Below are positions 1-64,000 of a stretch of DNA of 64,000 bases, one piece after another (position 1 is the first letter of the stretch; each line of letters begins with the position of its first letter). Under the pieces are notes generated by a model. It was not told the DNA's origin. It ran no database searches and saw only the letters and a program-made list of their open reading frames with translations. This DNA comes from Struthio camelus (Eukaryota; Chordata; Aves; Struthioniformes; Struthionidae): positions 6,200,001 to 6,264,000 of the forward strand of contig NC_090964.1 in NCBI RefSeq assembly GCF_040807025.1, read 5' to 3'. The position numbers were made by a program, and so were the translations under genes.

Positions 1-3000
1 TCTTGCAGGCCATCCTGACTTTGGTTTCAGATGACACTCTTGATATATTTAAAGAAAAATAACACAAAAGTGTGGTCCAATGCATATTGCTATGTGTTCC
101 CCTTCAAATAGCAGTGAAGTGAGGGTACGCACAAAAGGCTATAGGTAATATTTCTTTATTAATTGAGCTTGTGAATTGAGTTTTTAGTTAACAGAAGTAG
201 GCAAATACATTCCCCCTTGTCCTTACAGTAAAAGGAATATTGTGTTTTTTCTTGGGGCATAAAATATTCGTTCTGCCTTCTTTGGGTCTGAGGTAGTATT
301 TTCAGCCTCAAACACAAGAACAAACGCACTAGGTCAGATCATAAGTCCGCATAGTCTAATATTGTATCTCTTGTGACTGCTGGTGTCTGGGTAGAAGAAG
401 CCAAACCATGGGCCTGCGCTGAAGGCAGCTTGCTCGCCTGCGGGCCAGGTGGTGTGGACCATGGCTTTGATTCCAGCTTCCCCCGGTGCTGAGCTTTTGG
501 CCCTCGCTAACTGGGCCAGGGAAGGATCTGCAGTGAGAGCTGCACCTGCATGTCTGTCTACAGCATTTGCTGCATGGTATCTGAGAAGATGAGAGGCTTC
601 ATCTCAGTTGTCAAGATATTGGACCTGCAGATGTGGACATGCGGAGAGGTGCAGCTCAAGCATCCTTGCTCTTTGTTCTAAGTAAAAAGCTCTGTGTGCA
701 GTTAACAAAAAAAGTGATCAAGAGCAAATGCTTGCATGGACAGTGTAAGCACGTGCTCATGCATCTCAGAAGGTTTTCGTAGCCCTTAATAACTTGTAGC
801 TCAGGAATTTCTGGCCCCAGAGGATGCGTTTTGGTGTTTAACAAGTCATGATTTTTCTTCTTGCCCAATATTTTGACATGTCCTTTGAGCATCCACAGGC
901 TCCTGTGGCAGCGAGTTCTACAGCTCTAATTATGTGTTGTGTGACGAACCGCCACCTTTGACTTGTTTTGAATCTGCCACCCGCTAGCATCATGTGATGC
1001 CCCCTAGTTCCTGTGGTACTGGAAGAGGTGGTGAACAGTTGCTTTCAGTGTACTCTCTGTGCCTGCTCAGCCTGTACATCCCTTTTCAGTTACCTCTTTT
1101 CCAGGCTTGAGAGCTGTAGGTGGTGTTTCTGCAGATGGAAACCCTTCTGTACCTTTGATCAGCCTCGTTGCTCTTCTGACTCTCTTCCAGTTTTTCTGCA
1201 TCCCTGCAGAGATGGAGAGGAGCAGAGTTACATGTGCTGCTCAGGAAAGAGGTGCAGCCTGGGTTTGTGCAAAGGCAGGATGATGTGTTCTGTTCCGAAT
1301 CATGTTTACTTTTTTTGATTGTAGGCATCTTCCTAGAATTGTCTGTTGTAACCTTGAGCTCATGTTTCTGACTGTTACTGGCTAGTTTGGAGCCTGTCAT
1401 CTTGTACGTCAAGCTAGAACAGTGTTTTTCATGTGCGTCACTTGATTTATCTACAGTGAATTTGGTCTGCCTACTTGAATGTTCAGCTGCCTTTTCTCAC
1501 AAGGTCCTTCTGCATTTCTTCACAGTTGGCTGCTATTTTTATTACCCTGAATGACTTACTATCATCAATAAACTATCACTTTATTCCCTCCCTCTTCTAG
1601 ATCCTTTATGAATATATTGAACCACAAATTTCAATAAAGCTCCATAGGTTGTCTGCATGCAAGAGTGTTCAGCCCTTAGCATTACACTTTTATGGTGCGA
1701 CAGAGGCTAGAACAAATGCGTTATTAACTTCACAGCCCTGAAGATTTTGGAACGTGAAAGTGGGGGTGCTCCACTGTCTAAACAGTCATACGGTACAAGT
1801 TTTCTGGTGCTAATTCTTATCGTCTGAGCTATGAGCTATGATCTAAGAGGACCAAAGTCATAAAGAACACTTCATGTGGCGCAGAATAAGGATGAACACT
1901 AGTCCGTAGGGGAGGAAAAAAATTGCACCTTACTGTATCCAGTATAAATCAAAACTGTGGCTTAGTGTTCGGAGGAGCCCTTGGTGAGTGCTCTTAACTG
2001 TTCAGTGCTGTTCACTTCAACTTTCATGTCAGCTGTTACTTTAATCAATGCTATTATTTCTTTCCTGCATTGTGAGGGAAAGCCAACTTCTTCCCTTACC
2101 TAACGGTGTCGAACCTGGACTGTGCAAAGGGGCTGCTGAGCCCATCAGCCAGTTGGGGTGCAGAGAGCAGTAGCTTTTTAGAGACTCTTGTTTCTGGGTA
2201 AACGTCAGCTGTGGTAAATGGAAGAGAGCAGTCAGGTTTGCTGCTTGTACTCTCGCTTGCTCGCTGATGGCAGAGTTGATGAGTTTCTTGTAACTGTACA
2301 GGTGGTTATGAGAGGAAGCTTGTAGCAAAGTCACTAAACTGATGCTTGGGAGCCTACTTTTTTGGTCTTCTGAGCTGCAGCAAATGCTAAATATGGCAAA
2401 ACTTCTCATCCTGTAGAGCAATAGGGAAGAATGAAGGCTGGTGTAAGGCAGGGAGGAATTTTTTCCTTCTCAGTGATGTGATGAGAGACTTGTGCAATTG
2501 TATCTTGCTTGTGCACCAAAACCAGCAAGTCCAGTTCCATTCCCTAGTGGGAGCCCAGTCATCCTAGTGTGAAATCCTCCCAGGCTGCTTTGCATTGCCC
2601 TTGGTTCTAAATATTCATGGCTGTTTTGGTTTATTTGCTATCCTATTTCCTTCACAAATTTTACTCTACAGGACCGTGACTCTCTACAGGAGGGTAATTA
2701 TAAATGTATGTGGGAATTGGTCTGCCTCCATGCTATCAAATGTGATGTGTTAAGCAAGAAGATTGCATCAGTTTTGATGGTGCTTTGGAAGACTTCAGGG
2801 AACAGCAGTGTGCCTACCATTATCTGACAGCTAGGACCATCTCAATTGCATAACAGCCACTTCAGAAAGAAAGTCCCGCTACTCTTCTGACGCTATTTGT
2901 GTCCTTCTTGCCCTTAAATCCAAACTAGTTCTTCTGACATGGAAATGCAATGTGTGATTTAAAATGCACGACCGTTGTGGTGGTGATGTTCACAAACTGT

Positions 3001-6000
3001 TGAGGCAAGTTTTGCTATGTTTTGGCTGTGCTTCAAAAATTGCATCTTACCGTTCCTTATTTATTCTGCCTGATTTCATCTCTCTCTGACTACGTGGTGA
3101 AGCAATGGGTGTCTAGTAAAGCTGTGGTACGCTCAGGCTTTTAAGAGGAAACCAGAACTTCCTAACTGCCCAGCCATGCATGCTCACTCATTGCAATGTT
3201 AGGACATAGTCTGACGCTTCCTTCTGCGTTCAGCGTTGTTTGAGGATCCCCCTCCCTTTCTGTCCTCTTGCCCCAACTGACAAATCTCAGTGTGAAGTCC
3301 GAACTGCAGGTGCTGCCCAGGCACAGTTGTGTCCCTGTTTGGCTCATGCTCTTATGAAATGATGTGAATTTGCCCTTTGGGGGGGGGCTTGCGTGGATGT
3401 TTGGTTTTGCTTCGTTAGGTTTTGATTAGGTTCTTAGTTGCAAAAGCAAGTCGTCTCTACTCTGACAGGGACTTCTTTTTATTTGCGTATCTATCATCAT
3501 CCTTCTTGGTGCTAAGCTCTGTTAGGTGAATGGGAGGTAGGATAAAGACTTCCAACTCTAACCAGGCTGCTGTATCTGATGATTTTAAACAGTGAGAGGG
3601 GATGCTAGCTCCACATAGGTGGGACAGGCTGGAATGTAGCTTTTTCGCTGTAGCTCTGCTGGCTTGCTAATGCTGACAGTAGGAAAACCTTGTATTTGAT
3701 TTATAAATCAGCTAAGACTTGAGGCCCTACGTGGAGCAGGGAAGCATAATAAGAAAGTGATACCTCCCGGCCATCGTTTGTGCTGGCTTGTAACCGTGCT
3801 CTAAACTGATCTTGCTGGGAAAGCTGTTCTGGGTATATCTGAGAAGACATCCCAGGCAACGGACTGCTGCAACTCCTTATTTCGAAGGCAAGTCAGGAGC
3901 CTGCCTTGGGCGCGCAGGCACATGGAAATCCTGGCAGTTTAGTTTGCTTTGCTAGGATTGCCTCCAATGTGGAACAGGAGTCCTCTTTGAGAGGAGAGTT
4001 CGAAAAACAAAATGCCATATCGTTGCAGCAAGCGCGGTGGGCTGGATGGTTCTGGCGAGTGAGGTACGCGGTCCTGGTGAGAACTGCAAGTGCATGTCTC
4101 GAGGCTGGGTGTCTCCACCCTTTGGGAGTGATCCTGGCATAGCGTAGACCACGCTCTAGTGCAGTTGTCTCCTGATGTTCTGCGATGTGTTTTGCTCGTA
4201 GGACTGGGCATTTTGAAACCAAGACTCTGCTTTGTGGCCTGCCTAGCTCTTCAGGCTGCTGTGCTGCGCTCCAGATCAGACTGGACCAAATAAACCTCAG
4301 TTGTAGTTTGTATGTTGGGCAACTGGGAGTCATGTTCTTCTGCAGGCTCTTGCTTTGATTAGTGTTTCGTGTCTGTGGTGTGGAAATAATGACCTTACCT
4401 TTGCCTTAGAAGTATTAAGGTTGAATGTTGTTTGTTAATCAAGGTAAGAGCCTCTGAACAAACGTGTAGCATTATCACCTATTGTCATCATTTCTAGGTA
4501 CAAACTCTGAGCTCTTTGAGTCTTTAGTTGTTGTTGGCTCCCCACAGTGTGACTAGATAAAGTAATCTCTCATCGGCCTTCTCCACGAGCTTGTTCAGTT
4601 GCTATTATCAGGACCTGGCTTGTGACATTGCTGCAACCCCCTGGGGACTGCAGTGACATGACTGAAGTGGATTAAGCAGGATGATTGCAGAGGGCTCCTA
4701 TTGACACAAGCTAGCCTTGTCTGAGCTCGGTGCCTCTAAACGCGGCGAGCCCAGAGACATGCTTGCAGTGATGTGTGGGTGTCAACACTTGATTTGAGCA
4801 ATGGTATGCTTCTTTCTAGTCATCACCGTATCACTTGGCACTTCAGCCATTTCAGTGCTGCAGTGTTCTTAGCCCTCTGGTTGCTGAGGGATTTGATAGA
4901 TGGAGGCAACAGTCTGAGCTGGTGTCTTTTTCCGTGCTCCTCCCCCTTAGATCAATAAGGCATGGCCCAGGTCTAATGAAAAATGCAGCTGGAGAGAATG
5001 TAACGCTTTTTGACAGGATCCCCTTGCCCTCCAGGGACTGTATGCCGGAGCAAAGCCCAAAACGTCAGTGTGTGCATGCAGATGCTAACCGCAGTGCCTT
5101 TTCCTGGCTGTCCCCTAGCTGTGTGGGCTCCAGGAGAACAGCGTCCCCATGCCCTTGAGATCAAAGGCAGATGCACCAGGAAGGATGAGCATTTGCAACG
5201 CTGTTAGCCTTTGACATCTGTCCTGGTAGATGATGTTAACGCCACGTCACAGCAGAGTTGCACGCTTCTTACCCCACAAATCCTGAGGACTGAGATGTTT
5301 TTGTGGGATCTGCTGCAATTAGGGTGGCAGATTAGATGGTGTAAAAATCCCGTAGGCCCCACTTGCTTTTCCCCTAGGAGGGGATGCAAGAGAGCAGCTG
5401 TGAAGCTGCCAACAGAAGAGCAAGCAAAGCAATATTGAAATTGGTGGAAAGGAGAGAGCTGTTACTTCCCTCCCTTTGAGTAACAGCAGCAGTGTCCTCA
5501 GCAGTGTGTTAAACCGAGACCCCAGGCAGTCAGGCAGGTGCAAAGCACGACTTTTGGCAGGCTGCCTAAACATCTCCCGGGGTAGAGGCTTTGCCATGTG
5601 TAATGCCCTGCTCTTGGCAGAGGGCAGGGGCAGGATTGCATTGAAATAAGCCCCTCAAGAGCTCCGAGCAGGTGCAGTTAGATTTCGTGCTGCGTTTCTC
5701 TATGACAAACTCCTGAAGATACTCTCTGAAGCATTGATGGAGGGCAGTGGGTGGTTCTGCACTGATGTTTCAAGGTTTTATATTGAATAGCTGAAGACTT
5801 GAACAGAATTCTTGGTTGAGAAAAATTGCGCTCTAATCCACCCTGAAATTAAGGTGTTTGCTTCAGATGTGTCTCTGACCCCCTTTCTAGACTTGAGGGC
5901 AAGGAGCACAACTATTCCAGCCTCTCTTCGAAGGCACTGTCTTCTCTTTTGATACACTAGGATTTGGAAGGGGGGGAAAGGGGAGTGTCATGTCTTGCAC

Positions 6001-8967
6001 TGAGGCTCAGTCATTTTTCCTACTCCCTGCTTTTAACCATCTACTGGCCTTGGGAGCAGCTTCACCTTCACCGCAGGGGAGGGAGAAGTGCCTAATTAGG
6101 CCGGCGGCTGGGGTCCATCTGCTCAGCTAGCTGGGTGAAACGCCCGGCAGGGACTTCAGCCACCATCTGCAGGCCAGGCCAGGTCACTCTCCCTTGCCAC
6201 TGAAGGAGAAGGGGGTGGTTCGAAGGCTGCGTAGTCCTGGCAGCCGGCTTAACCCATATCTGCATTTGGGAAGATGGAGGCATTAGCTCCGGCAGTTGCA
6301 ACTTCTTCCCGAAAGAATGCGTCATGTTGCCATCTGTCCTTGTTTAACGTAACATGCTGGCTGCCGAGCCAGGCAGCAGAGAAGGAACAGGGCTTGGCAA
6401 CTTCGTGTTGATTTGTGGCTTTCCCTGCAGCATTTGGTTTACTTTATGCTCAAGACTAGTTTTGCTTTCCACGGTGGTAGTTTTATTTGACTGCTGGGTG
6501 GTGGTGGTGTGTTTTTTAGCAGCAATTGGCACCTGCAACAAATTGGGGCAGACTTGCGAGAGGAGGAGAGAATGAAATTGAGTTATGTGGGGCAAATATT
6601 CTTGAAGAGGATATGTGCTTTAGCCTAATCCTTCTCCCCGGAAGGTGGTGCGTGCGCGGTATCATGTAGGGCTTTGTTTCCTTTTCCCTTGTGCAGAAAT
6701 GGAAGCGCAGGGTACCTAGGCACAAAGCAGTCTCAACTTTCCAGCAACCGTTCAGCTCATGCAGAAGAGTCAGAGCTGAAGCGATCCTTGGGTCATTGTA
6801 TGCATGTGCCAAAGCCTGGGGGAACGTATTGTTTCAAGTTGGATATAAGGCCTCCCTTTTTGGGAAGGCTGCTAATAATAGCTGGCTATACATGCTGTTA
6901 GTCCAGGATCGAAGCTTCTAGTAGACAAACTCTCGCCAGATTTAGCAGTGGTGGCAAAGGACTCTACTTCTTCCAGGAATCCACGTGCTTTCCCCTGCCA
7001 GCAAGATGCCGAGGAGGAAGGGAAGGTGCGTTGGCACCGAGCTGCCTCTGATTGCCAGCCAGTGCGTCAGCGCGGGCACGCCTGATGGTTAAGTTATCAT
7101 GTGGGCTGTGACGTGGGGCAGGAAGAGGTGGGCAGGCATCTCTACCGCTGCCCTGATGTGGGGGATGCGGCCCCAGGCACTGTGCTGTGGCAGACTTGCC
7201 GGGAAGTATCCTGAACTGATGCAGCCAGATTCGAGTTTGTCAGAGCCTGACAATGTCCCTTTTTTTTTTTTTTTGAAGGTTAACTGGAAGAGAAACCCAA
7301 ATTGTTTTGCAGGCACTTAGTGGAGGCATCATTTTCCTGTGGAGGCGGGTATGGACTTGGCACATGTCAGGGCTGTTTGTGGGCACTGACTTGGGTGATC
7401 AGCTCGCTCCAGCACCGAGCATGTGAACGGCAGCCAAAATGTTTTAGTGCACTTCACCCAAGAGATTGCAGAGACTTGCCTGCGCTTGGAGGAGATGCAG
7501 TTAAGAGGCAGGGAGGAGCATCAGCGAGAGCCCTGTAGCTGTTGACAGGTTTTATTTTTGAGGTGGTGTCATATGATCTGGAAACAATGCTCTGAATGTG
7601 GGCTGGGCAGCACTTCTTAACCCTTTGGGAGAGTCTGGACCTGCCTCTGTGCAGAGCTTTTGGGTTTTGCTTGGACTTAACAGAGAAGAGACTATGCAGC
7701 ATGTGGTATTTAGCATAGGAGATTACCCAGAGATCAAGGGTGGTTATATATATTTGGTGCTGTGCTGCCTGTCAGTTTTCAGCATGGTGTAAAATGTCTG
7801 TCTGGACAGCACATCCCTGCAGTTGTTGAAGGATAGATGGGATGCGAATGAATAGAGGACTGTATCAGCAGTTGGGTAGAAAATCACTGTGGTGCTGGTT
7901 GCTGGGAGACCTGTGAACCTGTTGATTTTGGTGTGAGATGCCATCAGTAGGTTTCAGAGTTAGCAGCAAGGTTGTGCTCTGATGAATGAAGCTGCTGGTA
8001 GCTATGGGCTGTTTCATGCGCTCAGCAGACTGAAGCCGACATGATTGCTCCATAGGTTTGAAATGCAGTTTGCTTTGATGCGTTCATGGGAGTTCAGGTG
8101 AAGCCACGGATCTGAGAAGCGCCAGCTGTGGCCCTGGGGAGCCGCTCTCGTTTCGGTCTGGCAGGCAGATGGACAAAGGCAGAGCTGCGCTGAGGCCCTC
8201 AGTGTCCCGTTCTCGCTTTCTTTTTCCTCCTCCCCGATCCGCGTGCTCTGTCTGATCCCTCCCAGCGCAGGGATTCCTGCTACAAAAGTCTCTGATATCA
8301 CCTCCAGCACAGAGCTGTCTCTTCTCCTCCCTACCGATTTCCAGGCTGTTGGCGCAGCCAAGAAAGGATCTTGTGGGTGCTGCAGATCAGTGCCTAGAGC
8401 AGGGAGCCTTGCTTCGTCACGCCCCACTCCCAGTCCTCACTGCTTGGAGCTGCAAACTTCAGCCTTGACCTAGATTAACTTTTCCCTTTTTCACCAGTTT
8501 TTCCTTGGTTAGTCCTTTACTACTTTTTTCTTCTGTTTATCTTTGTGCTGTTTAAGCTCTGGCTTGGAAAAGCTTGGTGATGTGTGTCTTGGGGAGATCC
8601 TGTAGTGCTGATTACACTTGCTATCTGAAAGATGTTGCTGTGAGTAAGGAGAGAGGAAGGGGGATGGAGTTGTGGTAGCAACGGCTCTCCTAAAGGGGAA
8701 ATAATGATGAGCTGGTAGACCCAAGTGATGCAGTGTAATACGTAGTCACGTTAGCCGTAAGCAGCTGCGGTACCTCCTTTGCAAGCAGAAGTGCTGTTTC
8801 TCAGACTTCCCTTGCTCACATGGGACAGGCATCTGTCACAGACTCCACATGTTGAAATGCTCATGCGTGAAACGGGTGAATAAAATTGTTTTCCTGCTTG
8901 GCTGTGGTAGTTTTGTAAGAGCTGCTCTAAGCTAATGTGTGTCTTTTTTTTTTTTTTGTTCTTTTGC
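1..8967. other. AT-richer gene-free or intronic stretch
   Basis: No exon with protein homology that I recognise was found on either strand. Base composition is visibly more AT-rich than the rest of the window and open frames are short. Because a good splice acceptor and a poly(A) signal lie at its right edge on the + strand, much of this stretch may be intron of a + strand gene that begins left of the window; that is inference. One exon-like interval (acceptor before about 6976, donor after about 7026) and one open frame after a pyrimidine-rich acceptor near 6693 were seen, but neither could be tied to a family. Confidence 0.4.
890..1640 (-). repeat. Old CR1/L3-type LINE fragment (antisense)
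   Basis: Read on the + strand, the text tracks the reverse complement of amniote CR1/L3-like LINE consensus as I remember it. It has the 'gcgagttctacagctctaat' opening, the 'gatgccccctagttcctgtg' block, the 'ttttccaggcttgagag' block and the 'gatcctttatgaatatattg' block in the expected order. Divergence is high, with many substitutions and gaps, so this is an old, long-inactive copy. The boundaries are approximate. No intact reverse-transcriptase frame remains. The assignment is from memory of the repeat, not from an alignment. Confidence 0.5.
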
Positions 8968-9885
8968 AGGAACGCCAAGGCCGTGTCAAGTAAAAGGCCA
9001 TCCCTCCCACAGAGACTGCAGCAGAGATTGCATCCCAGCTATCTTTCAGAGAGAGAGAAAGAGAGAGCAAAAATATCCCAGAGAAAATTAGGACTTTTTT
9101 TTTCTTAATTTCATTGACTTCAAAAAGACTCTTACAAACTTGCAGTTTAAAAAAAAAAAAAGGTATTGGAATTTCACAAGAGACATAGGACTTAAACAAA
9201 AAAAAAAAAAATCCCTTCTAGGTAGATTATAGGTAAGAACTGTCCCCTTTCTTTTGGCTTTGGTTGTGATTTCAGAGCATACGCTTTGTTTTTTTGTCTT
9301 TTTACTATGTTTTTTCGGATTTTAAAGTCCGTAAGTGGCATATGCCTTTTTTCTCTAATTTTTAAACCCTGCCGCTTCCCTTCCTTCCACCTCCTTGCGC
9401 CTCCTTCCCTGGTTTTGACATTTGCACTTGGAACACCGAGTTGTAACATCCGCCACAGAAAGTGGAGTAACTTTTTTTTTCTTCCCCCTGGACTGGAAGA
9501 AGAGGAATTCTACAAGGAATTTGGGGGTTTGGCCTAAGAAGAATTGAACAGAAATTGTCCACGAGGTTGTGTCTAAAGGTGGTTCATTTTTCTCTGACCC
9601 TTTGTTACTCAAAAGTCAAGTACTAGGAGTCCTAAGAAATGTTCTGTTCTTGTGCATTATATGGGATTACAGATTAAGTCTGGATTAATTTGATTTGAAA
9701 GCTGAGAACAGCGGTAAAAACTTGTTTTGTTTACAGGAAAATGAATTCTGGACAAAAAGAAATATTGTAAAATGTGTAGTGAATATGTTTCTTCAGTTTC
9801 TTGTTAAGCCAATGAGGAATGGGCGTTGCCTTTCTTTTCACCATTAATCACTTCTCAATAATAAACGTGAGATCCTGTTGAGCAT
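8968..9885 (+). other. Probable 3'-terminal exon of an unidentified transcript
   Basis: A long pyrimidine tract (8946-8966) ends in a consensus acceptor (ttttgcag before 8968), and a poly(A) signal follows at 9860 with GT-rich sequence after it. This is the layout of a last exon with a long 3'UTR. Three reading phases are possible. One stops after seven codons (ERQGRVK). One runs about 45 codons with a basic, Ser/Arg/Glu-rich tail. One runs about 40 codons. I do not recognise any of these ends. The exon could belong to a protein-coding gene whose other exons lie upstream or to a non-coding RNA. The remaining sequence is AT-rich and UTR-like. Confidence 0.4.
9860..9865 (+). terminator. Poly(A) signal AATAAA
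   Basis: A canonical AATAAA followed within about 15 bases by a GT-rich stretch, at the end of the probable terminal exon that starts at 8968. Alone it is a weak signal; together with the upstream acceptor it is reasonable. Confidence 0.45.
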
Positions 9886-12800
9886 CACTGTTGTCTGCCG
9901 CTCGGTTTTGAGTACCGCCCTGGGTGGTCTCTCACTTAGGGTAGCCCAGGTGGGACAGCAGCTTGGGGCACCCGCTGCAGCCCCTGGGTCGTGCTCTTGG
10001 TGTCGTACCAAGGACGTGCGCCTGGAGCGACGAGGTGCTGCGGATCCGGGCGAAGGCGTGCTGTTGCAGCTGTGCCCATGTCTCTGTTCTCGCATGCTTT
10101 CTGCCTGCCTCCAGCCAGCCCTGCAGCTCTCCCCAGCGCAAGATGTGTAGTGTCCAGCTCGTCTTGCTGTTTAGGGTTTGTTCCCATTTTGTGGGTAAGT
10201 AAGTTGGAGATTAACCAGCAGCCTTCCAGGTGTGTGAAATACAGGCACCCACTTGCAGACCTCCCCTTGGGAAATAGCTCAAGGTCAAGAAGTCAAAAAA
10301 AAAAAAAACAAAAAAAAACCCAGTTTCCTTGTTTTTGGCAGTTCAGAGGGAATAGGAGAGCTACAAAAAAGGCTACTGCCTGGGCCAGTACCAGTGCTTT
10401 AGCTGTCCTTACCTGGTGAGATGTCAGCAAGGAAAATGGTGATATATTGAAATTATCCCAATTAGTAAATCAGGAAATGCCTGTAATGAGCCAGCCGATT
10501 TGTCTGCTCTTCTCGCCTTGGGCTGGAAAATTAGTCTCGTTAGCCTCGCTTCTCAGCTGCCTTGTTCTAGCACTATGTATAGCAGGTTGCCTTGAAGGGG
10601 AACAGCACGGTGAGCACTGGCCAATCCTGTATGTGCTCGTGGAAAAGTGTTTTGTGTTGTGTTTTTTGGGTTGGCTTTTTTTTTTTTTTTACTCAATCTT
10701 GTTTTTAAAGGGGCGGGGGGGACACCTCCAAGTATCCCAGGCACTTCCCTGTTTTCTGTTCTTGCTATCCAAACCGGCCAGCGTTTGCCAAAGTTGCGTG
10801 TAAGCAGCTCTGTTCATTGCCCGATGGTTGCAGCGAGTAAGTACCCAGCCGTTTTCCTGTGGGGGTTTTGGGCTGGCGTTTCCGCAGGTGTCAAAAGCAG
10901 TTGTGTGGCCATTCATGTTCTAGTGGGATTCCTTGGTTGTTTCCTCCAGAACAATTTCTCTCCTCTGAATTCTTCGATTGCTTTGTCCTCCTTGTTTGCC
11001 TCTGCTGAGCTGGCAAAAAAGGCAAATTGCTTGAAGGTGTCTGTGCTTTTCAAAAGGGAGCATAAAACCCGCCTTGTTCGCAAAACAGCGGGAGAAGGCG
11101 AAAACAATGGAAGAAAACCTGACTTTAGTAGGGGTCCAACTGAAGCAATTTGTCTTTTGAGGGAATCTTGCTACCGTAGTTGTGAGTAAAGAAGCCCACG
11201 AGGGTTTGTCATGCCCATTGCACCGACACAGGTATTTTGCATAGTTGGTTTCACTGTTGGTCAGATGCTGCTAGTTCCCCCTTTTTGGTCTTCAAGCAAC
11301 AACCAGAGAAAGACGGATGAGGAACAGGAAGATGTGATTTGAAAACCACAATACTTAATAAGCAGGTGCAGGTGTGGTACCTGCAATTATTTTTACTTAG
11401 GGAAAAATAACTGCCCGATCACTCTAATCACCCTGCTACTGCAGTCGGAGATCTGCTTCCCGTAATGTGGAATGGCACCATGCTGCTATTGCTTGCTGAT
11501 TTCTATTTGTGGTTAGATTTTTTTTTTTCCCTCGTGTCTAGCTGCATATGAGGAGAAAGCTAAAACATTTTGTTGTTGTTGTTCCTTTAGAGGCAAAGCA
11601 GGTTAATTGCTGGGACTTCATATTCCTAACGCCTGTGTTCCTGGCAGGATTTATTCAGCAGTGTCTCCAACCTTGCAATCAGTTCCATGGAAACCAGCCT
11701 CCGACCACAGCAGGGCTTCGTGTGGATGCAGGAGTCCCGCGTGCCCGGAGCCTGGGGCATCTTGGGGAACAGTCCATGCCTATCCCAAGCTGGAGAGAGG
11801 AGAGAAGAAACACGGGCACGTGTCCTACCAGGACAGGGGTGGCCCATCCTCATGGCACAGCACAGGGAGTCAGGAGATGTGACTGCCTTCTTGGCTTCTC
11901 AGATTTATGGCTGGACACGTTGGGTTTGAGCTGTTTTCTTAATGGCTTAGGGAAAACAGGTCATTTTGTATGCGTTGCCTGGCTAGGCTCTACCATCCTC
12001 ACAGTTTGGGAGGTCTGCGGGCCTGCTGGAGGGGGATAGAAAAGGTAACACCAGAGTTGGCCCCAATGTTAGACCTTACAAGTATTTTTTAATAAGAGGC
12101 CAAGTGAGTGTCCAAGAGTGTCCTGGGCAAGATGGGGTAGCTCCAATGGGGAATGAAGACGTTAGTGCCTCCTAGGTGTTCATGTGTCTTCAACTTTGGG
12201 GGATGCTATTGAACATTTGGCTCAAGGAGCGACCGACAGGCAGTGCTGGGGAGATGGCAAGGGGGCCCCCGACCTGCTTTGCTCTGCACGCAAATGCCCT
12301 AAAATGGGAAAAAATTGCTTTTGCCTGGGGGGTGAGCGGTGGCCTGGGGCTCTGGCCAGTGTGACACAGCTGTGCAGGGTCCAAGATCAGCAGGTTTGCA
12401 GCTGACCCTCCCGCAGACGCTGGGCGCACAGGACTAGCCCCATGCAGTTTCAGCCTGGACCTGGCTCTCCTGCTGATCCACCGTTTGCATAGACAAATCC
12501 CTCCCCTTTGGTCTAGTTTGCGATTCCTGGGCCAAACCTAGGGGCTTTCTGGCGCGTTTCAGGAGGGTTTATCGCCGTGGCCTGGAACGCGGCTTCCGCC
12601 TGAGCGTGGCACAGGTGAGAACACAAGGGATTTACTGCTTTCGTTTCTTTGCAAAGGCGAGTCTTTGCCCTGTGTCTCCCTGGGATGAGAGGGGAAAGCC
12701 CCCCCTGCTCCAGGCGTTTCCCTGCCGCTGTGCTGCTTTCTCCCATTAAAAGCTGTAGTGCAACGCACACAGCAAAGATGCACGGCAAGGTGTTTTTGCT

Positions 12801-13200
12801 GCCCCGGCTGGCTGCGAGCGGGCTGGAGAGCGAAAGAGTCCAAGGGCCAGTGCAAGCTGTGACCTGCGCTGGGTGTTGAAAGGAAAGTCCCTTTTGCTGC
12901 AGCTCTTACATGGAAGTTGTACAAAGCAGGGCTTGGCCTTTACACAGCAGGTCTGCGCAGGGACGTGTTCAGGCTTTTGCAAAGTGCTTGCCAGCACCCA
13001 GATGCCGTGGAGGGAAGCGCAACCTGGGCTGCACCCATGCGCCAAGTGCTGCTGGTTGCTGCTTATGGCACCTGCTGCAGCTCCTGAAATCGGGGAACGT
13101 GAGAACCTGGTTTATGTGCTTTGAGACAGGAAAGTGCTAGATCTCACCGTAGTGGAGGAAAGGTGCAAAATATGAATCCTGAAGGCTTGAAATCTAGAAA
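9886..13200. other. Intergenic, nothing recognised
   Basis: Moderate-GC DNA with short open frames, a few A/T homopolymer runs (10296-10318, 10678-10690, 11519-11529) and no splice-consistent coding exon that I could match to a protein family. GC content climbs from about 11.6 kb onward. Confidence 0.4.
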
Positions 13201-13289
13201 GCAAATGTTAAAAAAATAAAAATAAAATAACTACAACTGGTGCAATCAGTAGTGATCTGAGGAGCTTTCCACCTTCCTCTGTAGGAAGG

Positions 13290-13560
13290 CTGCTGGGGCG
13301 TTGCTCTCGAGGGGGCTGCGTCGCTGTACAGCGGACGGCGGTGCGCGCAAGCAGCCGAGGGCTGCGGCTGGAGAGGATCTGGCAGTCGCCACGCGAGGGC
13401 TCCCGCGCGCTGCTGCACGTGGGGGCGTGCAGCCGCGCTGCACGGCTGTGCACGGCTCTCCCAGCCTCTCGGGGGGCCCTCGGGCCGGGGGCTAGAGGAG
13501 CTGCCGGAGCGGAGGAAGCAGGAAGCTGCTCGGATGGACGGGAGAAGCGACCGCGTTGCT
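13290..13560. other. CpG-rich patch at a composition boundary
   Basis: The first dense CpG cluster in the window (many CGC, GCG and CGCG words) lies directly after an A-rich 'aaaaataaaaataaaataa' stretch at about 13.2 kb. From here to the right edge the DNA stays GC-rich. It could be a CpG-island promoter for an undetected transcript, or just the edge of a GC-rich isochore. No coding exon is recognisable next to it. Confidence 0.35.
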
Positions 13561-15704
13561 CTCGGCCATGCCGGGGGTGCAGCGCGGCTGCGGGGAGCTG
13601 AACGACAGCCGTTGCTTGCAGGGGAGGACGAAGCTGGCGATGGTTTGGGCCTCTCCCTCTTGCGCCTGGAGGAGAAGTTACAGCCTCGGGCAGGAGCAGA
13701 GGAGCCTTGCTGTTAAATGCATCTCTTTTGAGGATGCCCTGGGCTTGCCCCACAGCCCTCCTCACCTGTCCCGTGCTGGTAGCTCGGTGTCCCCCCGCTA
13801 GGAAAACCGCGTGGGGCCGAGCCGCCAGCCGCCCACCCCGAGCATCCTCCCGTGGTGCCCAAACGCCCGGCGGTGCTGCGGGAGCGGCTGGGGAGCCCTG
13901 AGGTCCCAGTGACACCAGTATCGTGAGCTTGCTCTGCCCATCTGGGACACAGGGACCCTCCAGGGACCCTGGGGCAGCCCCTTCCCCCCCCCCCAGGGTA
14001 TGAAGGGGAGGTCTGAGCACCCAGATCCCCCTTGGGTGATGCCCAACGTGCTGCTGGGCTGCAGCTCAGCTCCTTCCCCAAGAAGAGGGTGGTGGCGCAG
14101 CCAGAGCAGGGGATGGAGGCGGGGGGACCGTGGGGACCCCTCTCCCAGGCTGCTGGGCTGGCAGGAGGGGACAGACCAGCCCTGGGTGCCATGGGCTCAG
14201 CCCTGTCTCCATCCGCATGGCTGGGGGCAGCGTCCTTGTCCCCGGGCTGCACCGGGAGCTGGGGTGGGTGCTGTTCCCGGAGCAGGTTTCAGCGCCGGTG
14301 CGTCCCCGGGCCCGCGGCAGCAGGACTAAGTGTGGTTATGGATGAGATCCTTTATTGACAGACCGGTGACCCTTCCCCTCCCAGCCGTCCCGCGGTCCCA
14401 GCGCTGAGCCGAGCAGCAGGCACGGTCCGTCGCCCGGCCGGACCCCGCTCGGGGCTCGCAGGGTGTTTTACAGCTGCTCTTGGCTCCCTCCTCCAGGAAT
14501 TGGCTCGGTCCCTTTTTCCTCCTTTTTCCCCCGGCAGCGGGGTGCAGGGTTCAGCTCCGGGGGGGGGGGGGGGGGGTATTTTCCCTGCGCATCAGCCGCA
14601 GCGAGCGCTCAGCGTTTCTGTAGCTTTTCAGGAAAGCCCGGCTGCGAGCGCAGCGGCCGGCCTCCGTCTCTGAAACCAGAAGGGAGGTTTCGGGTGAAAG
14701 CGAAGCAGCACCCGAGTGACGCGGTGTCGGGAAGGGGGGCGCGGGGAAGGTCCTGTTCTCCCCATCCCGGGGCTCCGCTTTTGGCTGCTGTCGGGGACGA
14801 GCTGGGACGTGGGCTGATCCCGACCCCACGCAAGGAGCTGCGGGCGGGCGAGGGGCCGCGTGTCCCCGGAGAGAGGGGGCTCGGTGCTGGCTGCCACCGC
14901 GGGGGTCCCAAGGGACTGGCTGGAGGGACGCGGGCAGCCACAAGCAGACAGCAGAGGTCCTGAGAGCAGCAAATCGTCAGCAACGAAACTCTGGTCGTCG
15001 GCCGTTTGCCTCCAGGGAAGACCAGGAGGTGGGGAAAAACAATGGGAAAGTCTCCTAGTGCTTCACGAGAGGTAGGACGTTACAGGGAAGGCAGCAACAA
15101 GCCTCCTAGGAAGGAGCAAGCATCAGCTCTGGCTCAGCCTTGGGTGATGAGTGGGATGTTCCCGTGTTGGACCCGCGGTGCTGAGAGCCCGGTGAGCGTC
15201 TCCCGCCCGGGACAGCTGGAACAAGCAGAAACACTGCGTGAGAGGGGCTGGGCCCGGGGGCTGAGCACCCAGGGCTGCGGCGGGAGAAGCCTCCAGCTGA
15301 AACGTGGCCTCCGGGAACCGCTCAGAGCCTTGGGATGAGATCCACGGGTGCAAGCGAAAGGCAGGCTGGAAACGCAGGATGAACGCATCAGGTCGGGGCA
15401 ATGCTGGCAGCACGGAGCTGCCAAAGCCTCGGTGCAGAAAGCAAGCGCAGCGCGGGCCGGGAGCCTTGCAGAGGAGGCAGCAGAAGTCCAGGTGCCTCGA
15501 GCGAAGCCTCCGACGCTGCCCAGGAGCGGAGAGGAGCACAGCCCCGGCCAGGCGGCGGGATGGGGCCCTTGCCTCCCGTCCAGCCCTTTGCCGTGGGCTC
15601 CCTTCCCCAGGCCCGGATTTCAGCGCTGGAGACCGACGGCAGCTCTCGCTCTCGCCCTGCATCCGGGCCATGCCTCTGGCCTCCGTGGGGAGTGGAGGAG
15701 CAAT

Positions 15705-15975
15705 AATTCAATTGCTTCTGACTCGTTAGGAAAATAAGGGTATTAATAGCAGACGTGCCTCCAGATCAGAGCAGGGGGTGTGCAGACAAGAGAGCGAGTG
15801 CCAATTAAAGCAGAAATCAAGTCTCTCTTCTTTTCAGAGGCCTCGTTCTCCTCCTCCTCCTCCTCCCCTAACGAAGGCTCTTCCTTGTTAAGGGCTTTCG
15901 TCTGCTTGCTTCCTCTAAACTGTCCTTTATCTCTATTCACTCTTTCCACTTCATTAACTCCTTGCTCCAGTGCCT
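15705..15975. promoter_or_regulatory. Candidate regulatory island, homeodomain-like motifs
   Basis: An AT-rich island inside GC-rich DNA containing 'caataattcaattgc' and 'gccaattaaagc', i.e. several ATTA/TAAT homeodomain-type cores, plus a GATA-like 'tttatctc'. Local retention of AT-rich complex sequence in a GC-rich isochore is typical of conserved non-coding elements, but conservation cannot be seen from one sequence. Confidence 0.25.
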
Positions 15976-16429
15976 CTGAAGCCAGCTGCATACCCTCCTG
16001 AAGGAGGAGGAGAGGGAAAAACCCACCCTCGGCCATGGACAGATGCAAAACGCTGGGTTAAGGGCTTGGGAAAAAAAAAAAAAAAAAAAAAAAAGCCCTG
16101 CGTGCAAATGGGTTTGCAAATCCTTCCATCTCCACACGCAGGAGATGGCATGAAAACAGCTCCTGCAGAGGAGCTGCCAGTGGCCCGGGGCAGCGGCAGC
16201 AGGGGGATCTCGCAGACCCCTGGATTTCTCCATGGCCAGGGTTGATCTAAGCCCAGCAGAGTTTTGGGACTGGTCTTTTGCCATCAGCGGTACCAAATCT
16301 GCCGTCGTCTCGGTGTCGCCCCCTCAAAGCCCCTCAGCAAGCCCCACGGATGGTGCTGTGAACCCCGGGTGCCAGCAGGGCTCCCGGCTGCCCCCTCCGA
16401 GCTCAGGACCCCCCTTCAGGACTGCTGTA

Positions 16430-16585
16430 ATGGCTGGCTGGCAAATTAGCCCCTTATCAAAAAAATGCCAGTTCAGGTTCATAATGAGCTGCTGCTCCGT
16501 CCTGGGGGAATGCAAATAGCCTGACGAGGTCTCACTGCTTTGTTATAATGAATTTCTGTAGCAGTGGGAGAAAAAAAATATTCCT
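16430..16585. promoter_or_regulatory. Candidate regulatory island with perfect octamer
   Basis: An AT-rich complex-sequence island with a perfect octamer ATGCAAAT (16510-16517), a GATA core (CTTATC, about 16451-16456) and two homeodomain/SOX-like cores ('ttcataatgag', 'ttgttataatgaatt'). It is non-coding in all frames. A distal enhancer is plausible; the target gene is unknown. Confidence 0.28.
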
Positions 16586-19558
16586 GCGGCGTCCCTTAGC
16601 AGTTGAGATCAGCTGAGGGGACATTTGCTGCCAGCGCAGGAGGGAGGCCCGGGGGGTCTCGGCTCCTTCAGTCCGTGTCGCTCCCCAGCAGAGCCGGGGG
16701 TCGTGCAGGGCCCGAAACGTGGCCAGAAGGGGCTTGGCATGCAGGGGATGGCTGGAGGGGGCAGCGCGGAGCCTCTCGGGGAGCTGCCACGGGGATTTTG
16801 GCATCCCTAGGGAGGCAGCAACCTGAGGACATTTAAAAAGACTGAGAAGGCAAAATTGCAGCGTCACCAACAGAGTAGTAGTATCGGCTGGGTGAATCCC
16901 GCAGATGGTCCCTGTGTCCGGCCAGCATCGCCCCAGCCCTCCTGGCCACGGGCTCGGGGCACGTACAGTGCGACCAGGCCCCCGCAGCCTGAGCTCCCTT
17001 TGCACCCGCATTCAGCAATGGGGTCTTTGGTCCCCCCGGTCCGGCGGAGGTTTAATCTGAGGGCTGCTTGCCGGGGATCAGCTTCGGAGCAGCCCTGCCT
17101 GGCCCTGGGAGAGTTTCGCCCTTGGCTCCTGGGTGCACGGGGTTGTTTCTCAGCGCCCCAGTCCTCCCTTGGTGCATGGGGATCTCTCCAGCGTCGCCTT
17201 TTCAGGGAGAGGAGCCAGAGGCTAAAACTCAGGGTTTGCCAGAGCAGGAGACGGGGGCTGCGCTTCAACCCAGGGCTTGGCTAAAGGGCTCCGGGGGGGC
17301 AAAAACCAGGGGGTTTGTGAGCGGCTGCTCAGGGCGATTCTGTCCTGGGCTGTATGGGGGTGTGCAGGGGGGGTTACGGGGCAGGGGACCCTGCAGACCC
17401 ACTGGGGTGAGCCCAGCTCCCTCTCCTGTGCGCCCCTAGGTGGGACTTTATGGGGGGGGGCGGACGGTGGGGACGGGGGGCCTGAGGTGGGTGGCTGTCA
17501 CTGGGCACCTGCTGTCACCCTCTCTCCTGTCCTCAGCAAAGGTCAGGCAGGGCTCGGGGGATCTGGGTTGGGGAAGGAGGGTGCCGGCGCCCCGAGGGGT
17601 GGGGGCTGCTCTGGGGCCCGATGGTCTCAGCCCAATGGTCTCAGCTAGGACTGGACGGGGAGGGGGGATTGGGAGCAGCCGATCGGGTTGCAGAAAAAGG
17701 CCTTTCTGAGGCCTGTGAAAATGACCGCCCGTGGGGGCTTCCTTGAGGCTGGGAGAACAGGCAGGGCTGCAGGGCCCGGAGGTGGCCTGGGGGGAGAGAT
17801 GGAGGAGGCCCGAGGGATTTGGGGAGTCCTGGGGGGGGGGGTCGGCAGGCTGGGGATGCTGTCCCTGATCCCGACCTCACTTATCCCTGCGGGAACCCGT
17901 GGCAGAGCAGTGGCGCGTTTCCTTACCAGCCTGCTGCCACGATGTTTTCAGCGTCTCTGCGTGGCTCCTCGGCTGCGGCTGTGCGAGCGCGGCCGCCCCG
18001 CTGCCCCCCAGCCCAGGCCGGCCCCCCCTTTGGCATTCACCGCGTGCCTTAATTGTGTGACATTAAATCAAGGTCCGCGGTGAACACGAAACGCTGGGGC
18101 CGATGGCTGAGGGCGTGCAGCGGGGTCCCGGTGTCCCTGCTCTGTCCCCTGCCCCCGTTACCGCCCCATGCTGAGACCAGGGTCTGCCCCGTCCCCCCAC
18201 CCCGAGGCTGCCCCTGATGTAGGGCAGCGCGCTATAGCCGGGAGGGCAGCCATGGGGACAGGGTGATGCCCCCACACCGGGGGGGCCTCTTCACCTCCCC
18301 AGGGCAGGGAGGGCGACCGGAGATCCCTCCTCTCTGAGCTGGGAGCCCCCAGGGTTGCAAATCCCCCCGTCCATCCTTCCTGGCTGCTCGGCAGCATTAG
18401 GGGCAGGATTAGTGTCAGAGCCTCTGCTGCCTCCCAGCCCGGGGCTGCGGGGAGGGCACGGGCCCTGCTCTCCGTGGCGCTGGGCGGGCAGCAGGGTTTA
18501 GCGCCGCAGGAAGGGCAGATTATCCCTGGGAGTGCGACTGGGCAGACAACTGAACCGCGGCCGATTATGGATGGGTGGGCTCCCTTCATCTCTTGTCCCT
18601 GTAGATAGATCAGATGCACCTGACTCCTCCGCCCCAGCCCAATCCTTAGGGTGTTACCGTACGAGCCCTGCAAGATCCTCCCTTCTCCGATTTGAATTCC
18701 TGCACAGACTCTCCTGAGAGCCCCTCTCCTCTCTGCCCCAGAGCTCAGCCCCATAGAGAAGGGCCACGGGCCTGGGGGGTGGGTCTGGGGGCAGAGGGGG
18801 CTGCAGGGAGCCGCAATGCCGATGCCCCTCCAGATCTGGCCCCATCTGGCATCTTTCAGGCCTGGCTCTGAGGCTGCTGCTCAGCCCCGAGCAGAGGACC
18901 TGTCCCAAAGCACTGGGGCAGCTATTTTTGAATGAGATAATAAGCAAATCCCCCTTATCCCCCCCTCCCGGCTGTCCTTGCCTCCCCCGGCTTTTGTCAA
19001 GCAATCGGCACCCTCAGAGCCATGGAAACCCGGGGGGGGGGGTGCACATCTTCCTACCGGCTTAAACTCTCCAGTGGATCAATCTGGGAGGGATTAGGGG
19101 GGGATTTGGGGGCTGCTTCGTAGTAGTGGAATGGGGAGGTGCTGCATCAGGAAGCAGAAGCGAGGCAAGTTGGGGGGTGCATTCAAGCATTTTTTGAAAC
19201 TTGGGTCATAGAGGAGTAGGAAAGGGGATGGGGGGGGGGGAAAGCTCCCTGTATGGGTCTCTGAGAAAACCCCACCTGCTCTACTTCTGCAACGAAATAA
19301 ATGTCAGAATAATCAAAATGACAGAAATCACCTCAAATCCCCCTCCGGTAGCTTGGACCCCCTCACCCTCACCTTTCTGGCCGGGACTTGTTTCTGAACA
19401 GCAACAGACACATGAGGGCCAGTGGAGGCCACACAAACTCAGCACAGGTAATTCCCACTCCACCCCCCACCCCAGCCCTTGCCTGCCACCGGGCCCGACC
19501 TGCCCCATCCCCTCCCGGGGGGGCCGCAGCTCAATGGGTGCTGGAGAGGTGCGGGGGC

Positions 19559-19615
19559 TCGCACACTCTCACTCGTACTCACACTCACACTCGCCCTCGC
19601 ACGCACTGGCGGGGC
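19559..19615. repeat. Degenerate CA/CTC short tandem repeat
   Basis: An imperfect run of cactc/cacactc words. Simple-sequence DNA with no sign of function. Confidence 0.5.
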
Positions 19616-20654
19616 ACACGCTCCCTTTCCCGGGTGAGCAGGTCGGTGGCAGCCATGTGTCCCCCCCACTGCAGCCGGTGCCTGCGGCTTTCCTGGGCTC
19701 TCCCCGCAAGAGACACCCCGAGGGGGCCCCAGCCTGGCCCCCGCCCCGGCCGGGCTCAGCGCCGCTCTCCACTGGTGCGTTTAGGGGGCAGAAACAGTTG
19801 CTCCAGGCCCAGAGCCTCCACGGGGCCTGTGGCCACGCCACGGAGGTTTGAAGGGGCAAAACCACCGCGTGGAAGATGTCAATAGTCACCGGCCTGGGGG
19901 TAATATGTAGAGAGGAAAATGCCGTTTCCTTAGCGGTGCGCCCGCACCGTTTCCCGGCAGGGTGTGATGCCTCGCCGACCCCCGGGAGTTCCTCCCTCTC
20001 CTTCATCCCCTTCGCTTCCCCTCCGCCTTTGGGTTTTCGCAGCCGTTTTCCAGCCCCTCTGCAGGAGTGCGGACAAGCCTCATCTGCCAGCTCCCAGGGC
20101 CCAGCAGCATCCACCGGCAGCTTAAATCCCGAAAGGACGGGCTATTTCGGGTACCGCTTCCCACGGAGCCCTCGGTGCAGCTGCACTGCGCTGCTCGGGC
20201 TCGCTCTACGTGCCGGCACAGAGGGCTGCGCCCCCCCCCCCCACCTTCCCCGGGGAAGCACCGAGACCCCAGGCCGGAGGGGTCGCTCCGGGGGATCGCG
20301 GCCCCACGCCGCCGTGTCAATTTCACCTGCGGCTGGTCAGTTTCAAAGCCGCGGGGGCCCCGACGGCTGGTCAGTTGCAGCTCGCTGCCCCCCCGCCACA
20401 CCCCCCCCCCCCAGCCGGGGCACCTTCCGGGGGGCAGTTTGACTGCACGGGGGGCTTGTGGTCCTGTGGGTCCCGGAGCGCTGCCAAGGTGTGTGTGGGG
20501 GGGTCCTCACCCCCCCCCCCGGGGCATCGCTGCTTTGTGCCGCCGGGGCCGGATCCGGCCGGGCTGGAGGCAGCGGGAGGCGCCCGGCGCTCTCCGTGGT
20601 GCTGCCGGGGGCTCTGCCCGCCGCCCCGCTCGGCCCTGCCCGCCGGGGGCGTCC

Positions 20655-20732
20655 GTAGGCATGTGCCCCCCCCCGGTAGGTATGTACCCCCCGTAGGTAT
20701 GTGCCCCCCCAGTAGGTATGTGCAGCACCCCC
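20655..20732 (+). repeat. Four-copy tandem repeat of a donor-like unit
   Basis: About four copies of an 18-20 bp unit built from 'gtaggtatgt' (the first copy reads 'gtaggcatgt') followed by a C run. Three copies contain AGGTATGT, which is a strong 5' splice donor consensus. No exon is known beside it, so the likeness may be chance. Confidence 0.6.
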
Positions 20733-21185
20733 CCCCTCCATCCACAGCCCCGGGAAAGCGTAGCGCAAATACCTGGGCTTTGACGCCAGCTCCATCCCTC
20801 TCCGTCCTTCCTGCCTCTGCCCTGTTTCCCCGGCAACCCCACCGGGTCCCCCCCTCCCCATCTCTCACCCCACTTTCCCCATCCCCCTTTCCATCCCCTC
20901 CTTTGCAGACAATAAAGCGGTGTAGCCCCCCAGGACCCTCCCCCCAGCCCCCCTCCATCACCATTACCTTTGCGTCTGCAGGGCTCCCCACGCTTCTTCC
21001 CCAGGAGGGAGCAGAGGAAGAGGAGAAGGAGGAAGGGAGGAGGAGGAAGAGGAAGGGCGCAGGCAGGCAGATAAAGCCCGAGAAGGAGCACGATGGCAGC
21101 GGAGAGCTGCTAGGTGACAGGCCCGGTGGCGTTGTCGCCTTCCCAGCCAGAATGAGGCCACAGCCAGGCTGGTCCCCCCTTGCCG

Positions 21186-21215
21186 CGTGTGCGTGTGTGT
21201 GTGCGCGCGCGCGCA

Positions 21216-21267
<52 letters not shown>

Positions 21268-21298
21268 TGTGTCTGTGTCTGTGTCTGTGTGTGTGTGG
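21186..21298. repeat. (GT)n/(GC)n microsatellite
   Basis: Alternating purine-pyrimidine tract: gtgtgcgtg, then (gc)n, then a long (gt)n run, then tctgtg units. Alternating GC/GT DNA of this length can adopt the Z form. It should be highly polymorphic in length. Confidence 0.9.
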
Positions 21299-23486
21299 AT
21301 TTAACCCTTCCCTGCTCAGCCCACAGCATGCAGGATCTTTCATTCCCTGCCCAGGCTGTGATGTGATACAGGCCCCAAGGAGACTGGGGACAGCGTCGGA
21401 GCAGGGATGGGGAGACCAAGATCGGCTGCTGTGAGCATTTCCCTGATTTCCCCAGCTGATGCTGGTTAATTTGTCAGTGCAGAGGAGGGGGACAGAGCTA
21501 TCAGCTGTGAGGTGGGGGGTGTTTGAAAGGGGCTGGCTCCCTGCAGCAAGGGCAGCACCCAGCTCCTGCGTAACCCCAGGGTGCTGCATCTCTTGGGTTA
21601 GCTCAATGCATGGGCTCCGCTGCGTGTGATGGGCAAAACACCAGCGGATGCTCCCACGGCACTGCTCTGGGGATGCTCTGCAAAGCCAGGCAGCAAGGGC
21701 CCCGCTTCTCCCCTTCTCTGCAAGGACCAGCCTGTCGGGGCTGCGATCAGGCTGGATCAGGCCTTGCTGGGGAGGTTACAAGGGGCTGTTCTTTGGCTTA
21801 CGCTCAGATTGGGGTTAAACCAAGGAATTTTGGGAAAGGCTACAAATTCTTCATGTGGACAGATGATCAGATGGGCACTTTATTCCTGGACCCCTCAAAC
21901 CTGGGCTGGGCAACTCACCTCCTGCATCTGCCTGTGCTGGCCCCGTCATGACGCAGCCTCCCCGTCCGTCCCCACCTCGCAGCCTATGTGCGCCTCCCGC
22001 CGCTGTGATATGGCTGGAGGAGCGTGAGCTTGGCGCCGCCTGGCCCCGTGCCCACCCTGCAGGGCTGCCCAGAGGACGAGCCACCCACCCTGCCACCTCC
22101 TGCCCTCGCCTCCCTGTCCTCAGCTTTCATGACTCCTGTATAGCCGGGAAGGGAGGGCTGCTCCTCTCCCTTTGATTTTCTTTCCTCTCCCTTTTTCCCC
22201 TTCCTCTATTTTTTCTGGTGCCAGGAGGGTCTGGATCAGGCCCAGCCATGACCACATGAGAAACCCTCGGGCATCCCAGCAGGAGCACCACAGCCCCAGC
22301 AAGGCGGAGAGGATGGGGCCCTGGACCAGCCACCTCCGGCGGCCCTGGGGTGCCGGGTGCTGCCCAGCCGCAGGTGTTGCCGGAGGTGTCGGAGCCAACG
22401 GGTGGCTGCGAAGGGTTTTGCTGCGGGGTGAAGGTTGGCTGTGTGCACAGAGGGGTGGAAGTGGCTGAGGCCATAGGGAAGGGGTTGAGGGAAGGTTGAA
22501 TCGAGCCTGGGAGTGAACTTGGGCCCTGGGAGGGCACCGCTGGCCGCGCGCGAGTTAACGATTGACAGACGCGGGGTGGACGTGCCAGGACTCTGTCCCC
22601 ATCCCGCTTGACGGCCCAGAGCTGGGGGCAGGAGCAATCTCTTGGTTGATCAGCGCTCACCTGCCCTGGCCACCCTTCATCAGCACTTCCCTGGGGCTCG
22701 TTCCCACAGGCCTCGCCAGCTTGGATTCTCTGATGTCTCATAGGGGTTGCGCTCACGGAGCAGCCCTGCGCGCTGTTACCAGGCTGGTGTGCGCCTTCCC
22801 TCTTCTCCCCGGCTCACTGCTTAAATGAAACAGGCAGTAAAACCCCATTCTCCCTGCGGGGAGAGAGCAGTTAAGGCAGAAAATGAGGCCTAGCCAGAAG
22901 GAAAAAGCACGTGGGCTAAGAGCAAATCAGGAAGAGAGCCCAGGTGTGCTGGTGCCAACCCCTCCCACCTCCCTGCAGCTGCATATTGCTAAATTAGGCC
23001 CATGAATGTGCCCATGGCCTAAAAAACAGCCCCGGCCCAGGCTCTGGGTGCTCCCTGCTCCCCCTCGGTGCCCCAGTTTAGTGACTGCTGTCGGCGGCTT
23101 CATCCCGCAGCAGTCGGGCAGGGCTGTTTGCTAGGGCCCGTCTGCTCCTGCCTCCGTCCAGGCTCCTAATCCAGCTCGTGCCCTCTCAGCCGGTAGCCTC
23201 AGACACCTCGATGTCACCGCTGGGGTGTCTGATGGCCTCGGGCAGCCCCAGGAGTGGGAATAGCCCCTTGGCCAGCCATGGACCCCGTCGGGCCTCCTCC
23301 TGCTCCTGGGACACACGGCAACACCCAGCCAGACCCCGGAGGGACCGTCAGCCCCAGGATGGGGACACGAGGCTTTCCCGGGGAGTGCTGGCTCCCGGCC
23401 TGCGTCCCCCAGCGCCCCTCCCAGCACCCGCAGGTCCCTCCTCCCAGTCCAAAGTTGCAGCCAGCTCAGCCGGGACGGCAGGAGCG

Positions 23487-26400
23487 ATGCCGGGGCACAC
23501 GGTGCTTCCCAGCCCGGCGGAGGCTCTGCCGGGCAGAGCAGAGAGGCTGCCGGTGTCAGGTACCCCAGGGCGAGGGGGCTGAGGGTGGCAGGGGACAGGG
23601 AGGGGACTGGCACCTAGCTGAGCCCTGCAGTTTTGGGGGGCTGCCACGGTGGCGTCTGTGCTGGAGAGGGGCAGCAGTGGCCCCGGAGCGTGGCAGGAGG
23701 GTGAAGTCCAGGGCAGGGAGCTGCGGTCTCCCCGGCACTGTGGCTTGCGTGGGGTCAAGGTGTTTCTATCCAGGCATTTCGTCCTCCCAGGCTGGTTGCT
23801 GTCACCCGGATGTGTCTGGGGGGGCTGGAGGGGGGCCGAGCTCCTCTGGCCCTGCAGGGATGTGCTAACCCCCTGATTGGGGATAATTTCACCTCCAGCG
23901 AGGCCTCACAGGGACAGACAGGGATACAGAGGGCTGCAGGGTCCCCAGACACCCCAGAAGTGGGGAGCACGGAGGAGGGCAGGGGCAGTGGAGTGTTAGT
24001 GCTCCACAAGTGTCACAAGTGGCCAGATCTCAGCGCACCTTTGCTGCTGGCCAGGCACCCTGTGACAAAGCGGTGATGCGAGCCGGTGTCTCGCCAAGTG
24101 CAGTCAGGCTGACGTTTCCTGGCTCTGAACGGGCCTCGGCAGCAAGGAGGGCTCCAGTCAGGCACTGGGACGCCCTGTGCCGGTGCGGGAGGCTGGTGCA
24201 CGAGGCACAGGCCCAGCCTTGCGCCTGCTGGAGCAAAGCCAGCTGCGTAGGGAGTTATTCCTCCTGGATCCCCGCAGCCTGCAGGGAAGGGGGGTTCCCA
24301 ACCCCTGGACCATGGGCAGCATCCTGCTGCCACACGGCCCAGGGAGGGCAGCGGCCCCCCTGCGCACCTGCAGCTGGGGCCCTGCCGCAGGATAAGCCCC
24401 TGCTGGGAGCGGGGCTATATGGGCCGGGTGGGATGGGGATGCAGATGGGGGACGTGTTCGCCATGGCAACAGAGGGGGTTGCTAGGAGACGCAGCCCGGA
24501 GGGGGGAAGGGATGCTCAGCAGCCTTCCTCCCTCCTGCCGCCAGCACCGTCCTCCCCAGAGCAGCCTGCTCCCTGGCCCGAGCACCCGCCGCCGCGGCGC
24601 CAGGGCTGGCAGTGGCATGGGGAGGCAGAGCATCCCCGCAGCAGGCTGCAGCCCCCCCGTGGCTCCCCCGATTGGGTCAGGGGCAAGATCAGGGGGAGGA
24701 TTAGGGTGACGTGCAGGAGCCAGGCAGGTTGAGGAGCTGGAGCTGGAGCCGTCCCGGCTCAGTGCCTGCTGCTGGCGGGGACATGGGATTGCTGGGCAGA
24801 GACTGCTGCAGTTTTGTACCACTTTCCTCCTGGCAATGCCCCATCTCCGGCTCCCCGTGCACAGGGCAGCACCCGGGGGCACAAGCAACGGACGGTGCTG
24901 TACGGACCCGTGGTGGTGGGGGAGCCTTGCTCCCCCGGTGCTAGCAAGAGCCCGCTGGTCCTTCTTCAGCTTATGAGACTGATGGGTGGTGGGTGGGTTT
25001 CCCTTGGCTTTCTGGTGCCCAAACCTCAGGCGCTGCATGGAGCAGGGGCTACGATCGGTGGCCCGCAGCCGTGTCTGAGCTGTGAGCAGAGGGGACACGG
25101 CCAGGTCCTTCTAAAGCAGGCTCGAGGGGCCTGACCCTGCATCTTCCCCCCCTCCAGCCACGCACGCGGTCAACGGGAACCCCATGTGCCCACCGTTCCC
25201 CGCCGAGATGCAGGTGGCGATTTTCGGTGAGTGATTTCCCCGCTGCCGGAGGGATCCTGGCAGCAACAGGGGTCCCGAGTGCCCAGGGCTCGCTGAGCTC
25301 ATGGGCATGGTGGCAGTAACCGGACGCCTCTCTGCTTCCAGGCCGGTCCCCCAGGTCTCGCTGGGCGCTCGCGGGGAGGAAACTCCCTCGGAGCCATTCC
25401 CTGCGCTCTCCTGCCTCCGGGGAGACCTCGGGGTGGCTGGAGGCGGCCCCAGCGTGAACTGCGGTGACGGGCACCCAGCTGGGACTGCCCGGCTGCCCTC
25501 TTCTTGCACCCGTCTCCCCGCAGGCATGGGGTGCTTCTGGGGAGTCGAGCGGCTCTTTTGGAAGATACCCGGCGTCTTCTCCACCCAGGTGGGCTACGCG
25601 GGAGGCTTCACCCCCAACCCCACCTACGAAGAGGTCCGCTCAGGTAGCTTCTCTCCTCCCGCGCAGCGATGGGGACCCCCGAGCCCCCGGCACACCCCGG
25701 GGCAGGGAGATCGCCCCGTCTGGACATTTCAGGGTGCAGGGGCAGAGGGCTCAGGGAATTGAACCTCCCAACCTTCAGCTCTGCCAGCAGCTGGAGCGGC
25801 CTGGGGAGCCGCATGCAGGGGTGTCCCGCCAGATGCCTCACGGTGGGTGTCCCAGCGACGTCCTGCCAGGCTGCGTTTAAGCCCTCAGCCTCCGAGGGTC
25901 TTGCAAAGGAGGCTGCAAGGCGTCGCTGAATTGCACCCGCATCTGGGGCAGAGCAGGGGCCTGTGATGGGCAGTGGTGGGGAGTCGATGGGACAGGGGGC
26001 GGTGGAGCTGGTGGCCGCTTTGCTCTGATCCAGCCCTTGCTGGATCCAGCCCCTGGAGTTTGTCGCAAGGCCGAGCAGGATTTTGCAACGGGTGGAGGCG
26101 AGCGGGGAGGCCAGTGCGGGTGTAAGGCCGGCTCCTGCGGCCCCTGCCTTGCGCTGATCCGCTTGGAGCTGGCTTAGGCTGTCCCAGCAGATGGGCAAGC
26201 TGCAGCAAGCTGGGAGGACACGGGGTGCCCGGCACGGGGCGGTCGGGGCAGGCGGGGCAATTTGCAATGTGCCCCTGTGCACCCCACTCAGCTCCATGGG
26301 CCCCGGCGCTGGGTTTCCTCCCTGGGGTCCAGGCCTCGGGTTCGCACTCTGGGACACGGCAGGGCCACGGGCAGCAGGGATGCTCCCGCGGGATGTGCTC

Positions 26401-28077
26401 CAGTGTTGGTCAGGTGCTGATTCGCCCCCTTCATCTCCCATCCCAGCCCCTGAAATCTTCCCTCAGCCTGGACAGACGGCTGCCTGGCTTATCTGAAGAA
26501 GCAGTTTGCAGGGGGTGCTGCAGAGGATTATCTGTCTGCAAGAAATATTATCCACGGCTGCTGTCTCCAGCCGGGGATTTAACGCAGTGCGGAGGGGGAG
26601 CAGCACCTCATCCCCACCATCCGCGAGGGGAAGGGGTATGGGTGGTCTCCAGGGTGCTGGAGTCCCTCCAGGAGACATTGGGCACCCTCAGTGCAACCCC
26701 TGCCAAAACTCCTGGTTTGCATGAGTTTCACGAATTTGCCAGTTCTCAGCTCCCAGCAGGCCGGTGCATTGGCTGCGACCTCAGGGGGTTTCACTGCCTG
26801 GCCACGGCGGCTGCCCCTGGGGCTGCAGGAGGCCACGTGGAGCTCTCGGGCAGGGGATGAGGACCGCGTGGGGGGAGTCTGCCCCCGCGGCCCCGTTCCT
26901 GGCCCCTGGGCCAGGGGGGATGCCGGCAGGACGCGGGTGCAGGGCTGGCTCTTGCCCCGCAGGGCTGACCGGGCACGCGGAGGTGGTGAGGGTTGTCTTC
27001 GACCCCCAGAAGATCAGCTACAAGGACCTTCTCAAAGTCTTCTGGGAGAACCATGACCCCACGCAAGGTAGGGCTGAACCGCAGGGCCGGCTGGCGGTGA
27101 CAGGGTCCCTGGTTCAGCCTGGGGGCTGCCCCAGAGCCCTGCCCCGGGGGCTGCCCCCAAATCGGCTCCAAGGAGGGTCCTTTGCACCTCCACCCCTTGC
27201 TGCTCCATGCAGGTGCTCTTAGAGACCCAGGGCTTCTTTATTCCCTCCCCAGTTCCCAAACCCTGGCTCCCTGTAAGCCATGAAGGGCAGGATGGGGAAA
27301 CCGAGGCACAGAGGAGGGCACAGCCCTGGGGCTGGGGGGTGCAGAGCCAAGGCAGGATTAAGCCCCAGACATCCCAGCGTGCTGCACCCACCATCATACT
27401 GCCCCTTCCTGGGGTCAGCTCTGCAGCTGTGCCCCTCCTGCCTCAGTTTCCCCATCCGCCGAAGGGTGCCTGTTGCCTCCCAGTGGGATTGGGCTCAACG
27501 GGTGCCCCATCACCCCCTCCCGGGTGCTTTCACCCCCCCCCCCCAGGCATGAGGCAGCAAGAGGACGTGGGCACCCAGTACCGCTCCGTCATCTACACCC
27601 TAGGCCCCGAGCAGGGCGAAGAGGCCCGCCGGAGCATGGCAGCTTACCAGGAGGTAGGGCTGGGGGCACGGGCCCTGCTTTTGGGGCAGCAGGACCCTCA
27701 CTGAGGCTTTTTTCTGGGGGAGGGGAGCAGGTTTTGCCCTGGCCTAGTTTGCTCAGGGCAAAAGTAATAGGGTACCTATTACTCATGGGGGTGCTGGGGT
27801 GAGTGCTGGGAGGGTCAGGGTGGCAAGGCGAGGACCCCCCCCCTTGCAGCCCTGCCCAGCATCACCCCGATGTGGGTGGCAGGGATGTGGGTGCCTCCTG
27901 CCCTCTGCCCGCTCCTAGGAGCTGAGCAAGTGGCGGCGGGGGGCCATCACCACGGCCGTCGAGCCGGCCGGCGACTTCTTCTACGCCGAGGACTGCCACC
28001 AGCAGTACCTGCACAAGGTGCCCGGAGGCTCCTGCAGCCTCAAGGGCACCGGCGTCGCCTGCCCCATGGTCCCGTGA
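23487..28077 (+). CDS. MSRA: Peptide methionine-S-sulfoxide reductase A-like (six exons)
   Basis: Reduces the S epimer of methionine sulfoxide in proteins, using thioredoxin. Coding exons: 23487-23559, about 25158-25226, 25524-25643, 26963-27067, 27547-27653 and 27919-28077. All junctions are GT-AG and the phases agree, giving 210 residues. The N-terminus matches the cytosolic start of MSRA (EALPGR near residue 13, then HAVNGN), which is why the ATG at 23487 was chosen; the frame is open further upstream. Catalytic Cys51 lies in GCFWG. The GTQYRS and [10 protein letters not shown] motifs are present, and the resolving cysteines are Cys197 and Cys206 in a glycine-rich tail. The usual second Tyr of YAEDYHQQYL is Cys184 here. 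No mitochondrial presequence is visible. The gene spans under 5 kb, whereas human MSRA is very long and lies in unrelated synteny, so a paralogue is more likely than the MSRA orthologue. Confidence 0.93.
27280..27330 (+). repeat. MIR/CORE-SINE fragment
   Basis: 'ggatggggaaaccgaggcac' matches the MIR core (GATGGGGAAACTGAGGCACAGAG). Within intron 4 of the MSRA-like gene. Confidence 0.55.
27430..27480 (-). repeat. MIR/CORE-SINE fragment
   Basis: 'tgcctcagtttccccatcc' is the reverse complement of the MIR core. Same intron as the fragment at 27280 but in the opposite orientation, so these are separate insertions or a rearranged copy. Confidence 0.55.
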
Positions 28078-28267
28078 GGCCACCGGGGGCCCGTGCCGGA
28101 GCCCTCGGCCCCACTCCTCCTTGCCTTCCTCTTCCTCGCTCCCTCTCTCCGGGGATGGAGGAGGGCTCCTGTGGGCACTACCATGGCCTGTGGCCACCTC
28201 TGCATCCCTGGGGACGGTGGTGCTGGCTCGTCCCCTCTGTTGTGCTGCTCTGCTTCACCCCAACCCA

Positions 28268-28273
28268 ATTAAA
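28268..28273 (+). terminator. Poly(A) signal ATTAAA of the MSRA-like gene
   Basis: ATTAAA 190 bases after the MSRA-like stop codon, followed by a C-rich then TG-rich stretch. This is the most common variant hexamer and predicts a short 3'UTR of about 210 bases. Confidence 0.7.
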
Positions 28274-28429
28274 GCTGTGCCCCCCCCCACCTTGTCCTGT
28301 TCGGTCTCATGGGTGCAGCCACAGGGACAGTGTGAGGACCCTGCTCGGGCTTGTTCCACGGCAGGGGGGCGGTGAGCTGGGGGCTGGTGGTCCCAGGGCC
28401 AGTGGGGAACTGGGGCTGGTGGTCCAGGG

Positions 28430-28860
28430 AGCTGGTGGGGCACAGGGGGCTGGTGGTCTCGGGGGGTTCAGTGGTCCTGGAGGCTGGTGGGGCACAGGGG
28501 GCTGGTGGTCTAGGGAGGCTCAGTGGTCCAGGAGTCTGGTGGGGCACAGGGGGCTGGTGGTCTGGAGGGGGGTTCAGTGGTCCAGGAGTCTGGTGGGGCA
28601 CAGGGGGCTAGTGGTCTAGGGAGGCTCAGTGGTCCAGGAGTCTGGTGGGGCACAGGGGGCTGGTGGTCTGGAGGGGGGTTCAGTGGTCCAGGAGTCTGGT
28701 GGGGCGCAGGGGGCTGGTGGTCTCGGGGGGGTTCAGTGGTCCAGGAGTCTGGTGGGGCACAGGGGGATGGTGGTCTAGGGAGGCTCATTGGTCCAGGAGT
28801 CTGGTGGGGCACAGGGGGCTGGTGGTCTGGGGGGGTTCAGTGGTCCAGGGGCTGGTGGCC
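28430..28860. repeat. Minisatellite, about 8 units of 52-54 bp
   Basis: The anchor 'ggtggggcacagggggctgg' recurs at intervals of 52, 52, 54, 52, 54, 53 and 52 bases. Units alternate between two variants: one with 'tctagggaggctcag' and one with a G-run followed by 'ttcag'. The alternation suggests dimer (about 106 bp) duplication. One strand is strongly G-rich. Long open frames through it are by-products of unit length and lack of stop codons. It begins just past the MSRA-like poly(A) site. Confidence 0.9.
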
Positions 28861-29039
28861 CCGGGGGGTTGGTGGCTGGGGCTCCGGCGGGGCGGTCCCA
28901 CCGCCGGCCGGCAGGGGGCAGTGCCGAGCCCCGCGGCGCCTCCGCCCGCCAGGGGGCAGCAGCGGCTCAGGCAGGCACGGCGTGCGCATACGGGGACTTA
29001 CGGCACGGGCAGGGAATGCGTGCGCCCACAGGTACTTAC

Positions 29040-29215
29040 GGCAGGGCAGGTACGGCGGGCGCAGGTACATGCGTGCACATACGTGCCCGTGCACATGCTC
29101 ACGCTCAGCCATGTGCACATCACGTGTGCACACACGTGTGCCCATCACATGCACACACGCATCGCATGGACATGTGTGCATGCACACACGCATCCCGCAA
29201 ACGCCCCGGGCAGGC
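29040..29215. repeat. Degenerate alternating CA/CG (Z-DNA-prone) tract
   Basis: Dense gcacac, cacgtg and gcatgc words over about 175 bases, mostly alternating pyrimidine-purine. A diverged CA-repeat descendant. Confidence 0.6.
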
Positions 29216-31014
29216 CAACGCCATCCCACCGCGCCTGCGGGAACCCGTGTGCGGGGAACACGGGGTGCACAGGGTGGGGAGGTGGGGCTCGGGCCCCCCA
29301 GGCTGCGTCCTCTGGCTCGCCCAGGCTGTGGGTGCACGTGGGTCTCCCTGGCCCCATGCACAGTCTGGGGTGGGCAGAGAGGGATGCTCTGGGTCCTCAT
29401 CCTGCCCCCTTCCCCCACCACATCCCTCCTGTCCCCAAACCCTGAGGCTGCCATGGCCCAGGGTAGGAGATGGGGACAGCCCTCCCCAGTCCTTCCCCTG
29501 CTCCCAGGCTGGGCTGCAGGAGGAGAGAGCTCCCCTGCCTGGCCGGGGAGCTGGTGCTGAGCACCTGGAAGGGCTTTGGGGGTCAGGACCCTCAGGACGG
29601 GTGGAAGATCTGAGCCCCACCGTGGCCTCCTGCTGCGGTGCCCCCGCTGGCCTGCAGCCCCTCCGCGGGGTCTCTGCCACAGCCGGGCTCAGCCCTGCAA
29701 CACCGCGGGGCCTTTGCATCAGTCCTGGGCCCTCGGCTCCCCCCAAACCACCCCGCCAGCCGGGTGCCGCGCGGAGGCTGATCTGATAGCGCAGCCCGGC
29801 GGGGAAGCGGGGCTGGGGCAGCTGCCGGGGGAGGAAACGCCGCGGGGGCCCGGGTGAGCCGGCGGCAGGGCGCTGCCTGCGACGGCGCACGGCTGCCCGG
29901 GGTCGGGGTGCGGGGTGCTGCCTCGGTGGGACATCGAGGGGAGGGAGGGCCTGTGAGGCTTCCCCATCCCCCTGCCCACGGGGGATGATTTGGGACTGCC
30001 GGCACCCCGACCCCTCTGCATGGCCCTGGCACGCTGGAGCAAGCTCAGCCTCGCCATGGGGGTGTCCCAAATAACCCCCCCACCCGAGCAGAGACTCAGC
30101 GCTGTCCCGGCACCCCGAGAGACTCACCCCGTGCCTGCAGCAGCCAGGGTCTCCCCAGCTCTGGGCTGCAGGAACCCCCCCCCCGGCTGCTTCCCGCTGC
30201 CTCGGCTCTTTGCACCCCGGCCTGCCCATAGCTACTGGGGTGACTGGGCTGCACTGGGGCAACCTGGCTGACAACTCTCAAAGGGCAAAGGGGAGACCCT
30301 GGATCGCCCACCCCATGTTTCTCCCTATAGCACCTTTTCCCAGCTGCTACAGTAACAGGCCCAAGCGATGACGGACAGATCCCGTGACGGACTGATGTGC
30401 TGCAGGGGTGCCGGGTGCCCCACGCTGGCCACCAAAGGGTTAATGGCCCCTCTTAGCCCCATCGGAGCTGCAAGCAGCCCCAGGTGTGTGATGGGGAGCC
30501 CCCAGGAGGGGCTGGCCGGTGGGGTCTGCGCCCGTCCTGGGACAGGCTGCCCCCGGAGCTGCCCACGGGGTTGCTTTGCCCCCAAGACAGCTCTTTCCCA
30601 GAGCTGGGTGTCTGCTGGCTCCCCGTCCTGGGGGGGGGGCCTCAAGCAGCCGATGTGTCCCCACCACCCCCAGTTCCCAGCAACTGGGGGTCCCATGTGT
30701 GGGTGTCCCCAGGGGTGGGGAGATGGGGTTTGCTGGGGGTGGAGGGACGGGGGATGCCCTGGGCCAGCGGGGGAAGAGGTGGGTGCAGGAGGCCACGCTG
30801 GGCCCCCTCCAGTGTTCCCAGGAAAAGCTGGTGGGTCACGTTTGCTTCGGCTCGGCAAAGCCTTCCCGCAGGGATGGCGCGCCGGGTGCACGGAGCTGTA
30901 CGGGCAAGCCTGCCCCGTAGCGATGGGCCTGCGTTGGCACCAGGGTGCCCCAAGGCCACCGAGCTCAGGGCAGCGGCGGGACCGGAAACCACGGGCCAGC
31001 CAGCTCCGAAACCA

Positions 31015-31050
31015 CACGCGGCCGGGACCCAGGAGTCCTGGGCTGGGTCT
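31015..31050 (+). repeat. MIR/CORE-SINE 3' fragment
   Basis: 'gggacccaggagtcctgggc' resembles the MIR 3' segment (GAACCCAGGAGTCCTGGCTC), a form that is very common in turtles and crocodilians. Confidence 0.4.
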
Positions 31051-31568
31051 GGCTGCGGGAAACCTCAGCATCCCTCGGGGCGGGGGGAACCTGCGGTGCC
31101 GTGGGGGGAAACGTCGTCCGCAATGGGGGGTGCCGAGCCGCCTGTGATGTTTTGGAGTGCCTTGAGATGTCCCCCGCGTCCCCCTGTGTGCTGGGGGGGG
31201 GGGTTCTGGCCTCCCCAATGCCCTTTTGCTCCTCTCTCAAAGGGGGATTTGGGGGCTGGTTTTGTGGCCCTGGTTTTAAAGCAAAAAGGATGACGAGAAA
31301 CGAAAATGAAGCCGAAAGCCCCCACGGACAAGGTCGGCGAGGGCGAGTGAAAGCGGAAAAGTGAGAAGGCAGCTTTTGGGTGGGGGGGGCCCACTGGGGT
31401 CCATCTGGGCCCAGGGAGGGGTGACAAGCCGGGCCCGGGGGGGTCCCCTGGGGGCCTGCAGGTGCCATGCGCCGGGGGGGGGGTGACATCCCCCCACTGC
31501 CCTTCCTCACCACCGCCGCTGCGAGTCTTTGGGGCAGGTTTTCAGCACCGCGCGGCTGCTCCCGTCCG

Positions 31569-31598
31569 CCGAGACGGACGGACGGACGGACGGACGGA
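31569..31598. repeat. (GGAC)n tetranucleotide repeat
   Basis: About seven uninterrupted ggac units. Confidence 0.85.
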
Positions 31599-31722
31599 GC
31601 CCCAGGAGATGCCAGCCAGCCCGGGCACAGCCACGGCACCCAGCGTGGAGCTGAGCCCGGGGTGGGACCGGTCCGGTGGCTCATCCCCAAACCTGGGAGG
31701 GGACAGCAGCTCTTTAGAAAGT

Positions 31723-31815
31723 GAAGTTACCCCAGTGAAACGAAGGAGAAAAAAGAAGAGGAAGAAAAAAAAAAAAGAAAGAAAGAAAGAAAAAAAAGGC
31801 CCGGAGAAAGAAAGC
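31723..31815 (+). repeat. Polypurine (A/G) tract
   Basis: Nearly pure A/G over about 70 bases (gaagg, gaaaa and gaaag words). It could form triplex (H-DNA). In one frame it reads as a Lys/Arg run inside a short open frame (see findings). Confidence 0.7.
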
Positions 31816-33384
31816 GGCAGGTCGGCTTCCGGCCGCCGCGCGTGCTCTCGGCACCTGGCCCTGCAGCTGCGGCGGCACCGCTTGTTTTTGAAGGGGGAGT
31901 TCAATAAGAACGAAAGCCGCGGCCGGTGGATCGGGGCCGGCGAGCGGGCTTGAGCCTGGCTCCGGGGGCTCCTCCGGCGGGGACGGCGCCGGCCGGCTCA
32001 CGGGGCGCGTGGTGTCCTTTCTCGGCCCCGGCGCGATGCTGCCGCGGGGCCTGGGGGCTTTTTTTTTTTTTTTTTTTTTTTTTTGCACCGGGGTGGGGGG
32101 AAGATTTTTTGTATTATTTTGTTTGCATGCAGGAGCCTGCGGGGAGAAAGAGTGGCAGCGTTCCCGAAAGCCTGAGATTTGCGTGGATTTTTTTTTGTTT
32201 CCCCCCAATCCCCAGCTGCTGGAGTGCCGGGATGCTGGAGGGCTGCTGGGGACAGAGGCGCGCTGGGGCGGTGACAGCGGGGACCTGCCGGGCTTTGCTT
32301 CTTCGTTAGGGCTCGGAGGCTGCGATGGATATTTAGGGCTGGGAAGAACTAGGGTGCCCACGAGGGCCGGATGCTGCCCCCAGCGTTCCTGCTCACCGAG
32401 GGAGGGTTTGGGGGTGCTGAGCATGGGGGAATGCAACCGGCCCCGAGCGGGTCCCCAGCCGCGATGGCGCTGAGCGTTTTGTGCCTGGATCTTGCCCAGA
32501 GGCTCGGCGCTGCGTCTCCCTCCATCACGCCCCAGCAGGGATTTTGTCCCCAGCTCCCGGTGTCCCCGCGTCCCTCCTGAGCATCCTCAGCAGCCGGGGT
32601 GGCTCCCGCTCGGCTGCTGGCCCCGGCTCCGTGGGGTGCAGGATGGGGCGTGGGGCCCGGCGGCACCATGTCCCCGGGGAGGATGGCACTGTGGGGGGAC
32701 TCTCTGATGTCTATTGGGGTTGAGCCGTGCCCGAGCCGAGGCGCTGGGTGTGTGATGGTGAAGGGAGGCAGGATTTGACCCCAGGGTGCTGCCACCTGTG
32801 TCTTCCCTTTCCTGGGAGGGGCCCTTGAGGGGAGCAGCCTGGGGGGGGGTCCTTCCCATCCTGTCCCTCCCGCCGTGCCGTCACCCCTCACCTGGCACCT
32901 GCCCCAGGCGGGTGCAAACTCTGTGTCAGAGGAAGTGGAGAGGAGGCTGGGGGGGGGGGGGACGGAGCCATCTGCCCCCCCCCCCCCCCCCGGGGCCAGG
33001 CCGGTCCCTGGCACCGGGACAGAAGTGCTGAGGTGCCCCCCGCCGGCCCCGTCCGTCTGTCCCTCCCGCGTTCAAACTGCTGGTTCCAGCCTGGCCCCTG
33101 GGAGGGCTGCGATGAGTTTGCAAGGTCTCAGCCCGGCGGCTCAGCGCATCCCCGTGGGACGGCCGGGGTGGGGTGCGGGGGGGTGGGGGGAGACCAGAGC
33201 GCCCTTCTGTGCCCAGAGCAGCGGCGCTTCTTGCGCAGGTGCCTGCGGGCCGGCGGCTCCGGCTGCCCCGGCGCTTCCCGGCTGGCGGCTCCGCTCTCTG
33301 CCCTGTTCTGAGAAAGAGGTGCCGGGCCGCCCCTGCGCCGCGGCCCGCGGGGCCGGATGAGCGGCTGAGCTCGGGGAGGGGGTG

Positions 33385-33625
33385 TGCACGCGTTATTTAT
33401 ATTGATGGAGCTATTTGAAGGGCTTTTCGCCGAGTGAACAAAATAACAATTCAGGCTGGTTTGAAAAGCGCCTAAACCGCGGCAGGAAACCCAAATTGTA
33501 CAAATGCAGATGTGAGTGGAAAATACTCTTGAGTTGGTTGCGCTGGCTTTCACCTTAGCTAAAAATAAAGCGGGCTTATTAGAGGCTGATGGGTGCTGAG
33601 ATAAAGCATCTTCCTCCCCCCGCCG
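33385..33625. promoter_or_regulatory. Candidate enhancer, MEF2/GATA/SOX-like motifs
   Basis: A well-defined AT-rich island of complex sequence between GC-rich blocks. It holds a perfect MEF2 consensus CTAAAAATAA (33559-33568), 'ttatttatattgatgg' (forkhead/homeodomain-like), 'aaaataacaatt' (SOX-like AACAAT) and 'gagataaag' (GATA). All frames are closed. It lies 7.4 kb upstream of ID3, so an ID3 enhancer is a plausible role, by inference from motifs and position only. Confidence 0.35.
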
Positions 33626-34537
33626 AGTTTTTCCACGGGGGCCGGGACGGCTTCCCGCGATGCCGTGGGGTCACGCCGAGGGCCGCGGCACAGGCGAAAC
33701 GCGGCCGTGGGCTGTGCGGGGCTGGCCCGTGGCCCGGCAGCCCCGTCCCCGGCTCAGGGTGCCGGCAGGCAGAGGCCCGGCGTTGTTTTGGGGAGGATCC
33801 GGGTGATTTTAGGCTGCTGGGTTTGGACCAGGAGGGATGTGATGGTGGTGGGGGGGGAAGATGGGGCTTTTCCGGGCTGCTTTCACCAGGGGCTGCTGCC
33901 AAATCCCGGCGGTGATTTTGGGCTGGGCGGCATGATTTGGGTTGGGGTGAGGATGTGATGATTTTTAACAGTCTTTCTCGCTGTAACGAGGCAGCCTGGC
34001 AAAGCCACATCCTCCCGCAGCTCGGCAGGACCCGGGCGGAGGAATTTGGGGTGCTGAGGAAGGGAGGGGGCCTGCCCTAAGCCACCAGCAGGGCTGGGCG
34101 ACCGGCAGCGAAACCTGGGCTGGGCTGACGGGCTCATCCCCTTCCCAGCACGTTGGGGGCCGATGTGATGCTCTCTGCAGGCGCCGTGCCTCAGTTTCCC
34201 CTCTCTGGACCAGCTTGGGCATGGGGCATCCTGATACTTAACCGCTCGGGGGGGGTCACCCCCATCCCCGCTGCTCTGCACCCAGGGGAGAAGCCACTGG
34301 CGGCAGCAGCGGTCCCGGCTCCCCGGCGCTCGCCCGCCGCCCCCTCACTCCGCGCTGCCGCGGTCGCGGGAGGATATCGTGGGAGGCGGCAGGCGCTGCG
34401 CTCGCGGCGCCCGTGGCAGCGGGGCCCGGGCTCCTCTGAGTCACCAGTGTCCCTGCACCTGCGCCGGGCCCCGGCTGGGAGCTGCAAATAGAGCTGCCGC
34501 CACCTGCGGCGCCCTTCGCGCCCGCGGCACCCACTGC

Positions 34538-34581
34538 CTTCCTCCTCCTCCTCCTCCTCCTCCTCCTCCTCCTCCTCCTCC
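34538..34581. repeat. (CTC)n trinucleotide repeat
   Basis: About 14 uninterrupted cct/ctc units. It reads as a glutamate run on the minus strand, which inflates a minus-strand open frame. Confidence 0.9.
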
Positions 34582-35484
34582 CTTCTCCTTTGCAGGCGAA
34601 ACGATGGGCACAAGGGAAAAGACCGGGGAGGAATCAAGTGGATGAAGGGAAAAGGGAGCAGAGCAAAGCGAGGAGGAACGGGAGCACCCGCGGGGGGGCT
34701 AAAGCACCCTGGGGTGCTGCAGGTGTTGGAGGGACACATCTGGGGTGCTGCTGCCGCCCCCGCTGCCAGCCTGGCCCCCGCACGGGTGGTTTTTTTTTGG
34801 GGGGGGGGGAGTTCAGAGCAATGCACTGGGAGAAAGGAGAGGTGACGGGACGGAGCCGGGTCCCGGGGGATCCCTCATCCGTGCAGGGTGGGGGGGGCCT
34901 GCGGGCGTCCTTGGGGGGAGGCCGTGAGAAAGGAGGCGCGGAGCCCGGCGTGCCAGCGCAGGAAGCGGCGGGAGGGGTGGGGTGGGGGGGAGGCGGCGAG
35001 CGGGCGGCCGGTCCCAGCTCCCCCAGATGAGCCCGTGAGATACCGGCAGCAGGAAGCAGCTGTCGGGGAATCCCGAGCGCCGGCTCTGGGAACGGCGGCC
35101 GCCAGCTGTTAGCGCTGGCCTGGCTGCTGCCGGCTCGCTCCCGCCCTTCCCGGCCGGCCGAGGAAGGGCTGCGGGGGGCCCAGGGCCGGCCGCTGCCTCC
35201 CGCGCACCCGCCGGCTTCCGGGTGCCGCTGCCCGGCCGAGGGGCAGCTCCCTGCGAGGATGCTGTGAGTCACCCGCCAGGCGCCCGCCTGCTCCCGGCCT
35301 GTCCCCGTGGGCCCTCCGGGAGGGATGTTTCGGATGCCCGGGATTTGGCCTGGAAAGCTCTGCTCCTTCCTTTGAGGAAGCTGCGGTTCCCTCTCGCCCT
35401 CTCCTTCCCGGCGCCGCGAGGCGACAGGCTGCAGCGGAGGTGGCGGAGCTGGAGCCGAGACCCTGCTCCCGGGCAGGCCGCGAG

Positions 35485-35515
35485 GGTCGGGGGAAACCGA
35501 GGCACAGAGCGCGGC
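35485..35515 (+). repeat. MIR/CORE-SINE fragment
   Basis: 'gggggaaaccgaggcacaga' matches the MIR core. Confidence 0.45.
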
Positions 35516-36434
35516 TGCGCCCGGGCCGGCCCCATCGTCCCCTGCTGTCCCCTGCGGCGTGGTTCGGGGTCGAGGCTGGGTTTGCACCCCCCCCCCCACC
35601 TCCGTTTGGGATGGTTTTGCTTCTGGTCCTCCCCAGCTGGGAGCGGTGGGGCACGGCGCCCTGCTGGGCGGCTCGTCCCCTCCGTGCCCCCGTCCCATTT
35701 TCCTTACGTGACAAAGTGACATCCTTTCTCTCATTTCTCCTGGACAGGGCCGGTGACTAATGACCAGGCTGGGCAACTAGCCAAAGATGCAGTTGCTAGT
35801 CTCCCTGGAGTGAGAAGGGAGGTGTGGGCTCCTCTCCCTCTTCAGGGGACTTGGTAACCAAGTAACGCCTCCCCTTGTTCACTCTGAACCCTAATGATGG
35901 CCAGCAAGGCCCTTCAGCACACTGTTGCTTTGCATTGCCTGCAGGCTCAGGCAGGGGGGGCTGGCTCTCCTTCGGCAATGGGACAGGGGGAGCTGAGGAA
36001 CCCCTAATTTTAGAGGCCCCCGGAGGCAAATAGTAAGTGCTGCTGCACTGAGGCAACAGGGATGGATGAGGTCCCCCCAGGGTAGCTCCCCAGGCTGTGC
36101 CTCAGTTTCCCTTGAGCTAGGGGTGGCAGTGGGGTTGGATCCCTTCTCTTCCTTGTCCTCCAGCCGTCTCCGAGCTGGGGGAGCGACACCCGCTGTTTCC
36201 CTTTGCTCCCTGCTCCATGCCCCTGGGTCGGCGAGTCCTGCGCTGCCCCATGCCCTTTCCTAGCCCCCCCCAGCCACCCACTATTAAATACATCCCCAGT
36301 CCCCTCCCCGCTCTCAGGGTGAAGCCGCGCGAGGAGCTGGGACGGCTGGGGAGCGGAGCCAGGCCTGCGGAGGCCGAGCGTGCAAGGCACTGCACGACCC
36401 GGGCACCCCGTCTCGAAGCACTCGTGCTCTAGAG

Positions 36435-36475
36435 CTACAGAGGACGTTGGGGAAACTGAGGCACGGAAAAGCCAG
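36435..36475 (+). repeat. MIR/CORE-SINE fragment
   Basis: 'gttggggaaactgaggcacg' matches the MIR core closely. Confidence 0.55.
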
Positions 36476-37074
36476 GCTTGGGGAGGGGGGGTCTGCCCAG
36501 CTCCGAGATGGGATGCTCCATCCCTGCCTTGGGCGCTGAGGGGGGCTAATCCCCAGGCCAAACAGCGCTGGGGACGGGCTCTCGCATTCCCTGGGGCCGG
36601 GCCGAGTCTCCTAGTGACGCCGGCTGGCGCGGGGGCGCGAGAGCCGGGAACGGAGAGCACCCAGCGGTGCCGTGAGAAGCTTTATTTTGGGTGCCGGCAC
36701 GGGTGGTCCCGGTCCTCAGCCCGCTGGGGTTTCCCCGTGCACGGTGCCCATCTCATCCCGGCCAACATGGTTTGGCTCACAAAAAGCGCACCATGACCCC
36801 GGTCCGAGGCGGTCCCGTTGGGGGGCGAAGGGGTAAACCGAGGCATGGGGGTACCTGGAGATCGGCTGGGAGCGGAGCTGCTTCCCGCTCCCGCCCCCGG
36901 CCTGTTTTCAGCATCCTGTCGCTCCTCCGGGTCTGGGGATCCCGTTCGTGATCCCTGTTTGTCCCAAAACATCCGCGGTCCCAGCTGGGACGCCTCAGCC
37001 CGGCTCCGCGGGGAGAGGAGGCATCTGGCAAGACAAAAGGACTTTGGGGCTTTGACCCAAATCGGGGGCCTGGC

Positions 37075-37125
37075 CCAGCCCCGGCTCTGCCACTGAGCGC
37101 GTGAGACCTCCCGGCCCCTCGGAGG
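37075..37125 (-). repeat. MIR fragment
   Basis: 'ccccggctctgccactgagc' followed by a degraded 'gtgagacct' matches the MIR segment CCGGCTCTGCCACTGACTTGCTGTGTGACCTT. Confidence 0.4.
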
Positions 37126-37519
37126 GTGGCTGGGGACCGGGGCGGTCGCGCCAGCAGCTGGGGACCCCCAGGGACTTAGCGCTTTGCAAAAACGCACTTT
37201 GTCACACTGGCCGGGGCCGCGGCCTTGGAGCTGACGCATCCTGTAGGCAGCCGGAGCCAGGAGCGCGGGGGTCTCCTCCCGCCGCCGGGCCTCGGGGAGG
37301 GGGGACCCCGCTTCGCTCCGGGCAGCAGCTCGGCTAGCGGCTGCCACTCGGGCGCTGGGGACGAGATGGGAAGGAGGATGCAGAGCTTGTTTAAGAAGCC
37401 CGAATCCTTTTTTCCCCTTGAGCGGCTGCTCTGATTTCTTCTGCAGCTTGCAAACTGCCCGGCGGCTGCAGCGAGCCCCGTCCCTCGCCCGGGCGCGCGC
37501 GAAAGGGCCTGGGTCAGGG

Positions 37520-37815
37520 TGAGATTTCCAATCCAGGTTTAACTTGCGGCATCTGCTAAAATCAATCGATCGATGCCGTCGCTTCGAGCGGGCGCTTAAA
37601 TGTTTAAGCAACCCGGAGCCCAGCGAGCTTTGCTGGCTGAGACCCCCCCCGCCTGCCGCCCCGAATCTTCCTCGCTCACATTTGCAGCATGAACAAGGGA
37701 CAGTTATAAAGGCCTCCAAAGATCGCAGCGCGATGGGATTTATACCCCATCTTTGTCCCGAAAGTGAATCCAGATGACCACTGGGGAAGAATTCCTCCCT
37801 TTGTAGTTGGCTTGG
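37520..37815. promoter_or_regulatory. Candidate enhancer 3.2 kb upstream of ID3
   Basis: A low-GC island of complex sequence. It contains 'aaatcaatcgatcgatgc' (overlapping ATCAAT/ATCGAT, CUT/ONECUT-like), 'cgcttaaatgtttaagc' (a near-palindrome), 'gttataaaggcc' and 'gggatttatacccc'. It is non-coding on the + strand. Interpretation as an ID3 regulatory element rests on composition, motif density and position only. Confidence 0.3.
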
Positions 37816-38955
37816 GCGTTTGCCACGTCTCCGTTCCTCTCCTCTGCCGACCAACGCGCGTCCCCGGAGCCGGGGCTTCCAGGCATCCTCCGGCTTGCAA
37901 AACAGCAGAAACGGCCCCAAAGCGCAGGCGCCGCCGCCGCCGAGCCCCCCGCGCCGCCCGCTCGCCGCGCCGCTCGCCTCCCGCCCCCGGCGTGTGCTGC
38001 GCTCGGACGTTTCCACTCTGTTTTATGTCCTTTCACATCCTGCCACCTGTATGGACTTATTTAAGAGGGGGGGGATTTTTTTTTGGGGGGGGGTGGATCC
38101 GTAACTCAAGCCCTCGCGGGCGCATCGAGGCAGCTGTTTGGGCAGCTCCCCGAGGGTGGCAAGCCACAGAGAAGTCCGCAGAAATGTAGCGCAGAGGCAA
38201 ATCGCACGGGATTAGCAAGCGGTTCCCGGGAAGAGGGTCTGTGGGGGAAAGGTGGCGGGGAGATGGGGACGAGGACGGTGCTCGGGAGGGGGAGAGCCCT
38301 TGGCCGCCGTCCCTCAGGTGAGGCCGCCCGGCCCGGGGGCTCGCTGAGCCAAATTTGCCTGCGGGACAAAGCCCAGTTCCCGACTGCTGCTTCTTCGCTT
38401 CCCCCTCCTTTTTTTTTTTTTATTTATTTATAATTATTTTTATTTTTTTAATAAAACACACAGTGTGGGCCCTTTTCAACATGAAATCATTGTACTCTGG
38501 AGCATTCTCGCTCCCTTTTTCTCCCCCCCCCCCCTTTCTCTTTCCTCAGCGCCAAGAAATCTGCCTTGCCGGCTGGCCCGGAGTGAGAATATCCCGACTC
38601 GGGGCTGGTGGGAGGACTAGGCTCTCGGCATGCAAAAAAAAAAAAACACCCAAAAAACCCCAACAACAACAACAACAACAACCACAACCATGCGGGGTCG
38701 GGACCGAGCTTGGCTCGACCCACCAGAGTTTGGCACGGTGGGGCAAAAAGCAAAAGCGGGGCGCGAGCGGGAGGCAACGTCCCCGCGCTCCCAGCTTGCT
38801 CGCGCGCCACCCCCCCCAACCCGCCCTGCGCGAGCGGCAGCGCGCCGCCCCGCGTGCCGGCGCTCATTGGTGGGCCCGGGCGCGCCGTGGCCATGGCGGC
38901 GGGAAGGTTGCCTTGGCCACGCATCCCTGTGTGAATGCATGACGTGCGCAGGGCT

Positions 38956-38970
38956 GGCGCCAGGCTGTCT
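38956..38970 (+). promoter_or_regulatory. BMP/SMAD response element GGCGCC-N5-GTCT
   Basis: The sequence GGCGCC AGGCT GTCT fits exactly the bipartite BMP-activated element in which phospho-SMAD1/5 binds GGCGCC and SMAD4 binds GTCT at a fixed five-base spacing. Such elements are known upstream of ID genes, which are direct BMP targets. It lies 2.0 kb before the ID3 start codon. Flanking sequence has an inverted CCAAT ('cattggtggg', about 38876) and two CAGCTG E-boxes just downstream (38993 and about 39014), giving a compact enhancer of about 38850-39040. Confidence 0.7.
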
Positions 38971-39589
38971 GGGGCCGGGAGTTAGATCAACACAGCTGGA
39001 GGGCCCGGGCCACAGCTGGGCAAAGGCAGCGGGTCCCGCCGCCCAAGCCGGGCCTGTGGGAACGGCCCGCCAACAAAACCCCCTGCAAACAAAAGCCCCC
39101 CGGCGCAGCCTTTCAGCCCCCCCCCCCCGCCTGCCTGCCTGCCCAGCCCCGGGAAACGGGGGGCGGCGAGCGGGGCCGGGCATGGGAACGGCGGGGTCAG
39201 CGGTGCCACCGCGGCCTGCACTGGGGGGGGGACGGGTACCCCCTCGGAGGCGCTCGGGGTGTATTTCTGCAAATGGGGGGGGGTGTCGGGGCAAGGGGGT
39301 CGGTGCTGCTTTCGCGGGAACAGGTTAAGGGGTGTGTAACGAACGGGGATAAAGCCCGTGCTGCCGGCGAGGCTGTTCCCAAGCTGCCGCCCTCGGCACC
39401 GAGAAGGCGATTCCTCAGGAAGTGAGCAAGGGGGGGACCCCAAAAAAGCCCAGCTTGCCGCTGCTTTCCTAGGGGAGAGGTGCTTTCTTGGGGGGTCTTC
39501 GGACGGCTGCCGGGCTGGGGCGGCCCCGTGGCGAGGGTGAGCAGAGCGGGAAGGCGACCAGAGGAGACGGGTTCCCCGGGGCTTTGGGG

Positions 39590-39725
39590 GTCCCGAAAGT
39601 CGGTGGGGGGGGGGGTTGTTTCATGCCGAGCGAGGGAAATAAAACCCAACACAACTGAATTTGGGGATTTGGGCAGATCTGGAAGAAATTGCTTTTGTGG
39701 GCCGGCGTAATTTACTCCAGGTGCC
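39590..39725. promoter_or_regulatory. Small AT-rich island upstream of ID3
   Basis: Complex AT-rich sequence ('gggaaataaaacccaacacaactgaa', 'gcgtaatttactccaggtgcc') between G- and C-homopolymers. Possible regulatory remnant; no firm motif. Confidence 0.2.
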
Positions 39726-40234
39726 GCTATGCCCCCCCCCCCCGCCCTGGGCTGGGAGCCCCAGCCCGAGCGGGGTCCCGGGGTATCCCCCACCCTCACG
39801 GCTGTAACGTCCCCTTCCCACCACCCCTCGCCTGGGTTCCCCCCCTTCCCCGGTGCCAAAACCCAGGAAATACCACGGAAATCCCCCCAAATCCTCCCCC
39901 AAAGGTGTGTGTGGGGGGGCAGTCCCGCTGTAGTTTTCCAGGGATTCACAGTGTGGGTATCAGGGGAGTTTTAGCCCCCCCCCGTCCCAGGACCCCCCTG
40001 TGCGAGCAGCTCACTGAGGCCACCCCCCCCCCCCCGCCCGCTGCGGTGACACCCGTGGGAGTCCGGGCTCCCGGCGTCCCTGCGGCTTCACCCCGGGCCC
40101 GCGGGGACTCTTTCGGCCGCTCGCTGGTTCGGCTGGGTGAGCTTTGCCCTCCCGGGGGGTCGCTGCCCTCCCCTGCCCGTCGTTCCGGCTGAAACAAGCC
40201 CCGTGCCTATAAATCTCTGCTCCCCCCCCTCGGA

Positions 40235-40430
40235 AAAAAAAAAAATGCAGCCTGCTCGTAGGAGCACAGTCGCTGACCTAAATCTGGTTTCTCCATCGTA
40301 ACCTCAGCTTTACCGCAATTAATTTTTTTCTTCTGGTCACAAGATAATTCCTGACGCCAGAAAGTCTGGAGGTCATATGAGAAGCGAATTGAGGAACAGG
40401 GCGGCACTAATTTCCTACGAGATCGCCCTG
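40235..40430. promoter_or_regulatory. Candidate proximal ID3 enhancer
   Basis: An AT-rich complex island starting about 350 bases before the ID3 TATA box. It has a homeodomain core 'gcaattaattt', 'tggtcacaagataattcc' and a 'cgccagaaagtctgg' inverted element. All frames are short. Position right before the promoter makes an ID3 role likely, though unproven. Confidence 0.35.
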
Positions 40431-40735
40431 GAAAGGGGAAAAAAAACATCGCCCTCCCCAAAACTCGGGAAAGAAACCTCTGCGATGGGGGAGACGGCCC
40501 GGGGGTGCGGGGGCCGGGCTGGGGGGACCGGGGTGGGGGGACCGGGGTGGCTGGTGGCCAGCCGGACCCCCCCCTCCGCCCAGGGGGGATTTTGGGGTCC
40601 GGCCCAAGGCACGGTGCTGTGGGGTGGCGATGGGAACCCGCGGGGTCATCTCCTCCCCCCCCACCCCCGTGGGGCCACCACGGCCACCAAGGGTCATTTT
40701 GGAGGCGGGGCCTGGGGACTTCATTTGAATATACG

Positions 40736-40820
40736 GGCGGGGCTTTGGGCTCATTTGCATGCGGGGCGGGGCCCCAGCGGGCTGCCTATATAAAGGGCAG
40801 CGCTGCGCTGCCCCCTCTCC
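40736..40820 (+). promoter_or_regulatory. ID3 core promoter
   Basis: TATATAAAG (40787-40795) is a strong TATA box, placing transcription start near 40815-40822. Upstream are a GC box ('cgggcggggc', about 40734), a perfect octamer ATTTGCAT (40753-40760) and a second GC box ('cggggcgggg', 40762-40771). A TATA-containing promoter suits an immediate-early gene such as ID3. Confidence 0.85.
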
Positions 40821-40989
40821 AGTACGCCAGTGAGGTCCCAGGGGTCGGGGGTGCAAGAGGTTGGCGGTCCGAGGGGTTGGTGGTCCTGGTGGCTCCGAGC
40901 TCCGGTGGCTCCGAGGTCCCAGCAGCGGTCGCGGCACCCACCGAGGCAGCAAGGCAGCCCTCCGCGTCCCCGGCCAAGCCAGCGCCACC

Positions 40990-41515
40990 ATGAAAGCCAT
41001 CAGCCCGGTTCGATCCGTGAGGAGCTGCTACGAGGCCGTGTGCTGCCTCTCGGACCAGAGCCTGGCCATCGCCCGGGGCAGCAACAACAAGAGCCCGGCG
41101 CTGGAGGAGCCCATGAACCTGCTCTACGACATGAACGACTGCTACTCCAAGCTGCGGGAGCTGGTGCCGGGCATCCCGCAAGGCACCAAGATGAGCCAAG
41201 TGGAGATCCTCCAGCACGTCATCGACTACATCTTCGACCTGCAGATCGTGCTGGAGGAAGAGGCCAAGGGCCGCGACCCTTCCTCCGAGGCCACCTTGCT
41301 GTCCCTCAAGGTAAGGGCTGCTCGGGGCCGGGGCGTGCGCGGCGAGGGCCCTGCACGGTGCGGACGGGTTTGGGGTGTGTCGGAAGGGGGGGAGGGAAGG
41401 GGACCCCCCCCCCCCCCGCTGCCGAGGCGGCCCTGACCCCTCTCCGCGCTCCCCGCAGGCAGCCGAGCTCGCCTCTGAACTCTGCTCCAAAGACGAGAGA
41501 AGTTTGTGTCACTAA
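40990..41515 (+). CDS. ID3: Inhibitor of DNA binding 3 (HLH protein)
   Basis: Dominant-negative helix-loop-helix protein that pairs with class I bHLH (E) proteins and blocks their DNA binding, delaying differentiation. Coding exons are 40990-41310 and 41459-41515, joined in phase 0 (AAG/gtaagg, gcag/GCA), giving 125 residues. The start has a strong Kozak context (gccaccATG). The N-terminus [10 protein letters not shown] and the [13 protein letters not shown] block are ID-typical. The helix-loop-helix spans about residues 44-89 ([13 protein letters not shown], loop, [15 protein letters not shown]). No basic region precedes it, as expected. The C-terminus ends SKDERSLCH, like ID3 orthologues and unlike ID1, ID2 or ID4. 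A 3'UTR exon begins near 41679 after an intron that starts 15 bases past the stop codon. Neighbouring E2F2 on the same strand supports orthology. Confidence 0.96.
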
Positions 41516-42520
41516 CGGCGCCTCCGGCAGGTGAGTGTCCGCCAGGGACCCCGCGGCGGCGGCCCCGCCAGCCCTTCCCGAGCTGGGTCGCTCCAGCCCC
41601 ATCTGCACACAGTTAACACAGAGCTTTTTTTTGTCTTTCTTTTTTTTTTTTCTCCTTTCTCCTCTTGGTGCCAATTAGCAAACACGCAGCGAGTGTCGGT
41701 TCCTGATTCGTTATCAGCCGGAGGTAAATAGCAGCTTCCTCTGCGGCGCCAGCCTGTCTGCGGACCTGCCTCTGATGTGCCGCCAGAGTGACAGGGCCCT
41801 TTCTCTGTGTCCTTCCCCCCCGTCCCAACCCCGCCGTGGTCCCCCCCTCCTCCTCCTCCGGCCGCCCGCAGGTGCGGGATGGCCCCGCACCGCCCGGGGA
41901 CACGGCGGCCGCCTCCCGGCGAGGGGGGCGCCGGGCACCCCGGAGGCCCCCGGCGCGGGGGGGGGGGTGTGGGTGGGTGTGTTTAGTGTTTGGGGGGGGG
42001 AGTTGGTCTCCGCCGTCCGCTTCCACCATCCTCGGGTTTTTCTCCTCCTCCGAGTTTTGCCTCCCACGGACCTGCCTCGGCCCGCGAAACGCGGGGCCGC
42101 TCGCCGCCGACTTCCTCCTCCGAGCGCCGAGTTTTGAGCGTCGCTAGTCAACTCCCGGCTTCATCAGGACTTAAAACCAGAACGAATATAAGCGAGACAC
42201 TTTTCTTCTTTTTTTCCTAAACGATAGACTGGTGGAGATGCAGTTGTCTGTATATTTTTGGATTATAGTGGTCGAGTTGTTTTTAAAGGTGTTTAATGGG
42301 AGGGTAGAGGGCTTTTTTGGGGGGGGGGGGGGCATTTCTCAAATACGAACCAAACTCTCTGGGGCTGTGGCCTCGTGTATTGTGGAGCTCTATACTAGAG
42401 TATAACGTTTGTACCTTTTGCAGGAAGGTGATTTTCTGCCGACATGCCTGTACTTGCTTTATAAACTTTTTATAAAAGTTAATTTTTTTAACGTAATAAA
42501 ACAAAGGTCATTTCCAATGG
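41516..42520 (+). other. ID3: ID3 3'UTR with intron
   Basis: Exon 2 ends at 41530 (ggcag/gtgagt) and exon 3 begins near 41679 (ttag/caaac), so the second intron lies wholly in the 3'UTR, as in mammalian ID3. The distal UTR is AT-rich and ends at a poly(A) signal. A G run interrupts it at about 42319-42332. Confidence 0.75.
42495..42500 (+). terminator. ID3 poly(A) signal
   Basis: AATAAA preceded by an AT-rich 'tttttataaaagttaatttt' segment and followed by unique GC-richer DNA. It marks the end of the ID3 transcript at about 42515-42520. Confidence 0.8.
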
Positions 42521-44121
42521 CTTTGCCCTCCTTTTCTCTCCATCCTCACTGCGGAGGCCAATTCTGTGCAGCTAAACCCAGCCCAGAGGAGCAGAACAAC
42601 GGGGCTGGGATAAAGCCATGCCGAGCTGCTGGGGTTGACCCACGGGGCGCGGGGAGCAGAGCAGCAACCCCAGAGGCAGAAGCTGCCTTCCTGCCATTGT
42701 AACTTCTAGGGTTACTTTAGGAATCTCATTAATTGTTTAATAGCTTTGAAATGTCAGCTGAAGTATGGTAGGAATTAACCCTAGGCTGCTGTCTCCCGGC
42801 AAAGGTGTCTGCCAGCTATTTTGGGTGCTGCTCTCCTTATCTGATATGGAAGGAGTGAAGATGCTGTCTTCTTCCCCTTTCCCTCATGCCAGGTGGCCCT
42901 GGGGACCATGTGTTGGGGTGCAGCTGGAGCGCCGGCGGGGGGAGATGCACTTTCCTGGGTTTAACCCTGGGAACAGCTCAGCCCTGCAGCAGCTGGGAGC
43001 AGCTCTCCTGGCTGGGGTTGGGGTTGCCCCCCCAGGGCAGCTCAGCACCCAGTGCAAGCAGAGATGCTCCTGGGCTGTTTTTCCTGCAAAGGGGGCGATC
43101 ATCGTGTCAGGATGCTGATGGGATGGTGCTCAGTCCACTGGGAAGCCCCAAGGGGAAGGGTGCTGCTGGGCTGTGCCTGCCCTGGCTGCTTGGAGCCTGG
43201 CCTGTCCTTGGGGGGGTCCCTGCATCGTGTCCCCCACAGCTGGGCTTGGAGCCCCTGGGGCCAATGGGGCACCTGGGTACGGAAAGGCGAAGGCAGAGGA
43301 GGCCGAAATCCCTCTCCTCCCCCTGGATCGGGGAGGGGTTGCCTTTGGCCTCCCAGATGCGGCTTGCTCAGCTGCGGAGCCCCGTGGCTGCCGGCACAGC
43401 TGGGCCGGATCCTGCTCCCCAGGGAAGGCTCTCGCTTGCCTGCAATTAGAGGCGGGTCGGGGGCCTCCTGCCTGCTCCTGGCTCCCGGCCCCCACCTGGA
43501 GCCCCGGCTCCTCCCCGCCTTGTGCCGGGCTCTCGCTTTGGGTCGAACGCTCTTCGCCTGAGGCCGGGCACGGCGCTGGTGCTTGGCTTCGTGGTGTGCC
43601 TGTGTCCCCGGTGGCTCTGCCGACCTGCAGGTGAGCGGGGTCGGAGGCTGGGGGAAGCGAGTGGGACAGGCTGGAGGAGGAAGAGGAGGAAGAAGGAGCC
43701 AGGAGGTGCCGGGCGGGTGCAGCCGAGCAAACCTTTCTCACCTTGCTCGGCGCGCTCTGGCTTTCCCCTCTCGCTCCAGCCCTGATCCCCGCGAGCCGAA
43801 ACGTGAGCTGGGGGCAAAGCCATCGCCCAGCAAGCCCCTCTCACCTGGGGCAGCAGGCGTTTCCGCGGGGGCCCTTCCAGGGACGGCAGCACCCAGGGGG
43901 CAAGAAGCGCCACGGCAGTGTTGGGCATCCGAAAAGCAGCATGGGACCGGCCGATGCAGGGACCTTTCTGCCCCGTCCCCCTTCCCTGCACCCTGACAGC
44001 CCCCCGGGAGAGACGGGGGCTCCCACCAGGTCCTACTGACCCTCAGCTCAGCAGGAGGCAGGTGAGGGTGTTCGGCTGAAAACCGCCACTTCTGGGAACT
44101 GAGTTGGCGTTACGCTAATAG

Positions 44122-44131
44122 CTAAAAATAG
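44122..44131 (+). promoter_or_regulatory. Perfect MEF2 consensus (CTAAAAATAG)
   Basis: Matches YTAWWWWTAR exactly, inside a small AT-richer patch ('gttacgctaatagctaaaaatagg') 1.6 kb past the ID3 poly(A) site. A second identical ten-mer occurs at 45256. Confidence 0.35.
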
Positions 44132-44284
44132 GCCGCGAAAAATCTTTCGCCATCTCCGTTTGCTCTTCGTTTTGGCGGAGCAAGGCCGCTGCGGGGCGAG
44201 GGCGCATGGTGGCGGGGGGCTCGGGCGAACCTCGCCATGCTCGGCCCGCCGCCGGCCCGGCGGGTGCCTGGGACCGGGGCTGCA

Positions 44285-44322
44285 GAGCCGCACCGGCGGG
44301 ATTTGAACTCAGGGCCGAAACG
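44285..44322 (+). repeat. MIR fragment
   Basis: 'cggcgggatttgaactcagg' matches the MIR segment GCTGGGATTTGAACCCAGG. Confidence 0.45.
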
Positions 44323-44671
44323 GCTGTCGCTGGGATGGGTAGGAAACAACCGTTGTGTAAATCAGGTGGGGGACTGGGGGGCTGTCGCCGCCGTCGGTGC
44401 CTCGGTTCGCAGGCGGCTGAAAAACCGGGCACCTTCCAGAGGTCTTGACATCCTGGCTGGCTCGAGACGGTACCCGGCTCCCCGCGCCCGGGGCGGACCA
44501 GCCTGCCGAAGTGTTGGTACGGCGCCGAGCGCGGACGAGCTCAGCCCCAAATCGCCTCTCCTTGGGCAGCGGCGACAGCCCTCTGCCCCGCTGTCGCCCT
44601 GTCCGGCGTCGGAGCAGCTCCGGAGCGAGGCCTCGCTTCCAGCTGCGCTGCTCGAAGGCGAATTCCTGGCA

Positions 44672-44711
44672 CCGTTAATAATTGCCAATAATTAATAATA
44701 GCAATTAACGA
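44672..44711. promoter_or_regulatory. Dense TAAT/ATTA cluster
   Basis: Six TAAT/ATTA cores in 40 bases ('gttaataattgccaataatt', then 'aataatagcaattaac') set in strongly GC-rich DNA. Arrays of such cores are typical homeodomain binding clusters. Confidence 0.35.
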
Positions 44712-45255
44712 TGCTCCCCTACTGTTTTCGGCTGCTGCGCTGCAGAGCGGCCGTGCCAACCCGCCGCCTCCATCCCCCCCGGATCGGCTGTGGAGTGGGC
44801 GAAGCAAAAACCCCGCCAGCGATCCCTGCTCCCCGCTGCCTGCATCCCACCCCGGGGACGCCGAGGAGCTGGCGGCCGGGTCGCCCCGGAGCGGCAAGGA
44901 GGGACGGGGCGGCCGGGGGGGCACGGGCTCCCCCCGGAGCCTGGGTTTGGGCAGCGGGAGGGTTTGGCGTGAGCTCCCGGGAAGCCTCGCGAGGCCGGGA
45001 CCTCCCGCCCTGCGGCGGACGGAGCGCAGCCCCGTTCCGGGAAGAGACGTGCGGCGGGTTCCCAGGCCGCCTCGCGCCTCTGCGCCGGCGATGGGAACAG
45101 CGAGGGGGAGGCAGGAGCGGGGTCCTGGGCCGCCCGGCCCGCCGACCCCCCCGCTCCGGCTCGCGGTCTCGCCCGGTATGTTGATGCTGATGATTTCTCT
45201 GGAAACCCTGATAAAAGAAGGAAAAAAAAAAAAAACCCAAAACAAACAAACACCG

Positions 45256-45265
45256 CTAAAAATAG
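45256..45265 (+). promoter_or_regulatory. Perfect MEF2 consensus (CTAAAAATAG)
   Basis: Identical to the ten-mer at 44122. Lies just upstream of the palindrome at 45309. Confidence 0.35.
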
Positions 45266-45308
45266 ACTAGTTTGCCTCGCCGGGCCTGGGATTTCCCTTG
45301 CGGGGCAG

Positions 45309-45324
45309 ATTTATTGCAATAAAT
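45309..45324. promoter_or_regulatory. 16-bp perfect palindrome ATTTATTGCAATAAAT
   Basis: A perfect inverted repeat without spacer. It holds TTTATTG on both strands (posterior HOX/CDX-like half sites, tail to tail) centred on TTGCAA (C/EBP-like core). Confidence 0.35.
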
Positions 45325-45834
45325 TACTCCATGCCACCGGTGCCCGTCCCCCCCACCGGTGCCCCCGCGTGGGGCTGGAGAAGCCTTTCGCTCCGAAGGG
45401 TTTTCCCGGGGCGGGAGGGGGGTCTTTTGTCTTCAAAACGCCGCTTTGTTAGGGGGGACGAAAGATTAAGAATAGCAAAAAAAAAGAAAAAAAAGAAGAA
45501 GGGGGTGGGGGGGTAATGCAGAGCGGTCCGGAGCGAGCGGCGGCGGCGTGGAGGGCTGCCGCTGGCCGGCCCGGCCGGCTCGCTCGCCTCGGCGCCTCTT
45601 GGCAGGGCCGCGAGTCTGATGCAATCGGCTGCGCTGACGGAGGCCGCGCCGGCGGTTCCCCACCTGTATTTGCCATTGTGTGCCCGGAGCTGTTTGCAGG
45701 TGTTTGCTGGCGCCGCGCTGTCTGAGCCGCACTTCCCTCCTCCTCCTCCCGCTGCCTTCCCCGGCCAAGGCCTGCCTCCCCCCGCCGCGCCGGCCCGGCC
45801 CGCCGCCAGCCGGCCTCTGCCGCCGCGGACGCGC

Positions 45835-46375
45835 TCGCACACGCGGGCGCTTGTGCGTGGGGCCGGGCTGGGGGGGGGGGGAGCACGCGTGGACACGCTG
45901 CGCTTGCACGCACACGCGCTTGCTTGCCCTGCCGCTCGCATGCAACGCGTTTGCAGGCACACGCGTGTCCTTATGCACACGGGCATGCACATGTACACGC
46001 TTGCACGAGCGTCTGTAGGGACACGCATGCACGCGTGCAGATTTGCGTAAGTATCCCGCTGGGGACACACACACACACGCATGCACACGCACACCCTGAC
46101 AGAGACACATGTGCACACACGTTTATGCACATATACAACAGCCGGGACACGCATGCACTGCCCCAGCAGAAACACGTGTGCACACGCATGCATGCACTAA
46201 TGGACACTCGCTGCAGCTGTGGTGCAACACACGTGTGCATGCACACCCCCAACAGCGCCGCCTGTGCGCGCTCACATGTCTTCCAGTGACATGCACACAC
46301 ACGTGCGCTTGTGTGCATGCAAGGGCACACGTGCACGCATACCCCTTCCCGGCCAACAGCGACACAAGAGCGCAT
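45835..46375. repeat. CA/CG-rich alternating tract (Z-DNA-prone)
   Basis: About 540 bases dominated by cacacgc, gcatgc, cacgtgtgc and gtgcat words, mostly alternating pyrimidine-purine but without a fixed period, i.e. an old diverged (CA)n expansion. All three frames on the minus strand stay open (Cys/Val/His/Ala-rich), which is compositional. Confidence 0.75.
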
Positions 46376-47204
46376 GCAACCCCCCCCCCCCGGCCAAGTA
46401 TCACCCCCCAAATTAAAAGGCCCCTTTCCCCAGCGCCGCCGTCCCCACCCCAGGCATCCCCGCTCTGCTGGCTTGCTCCCAACTTGGCGAAATATCCGTC
46501 CCCTGGGGCCCTGCGGCATCCGCGGCTCCACCGATGGCTCCTCCTGTCCGAACTGCTGGCGTGGAGGGGCCGGAGCGCGGCCGCTCGCTCCGGGGGGGGA
46601 GCGGTGAGTCAGGGACGTGGGGGGATTTTGCTGGGGGGGGTGTTGTTCCCTATCTGCCCGCGCTCAGTGCCTGGTGCTGGCACACGTGCTCGGGGCGGCT
46701 GTGGGTGGGAGCGGGGAAACCGAGGCATGGTCGTGGTTTCGAGTGGGAGAAAGGGGCATGTAACACCCCCCCCCAACCATCTCCATCCTGCTGGAAGAGG
46801 GGGGCGATAGCGGCTCCCGTGAGTCTACGGAGCGTCCAGACTCCGGGCGGGAGGAACGCCCGGCCGCGCGCCGCGGCATCACTCCCTCCGCGCCGGTCGC
46901 TCCGCGCCGGCCCTTCCCGCGCATCCGCCCCGTGCACCCCAATCTCCCCCCCCCCCGCCCCGGCATTGGGCTCCTGTGGGCGTCTGATACATGCAGGGTG
47001 ATGTGGGGGGAGGCCGGGCTCTGCCGAGGTGCCTGGAGCAGCCCAGGATTGCTCCGGCTTTGCCGGCGCGCGGGCTGCGGCGGAGGGGGGGTGCTGCCGC
47101 AGCCCCCGTCGTGACGGTCCGGCGCTGGACAGGGATGCTCCCGGCTCTGGGTCGTGGCCCAGCTCTGCGCTCCCCCCTTTAACCCTCTGGGCTCCCCTCC
47201 CCAC

Positions 47205-47310
47205 CCTGTTTTACAGGTAGGGAAAGCGAAGCCCCTTCCCCTCCCTGCCCCTTTGGAGACCACCCGGCAGCGCTGGCAGCGCCGGCGAGGGGACCCAGGC
47301 GTCCTGGCAG
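47205..47310 (+). repeat. MIR fragment, two conserved blocks
   Basis: 'ctgttttacaggtagggaaa' (MIR ATTTTACAGATGGGGAAACTGAG) followed at the right distance by 'ggggacccaggcgtcctggc' (MIR 3' block). Two blocks in order make this one of the better copies. Confidence 0.6.
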
Positions 47311-48104
47311 GCAGCCCTTGCGCTCCAGCCAGTCCTTTGGCTTCCGCTTTCCCACGGGTGATGTCAGGGCTCGGGTCCCCGGCCCGCAGGGGGAACAATA
47401 ACGCGCCGCCCGCGCTGCTTCCCCAAACGCAGCCCCCGGGTCGGCGGGGGGCTCACCAGCCCCGGCCGTGCCCCCGGCAGCCTCGCCGAAAAAGAGATGG
47501 AGGGGATTTGCACCCTCTTACGATGCCCGCGGGGAAGAGCCGGGTGCAAGTGCCAGAGGGGCTTTGCCCGTGGCAGATAGGGGCTCAGCGGCGGGGGATC
47601 GCTCCCGCAGCCCGGCCAGCCCCAGACGCCAGCGTGGGGTGACACGGGCGCGCGGGGACGGGCCGGTCTCACCTGCGCCCTGGTGGAGACTTCTTCGTAG
47701 CGGGGGATCTCTGCCAGGACGCGGCCGGCTGCTCCCACCGGCTGCCAGGTGCCGGGGTGACGTCCCCGCCAAGGGGGCTGCCCCCCCCCCACCTTCTGCT
47801 CTGCTCAGCTGCCTGCTGGCATGTCTCGACTCTGCTAGTTCTCTGCGCCGCTGTGGTCCTGGAGGAGCAGCACAGGTAGGAAGGTAGAGGGGACCGGGTG
47901 GGTGTCTGCTGGGATGGGAGGCAGGGAGGGGACGGCAGGGGAGGGTGCAGCGGGCTCCCGGGGCTGCTGGGGGTAGGTGCCGGCTGGCGGAGGGGGCTGC
48001 AGGCCCTGCGGGTGTTCAGTGGGGCTGGATCGGGACCAGTCCCTCATCCACCTCCGCTGGGTGAGACCCAGAAAACTGGGGCCAGGGGGGTGCACAACGG
48101 GTTT

Positions 48105-48150
48105 TGGGTACCTGATCTCCATCTGTGCCTCGGTTTCCCCGTCTCCGGGG
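48105..48150 (-). repeat. MIR/CORE-SINE fragment
   Basis: 'ctgtgcctcggtttccccgt' is the reverse complement of the MIR core. Confidence 0.5.
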
Positions 48151-48523
48151 GGGCGGTGGTGGCAGCCTCCGGTTGCACCCGTCGCGGGGGGCCCTGCACT
48201 GTTTAATTCTTCTCTCTGGGAAGCAAACCAGCACAGAGGAAGGCGCAGCTGGGATAACTGGTAACAGTCCCACCATGCTACTGGTCCGGACTGGGACCTG
48301 GAGAGCCGGGCAGGTGTAGTGCTGTCCCTCCTCCTTTCCCCTGGCAGCACCGGGGTGCGAAGCCACCCGTGTCCCCCCCCGGTTTCCAACCAGAGCCAGA
48401 CCAGCGTCAGGCCCCGGGTGCCGGGTGCTGCCGAATTTCCCCCTGCCCTCCGCAACCCCCCTCCCGGCCCTTCCGCCCTCCCTCCTTCCCCCCGCCAGGC
48501 TCCCCCATGGCGGGGGGATGCAG

Positions 48524-48608
48524 TGATGTCACAGGGCAGGGAAGGGTGATGTCAAAGAGCACGGAAGGGTGATGTCACACGTTCCGGAGGCTTGGAACGA
48601 TGAGGTCA
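48524..48608 (+). promoter_or_regulatory. CATSPER4 promoter with triplicated CRE-like site
   Basis: TGATGTCA occurs three times at 48524, 48547 and 48570, exactly 23 bases apart and inside a longer shared unit, with a related TGAGGTCA at 48601. TGATGTCA differs from the cAMP-response element TGACGTCA by one CpG-to-TpG change and is bound by CREB/ATF/CREM-type factors. The array lies 40-140 bases before the candidate start codons. CREM drives many post-meiotic germ-cell genes, so testis-specific CREM control is a reasonable inference. No TATA box is evident. Confidence 0.6.
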
Positions 48609-48645
48609 CAGCAGCCCAGGTACCCTGGGGTGGGCCGGGGGGGGG

Positions 48646-51600
48646 ATGCCCGGCAGCGCCGAGATGGCCTCGCCACTGAAGAGCAGGCGGGTGAGGGGGT
48701 CCACGGCCGGCGGGCGCCCGCGGGCCAGGGCTTCGCCCGGGGCGGCGGGTGGGGTGGGGGGGGACGACAGAGCGGGGGGGTGTTCGGAGGGGCGGGAGGC
48801 GGCGCGGGGCTGCCAGGACCCAGCTGACGGCCTGTCCCCCGCCGCCGCCAGCACAACCAGGACGCGGCCGTGGAGTCGCAGCATTTGCCCATCAGCTACA
48901 GAGACGTGGTGCGCAGCGAGGTAGGGCAGGGGGCCGGCGGCGGCGGGGCGCTCCGCTCCGGGGAGGGGGTGCTCAGCCCGCCCCGGGCACCGCTCTCACC
49001 CTGCGTCCCGCCGCCAGGACCTCTGGGACCGGGAGGAACAGCTCTGCAACGTGCGCGCCGGTCGCTTCCTCGCCCACCCGGCTTTCAGGTTCGCCGTGGC
49101 CGGGCTGGTCATGGTCAACGCGGTGGTGATCGCCAGCCAGGCGATACCGCGGTTCAGGGCGGTGAGTTGGGCCGCCGGGCTGGCCGGCGGCGGCCCCTGC
49201 GCTCGGCGCTGTACGTGTGCCGTGTCCCTCCCCTCTCCTCTGGCCCTGGGCGGCCTTTCCTGTACATGTGTGACCCCCCCTCGCTCCCCCCCTCCCCGGG
49301 CACCTTCACCTGGTGGAGAGATGCCCCGGTGCTGCTCCTTCCCTGGGAGATTCATGCCCGGGGAGGACAGAGCGAGCTGGGGGGATCCCCGTGGACATAG
49401 CTGGTGGCGGCGTGACTCCATCTGTACTAGCCACCAGCGAATCCACAGAGCTCGCCTTCGCCGGGTCTGTCCCGTGGGGGACGGCTCCTTTTGGCATCCG
49501 TAGTCCCCCGGCATCAGGGTAACTTGCATTAGAAAAGACTTGTTGAGCTCCATCCACCTGGGAACGTCTGGGTCCTCGAAGCATCGCTGGAGGGAGAGGA
49601 AGGGGGGGAAGAGGCGAGACACCCCCCCCCCCCCGGTGCCATTTGTCCTCAGTTGCTGGTGGCATTTTTAACCCCCCCCACAGGCTGCAAACCCCAATGG
49701 GAGCAGCTAGAAATGGCAAAACAGCGCTGCTGGACCCAGCTGGGGTGGGAAAGCGGGGGGGGCGGTTTGGGCGACGAGATTTTATATTTTGCACCCCATG
49801 TGGGCCCTGCGCGAGAACCTGTGAGCGCGGAGCACAGCTCGTCCCCGCTCTGGCAGGTGAGCGACACGTGTCCCTCCCTCTCCCCGGGCCAGGACCGGCT
49901 CCCCCGCGATGCTCTTCAGTGCTTGTCTCTGTCCTCTCTCCAGATCTACTTTTTGCTGAGCACTGCCATAAACAACGTCGTGCTGGTCGTCCTCTTCTTT
50001 GAGGTCCTGCTCAACTGGTACAGAGGTTTCTGGCTCTACTGGAAGGTGAGCGAGCCCAGCCGGAGGCCTGCAGCATCCCTGTGTTCCCGCGGGCCCGCAT
50101 CCCTGCGTCCCTGCATCCCTGTGTCCCTGCATCCCTGTATCCCGTGGCCGCTCACACGTCCCCTCCTCGCTGCGGGCGTCCCAGCATCCAGCCGGCCCGT
50201 GCGCGCTCCCACCTCTGCCACGGGTCTCCGGAAGCCCTCGCTGCTGCTTGGGAGGACAGAGAAACTGAGGCAGGGCGAGGGGACAGGGATGCGGCCCTGG
50301 GCCCAGCAGGGCTGAGCCGGGCTCTCCCAGCTGCGGCTCGATGCTGCCGTCTCCAGGGGAAGAGGAGGAAGAGGCCGCGTTTAAAAACCGGCTCTGTGGC
50401 CGCACGGTTGAAGCGTCGCGTGCTTTTATCACGGTTAACGCGGCAAAAAGCTGGACTCCTGGGCCCTGTTCTCATGCCCCTGTGCTGTCCAGGGGCTGGT
50501 GACGTCCCCTCTGGGGCTTGCCCTCCCCAGGAGAGACCAGGACCTTCCCCAGGGCCACCAGCCCCCGTGGGCAGATGCTTGGCTGCTGGACCGCTGTAGC
50601 CGATGGCTAGTAGCCCTGCTCGCCCAGTGGCCCACGACCTGCTGGATGAGCCCCCTCCAGCCCAGGCCTGACCCCCTGGGCCATGAGGCAGACCCACTGG
50701 GGGGCAAATCGACTATTTGCAGCCCCCTCTGCTGATCCCCGCTGTGGATATTGCTGGAGGAGGTTGAACCGTGGGGGAAGAAACGGCTCAGGTCATTTGG
50801 GGTCCTGCTCCTGCTCCTTTGGGTGTTTTTTTTGGGGGGGGCAGGTCCCTGTGGCTGCAGCCAGCGATTCAGACCCACCTGCCCTTTGCGCACGGTGCTG
50901 CACAACCGTGGAGTTCAGGCCCCTCTTCCTCTCCCCACAGGATGGCTGGAACATCTTCAACTTTTTCATCATGGTCTACCTGCTCATCGGGCCCCTCATC
51001 CCCCAGCTCAATGACCAGAAGATTTTCCACATCCTGAGGTGAGCGAGGGAAGGGGGCAGACTCCCCTAAAGCCTCCAGCTTCCCCGGTTTGGCCTGAACT
51101 GGCGCCTTGCTTCCCCGAGACGGGGTGCCTCTGTCCTGTCCACTGCTGTGCCAGATCCCGGATGTGCACTGAGGAGAAGTGAGGTCCCTTCTCCCTGGGC
51201 AGCCAGGGGAGTGTGGGGAAACTGAGGCATGGGGGAGGGATTTGCCCAAAGCCAGCAACGAGCCAAGGAAGCCCCACAACTTCTAAATTCCCTTGTTTGG
51301 ACACGCAGCATCAGCTGTGACGCTCCTTTTCCACTGAGGCTGCAAGCCAGAGATGCTGAGGAGGATGTCCTCTCATCTCTTGCTCTTCACTGTCACTTTT
51401 TTGAGCTGGTTTGGGGAGCCCCACTGGCAGTGCAGAACCTCCCCCAAACCCTCACAGAAGAGGCAGGGAGGGAACCCAGGCGTCCTGGCTCTTTCCTCCC
51501 CCCACCATCAGCGAGGCGACGGGAGCTCTCACCTTGCCCCAGGGTGATGAGGCTGCTGCAGGTCTGCATGCTGGTCAAGGGGCTGGCGAGGATGATTCGG

Positions 51601-54600
51601 GTGATCTTCAAGGCCATCCCCAACCTACTCAACATCATGTTCCTGCTCTTTATCCTCATGCTGGTAAGCTGCCTGCTTCCCCAAGGAAATGCCCACCCGG
51701 CAGTGGGTGTGGGAGCAGGCAGGTGAGTGTTAGCCCAGGGCCCTCTGGGAAGCACCTTGGCCTTGGCCAATGGGATCCAGTGTTGACTGAGCTCTGGGCC
51801 CCATGACCGGTGTGCTTGGCAAAACCCTCCTCATGTCAGGCTAATCAAGGAGTATAACCACCCTCCACCTTCTCCCTTGCCCTTGTCTTGCGCTAGGGCT
51901 GCGGGTTGGAAGATGCTGAGCATCCTTCCCGGCGTAGCCTGGCAAGGGGATGGTGGAGGTGGGACCCCACTATTGCTGTCTCTTTGCAGGTCTTCTCAAT
52001 GCTTGGTGTCATCCTCTTTGGCAACATTGTCCCAGCCCACTTTGGCAACCTGGGGAAGGCCCTGTATTCGCTCTTTGTCTGCATCACACAGGATGGCTGG
52101 CTGAACATCTACCAGGCCTTCGAGTGAGTGAGCAAGCCCTGATCCCTTTGCAGGGCTCTCAGCCATCAGAGCCACTGCAAGGGGTGGACAGGAAGCCCTG
52201 GACATGGGCTCTGGGCTGGGGCAGAGCTGGGGTCCCCCCTTACCCTGGGGAAAGAGGGAGGACTGGGTGGGATGTGGGTATGTGGAGGTAAAGTGAGGGC
52301 TCCTTTTCCATGGATGCTGAGAGAGACTCCATGCTTGGACAGTTGCCAGCACCACCCCTGAACCAGATTATCCCTGTTCCCGGCAGGAAAGAAGGGCACG
52401 CTGTGAAAATAGGAGGTGCCATTTACTTCCTAATCTTCCTCACGGGCGGGACCTTCATCTGTGCCAACCTGCTGGTGGCCGTGGTGATGTCGAGTCTGGA
52501 GGAATCTTTGATCGCCCATGAAAAGGAGGAGGAGAAGGAGCGGGTGGCCAGCCTGGCTGCTCAGCCCAGCCTGGAGGTAAGCTGGCCATGGGGCCAGGTG
52601 CCCAGGGCAGGCCGGCTCTGTGGGCATCCTCAGCCAAGGATGGGGCTAGTATGGGCAGAAAACATGCATCAAAACCACCCTGGAAGGACCGCGTTTTGGT
52701 GGTTCCCTATAAAAAGATCTCCCTGGGCAGCCAAACTAGGGAGCTGTAGTCAGGGTTGCCTCCCATGCCCAATCTCTCCCTAAGGGGAGCTCCTCCACCC
52801 GACTGTCCCCATCCTGTTCTTCTCGTCTTCTCCAAGAGCAGGGAGTGTGGGAACACCCTGGGCACCACTTTGCAGTGCATGATCATTTATTTTGGAGCCT
52901 CTGTGGGATATGAGGGAAAATTTCCCCTGCTCAAAGGGAGCTTTGATCCCCCATGGGCTAGCTTGGAGGCACATCCAGCCCCAACACGATTTCTCATATG
53001 TCAGAGGGCAGGGTGGGAGTGGGGATTTGGGGTTGATGGTTGTCTCCCTCTCTGGGGGACACTGAGATGAGAGGTGTGGTTTGGGAGGAAGAAAGGTGCA
53101 TTGCCAGGGGGAGACATGGTCCTTCAGGGAGCTGAGGTGTACTGAGAGGAGAAGGCTTCAGACTGTAGTTCCCATGGGGCTGTGTCCCAGGAGGAGAAAC
53201 ACTCTTAAGTGTTGAATTCACTGCACCTGAGGGACCAGCTGATGGAGCAAAGCTGCTGGGACCAGACAGATTGCACTTCTGTCTTACCGTCATTGGTTCA
53301 TTTGTTCCTCCCCAGCCAAAAACTAGGAGAATTTTAGTAAAATGGAGGTTTCTTATGCAAAACGTCAGTGGGAAAAGGGGAGAAGGGGAAAAAGTGAATT
53401 TTTTCAAAATAGTTTGCAGCTGGCTTTAGTTGTAACTGCACTTTGCACCTGCCATCAGCATTTGAAGGCCTGGATTTTTGTCTCCATTGTGCTGGACCCC
53501 AGGCTTGGGTTAATGACAACAGAGGGAGGGCTGGTCCTTGCATGCAGCCCATCAGGTGTGTAAGGACCTCCTGGGTGGGTGCTTCCCCTGGCAAAGGTGA
53601 GCGGATGTGGCTGCATTGACGTGCTTAACCCTTTCAGCTGGTCAGCAGGGATGTTGGCATGGACTCTGAGCTCAGCCTGACACACCCGAAAGCAGTGATG
53701 TGGGACAAGGCCTCTGTGCACAACTTCCAGGAGCCGTTCACCTACAACAGCCTGGTCAACATGAGAAAGAAGGCCTTTGATGATTTCTGTCCCCTCTTGC
53801 AATCTATCCAGGAGAACCTCAGACACTACAAGGAGATCCGTGAAGAGCTCAACACGTGAGGCCAACTACAAAACTCCTTCCTCTTTGCTGGCTTGGTCAT
53901 AGGCTGGATTAGGTAGAATCAGCCCATTTACACATGGCCAAGGCAAAATAACCCCCTTTCCAGGGAGATCTGTCCCAGAGAGGCTTTCTTTTCAGTTGTG
54001 GGTAGAAGCTGACAGCTGCCACCTATCTGGACAGGGAGATACCACCCTTCAGGTTCTGGCACAGCAGAGGACTTTATTGGTGGAAAGCCATGGCTATAAA
54101 GTCTGGAGAAGGCCTTTTCTGCAGGTGTTAGGTAATACAGCTCTTGTCTAGAAGGAGAAAACTGGAGAGAGGTTGTCCTCTTGGGTGAAGTCCATGGCCT
54201 TGCTGTCTGTCTGGGTGGACAGTGGTCAGAGACATCATTTCTGCTAGGAAACCTAAGACTACCTCGAGTCTTCCATTGGGTGAAACCACCCACCAGCCTC
54301 CATGCGTGGTGGTCATTTTGGACACTTCTCCATTGATGGAGACCTCCCAGCTCCTGTCATGCACCTGCCCATGGGTACCAGCCTTTCTCTTCTGTCACTG
54401 AGCTGATTTCACATCTCCATCGCCACCACCCCACGTGATTCATGGGACGTGGCCACTCTATAGAGGAAAGCTGTAGGCTGGAGGGTGGTGGAGCAGAGCT
54501 TCTGGGCTAGCAGATCTTGGGGGCTGTAGCATGAACAGGAAAAGCAAGAGATGCCCCCTCTTCTCATGGTAGCATTTCAAAGGGCAGATCCCTCCAGCCA

Positions 54601-55982
54601 AGGGAAAGCCTTTTCTCCCATGAATTTCAGTGAGGTCAGGCTTCAGTCGTCTGCTGGCTGCAGCATCACTTGTGTCCGCACTGTAGGCTCAAACATGCTT
54701 CACACACATCCGCCAGCCACATGAGAGTGGCCACAGCACAGGCTGAGCACTACTGTTGGTAGCTGAGCAACATCTGGTTGCCTGGGCAGTAGCACGCTTC
54801 GTCCTTCAGACTTCACCAACGAATCCTTCACCCTGGGCCAAGACTCAGAGCATCCTGGTGCTGTCCTCTTCCCAGCTTGGCCTAGGCTGGCTTCTTGTCA
54901 AGCTGGCTGCGATGCTCTCGTACCTCCTTCCTGGGGAGGGCTGGCTTGCAGGGAAGAGAGAGTTGGATGGTGGGACTGACGAGTGATGGGCTCGCTGATA
55001 GGTGATGGGCTGTGGCAGAGGCAGAAGGTGGACGTAGTCATTGGGGGAAGCTCGCTGCTAATTCCTCCCTTGGTTGTGCCTCCCAGGATAGTCGAGGAGG
55101 TGAGGTCCATTGAATTCAACCACGCACAAGAGCAAGACCTGATTCTGCGGAACCTCCTGAATAGCTTGGATAACCCTCAGTCCAGCCATCGGTGAGGTGT
55201 GGGGACGTGCTCTCCACTCTTGTCACACTGGGGGAGGTAGGGGCTAGGTCTGCCATCCGCAGCCCGCCGAGGCTGGGCCCTCCGTGCTCTCGACCAGCAC
55301 CACACCAGCCCTGTCCCTGGACAGAGGCATCACTCCACTGAAGGCAGCCAAAGGCAGTGGGACGACACTCATTTATCCACCCCGTAAGGCACTGCATCGT
55401 CTCTGTGTGCTGAAACGGAGACAGCAGTTGCCTTCTCCCTGTAGGTGAGAGAAAAAGGTCTGTTGTGGACTGAGCTGCCAAGCGCAGCTGAGCTCCTGGC
55501 TTTCAGACACAGCACCCAGCTGGGCCCGCAGGGTTTACTGCTCATGCTGAGTTGCGCTACGAGGCTTTTCATTTGGCCTCAACCCTCCTGGCCCTGCTTG
55601 AGAGCTAGGGGAAGTGAGGCATGGCTCAGTGCTGAGGTTGTAGGAAGGGGAAAAGTTTTTGCACAGTTACAGGCAAAAATTTGTCCTGAGTCAGGGGCCA
55701 CTGGCAAATTTTTGGGTGTCTCCCAAACTAAGTTAGGACCTGGAAGCCCAGCTTGACTGGGACCTGATGCCTGTCTCTGTGTCCCCTCGCTGGGCACCTT
55801 GCACATCAGAAGCCGTGGTGCTGGCATGTGTGAGTGTCTGTCCGTGTGTGTCTTCCAGGAGGTCTCTTTACAGCAAACTCCATCTCCACACCCAAACGCC
55901 CCTCGTCCCCAGCCTGGATGTGGCACCGTCTCATGCTAGAGTAGGGCAAACTGGAAGGGGACCAAGGCCTCAGCAGGATTAA
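48646..55982 (+). CDS. CATSPER4: Cation channel sperm-associated protein 4
   Basis: Pore-forming alpha subunit of the CatSper calcium channel of the sperm flagellum. Exons: 48646-48690, 48852-48920, 49018-49161, 49944-50045, 50941-51038, 51543-51663, 51990-52123, 52387-52576, 53638-53855, 55087-55191 and 55859-55982. All are GT-AG with consistent phases, giving about 449 residues (human 472). S1 is at about 57-80, S2 88-112, S3 from DGWNIFNF (121), S4 about 150-175 with spaced Arg/Lys, S5 178-207. The pore filter TQDGW is at 226-230 and S6 at 246-272. A C-terminal coiled-coil segment (QENLRHYKEIREEL, then IVEEVRSIEFN) matches CatSper4 best. Alternative starts are 48646 and 48664 (better Kozak). 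The final exon is the least certain: see 56164. The channel works only with CatSper1-3 and auxiliary subunits, which are not in this window. Confidence 0.92.
50081..50150. repeat. Short tandem repeat, gcatccctg-type
   Basis: Imperfect repeats of 'gcatccctgtgtccct' in CATSPER4 intron 4. Confidence 0.7.
51185..51300 (+). repeat. MIR copy in CATSPER4 intron 5
   Basis: 'tgtggggaaactgaggcatg' is followed by 'gatttgcccaaagccagcaa', in the order and spacing of MIR (core, then CTTGCCCAAGGTCACACAGC). One of the clearest MIR copies here. Confidence 0.7.
51460..51505 (+). repeat. MIR 3' fragment
   Basis: 'gggaacccaggcgtcctggc' matches the MIR 3' block; probably the tail of the copy starting at 51185 or of a neighbour. 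Confidence 0.55.
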
Positions 55983-56163
55983 ATTGTGGCTCAGCCCTGT
56001 GGCTGTGGAGACCTTGTACTGGTCCCAGTAGGTCCCTGAGCTCCCCTCACCCAGAGATTTGCCACTGCCTTAGTGCTTTCTGCCACCGCTGCATCCCAAA
56101 ATACTCCAGCAGCCAAAGTGGGCATCTTTCACACGGCCCTCCTTTCTCCCTTTCCTTCTCCAG

Positions 56164-56280
56164 GCAAACGTGATTGACCCCGAGGACATGCAGGACAGGC
56201 TGTGCCGCAAAGGGGCCGTGAAGACGGGCTGGCTGAGAGCCCCACGCCAGGTGTACCAGCCTGCACCCTTCCCGCCGTAG
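56164..56280 (+). CDS. CATSPER4: Alternative or additional last exon of CATSPER4
   Basis: A good acceptor (ccttctccag) precedes a 38-codon open frame with a normal amino-acid mix (begins ANVIDPEDMQ, ends QPAPFPP, then TAG). It is in phase only if exon 11 ends early at 55940, where 'aga/gtaggg' offers a donor; joined directly to exon 10 it would stop after three codons. So two ends are possible: exon 11 reading through to 55982, or exon 11 (55859-55940) plus this exon. The C-termini of CatSper4 proteins are not conserved, so homology does not decide. Confidence 0.35.
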   Translation, partial: ANVIDPEDMQDRLCRKGAVKTGWLRAPRQVYQPAPFPP

Positions 56281-57150
56281 CCACCCCGAGCCGCTGGGGA
56301 GCACGGTGCAGACCTGTCCCCAGCCCAGAGCGCACAGCCCGGAGGACAGGACGTGACGGTGTAGGAAAGGAGAAGAGGTGCCCAGCTCCAAGGGCAGCAT
56401 GTCCTTCTGTCCCAGGCCCCCCGTGTGAGATGCCAGGATGGATGGAGGATGCAGAACGGCACCAGGGCAGGTTGGGCTTTTGCTTGCAGAGGGGCACAAT
56501 CCCCTTTCCGGCAGCAGGCAATGACGTAGCGACCTGTGTCCCAGAGGAGGCTGGGAGAGGATCAGAGAAGGCAAATCCATCGCCCTGTCCTGAGAGATGT
56601 CCCTGGCTGCTGAGCCTTTCTCCAGGACAGCCTGGCTGGACACTGCAAGCTCCCTCCCTGCTGGGACGTAGCGGGGCGATTAGGGTGAAAACGTAGAGCT
56701 TTGGGATCTTGGGGCCAAACCCTCTCATGCCCGAGTCGCTCTCGAGCCCGCTGCCCGTCGCGCAGCTCCGTCCCTGGCTGCGGAGGGCGTTTGCTGCCAG
56801 ACAGGATTTGAGTAGAGGGCTCCGAACTGTTTTTCTCCCAAACGGATGCAAACCCCAGCTGGCCCTGACAGTAACCCTGCAGTTCTCCACAACCTACCGG
56901 ACATCAGATAAATTTGGGTGTGTGTGTGTTGGGGGAGGGGGGTGTATTATTTGGGGAGGGGGGGAGCTGCAGCCCACAGGCTGCAGCTGTGGGGCTTTCC
57001 TTGCCAAAAAATAAACCCGAATCCCAGTCGCGGTTGCAGTCACAGTCGCCGTCCCAGTAATCACCAGCAAGGCCCCGGCCCCAGCCCGGAGGGGGTCCAA
57101 TCTGCCCCGCCACCGCCACCGCCACCGCGCTTTAGCAGGAGCAGGTGGTG
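56281..57150. other. CATSPER4-E2F2 intergenic gap
   Basis: About 0.9 kb with no recognised exon. It contains a T/G-rich 'tgtgtgtgtgttggggg' stretch (56918-56934), an AATAAA at about 57009-57014 that could serve a long CATSPER4 3'UTR, and short GTCGC-like repeats (57020-57060). Confidence 0.45.
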
Positions 57151-57154
57151 CCAA

Positions 57155-57360
57155 GGAGGCCCCGCCCCATGATTTGCATACGGAGCCCCGCCCCTCGCGG
57201 CGCGGCGCGCTGCCCCCTTACCACCACCCCCCCCACCCCGCCGCCGCCGCCGCCGCGCGGCTACACTGTATCCAGCGGGGCGGGCGGATGCGGCGGGGGC
57301 CAATCAGTGCGCGGCGTTTTCCGCGGGAAATCCGAATTTCGCGGCACGTCGTTTGGCGCT
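57155..57360 (+). promoter_or_regulatory. E2F2 promoter with three E2F motifs
   Basis: In order: GC box, octamer ATTTGCAT (57172-57179), GC box, a CpG-dense (CCG)n stretch, CCAAT (57300-57304), then E2F-type sites TTTTCCGCGGGAAA (57317-57330, nearly palindromic), TTTCGCGG (57337-57344) and TTTGGCGC (57352-57359). Spaced E2F sites next to CCAAT are the hallmark of G1/S genes, and E2F1 and E2F2 are known to be regulated by E2F sites in their own promoters. Confidence 0.8.
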
Positions 57361-57777
57361 TAAAAAAAAAAAAAAAAAAAAAAGAGCGAGCGAGAGCGAG
57401 AGTGAAAGGGAAAGAAGGAAGGGGAGGAAGAAAGAAAGAAAAGAAAGACGCGACCGAGCAGGGGAAAGAGCCGGGGCCGGGGCCGGCCCGCTGCGGAGCC
57501 GCCGGCGGGGCCCGGACCGCCCCGGCCTCCATCCGGTTCGAGCGCGGACGGCCGCCGGGGGCGACTTTTAGGGCGAAACGCGCCTTTTTAGCGGGGTTTT
57601 GCTGGCCGTGCCCCCCTCCTCCTCCTCTCCCGGTGTTGTAGCCGCCGCTGCAGCTTTTAAGCGCTTTCTTCAGTTTTTTTCGGAGTTCCGGCCGCTGTCA
57701 GGGCCCCGCGGATCCCTCTGGCGGCTGCAGGCGGGCAGCTCCCCCTAATCTCCCCTCTCCCCCCCCCCCTCCCCAAA

Positions 57778-57798
57778 ATGCTGCCCCTGCGCTTGTGA
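57778..57798 (+). promoter_or_regulatory. Upstream ORF in the E2F2 5' leader
   Basis: ATG in a favourable context (A at -3) followed by five codons and TGA (MLPLRL). It ends 80 bases before the E2F2 start, so reinitiation is possible. It can matter only if transcription starts upstream, as the promoter motifs suggest. Confidence 0.4.
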
Positions 57799-57878
57799 CC
57801 TGCCCTTGCGCTGCAAAGCCGAGCTGCGTGCCGGCCCCCTCCCCCGGGCCAGCTGGGCTTCTCGGAAAGGACTTTGCA

Positions 57879-60800
57879 ATGCTGCGGCTCCCCAGGGGAG
57901 TGTCCCCCGGCGCGGGGAGGGGGGGCGCCGCCCTCCCGCCCCACCAGCAGCAGCAGCAGCACCACCAGAAGAAGGCCGTGTCGGTGATGGGCTCCGCCGA
58001 GCGGGTGGCCTCCAGCCTGGGTAGCCCCTCGGTGGCCTCTGTCCCCGGCGGCTGCTTCACGCAGGTCTACTCGCAGGCGGCTGTCAGCGTCCCCGCACCC
58101 CGGGGTGGCTGCCTCTACGCCACCCCGCAGGGCCCCGAGCTCAGGAGCATCCGATCGGCCTCTGCGGGAAGGCTGCCGGTAAGGTGTCTTCACCCCCTCC
58201 CTCCCCGATCCTGTCTTTGCACCCATTTTTTGTGAGTCTGGGGTCTCCGGGCCGCTCTGGCCCTTTGCAGGGAGGGGAGCTGGCGGCGAGGCCCGAGGAG
58301 CAGGGCTGGACCATGTCCAAGACGCGCAGCCGTCCCTGGGTTTGGGGCCGCGGCGGGGGTCTGCACCCCAAAAGGTGTTTCTTTGCTCCGCCGGCTGCGC
58401 GGGGGGGAGGGTAAGGTTTGAAATCAGAAGTCTCAGTGAAATGGCTCATACGTTTCTCAACTTCCCTTAGCCCGTGCGGGCCCGCAAAGCCGGCTCCGCT
58501 CTTCCTCTTTTCTTATTTTTCTTTCTCTCTCCCTTTCTCTCTCTCGCTTGCAAAGAGTTTGGGCTGTGCCTCAAGCTCAGGCCGCGGAGCCGAGGCCCTT
58601 GCGAGCTCCTTTTCGCCGTAAGGAAGCGAAGGCTGCGTGCCGGCACCATCCCTGCCCTGCGTTGGAGGGGGGCACCTTCGCTGCCCCGCTAGCACCCCTG
58701 TTTTGGGTTGCAGCCCCCAAGGCGACCCGTCACCCGAGGAGCCTCAGGGGCTGCTGGTGGGGGACAAGGGCCAGGGGCAGTTCAGCTTCGCTGCCCGGGC
58801 TTGTTTCCTGCCTGGGCAGGGTTGTGATATGAGATATTAGGGGGCAGAGTGGGGCCTGAAATGTGTTTGCTGGGGGGGGGGATTGCAGTGGAAATGGTCC
58901 CCTCGCCCTCTGGGATGCCTCATGGCTTTGAACGAGGGACCCTGGTGCATGGGCAGAGAGAGCTGGGCTGGCAGGGTGGGAGATGTGCTGGGACGGTGTT
59001 TTGGGGGGACAAGGGGATTGCTGACAGCTGAATTTGGCTGCGCCCCTGTCAGCGTGATGCTGGCGACGTTTGGGGCGAGGGCTGCGCTTGCAAAGCCTCG
59101 GAGCCCGCCGGTCTAAAGAGGAAACTGGGAAACTGGAGCCCAGACAGCTTGCCCGGGGTCTGGGCTGGGGATGGGGCAGGGGCTGCCTCGGGGGGGCCGT
59201 GCCGGGCTGTGCCGCTTTCCCAGCGGGCTCGGACCCGATCCGGGCAGAACCGCGACATTGCCCGGATCGAGGGGCAGCAGCTTAACGCCGCCGATGCCGG
59301 GGCTCAGCCATTCGGACGCCGGCCCGTGGCTTTTGCCAAGCGTCGGGGAGCGTGAGCGGCTTTTCCCGGCCTGGGCCTTCCTTCTGGAGGGCCCCCGCTG
59401 AGCCAGGCAGCCCCGCTGGCAGCTGGGGCTGGCATTTAATTCCTGCCTGCCCGGCGCCTGGGCGCGTGTCCAGCCCTCACTGTGAGCCTCTGTTCTCCCC
59501 AGGTCCTGGGAGGCATCCCAGCGCGCTGTAACTTCGATTAGTTTTTAAAAGCTTGATTGATCGATTTATTCCCCCTTCCCGCGGCTGCTGCTGCTCCGTG
59601 CCAGGTGGGGACGTCGCCGGGGAGCAGCGGTCCCTCGGCTCGCCCTCTCCGCGCCGGGGGCGGCCAGGGCTGGCGGATGCCGGGCTGGCCCGGGACGTTG
59701 CGCTCCGCGCGGCCCCTGGCCGGCAGGGCGCTGGGGCCACCTGTCTCCTCTTGGCCCTCGGGAGCTGCTCTGGGCCGTCTTTGTCTTAGAGCTGCGCGAG
59801 ACGTCGCTTCCCGCGCTGCCGGGGCTGTTGTGTAAGGAAAGACCTGTGCTGCTTCCCGCTCCCATGAAAACACGCCCCGGATCCCCATTAACACCCGCGC
59901 TTTTTTTGAGCATGGTGGCGGAGCTCATCTGGGGTTCTGATGTTGCAAACCAGGGGGGTGTTTCTGTGCTGTTGGTTACGGCCCCTCCGGAGGTCCCGTC
60001 TCGCCCTCCCAGCCGAGGCCTTCAGAGCTCTTAGTTTTCCAGTCCCCAGTGACTCTATGACGCCAGGCCGGGTCTCCAGGGGTGATCCCAGGGGACCCCA
60101 GGAGCCGTGGGCAGCTGCGATGTCGAGGTTGCCGAACGCTGGCTTTGGGATGCGACTGCAAAGCTGGGTGGGAGGGGGTGGGAGGCGGCAGAGGGGTGGG
60201 TGGCATGGGTGACTGCAGCAGTGGCCCACGACAGGTCCCTTCGTGTGACCCCGTCCCATCCGAGTCCCAACGCTGGGGATACCGCGTTCAATCCTGACTC
60301 GCCGAGCTGCCGCTCGGAGCGGCGCCCCGCGTCCGTTCAGGCCCTCTCGCCCTGCGCCTTCGCCGGCGCAACCTTTGGGTGTGCAGATCTGGGGCGATCA
60401 GATAATGAACGTTTCCAGCCGATGACTCCCGGGCAGGGCAATTGCAGCCGCTCCCACCTGCTTGCGGGATTCGCGCGATACCAGGCGGCAGGAAAAGGTC
60501 GCAACGAATCCAGGGTCACCGGCTGCAGCCGCCTGGCCCGGCCGTGGGAGAGGACCCGTTCCCGGCGCGCCATCCTCGCGTCCCTCCGTGGGAAAGCGGG
60601 CTGGGTTGTCGCACAAAGGCTCCGCGGCGGGGCCCGTTTCCAACGCGGTGGCCTGGGGCGATGCCGTCCCCAGGGTGCCGGCAGGGAAACATCGAGGGGT
60701 TTTCTATGTGGGCGGGATGGGTGGTTTTGGGGGGTCGTGGTGGGCACGGCTTTACCGGCGGGCGCATCGGGATGGGTGCCGGGGTGGTGTCTACCCCATC

Positions 60801-63800
60801 GCCTCCCAGCACCCTCCCTGCAGTCAGGACATCCGCGGGGGCCAGGGCCCTTTCTGGCTCTGTCTTTTATAGCATCCAGCATCTGTGCCCTGGGGAAAGG
60901 GGATCGGAAGGTGGATCACGAGCAGGCCTTCCTCGTCTGCGCTGCGGCTTGGGGTTTCGGGGTCTTTCCAGAGGGGAGGCAGATGCCGGCCACGTCGGAA
61001 GTGAGATGGGGAGAGCGGTACCTGCGGGGAGGGATGCTGCGTTTCCTCCCCGCCATGAATTTTTCCCAGCTCCCCGGCCTAGGATCAGGGCTGGAGTCGA
61101 GCTCTCCCCGTGGTGGGGCTGAAAGGCTCCTCCAACCCCCCCCAAATCCGGCTTTGCTCTGCAGGCAGCCTGCGCGGCCGTGGGGCTCTGCCTACGGCTG
61201 GGGGTGATTTGTGCTGAGGACGAGGTGGGGGGCTGTCGGGGTCCCGGCTGGGGGGTCAGCGGGGTGCTGCCGCCTGGGACCAGCCGAGCCGGGTGCTCCC
61301 CTAAAGGTCATTGTGGTGCTTGGTCCCGCGATGGTGCGGTGCCCCGAGTCACGCCGGGTGCGATACCCGGGCGCTGCGTTCCCACGGCCCGGGGAGCGCA
61401 GGGGGCGGAAGGGCTCGTGCGGGGCAGGGAGGGGACCGGAGAGGCAGGCAGGGCCCGGGCAAGCCCGGAGAAATCAGCGGGCGCTGTCGAAACGAAGCGT
61501 TGGCGGGAAGAGCGAGCTGCGGGCCCCGGGGGAGAGGGTTGCTCTGATGCTTGGGCTGGGCGCAGGGTGTAGCCCCTGGCGCCAGGGCTGCTTGGCAAGT
61601 GGAGCTGGCAGGGTGCCCGGCCCGCTCCCCGCCTCCCTTCACCCCCGCGTGAAGTCTCCTGCCCTCGCCCAAAACTGGGATCAAACCTCTTTTCCCCCCA
61701 CCACCCCCCACAGCATCACATAGGGAGCAGCTGGCTCTGTCCTAACGCGGGGTCTGCCCCAGGCAGCGATGCCCGGCGGTCCGTGAGCAGGAGGCAGGGG
61801 GGACGGTGCAATGCCCGGGGGGCTGCGGGTGGCTCGGTGTCCCTGCTGGGGTTGGGGACAGGAGGGTGGCTTGTCCCCTGCTCCCATCTGCTCTGGTTTA
61901 CACCCGTTTTTCCTCCCGCTCCACCGGCGGAGGGGTGCTGGGAGCCCCGCGCGGTGCCTGGCTCAGCTGTCGTCTGCCTAATCCTGCCCGGCCGGGGCTC
62001 GGCAGCTGGGACCCAGCCTCCCCCTTGTCCATTGTCCGTCGCCGCCGCGGGGGGGGGATCTTCCCGCACCCCCAGACCTCGCGTGGGAAGGGGGTCCCCA
62101 TTGGCCCCTCTGCGTAACATGCTTCTCCTGCAGCCCCCTGCGATTGCAACCTGGGGGCCCCCCCCGGGCTTGAACATGGGACACCATTTCGGGCCCCTCG
62201 AGGTGGCCAGCGGGACGCAAGGACCTGCCCGGTGCTCCTGACTGCCCCGTCCCAGTCGGTGCCCCCCGTCGCTACCCGTGCCTCAGTTTCCCCCTCTCCC
62301 CCAAGAGCTGCTGCTTGGGGAAACGGGAAGGAGATGAAGCCGTGCCCCAGAGCAAGCACGCAGGCTGGAGGGGGACAGGGACACGCGGGGAGCCTCAAAG
62401 CCTGGGCCCCGGCAGGACGGGGGCACGTTGTCCCCCCCGTGCCGCTGGCTGATGCCCCCGGGGCTGGAGGGGGGGTTTGGTGGAAGGAGCCGTGTCCCCC
62501 CCCGCCGCGTCTCCGTGCCGGCTGGGCGCGGGGCTGGCAGACGCGCCGGGGTCTGAGCCGGGGCAGGTGTTTCCCACGCGCTCGGCGGCGGTGGCTGCTG
62601 GGGTGCCGGCAGCTCCGGGGAGGGCAGGGAGCGGGTTCCCACAGGAGCTCAGGACCAACCTGGCTCCCTAGGGGGGCGGAAAAGAGCCGCCGGCGCCTTT
62701 CCCACCGGCCCCCTCGGATGCCGACAGCCGCGGCGGCACCCAACCCCTCCCGCGGAGCTGGGTGCCGGGGAGAGCCGAGCCGCGCCGGGGACCATGAGGG
62801 ACGCGCTGGGGGGGACCCTGCGGCCCGGCCCAGCCTGGGAGCAGGTACTGGGGTGGGAGGGGGGGGCCGCTCCTTGCAGCTGAGCCCAAATCCCTTGGGT
62901 TTTGTCACCTGCTTTTTTTTTTTGGGGGGGGGGGGGTCCTGAGGGATTTGCACCGGCTCGGAGGGTGGATTTGGGACCCCTCCGCCGGCATCTCTGGGCT
63001 GTGACTGCCCCCCCGTGCATCCTTCCCCCCCGCCGCCGCCACCAAGCGATGCTAGGGGGCCCCTCGGGGGCAGCCAGCTGCCACCCTCTGCGCCGCCCGG
63101 CTGGGTTGGGCGCACGGCGGGGGCACCCGCGCATCCCCCGGGGCAGCTCGAGCCGGGTCGAGGCCAGGTGCGCCGGTGCCAGCTGCGCGGCCCCAGCTGC
63201 CTCCGACCGCGCGGGCTCCGAGCGCCGGGGGGGGGAGCGGCCGCGCGGCGCGGTGGGCACGGAGCCGCCGAGCCCCCGGCCGGTGCCGCTGCCAGGGCTC
63301 GGCCCCGGCGGTGAGGGGAAATCCCTGCGGCTTCGCTGCGCGCCGTGGCAGGGTGCCCGGCGATGCGGGGGAAGCACTCGGGCGAGCGATAGGCGGGCGG
63401 CGGGCCGGGCTGGTAGGAAGCGGGCAGGAAGCGATAGGGGTGCCGGTGGCCCCAGCCGGCCCCTCTCCTCCCCACCCGGCCAGGGCACGGCGCCGACACC
63501 GTCCGCGCTGCCATCCCGGGGGCTCTCTCGAAGCGGGGTGCAGGGCACAGTCGGGGACCGCCAGGGCTGCGGGAAGGAGAGAGGCGCGAGGTCCCTCCAG
63601 CTCATCCTTTCACCCTGGCCCGTCGCTCCCCCATGTCGGGGGGCACCCTGGACCACCCCCTGCTCCCAGCCGCCTTCGTCCCCGGCGCGGAGGGGAGCGC
63701 GGGGACGCGGGGGCTCTGGGAGGTGCGGGCTGGCCCTGGGGCCAGGGCTGGTGTCTGGATCTTCCCTAACTTAAGGATTTTTTATTTGATTTTTTTTCTC

Positions 63801-63915
63801 CTGCTCCAGGCCAAGCGGAAGCTGGATCTGGAGGGTCCCGGCCAGCCGTGCCACCCCGAGTTTCGCACGCCCAAGGGCAAGGGCAGGACCCTGGCCCAGG
63901 TCCCCAGCCCGAGGA
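57879..63915 (+). CDS. E2F2: Transcription factor E2F2, first two coding exons (partial)
   Basis: Activator E2F that pairs with DP proteins, binds S-phase gene promoters and is held in check by RB. Exon 1 is 57879-58178 (100 codons, ending RLP/gtaagg). Exon 2 is 63810-63915 (begins AKRKLDLEG, ends in phase 1 before gtaagt). The ATG at 57879 matches the E2F2 N-terminus pattern (MLR-P-G), although the frame is open further upstream. CLYATPQGPE and AGRLPAKRKLDLEG are E2F2-like; KRKLDL (residues 102-107) is the cyclin A-binding/nuclear-localisation motif. The DNA-binding, dimerisation, marked-box and RB-binding domains lie beyond the right edge. A QQQQQHHQ run near residue 22 is absent from human E2F2. 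The intron between the exons is 5.6 kb. Confidence 0.93.
58179..63809 (+). other. E2F2 intron 1
   Basis: A GC-rich intron with no recognised nested gene. A 538-codon minus-strand open frame (61898-63514) and a 366-codon plus-strand frame (60107-61207) run through it but overlap other open frames and show no domains. Two MIR scraps are present (near 59.11-59.16 kb and 62.28 kb). The intron ends in a strong polypyrimidine tract before the exon 2 acceptor. Confidence 0.6.
62274..62305 (-). repeat. MIR/CORE-SINE fragment
   Basis: 'cgtgcctcagtttccccctc' is the reverse complement of the MIR core. Confidence 0.5.
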
Positions 63916-64000
63916 GTAAGTGGTGCTGGGCTGAGATGGGGAGGAAAGCAGGTGGGGGGCTTGGGAGCCCCATTTCTCTCCCCTATAAAGCTGCTGGTCT

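Follow-up and report, generated by a model that had tools for sequence, protein, structure and literature searches.

A CATSPER4 gene with an open channel region between ID3 and E2F2 in a ratite-type bird genome

The older view, as worded in 2008, was that CatSper is "lacking in Aves" (PMC2572835). According to the available text of PMC4290089, bird evidence for CATSPERB was found only in a ratite. Two papers of 2019 went further: CATSPER4 is kept in ratites and the loss of CatSper is assigned to Neognathae (PMC6679542, BMC Genomics), and CatSper is reported in the kiwi Apteryx australis and the tinamou Tinamus guttatus (PMC6660944, Zoological Letters). A 2024 paper gives CatSper4 in 3 birds and 23 reptiles and, in the part of its text available, CatSper1 as missing in birds (PMC11289002).

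Here we describe CATSPER4 in a stretch of 64,000 nucleotides (the window, C23:6200001-6264000 of an assembly of 1,451,902,618 bases in 262 contigs); positions given without a contig are those of the window. We read this feature, with high confidence on the strength of its sequence, as the CATSPER4 of a palaeognath ratite-type bird, most likely working as in mammals. The preliminary description of the window had given CatSper as reported lost from birds. This applies to chicken and zebra finch, in which CatSper genes are missing or fragmentary (PMC6679542), but not to ratites, which are reported to keep CATSPER4, and CATSPER4 is open here. As CatSper in palaeognaths was already in print in the two 2019 papers, one of which names CATSPER4 in ratites, the presence of CATSPER4 in this genome is not new and was mostly to be expected; the fresh details are its address between ID3 and E2F2 and the intronless partner gene CATSPERD.

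Exon map, reading frame and promoter region of CATSPER4

CATSPER4 is a multi-exon gene on the + strand, with its ATG at 48646 and a span of 48646-56280. The exons were first joined by hand and then compared with the output of a purpose-written splice-aware aligner, which was blind to them and was given the mouse CatSper4 letters from the PDB match against window positions 48001-57000. The names of the segments S1-S6 were assigned to the exons by eye.

48646..48690, + strand: exon 1; ATG at 48646, open frame and GT donor; the mouse alignment starts further C-terminal
48852..48920, + strand: exon 2; the spliced alignment of mouse CatSper4 begins within it; donor in common
49018..49161, + strand: exon 3; N-terminal part and S1; hand joining and spliced alignment
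49944..50045, + strand: exon 4; S2 region; hand joining and spliced alignment
50941..51038, + strand: exon 5; S3 region; hand joining and spliced alignment
51543..51663, + strand: exon 6; S4 and start of S5; hand joining and spliced alignment
51990..52123, + strand: exon 7; S5, pore helix and TQDGW filter; spliced alignment and tree alignment
52387..52576, + strand: exon 8; S6 and start of the C-terminal tail; the spliced alignment stops at 52543
53638..53855, + strand: exon 9; start of the coiled-coil region; hand joining and spliced alignment
55087..55191, + strand: exon 10; coiled-coil region; TGA at 55193-55195 is an alternative stop if unspliced
55859..55940, + strand: exon 11, provisional; needed for the frame into the last exon; weak donor
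56164..56280, + strand: exon 12, provisional; ends in the stop codon TAG; no relevant PDB match

The spliced alignment with mouse CatSper4 scored 734.6, with 167 of 351 positions identical and neither frameshift nor stop. The reverse complement scored 61.5, all 30 block shuffles at most 94.8, and all ten other pieces, obtained by cutting window 1-45000 into five and taking each on both strands, at most 68.6. Unspliced, 6 of the 11 matches in the window overrun their exon ends into stops. The top PDB match of the protein is mouse CatSper4 (E 4.2e-93), and Pfam Ion_trans (PF00520) was found at 113.2 bits against a cut-off of 25, as a single domain with voltage sensor and pore. The TQDGW filter, at residue 226, is identical to that of mouse CatSper4, and the tail aligns to the mouse protein through the coiled-coil region, up to residue 395. 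The voltage sensor, filter and coiled coil noticed in the preliminary description thus all have their counterpart in the mouse protein.

The alignment recovered the splice boundaries of exons 2-10 independently, apart from three points: it begins within exon 2, it stops within exon 10, and it closes exon 8 at 52543, where the hand-joined exon runs to 52576. Because of this last difference, the 3' boundary of exon 8 is less certain. Eleven phase-consistent exons had been proposed for the gene; the boundaries of exons 2-10 were borne out, but a model of eleven exons that ends at 56280 loses the frame and was rejected, since exon 10 (end 55191) joined directly to 56164-56280 reaches a TGA. The frame is restored by a twelfth exon at 55859-55940, which gives a protein of 474 aa ending at 56280. 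It should be noted that the donor of this exon scores 0.1 on a rough score of our own, the lowest of eleven (the other ten score 2.4-6.1). If exon 10 is left unspliced, the in-frame TGA at 55193-55195, just past its donor, gives a protein of 409 aa. The predicted protein would therefore end either after 474 aa, by way of the twelfth exon, or at the stop ending at 55195, after exon 10. A PDB search with the C-terminal 92 residues returned nothing CatSper-like for the part past exon 10, only two irrelevant weak matches. Because the tail ends differ by splicing choice, the earlier wording "apparently complete" is fair for the channel and the coiled-coil region, which carry no stop or frameshift, but not for the tail past exon 10, which lacks homology support. 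A single-sequence structure model of the protein (mean pLDDT 49.7) was too poor for use.

CRE-like sites lie upstream of the gene: TGATGTCA at 48524, 48547 and 48570, and TGAGGTCA at 48601. These make four TGANGTCA sites in 85 bp (48524..48608, +), 38-122 bp upstream of the ATG. The first three sit in a 23-bp tandem repeat (region from 48523) and, because of this repeat, are not independent copies. The densest 90-bp cluster holds 4 sites; among 60 first-order Markov sequences, the corresponding maximum was 1 for 59 of them and 2 for the remaining one. Counted over the whole window, neither motif is unusual: TGAYGTCA occurs 4 times for 1.25 expected (6 of 100 shuffles have at least as many) and TGANGTCA 7 times for 4.37 expected (19 of 100 shuffles have at least as many). 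CREM-tau binds and regulates the Catsper2 promoter in the mouse (PMC9714369), and a table on the Crem knock-out gives Catsper4 a value of -2.07, next to two columns that read "No" (PMC3285179). The cluster is a candidate CREM/ATF promoter element of CATSPER4, and suggests that the gene may be under CREM-type control.

Other CatSper genes and the state of the complex

The pore regions of CATSPER1, CATSPER2 and CATSPER3 are open in this genome, with no stop or frameshift in any of them. The CATSPER1 region (C35:581744-584206) is identical to mouse at 144 of 324 positions and has the filter TLDDW, that of CATSPER2 (C12) at 195 of 365 with TMDHW, and that of CATSPER3 (C13) at 177 of 367 with TVDGW. 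The CATSPER1 alignment covers the pore region, and the outermost pieces of two of the alignments are very short and may be spurious (18 bp at the CATSPER1 end, 9 bp at the CATSPER2 start). One unspliced match each of CATSPER3 and CATSPER2 hit a stop that is absent from the spliced alignments. The CATSPER1 locus runs against the 2024 statement, as found in the available text, that CatSper1 is missing in birds (PMC11289002). Its open pore region is located on a dot-sized chromosome of 1.24 Mb (C35).

Exons of the auxiliary subunits are present as well. CATSPERB gave 5 separate matches on C5 and CATSPERG 6 on C16; one match of each contains a stop which, judged by eye only, lies past a plausible donor. 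The CATSPERD/E C-terminal model hit one more exon, on C3, which we regard as CATSPERE, and EFCAB9 gave 3 separate matches on C13, covering residues 1-154 of a human EFCAB9 query.

CATSPERD has many exons in mammals. Here the one CATSPERD match found in the genome is an intronless open frame of 791 codons (C2:142904645-142907017, - strand), in which Pfam recognises three CATSPERD or CATSPERD/E domains (propeller, Ig-like and C-terminal), and its PDB match is CatSper-delta (E 7.4e-143). AATAAA/ATTAAA signals lie 856 and 880 bases downstream, and there is no run of at least 8 A in 5.2 kb. Neither two family models nor the gene's own protein, searched against the genome, revealed a multi-exon parent; short, diverged exons might nonetheless be missed in this way. 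The simplest reading of this sequence would be a retrocopy that replaced its parent; whether it did so is one of the puzzles raised by this genome. We found no report of CATSPERD as a retrogene or as intronless in the open-licence literature, nor, judging by titles and the starts of abstracts there, of any CatSper retrocopy. The zebra finch CATSPERD is marked as highly partial in PMC6679542, its synteny traced through other species; this marking, as given in the available text of that paper, would be compatible with a moved gene without demonstrating one. To the broader proposal that this ratite has a whole working CatSper, with its delta subunit made from an intronless retrocopy standing wholly in place of a lost multi-exon parent and with CATSPER4 between ID3 and E2F2, we give even chances. 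If it is true, and if the retrocopy predates the split between ratites and other birds, the replacement of CATSPERD would precede the collapse of CatSper in Neognathae.

In a channel working as in mammals, CATSPER4 would be transcribed in late male germ cells, and its protein would join CATSPER1, 2 and 3 in a heterotetramer of non-identical pore subunits. This heterotetramer would sit on the flagellum with beta, gamma, delta, epsilon and EFCAB9, and CATSPER4 would account for a quarter of the T-x-D-x-W filter for calcium in the sperm-tail channel CatSper; expression, assembly and activity as a channel are all predictions here.

The alternative that survives best is a recently dead CATSPER4, with its frame still open but its expression lost, at an early stage of the loss that was finished in other birds. 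Expression is indeed a prediction here, the C-terminal end is uncertain and has a weak donor, and the state of the CatSper genes in chicken and zebra finch cited above would fit such a course. This is nonetheless an unlikely reading: the conserved core is without stop or frameshift, third-position GC of the gene is 0.802, and the open CATSPER1-3 pores and CATSPERD make a long release of the whole complex from selection unlikely. A working CATSPER4 thus remains the reading that we prefer. The CatSper gene addresses given here come from a single chromosome-scale genome of ratite type and make it possible to clone the channel of a bird and to record from it.

Source of the DNA and position of CATSPER4

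The source had been taken at first for a non-avian sauropsid, and the window by itself does not reveal the class. The whole assembly shows it to be a bird, not a reptile. Contigs C1-C39 (lengths seen for 22 of them, from 225.6 Mb for C1 to 0.44 Mb for C39) come first in the numbering, followed by C40 (70.4 Mb) and C41 (89.9 Mb); five later contigs measure 24-116 kb. From the contig order, C1-C39 appear to be the autosomes, and 39 autosome numbers plus ZW make a 2n of 80, as tabulated for ostrich and emu; the same table has 82 for the greater rhea and no entry for the cassowary or the little spotted kiwi (PMC7601716). A scan of 18.0 of the 57.5 kb of one unplaced contig, C262, for signs of a mitochondrial genome detected no tRNA. 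C40 and C41 were compared at one place, where both had the same Ion_trans score: the 601-base samples C40:52015800-52016400 and C41:71546180-71546780 are 100% identical over 598 bp. This part may be pseudoautosomal, or one haplotype may have been copied in the assembly. The DMRT1 part of a joined query was spanned by four matches at C41:9345016-9379195, and none of the 32 matches listed for the query was on C40. Ratite Z and W chromosomes are of similar length and recombine over most of it (PMC7601716); the similar sizes, the shared sequence and DMRT1 on C41 only lead to this ratite Z/W picture. In addition, an alpha-globin match is 84% identical to chicken alpha-A, a weak point, as no reptile globin was in the comparison.

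That the gene is the CATSPER4 of a turtle, crocodilian or lizard is therefore very improbable, even if CatSper4 is reported in as many as 23 reptiles (PMC11289002): in this 1.45-Gb assembly, 39 contigs stand ahead of a W-like and a Z-like one that share the identical segment, and the DMRT1 matches listed are confined to the larger of the two. We rejected a non-avian origin on the ratite-type Z/W pair and the placement of DMRT1. A ratite-type bird with CATSPER4 agrees with the two 2019 papers, in which CatSper was lost within birds and not at their base.

The neighbours of CATSPER4 were located by tblastn with human queries:

40990..41271, + strand: ID3, the part of its coding exon that matches; 71% over 94 columns (E 9e-40)
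57879..58184, + strand: E2F2 coding exon 1, beginning at the ATG and followed as far as the match goes; match weak (27 residues, E 0.006)
63804-63917, then beyond the window to 65996, + strand: further E2F2 exons; strong, best E 3.4e-37

CATSPER4 is located between ID3 and E2F2, as the preliminary description had it, with all three genes on the + strand; ID3 lies 7.4 kb upstream of its ATG, and on the downstream side 1.6 kb separate its last stop from E2F2 exon 1. Neither RPL11 nor TCEA3, searched for as extra neighbours, gave a match at E 0.01 within C23:6180001-6284000. Two other features of the window are a mir-124 precursor at 18025-18095 (- strand; Rfam RF00239, 76.6 bits), about 23 kb from ID3, and a G-rich minisatellite at 28419-28879, with about 8 copies of a 52-bp unit.

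Human CATSPER4 is at 1p36.11, close to CNKSR1, CEP85 and SH3BGRL3, and near STMN1. In the present genome, SH3BGRL3 (7.118 Mb) and STMN1 (7.214 Mb) are on the same chromosome as CATSPER4 (C23), at 0.86 Mb and 0.96 Mb from it, respectively. As SH3BGRL3 is on the same chromosome and 0.86 Mb off, one intrachromosomal rearrangement could separate the two gene orders and explain the human and the present address. CATSPER4 may have moved either in the mammal or in the sauropsid line. Among the open-licence matches listed, no paper joined CATSPER4 and ID3.

Identity of CATSPER4 and comparison with known channels

CATSPER4 is single-copy: 11 of 12 genome matches are at the window locus and the twelfth is CATSPER2. 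A second copy, for example near SH3BGRL3, was sought in the same genome search, which gave none. On the stretch that scored 734.6 with mouse CatSper4, mouse CatSper1, 2 and 3 scored 168.8, 217.7 and 242.8. In a tree of 9 sequences and 239 columns, with that of the mouse as the one known CatSper4, the window protein was grouped with mouse CatSper4 at 99.7 SH-aLRT and 100 UFBoot, and CATSPER1-3 of this genome were each paired with their mouse namesake (99.6-100 SH-aLRT, 99-100 bootstrap). The gene is thus orthologous to mouse Catsper4, and its identification in the preliminary description held. A misread Cav or Nav domain, or one of CATSPER1-3 taken for CATSPER4, has a negligible probability: the Ion_trans fold is common to all these channels and the next family in the PDB, a T-type Cav channel, is a significant match (E 4.1e-47), but both the paralogue scores and the tree place the protein with CatSper4, and CATSPER1, 2 and 3 have separate loci of their own.

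The closest described protein is mouse CatSper4 (PDB 7eeb chain D; 9ubw chain D). The two share a single-domain channel with a TQDGW filter, an S4 with two spaced arginines (LRVxRL) and a conserved coiled-coil region (YKEIREELN-IVEEV-SI-FN). They differ in that identity is 45.6-47.6%, the N-terminus and the residues past exon 10 are not alignable, and the chromosomal neighbours are not the same, those of the mammal being the human ones. The human gene is likewise orthologous, and its neighbours SH3BGRL3 and STMN1 are on the chromosome of CATSPER4 here too, whereas CATSPER4 itself is found between ID3 and E2F2, 0.86 Mb from SH3BGRL3. Finally, the ratite CATSPER4 of PMC6679542 and the kiwi and tinamou CatSper of PMC6660944 represent the same gene or channel in the same bird group; to what the available text of these two papers gives, the present analysis adds the exon map and the ID3-E2F2 address.
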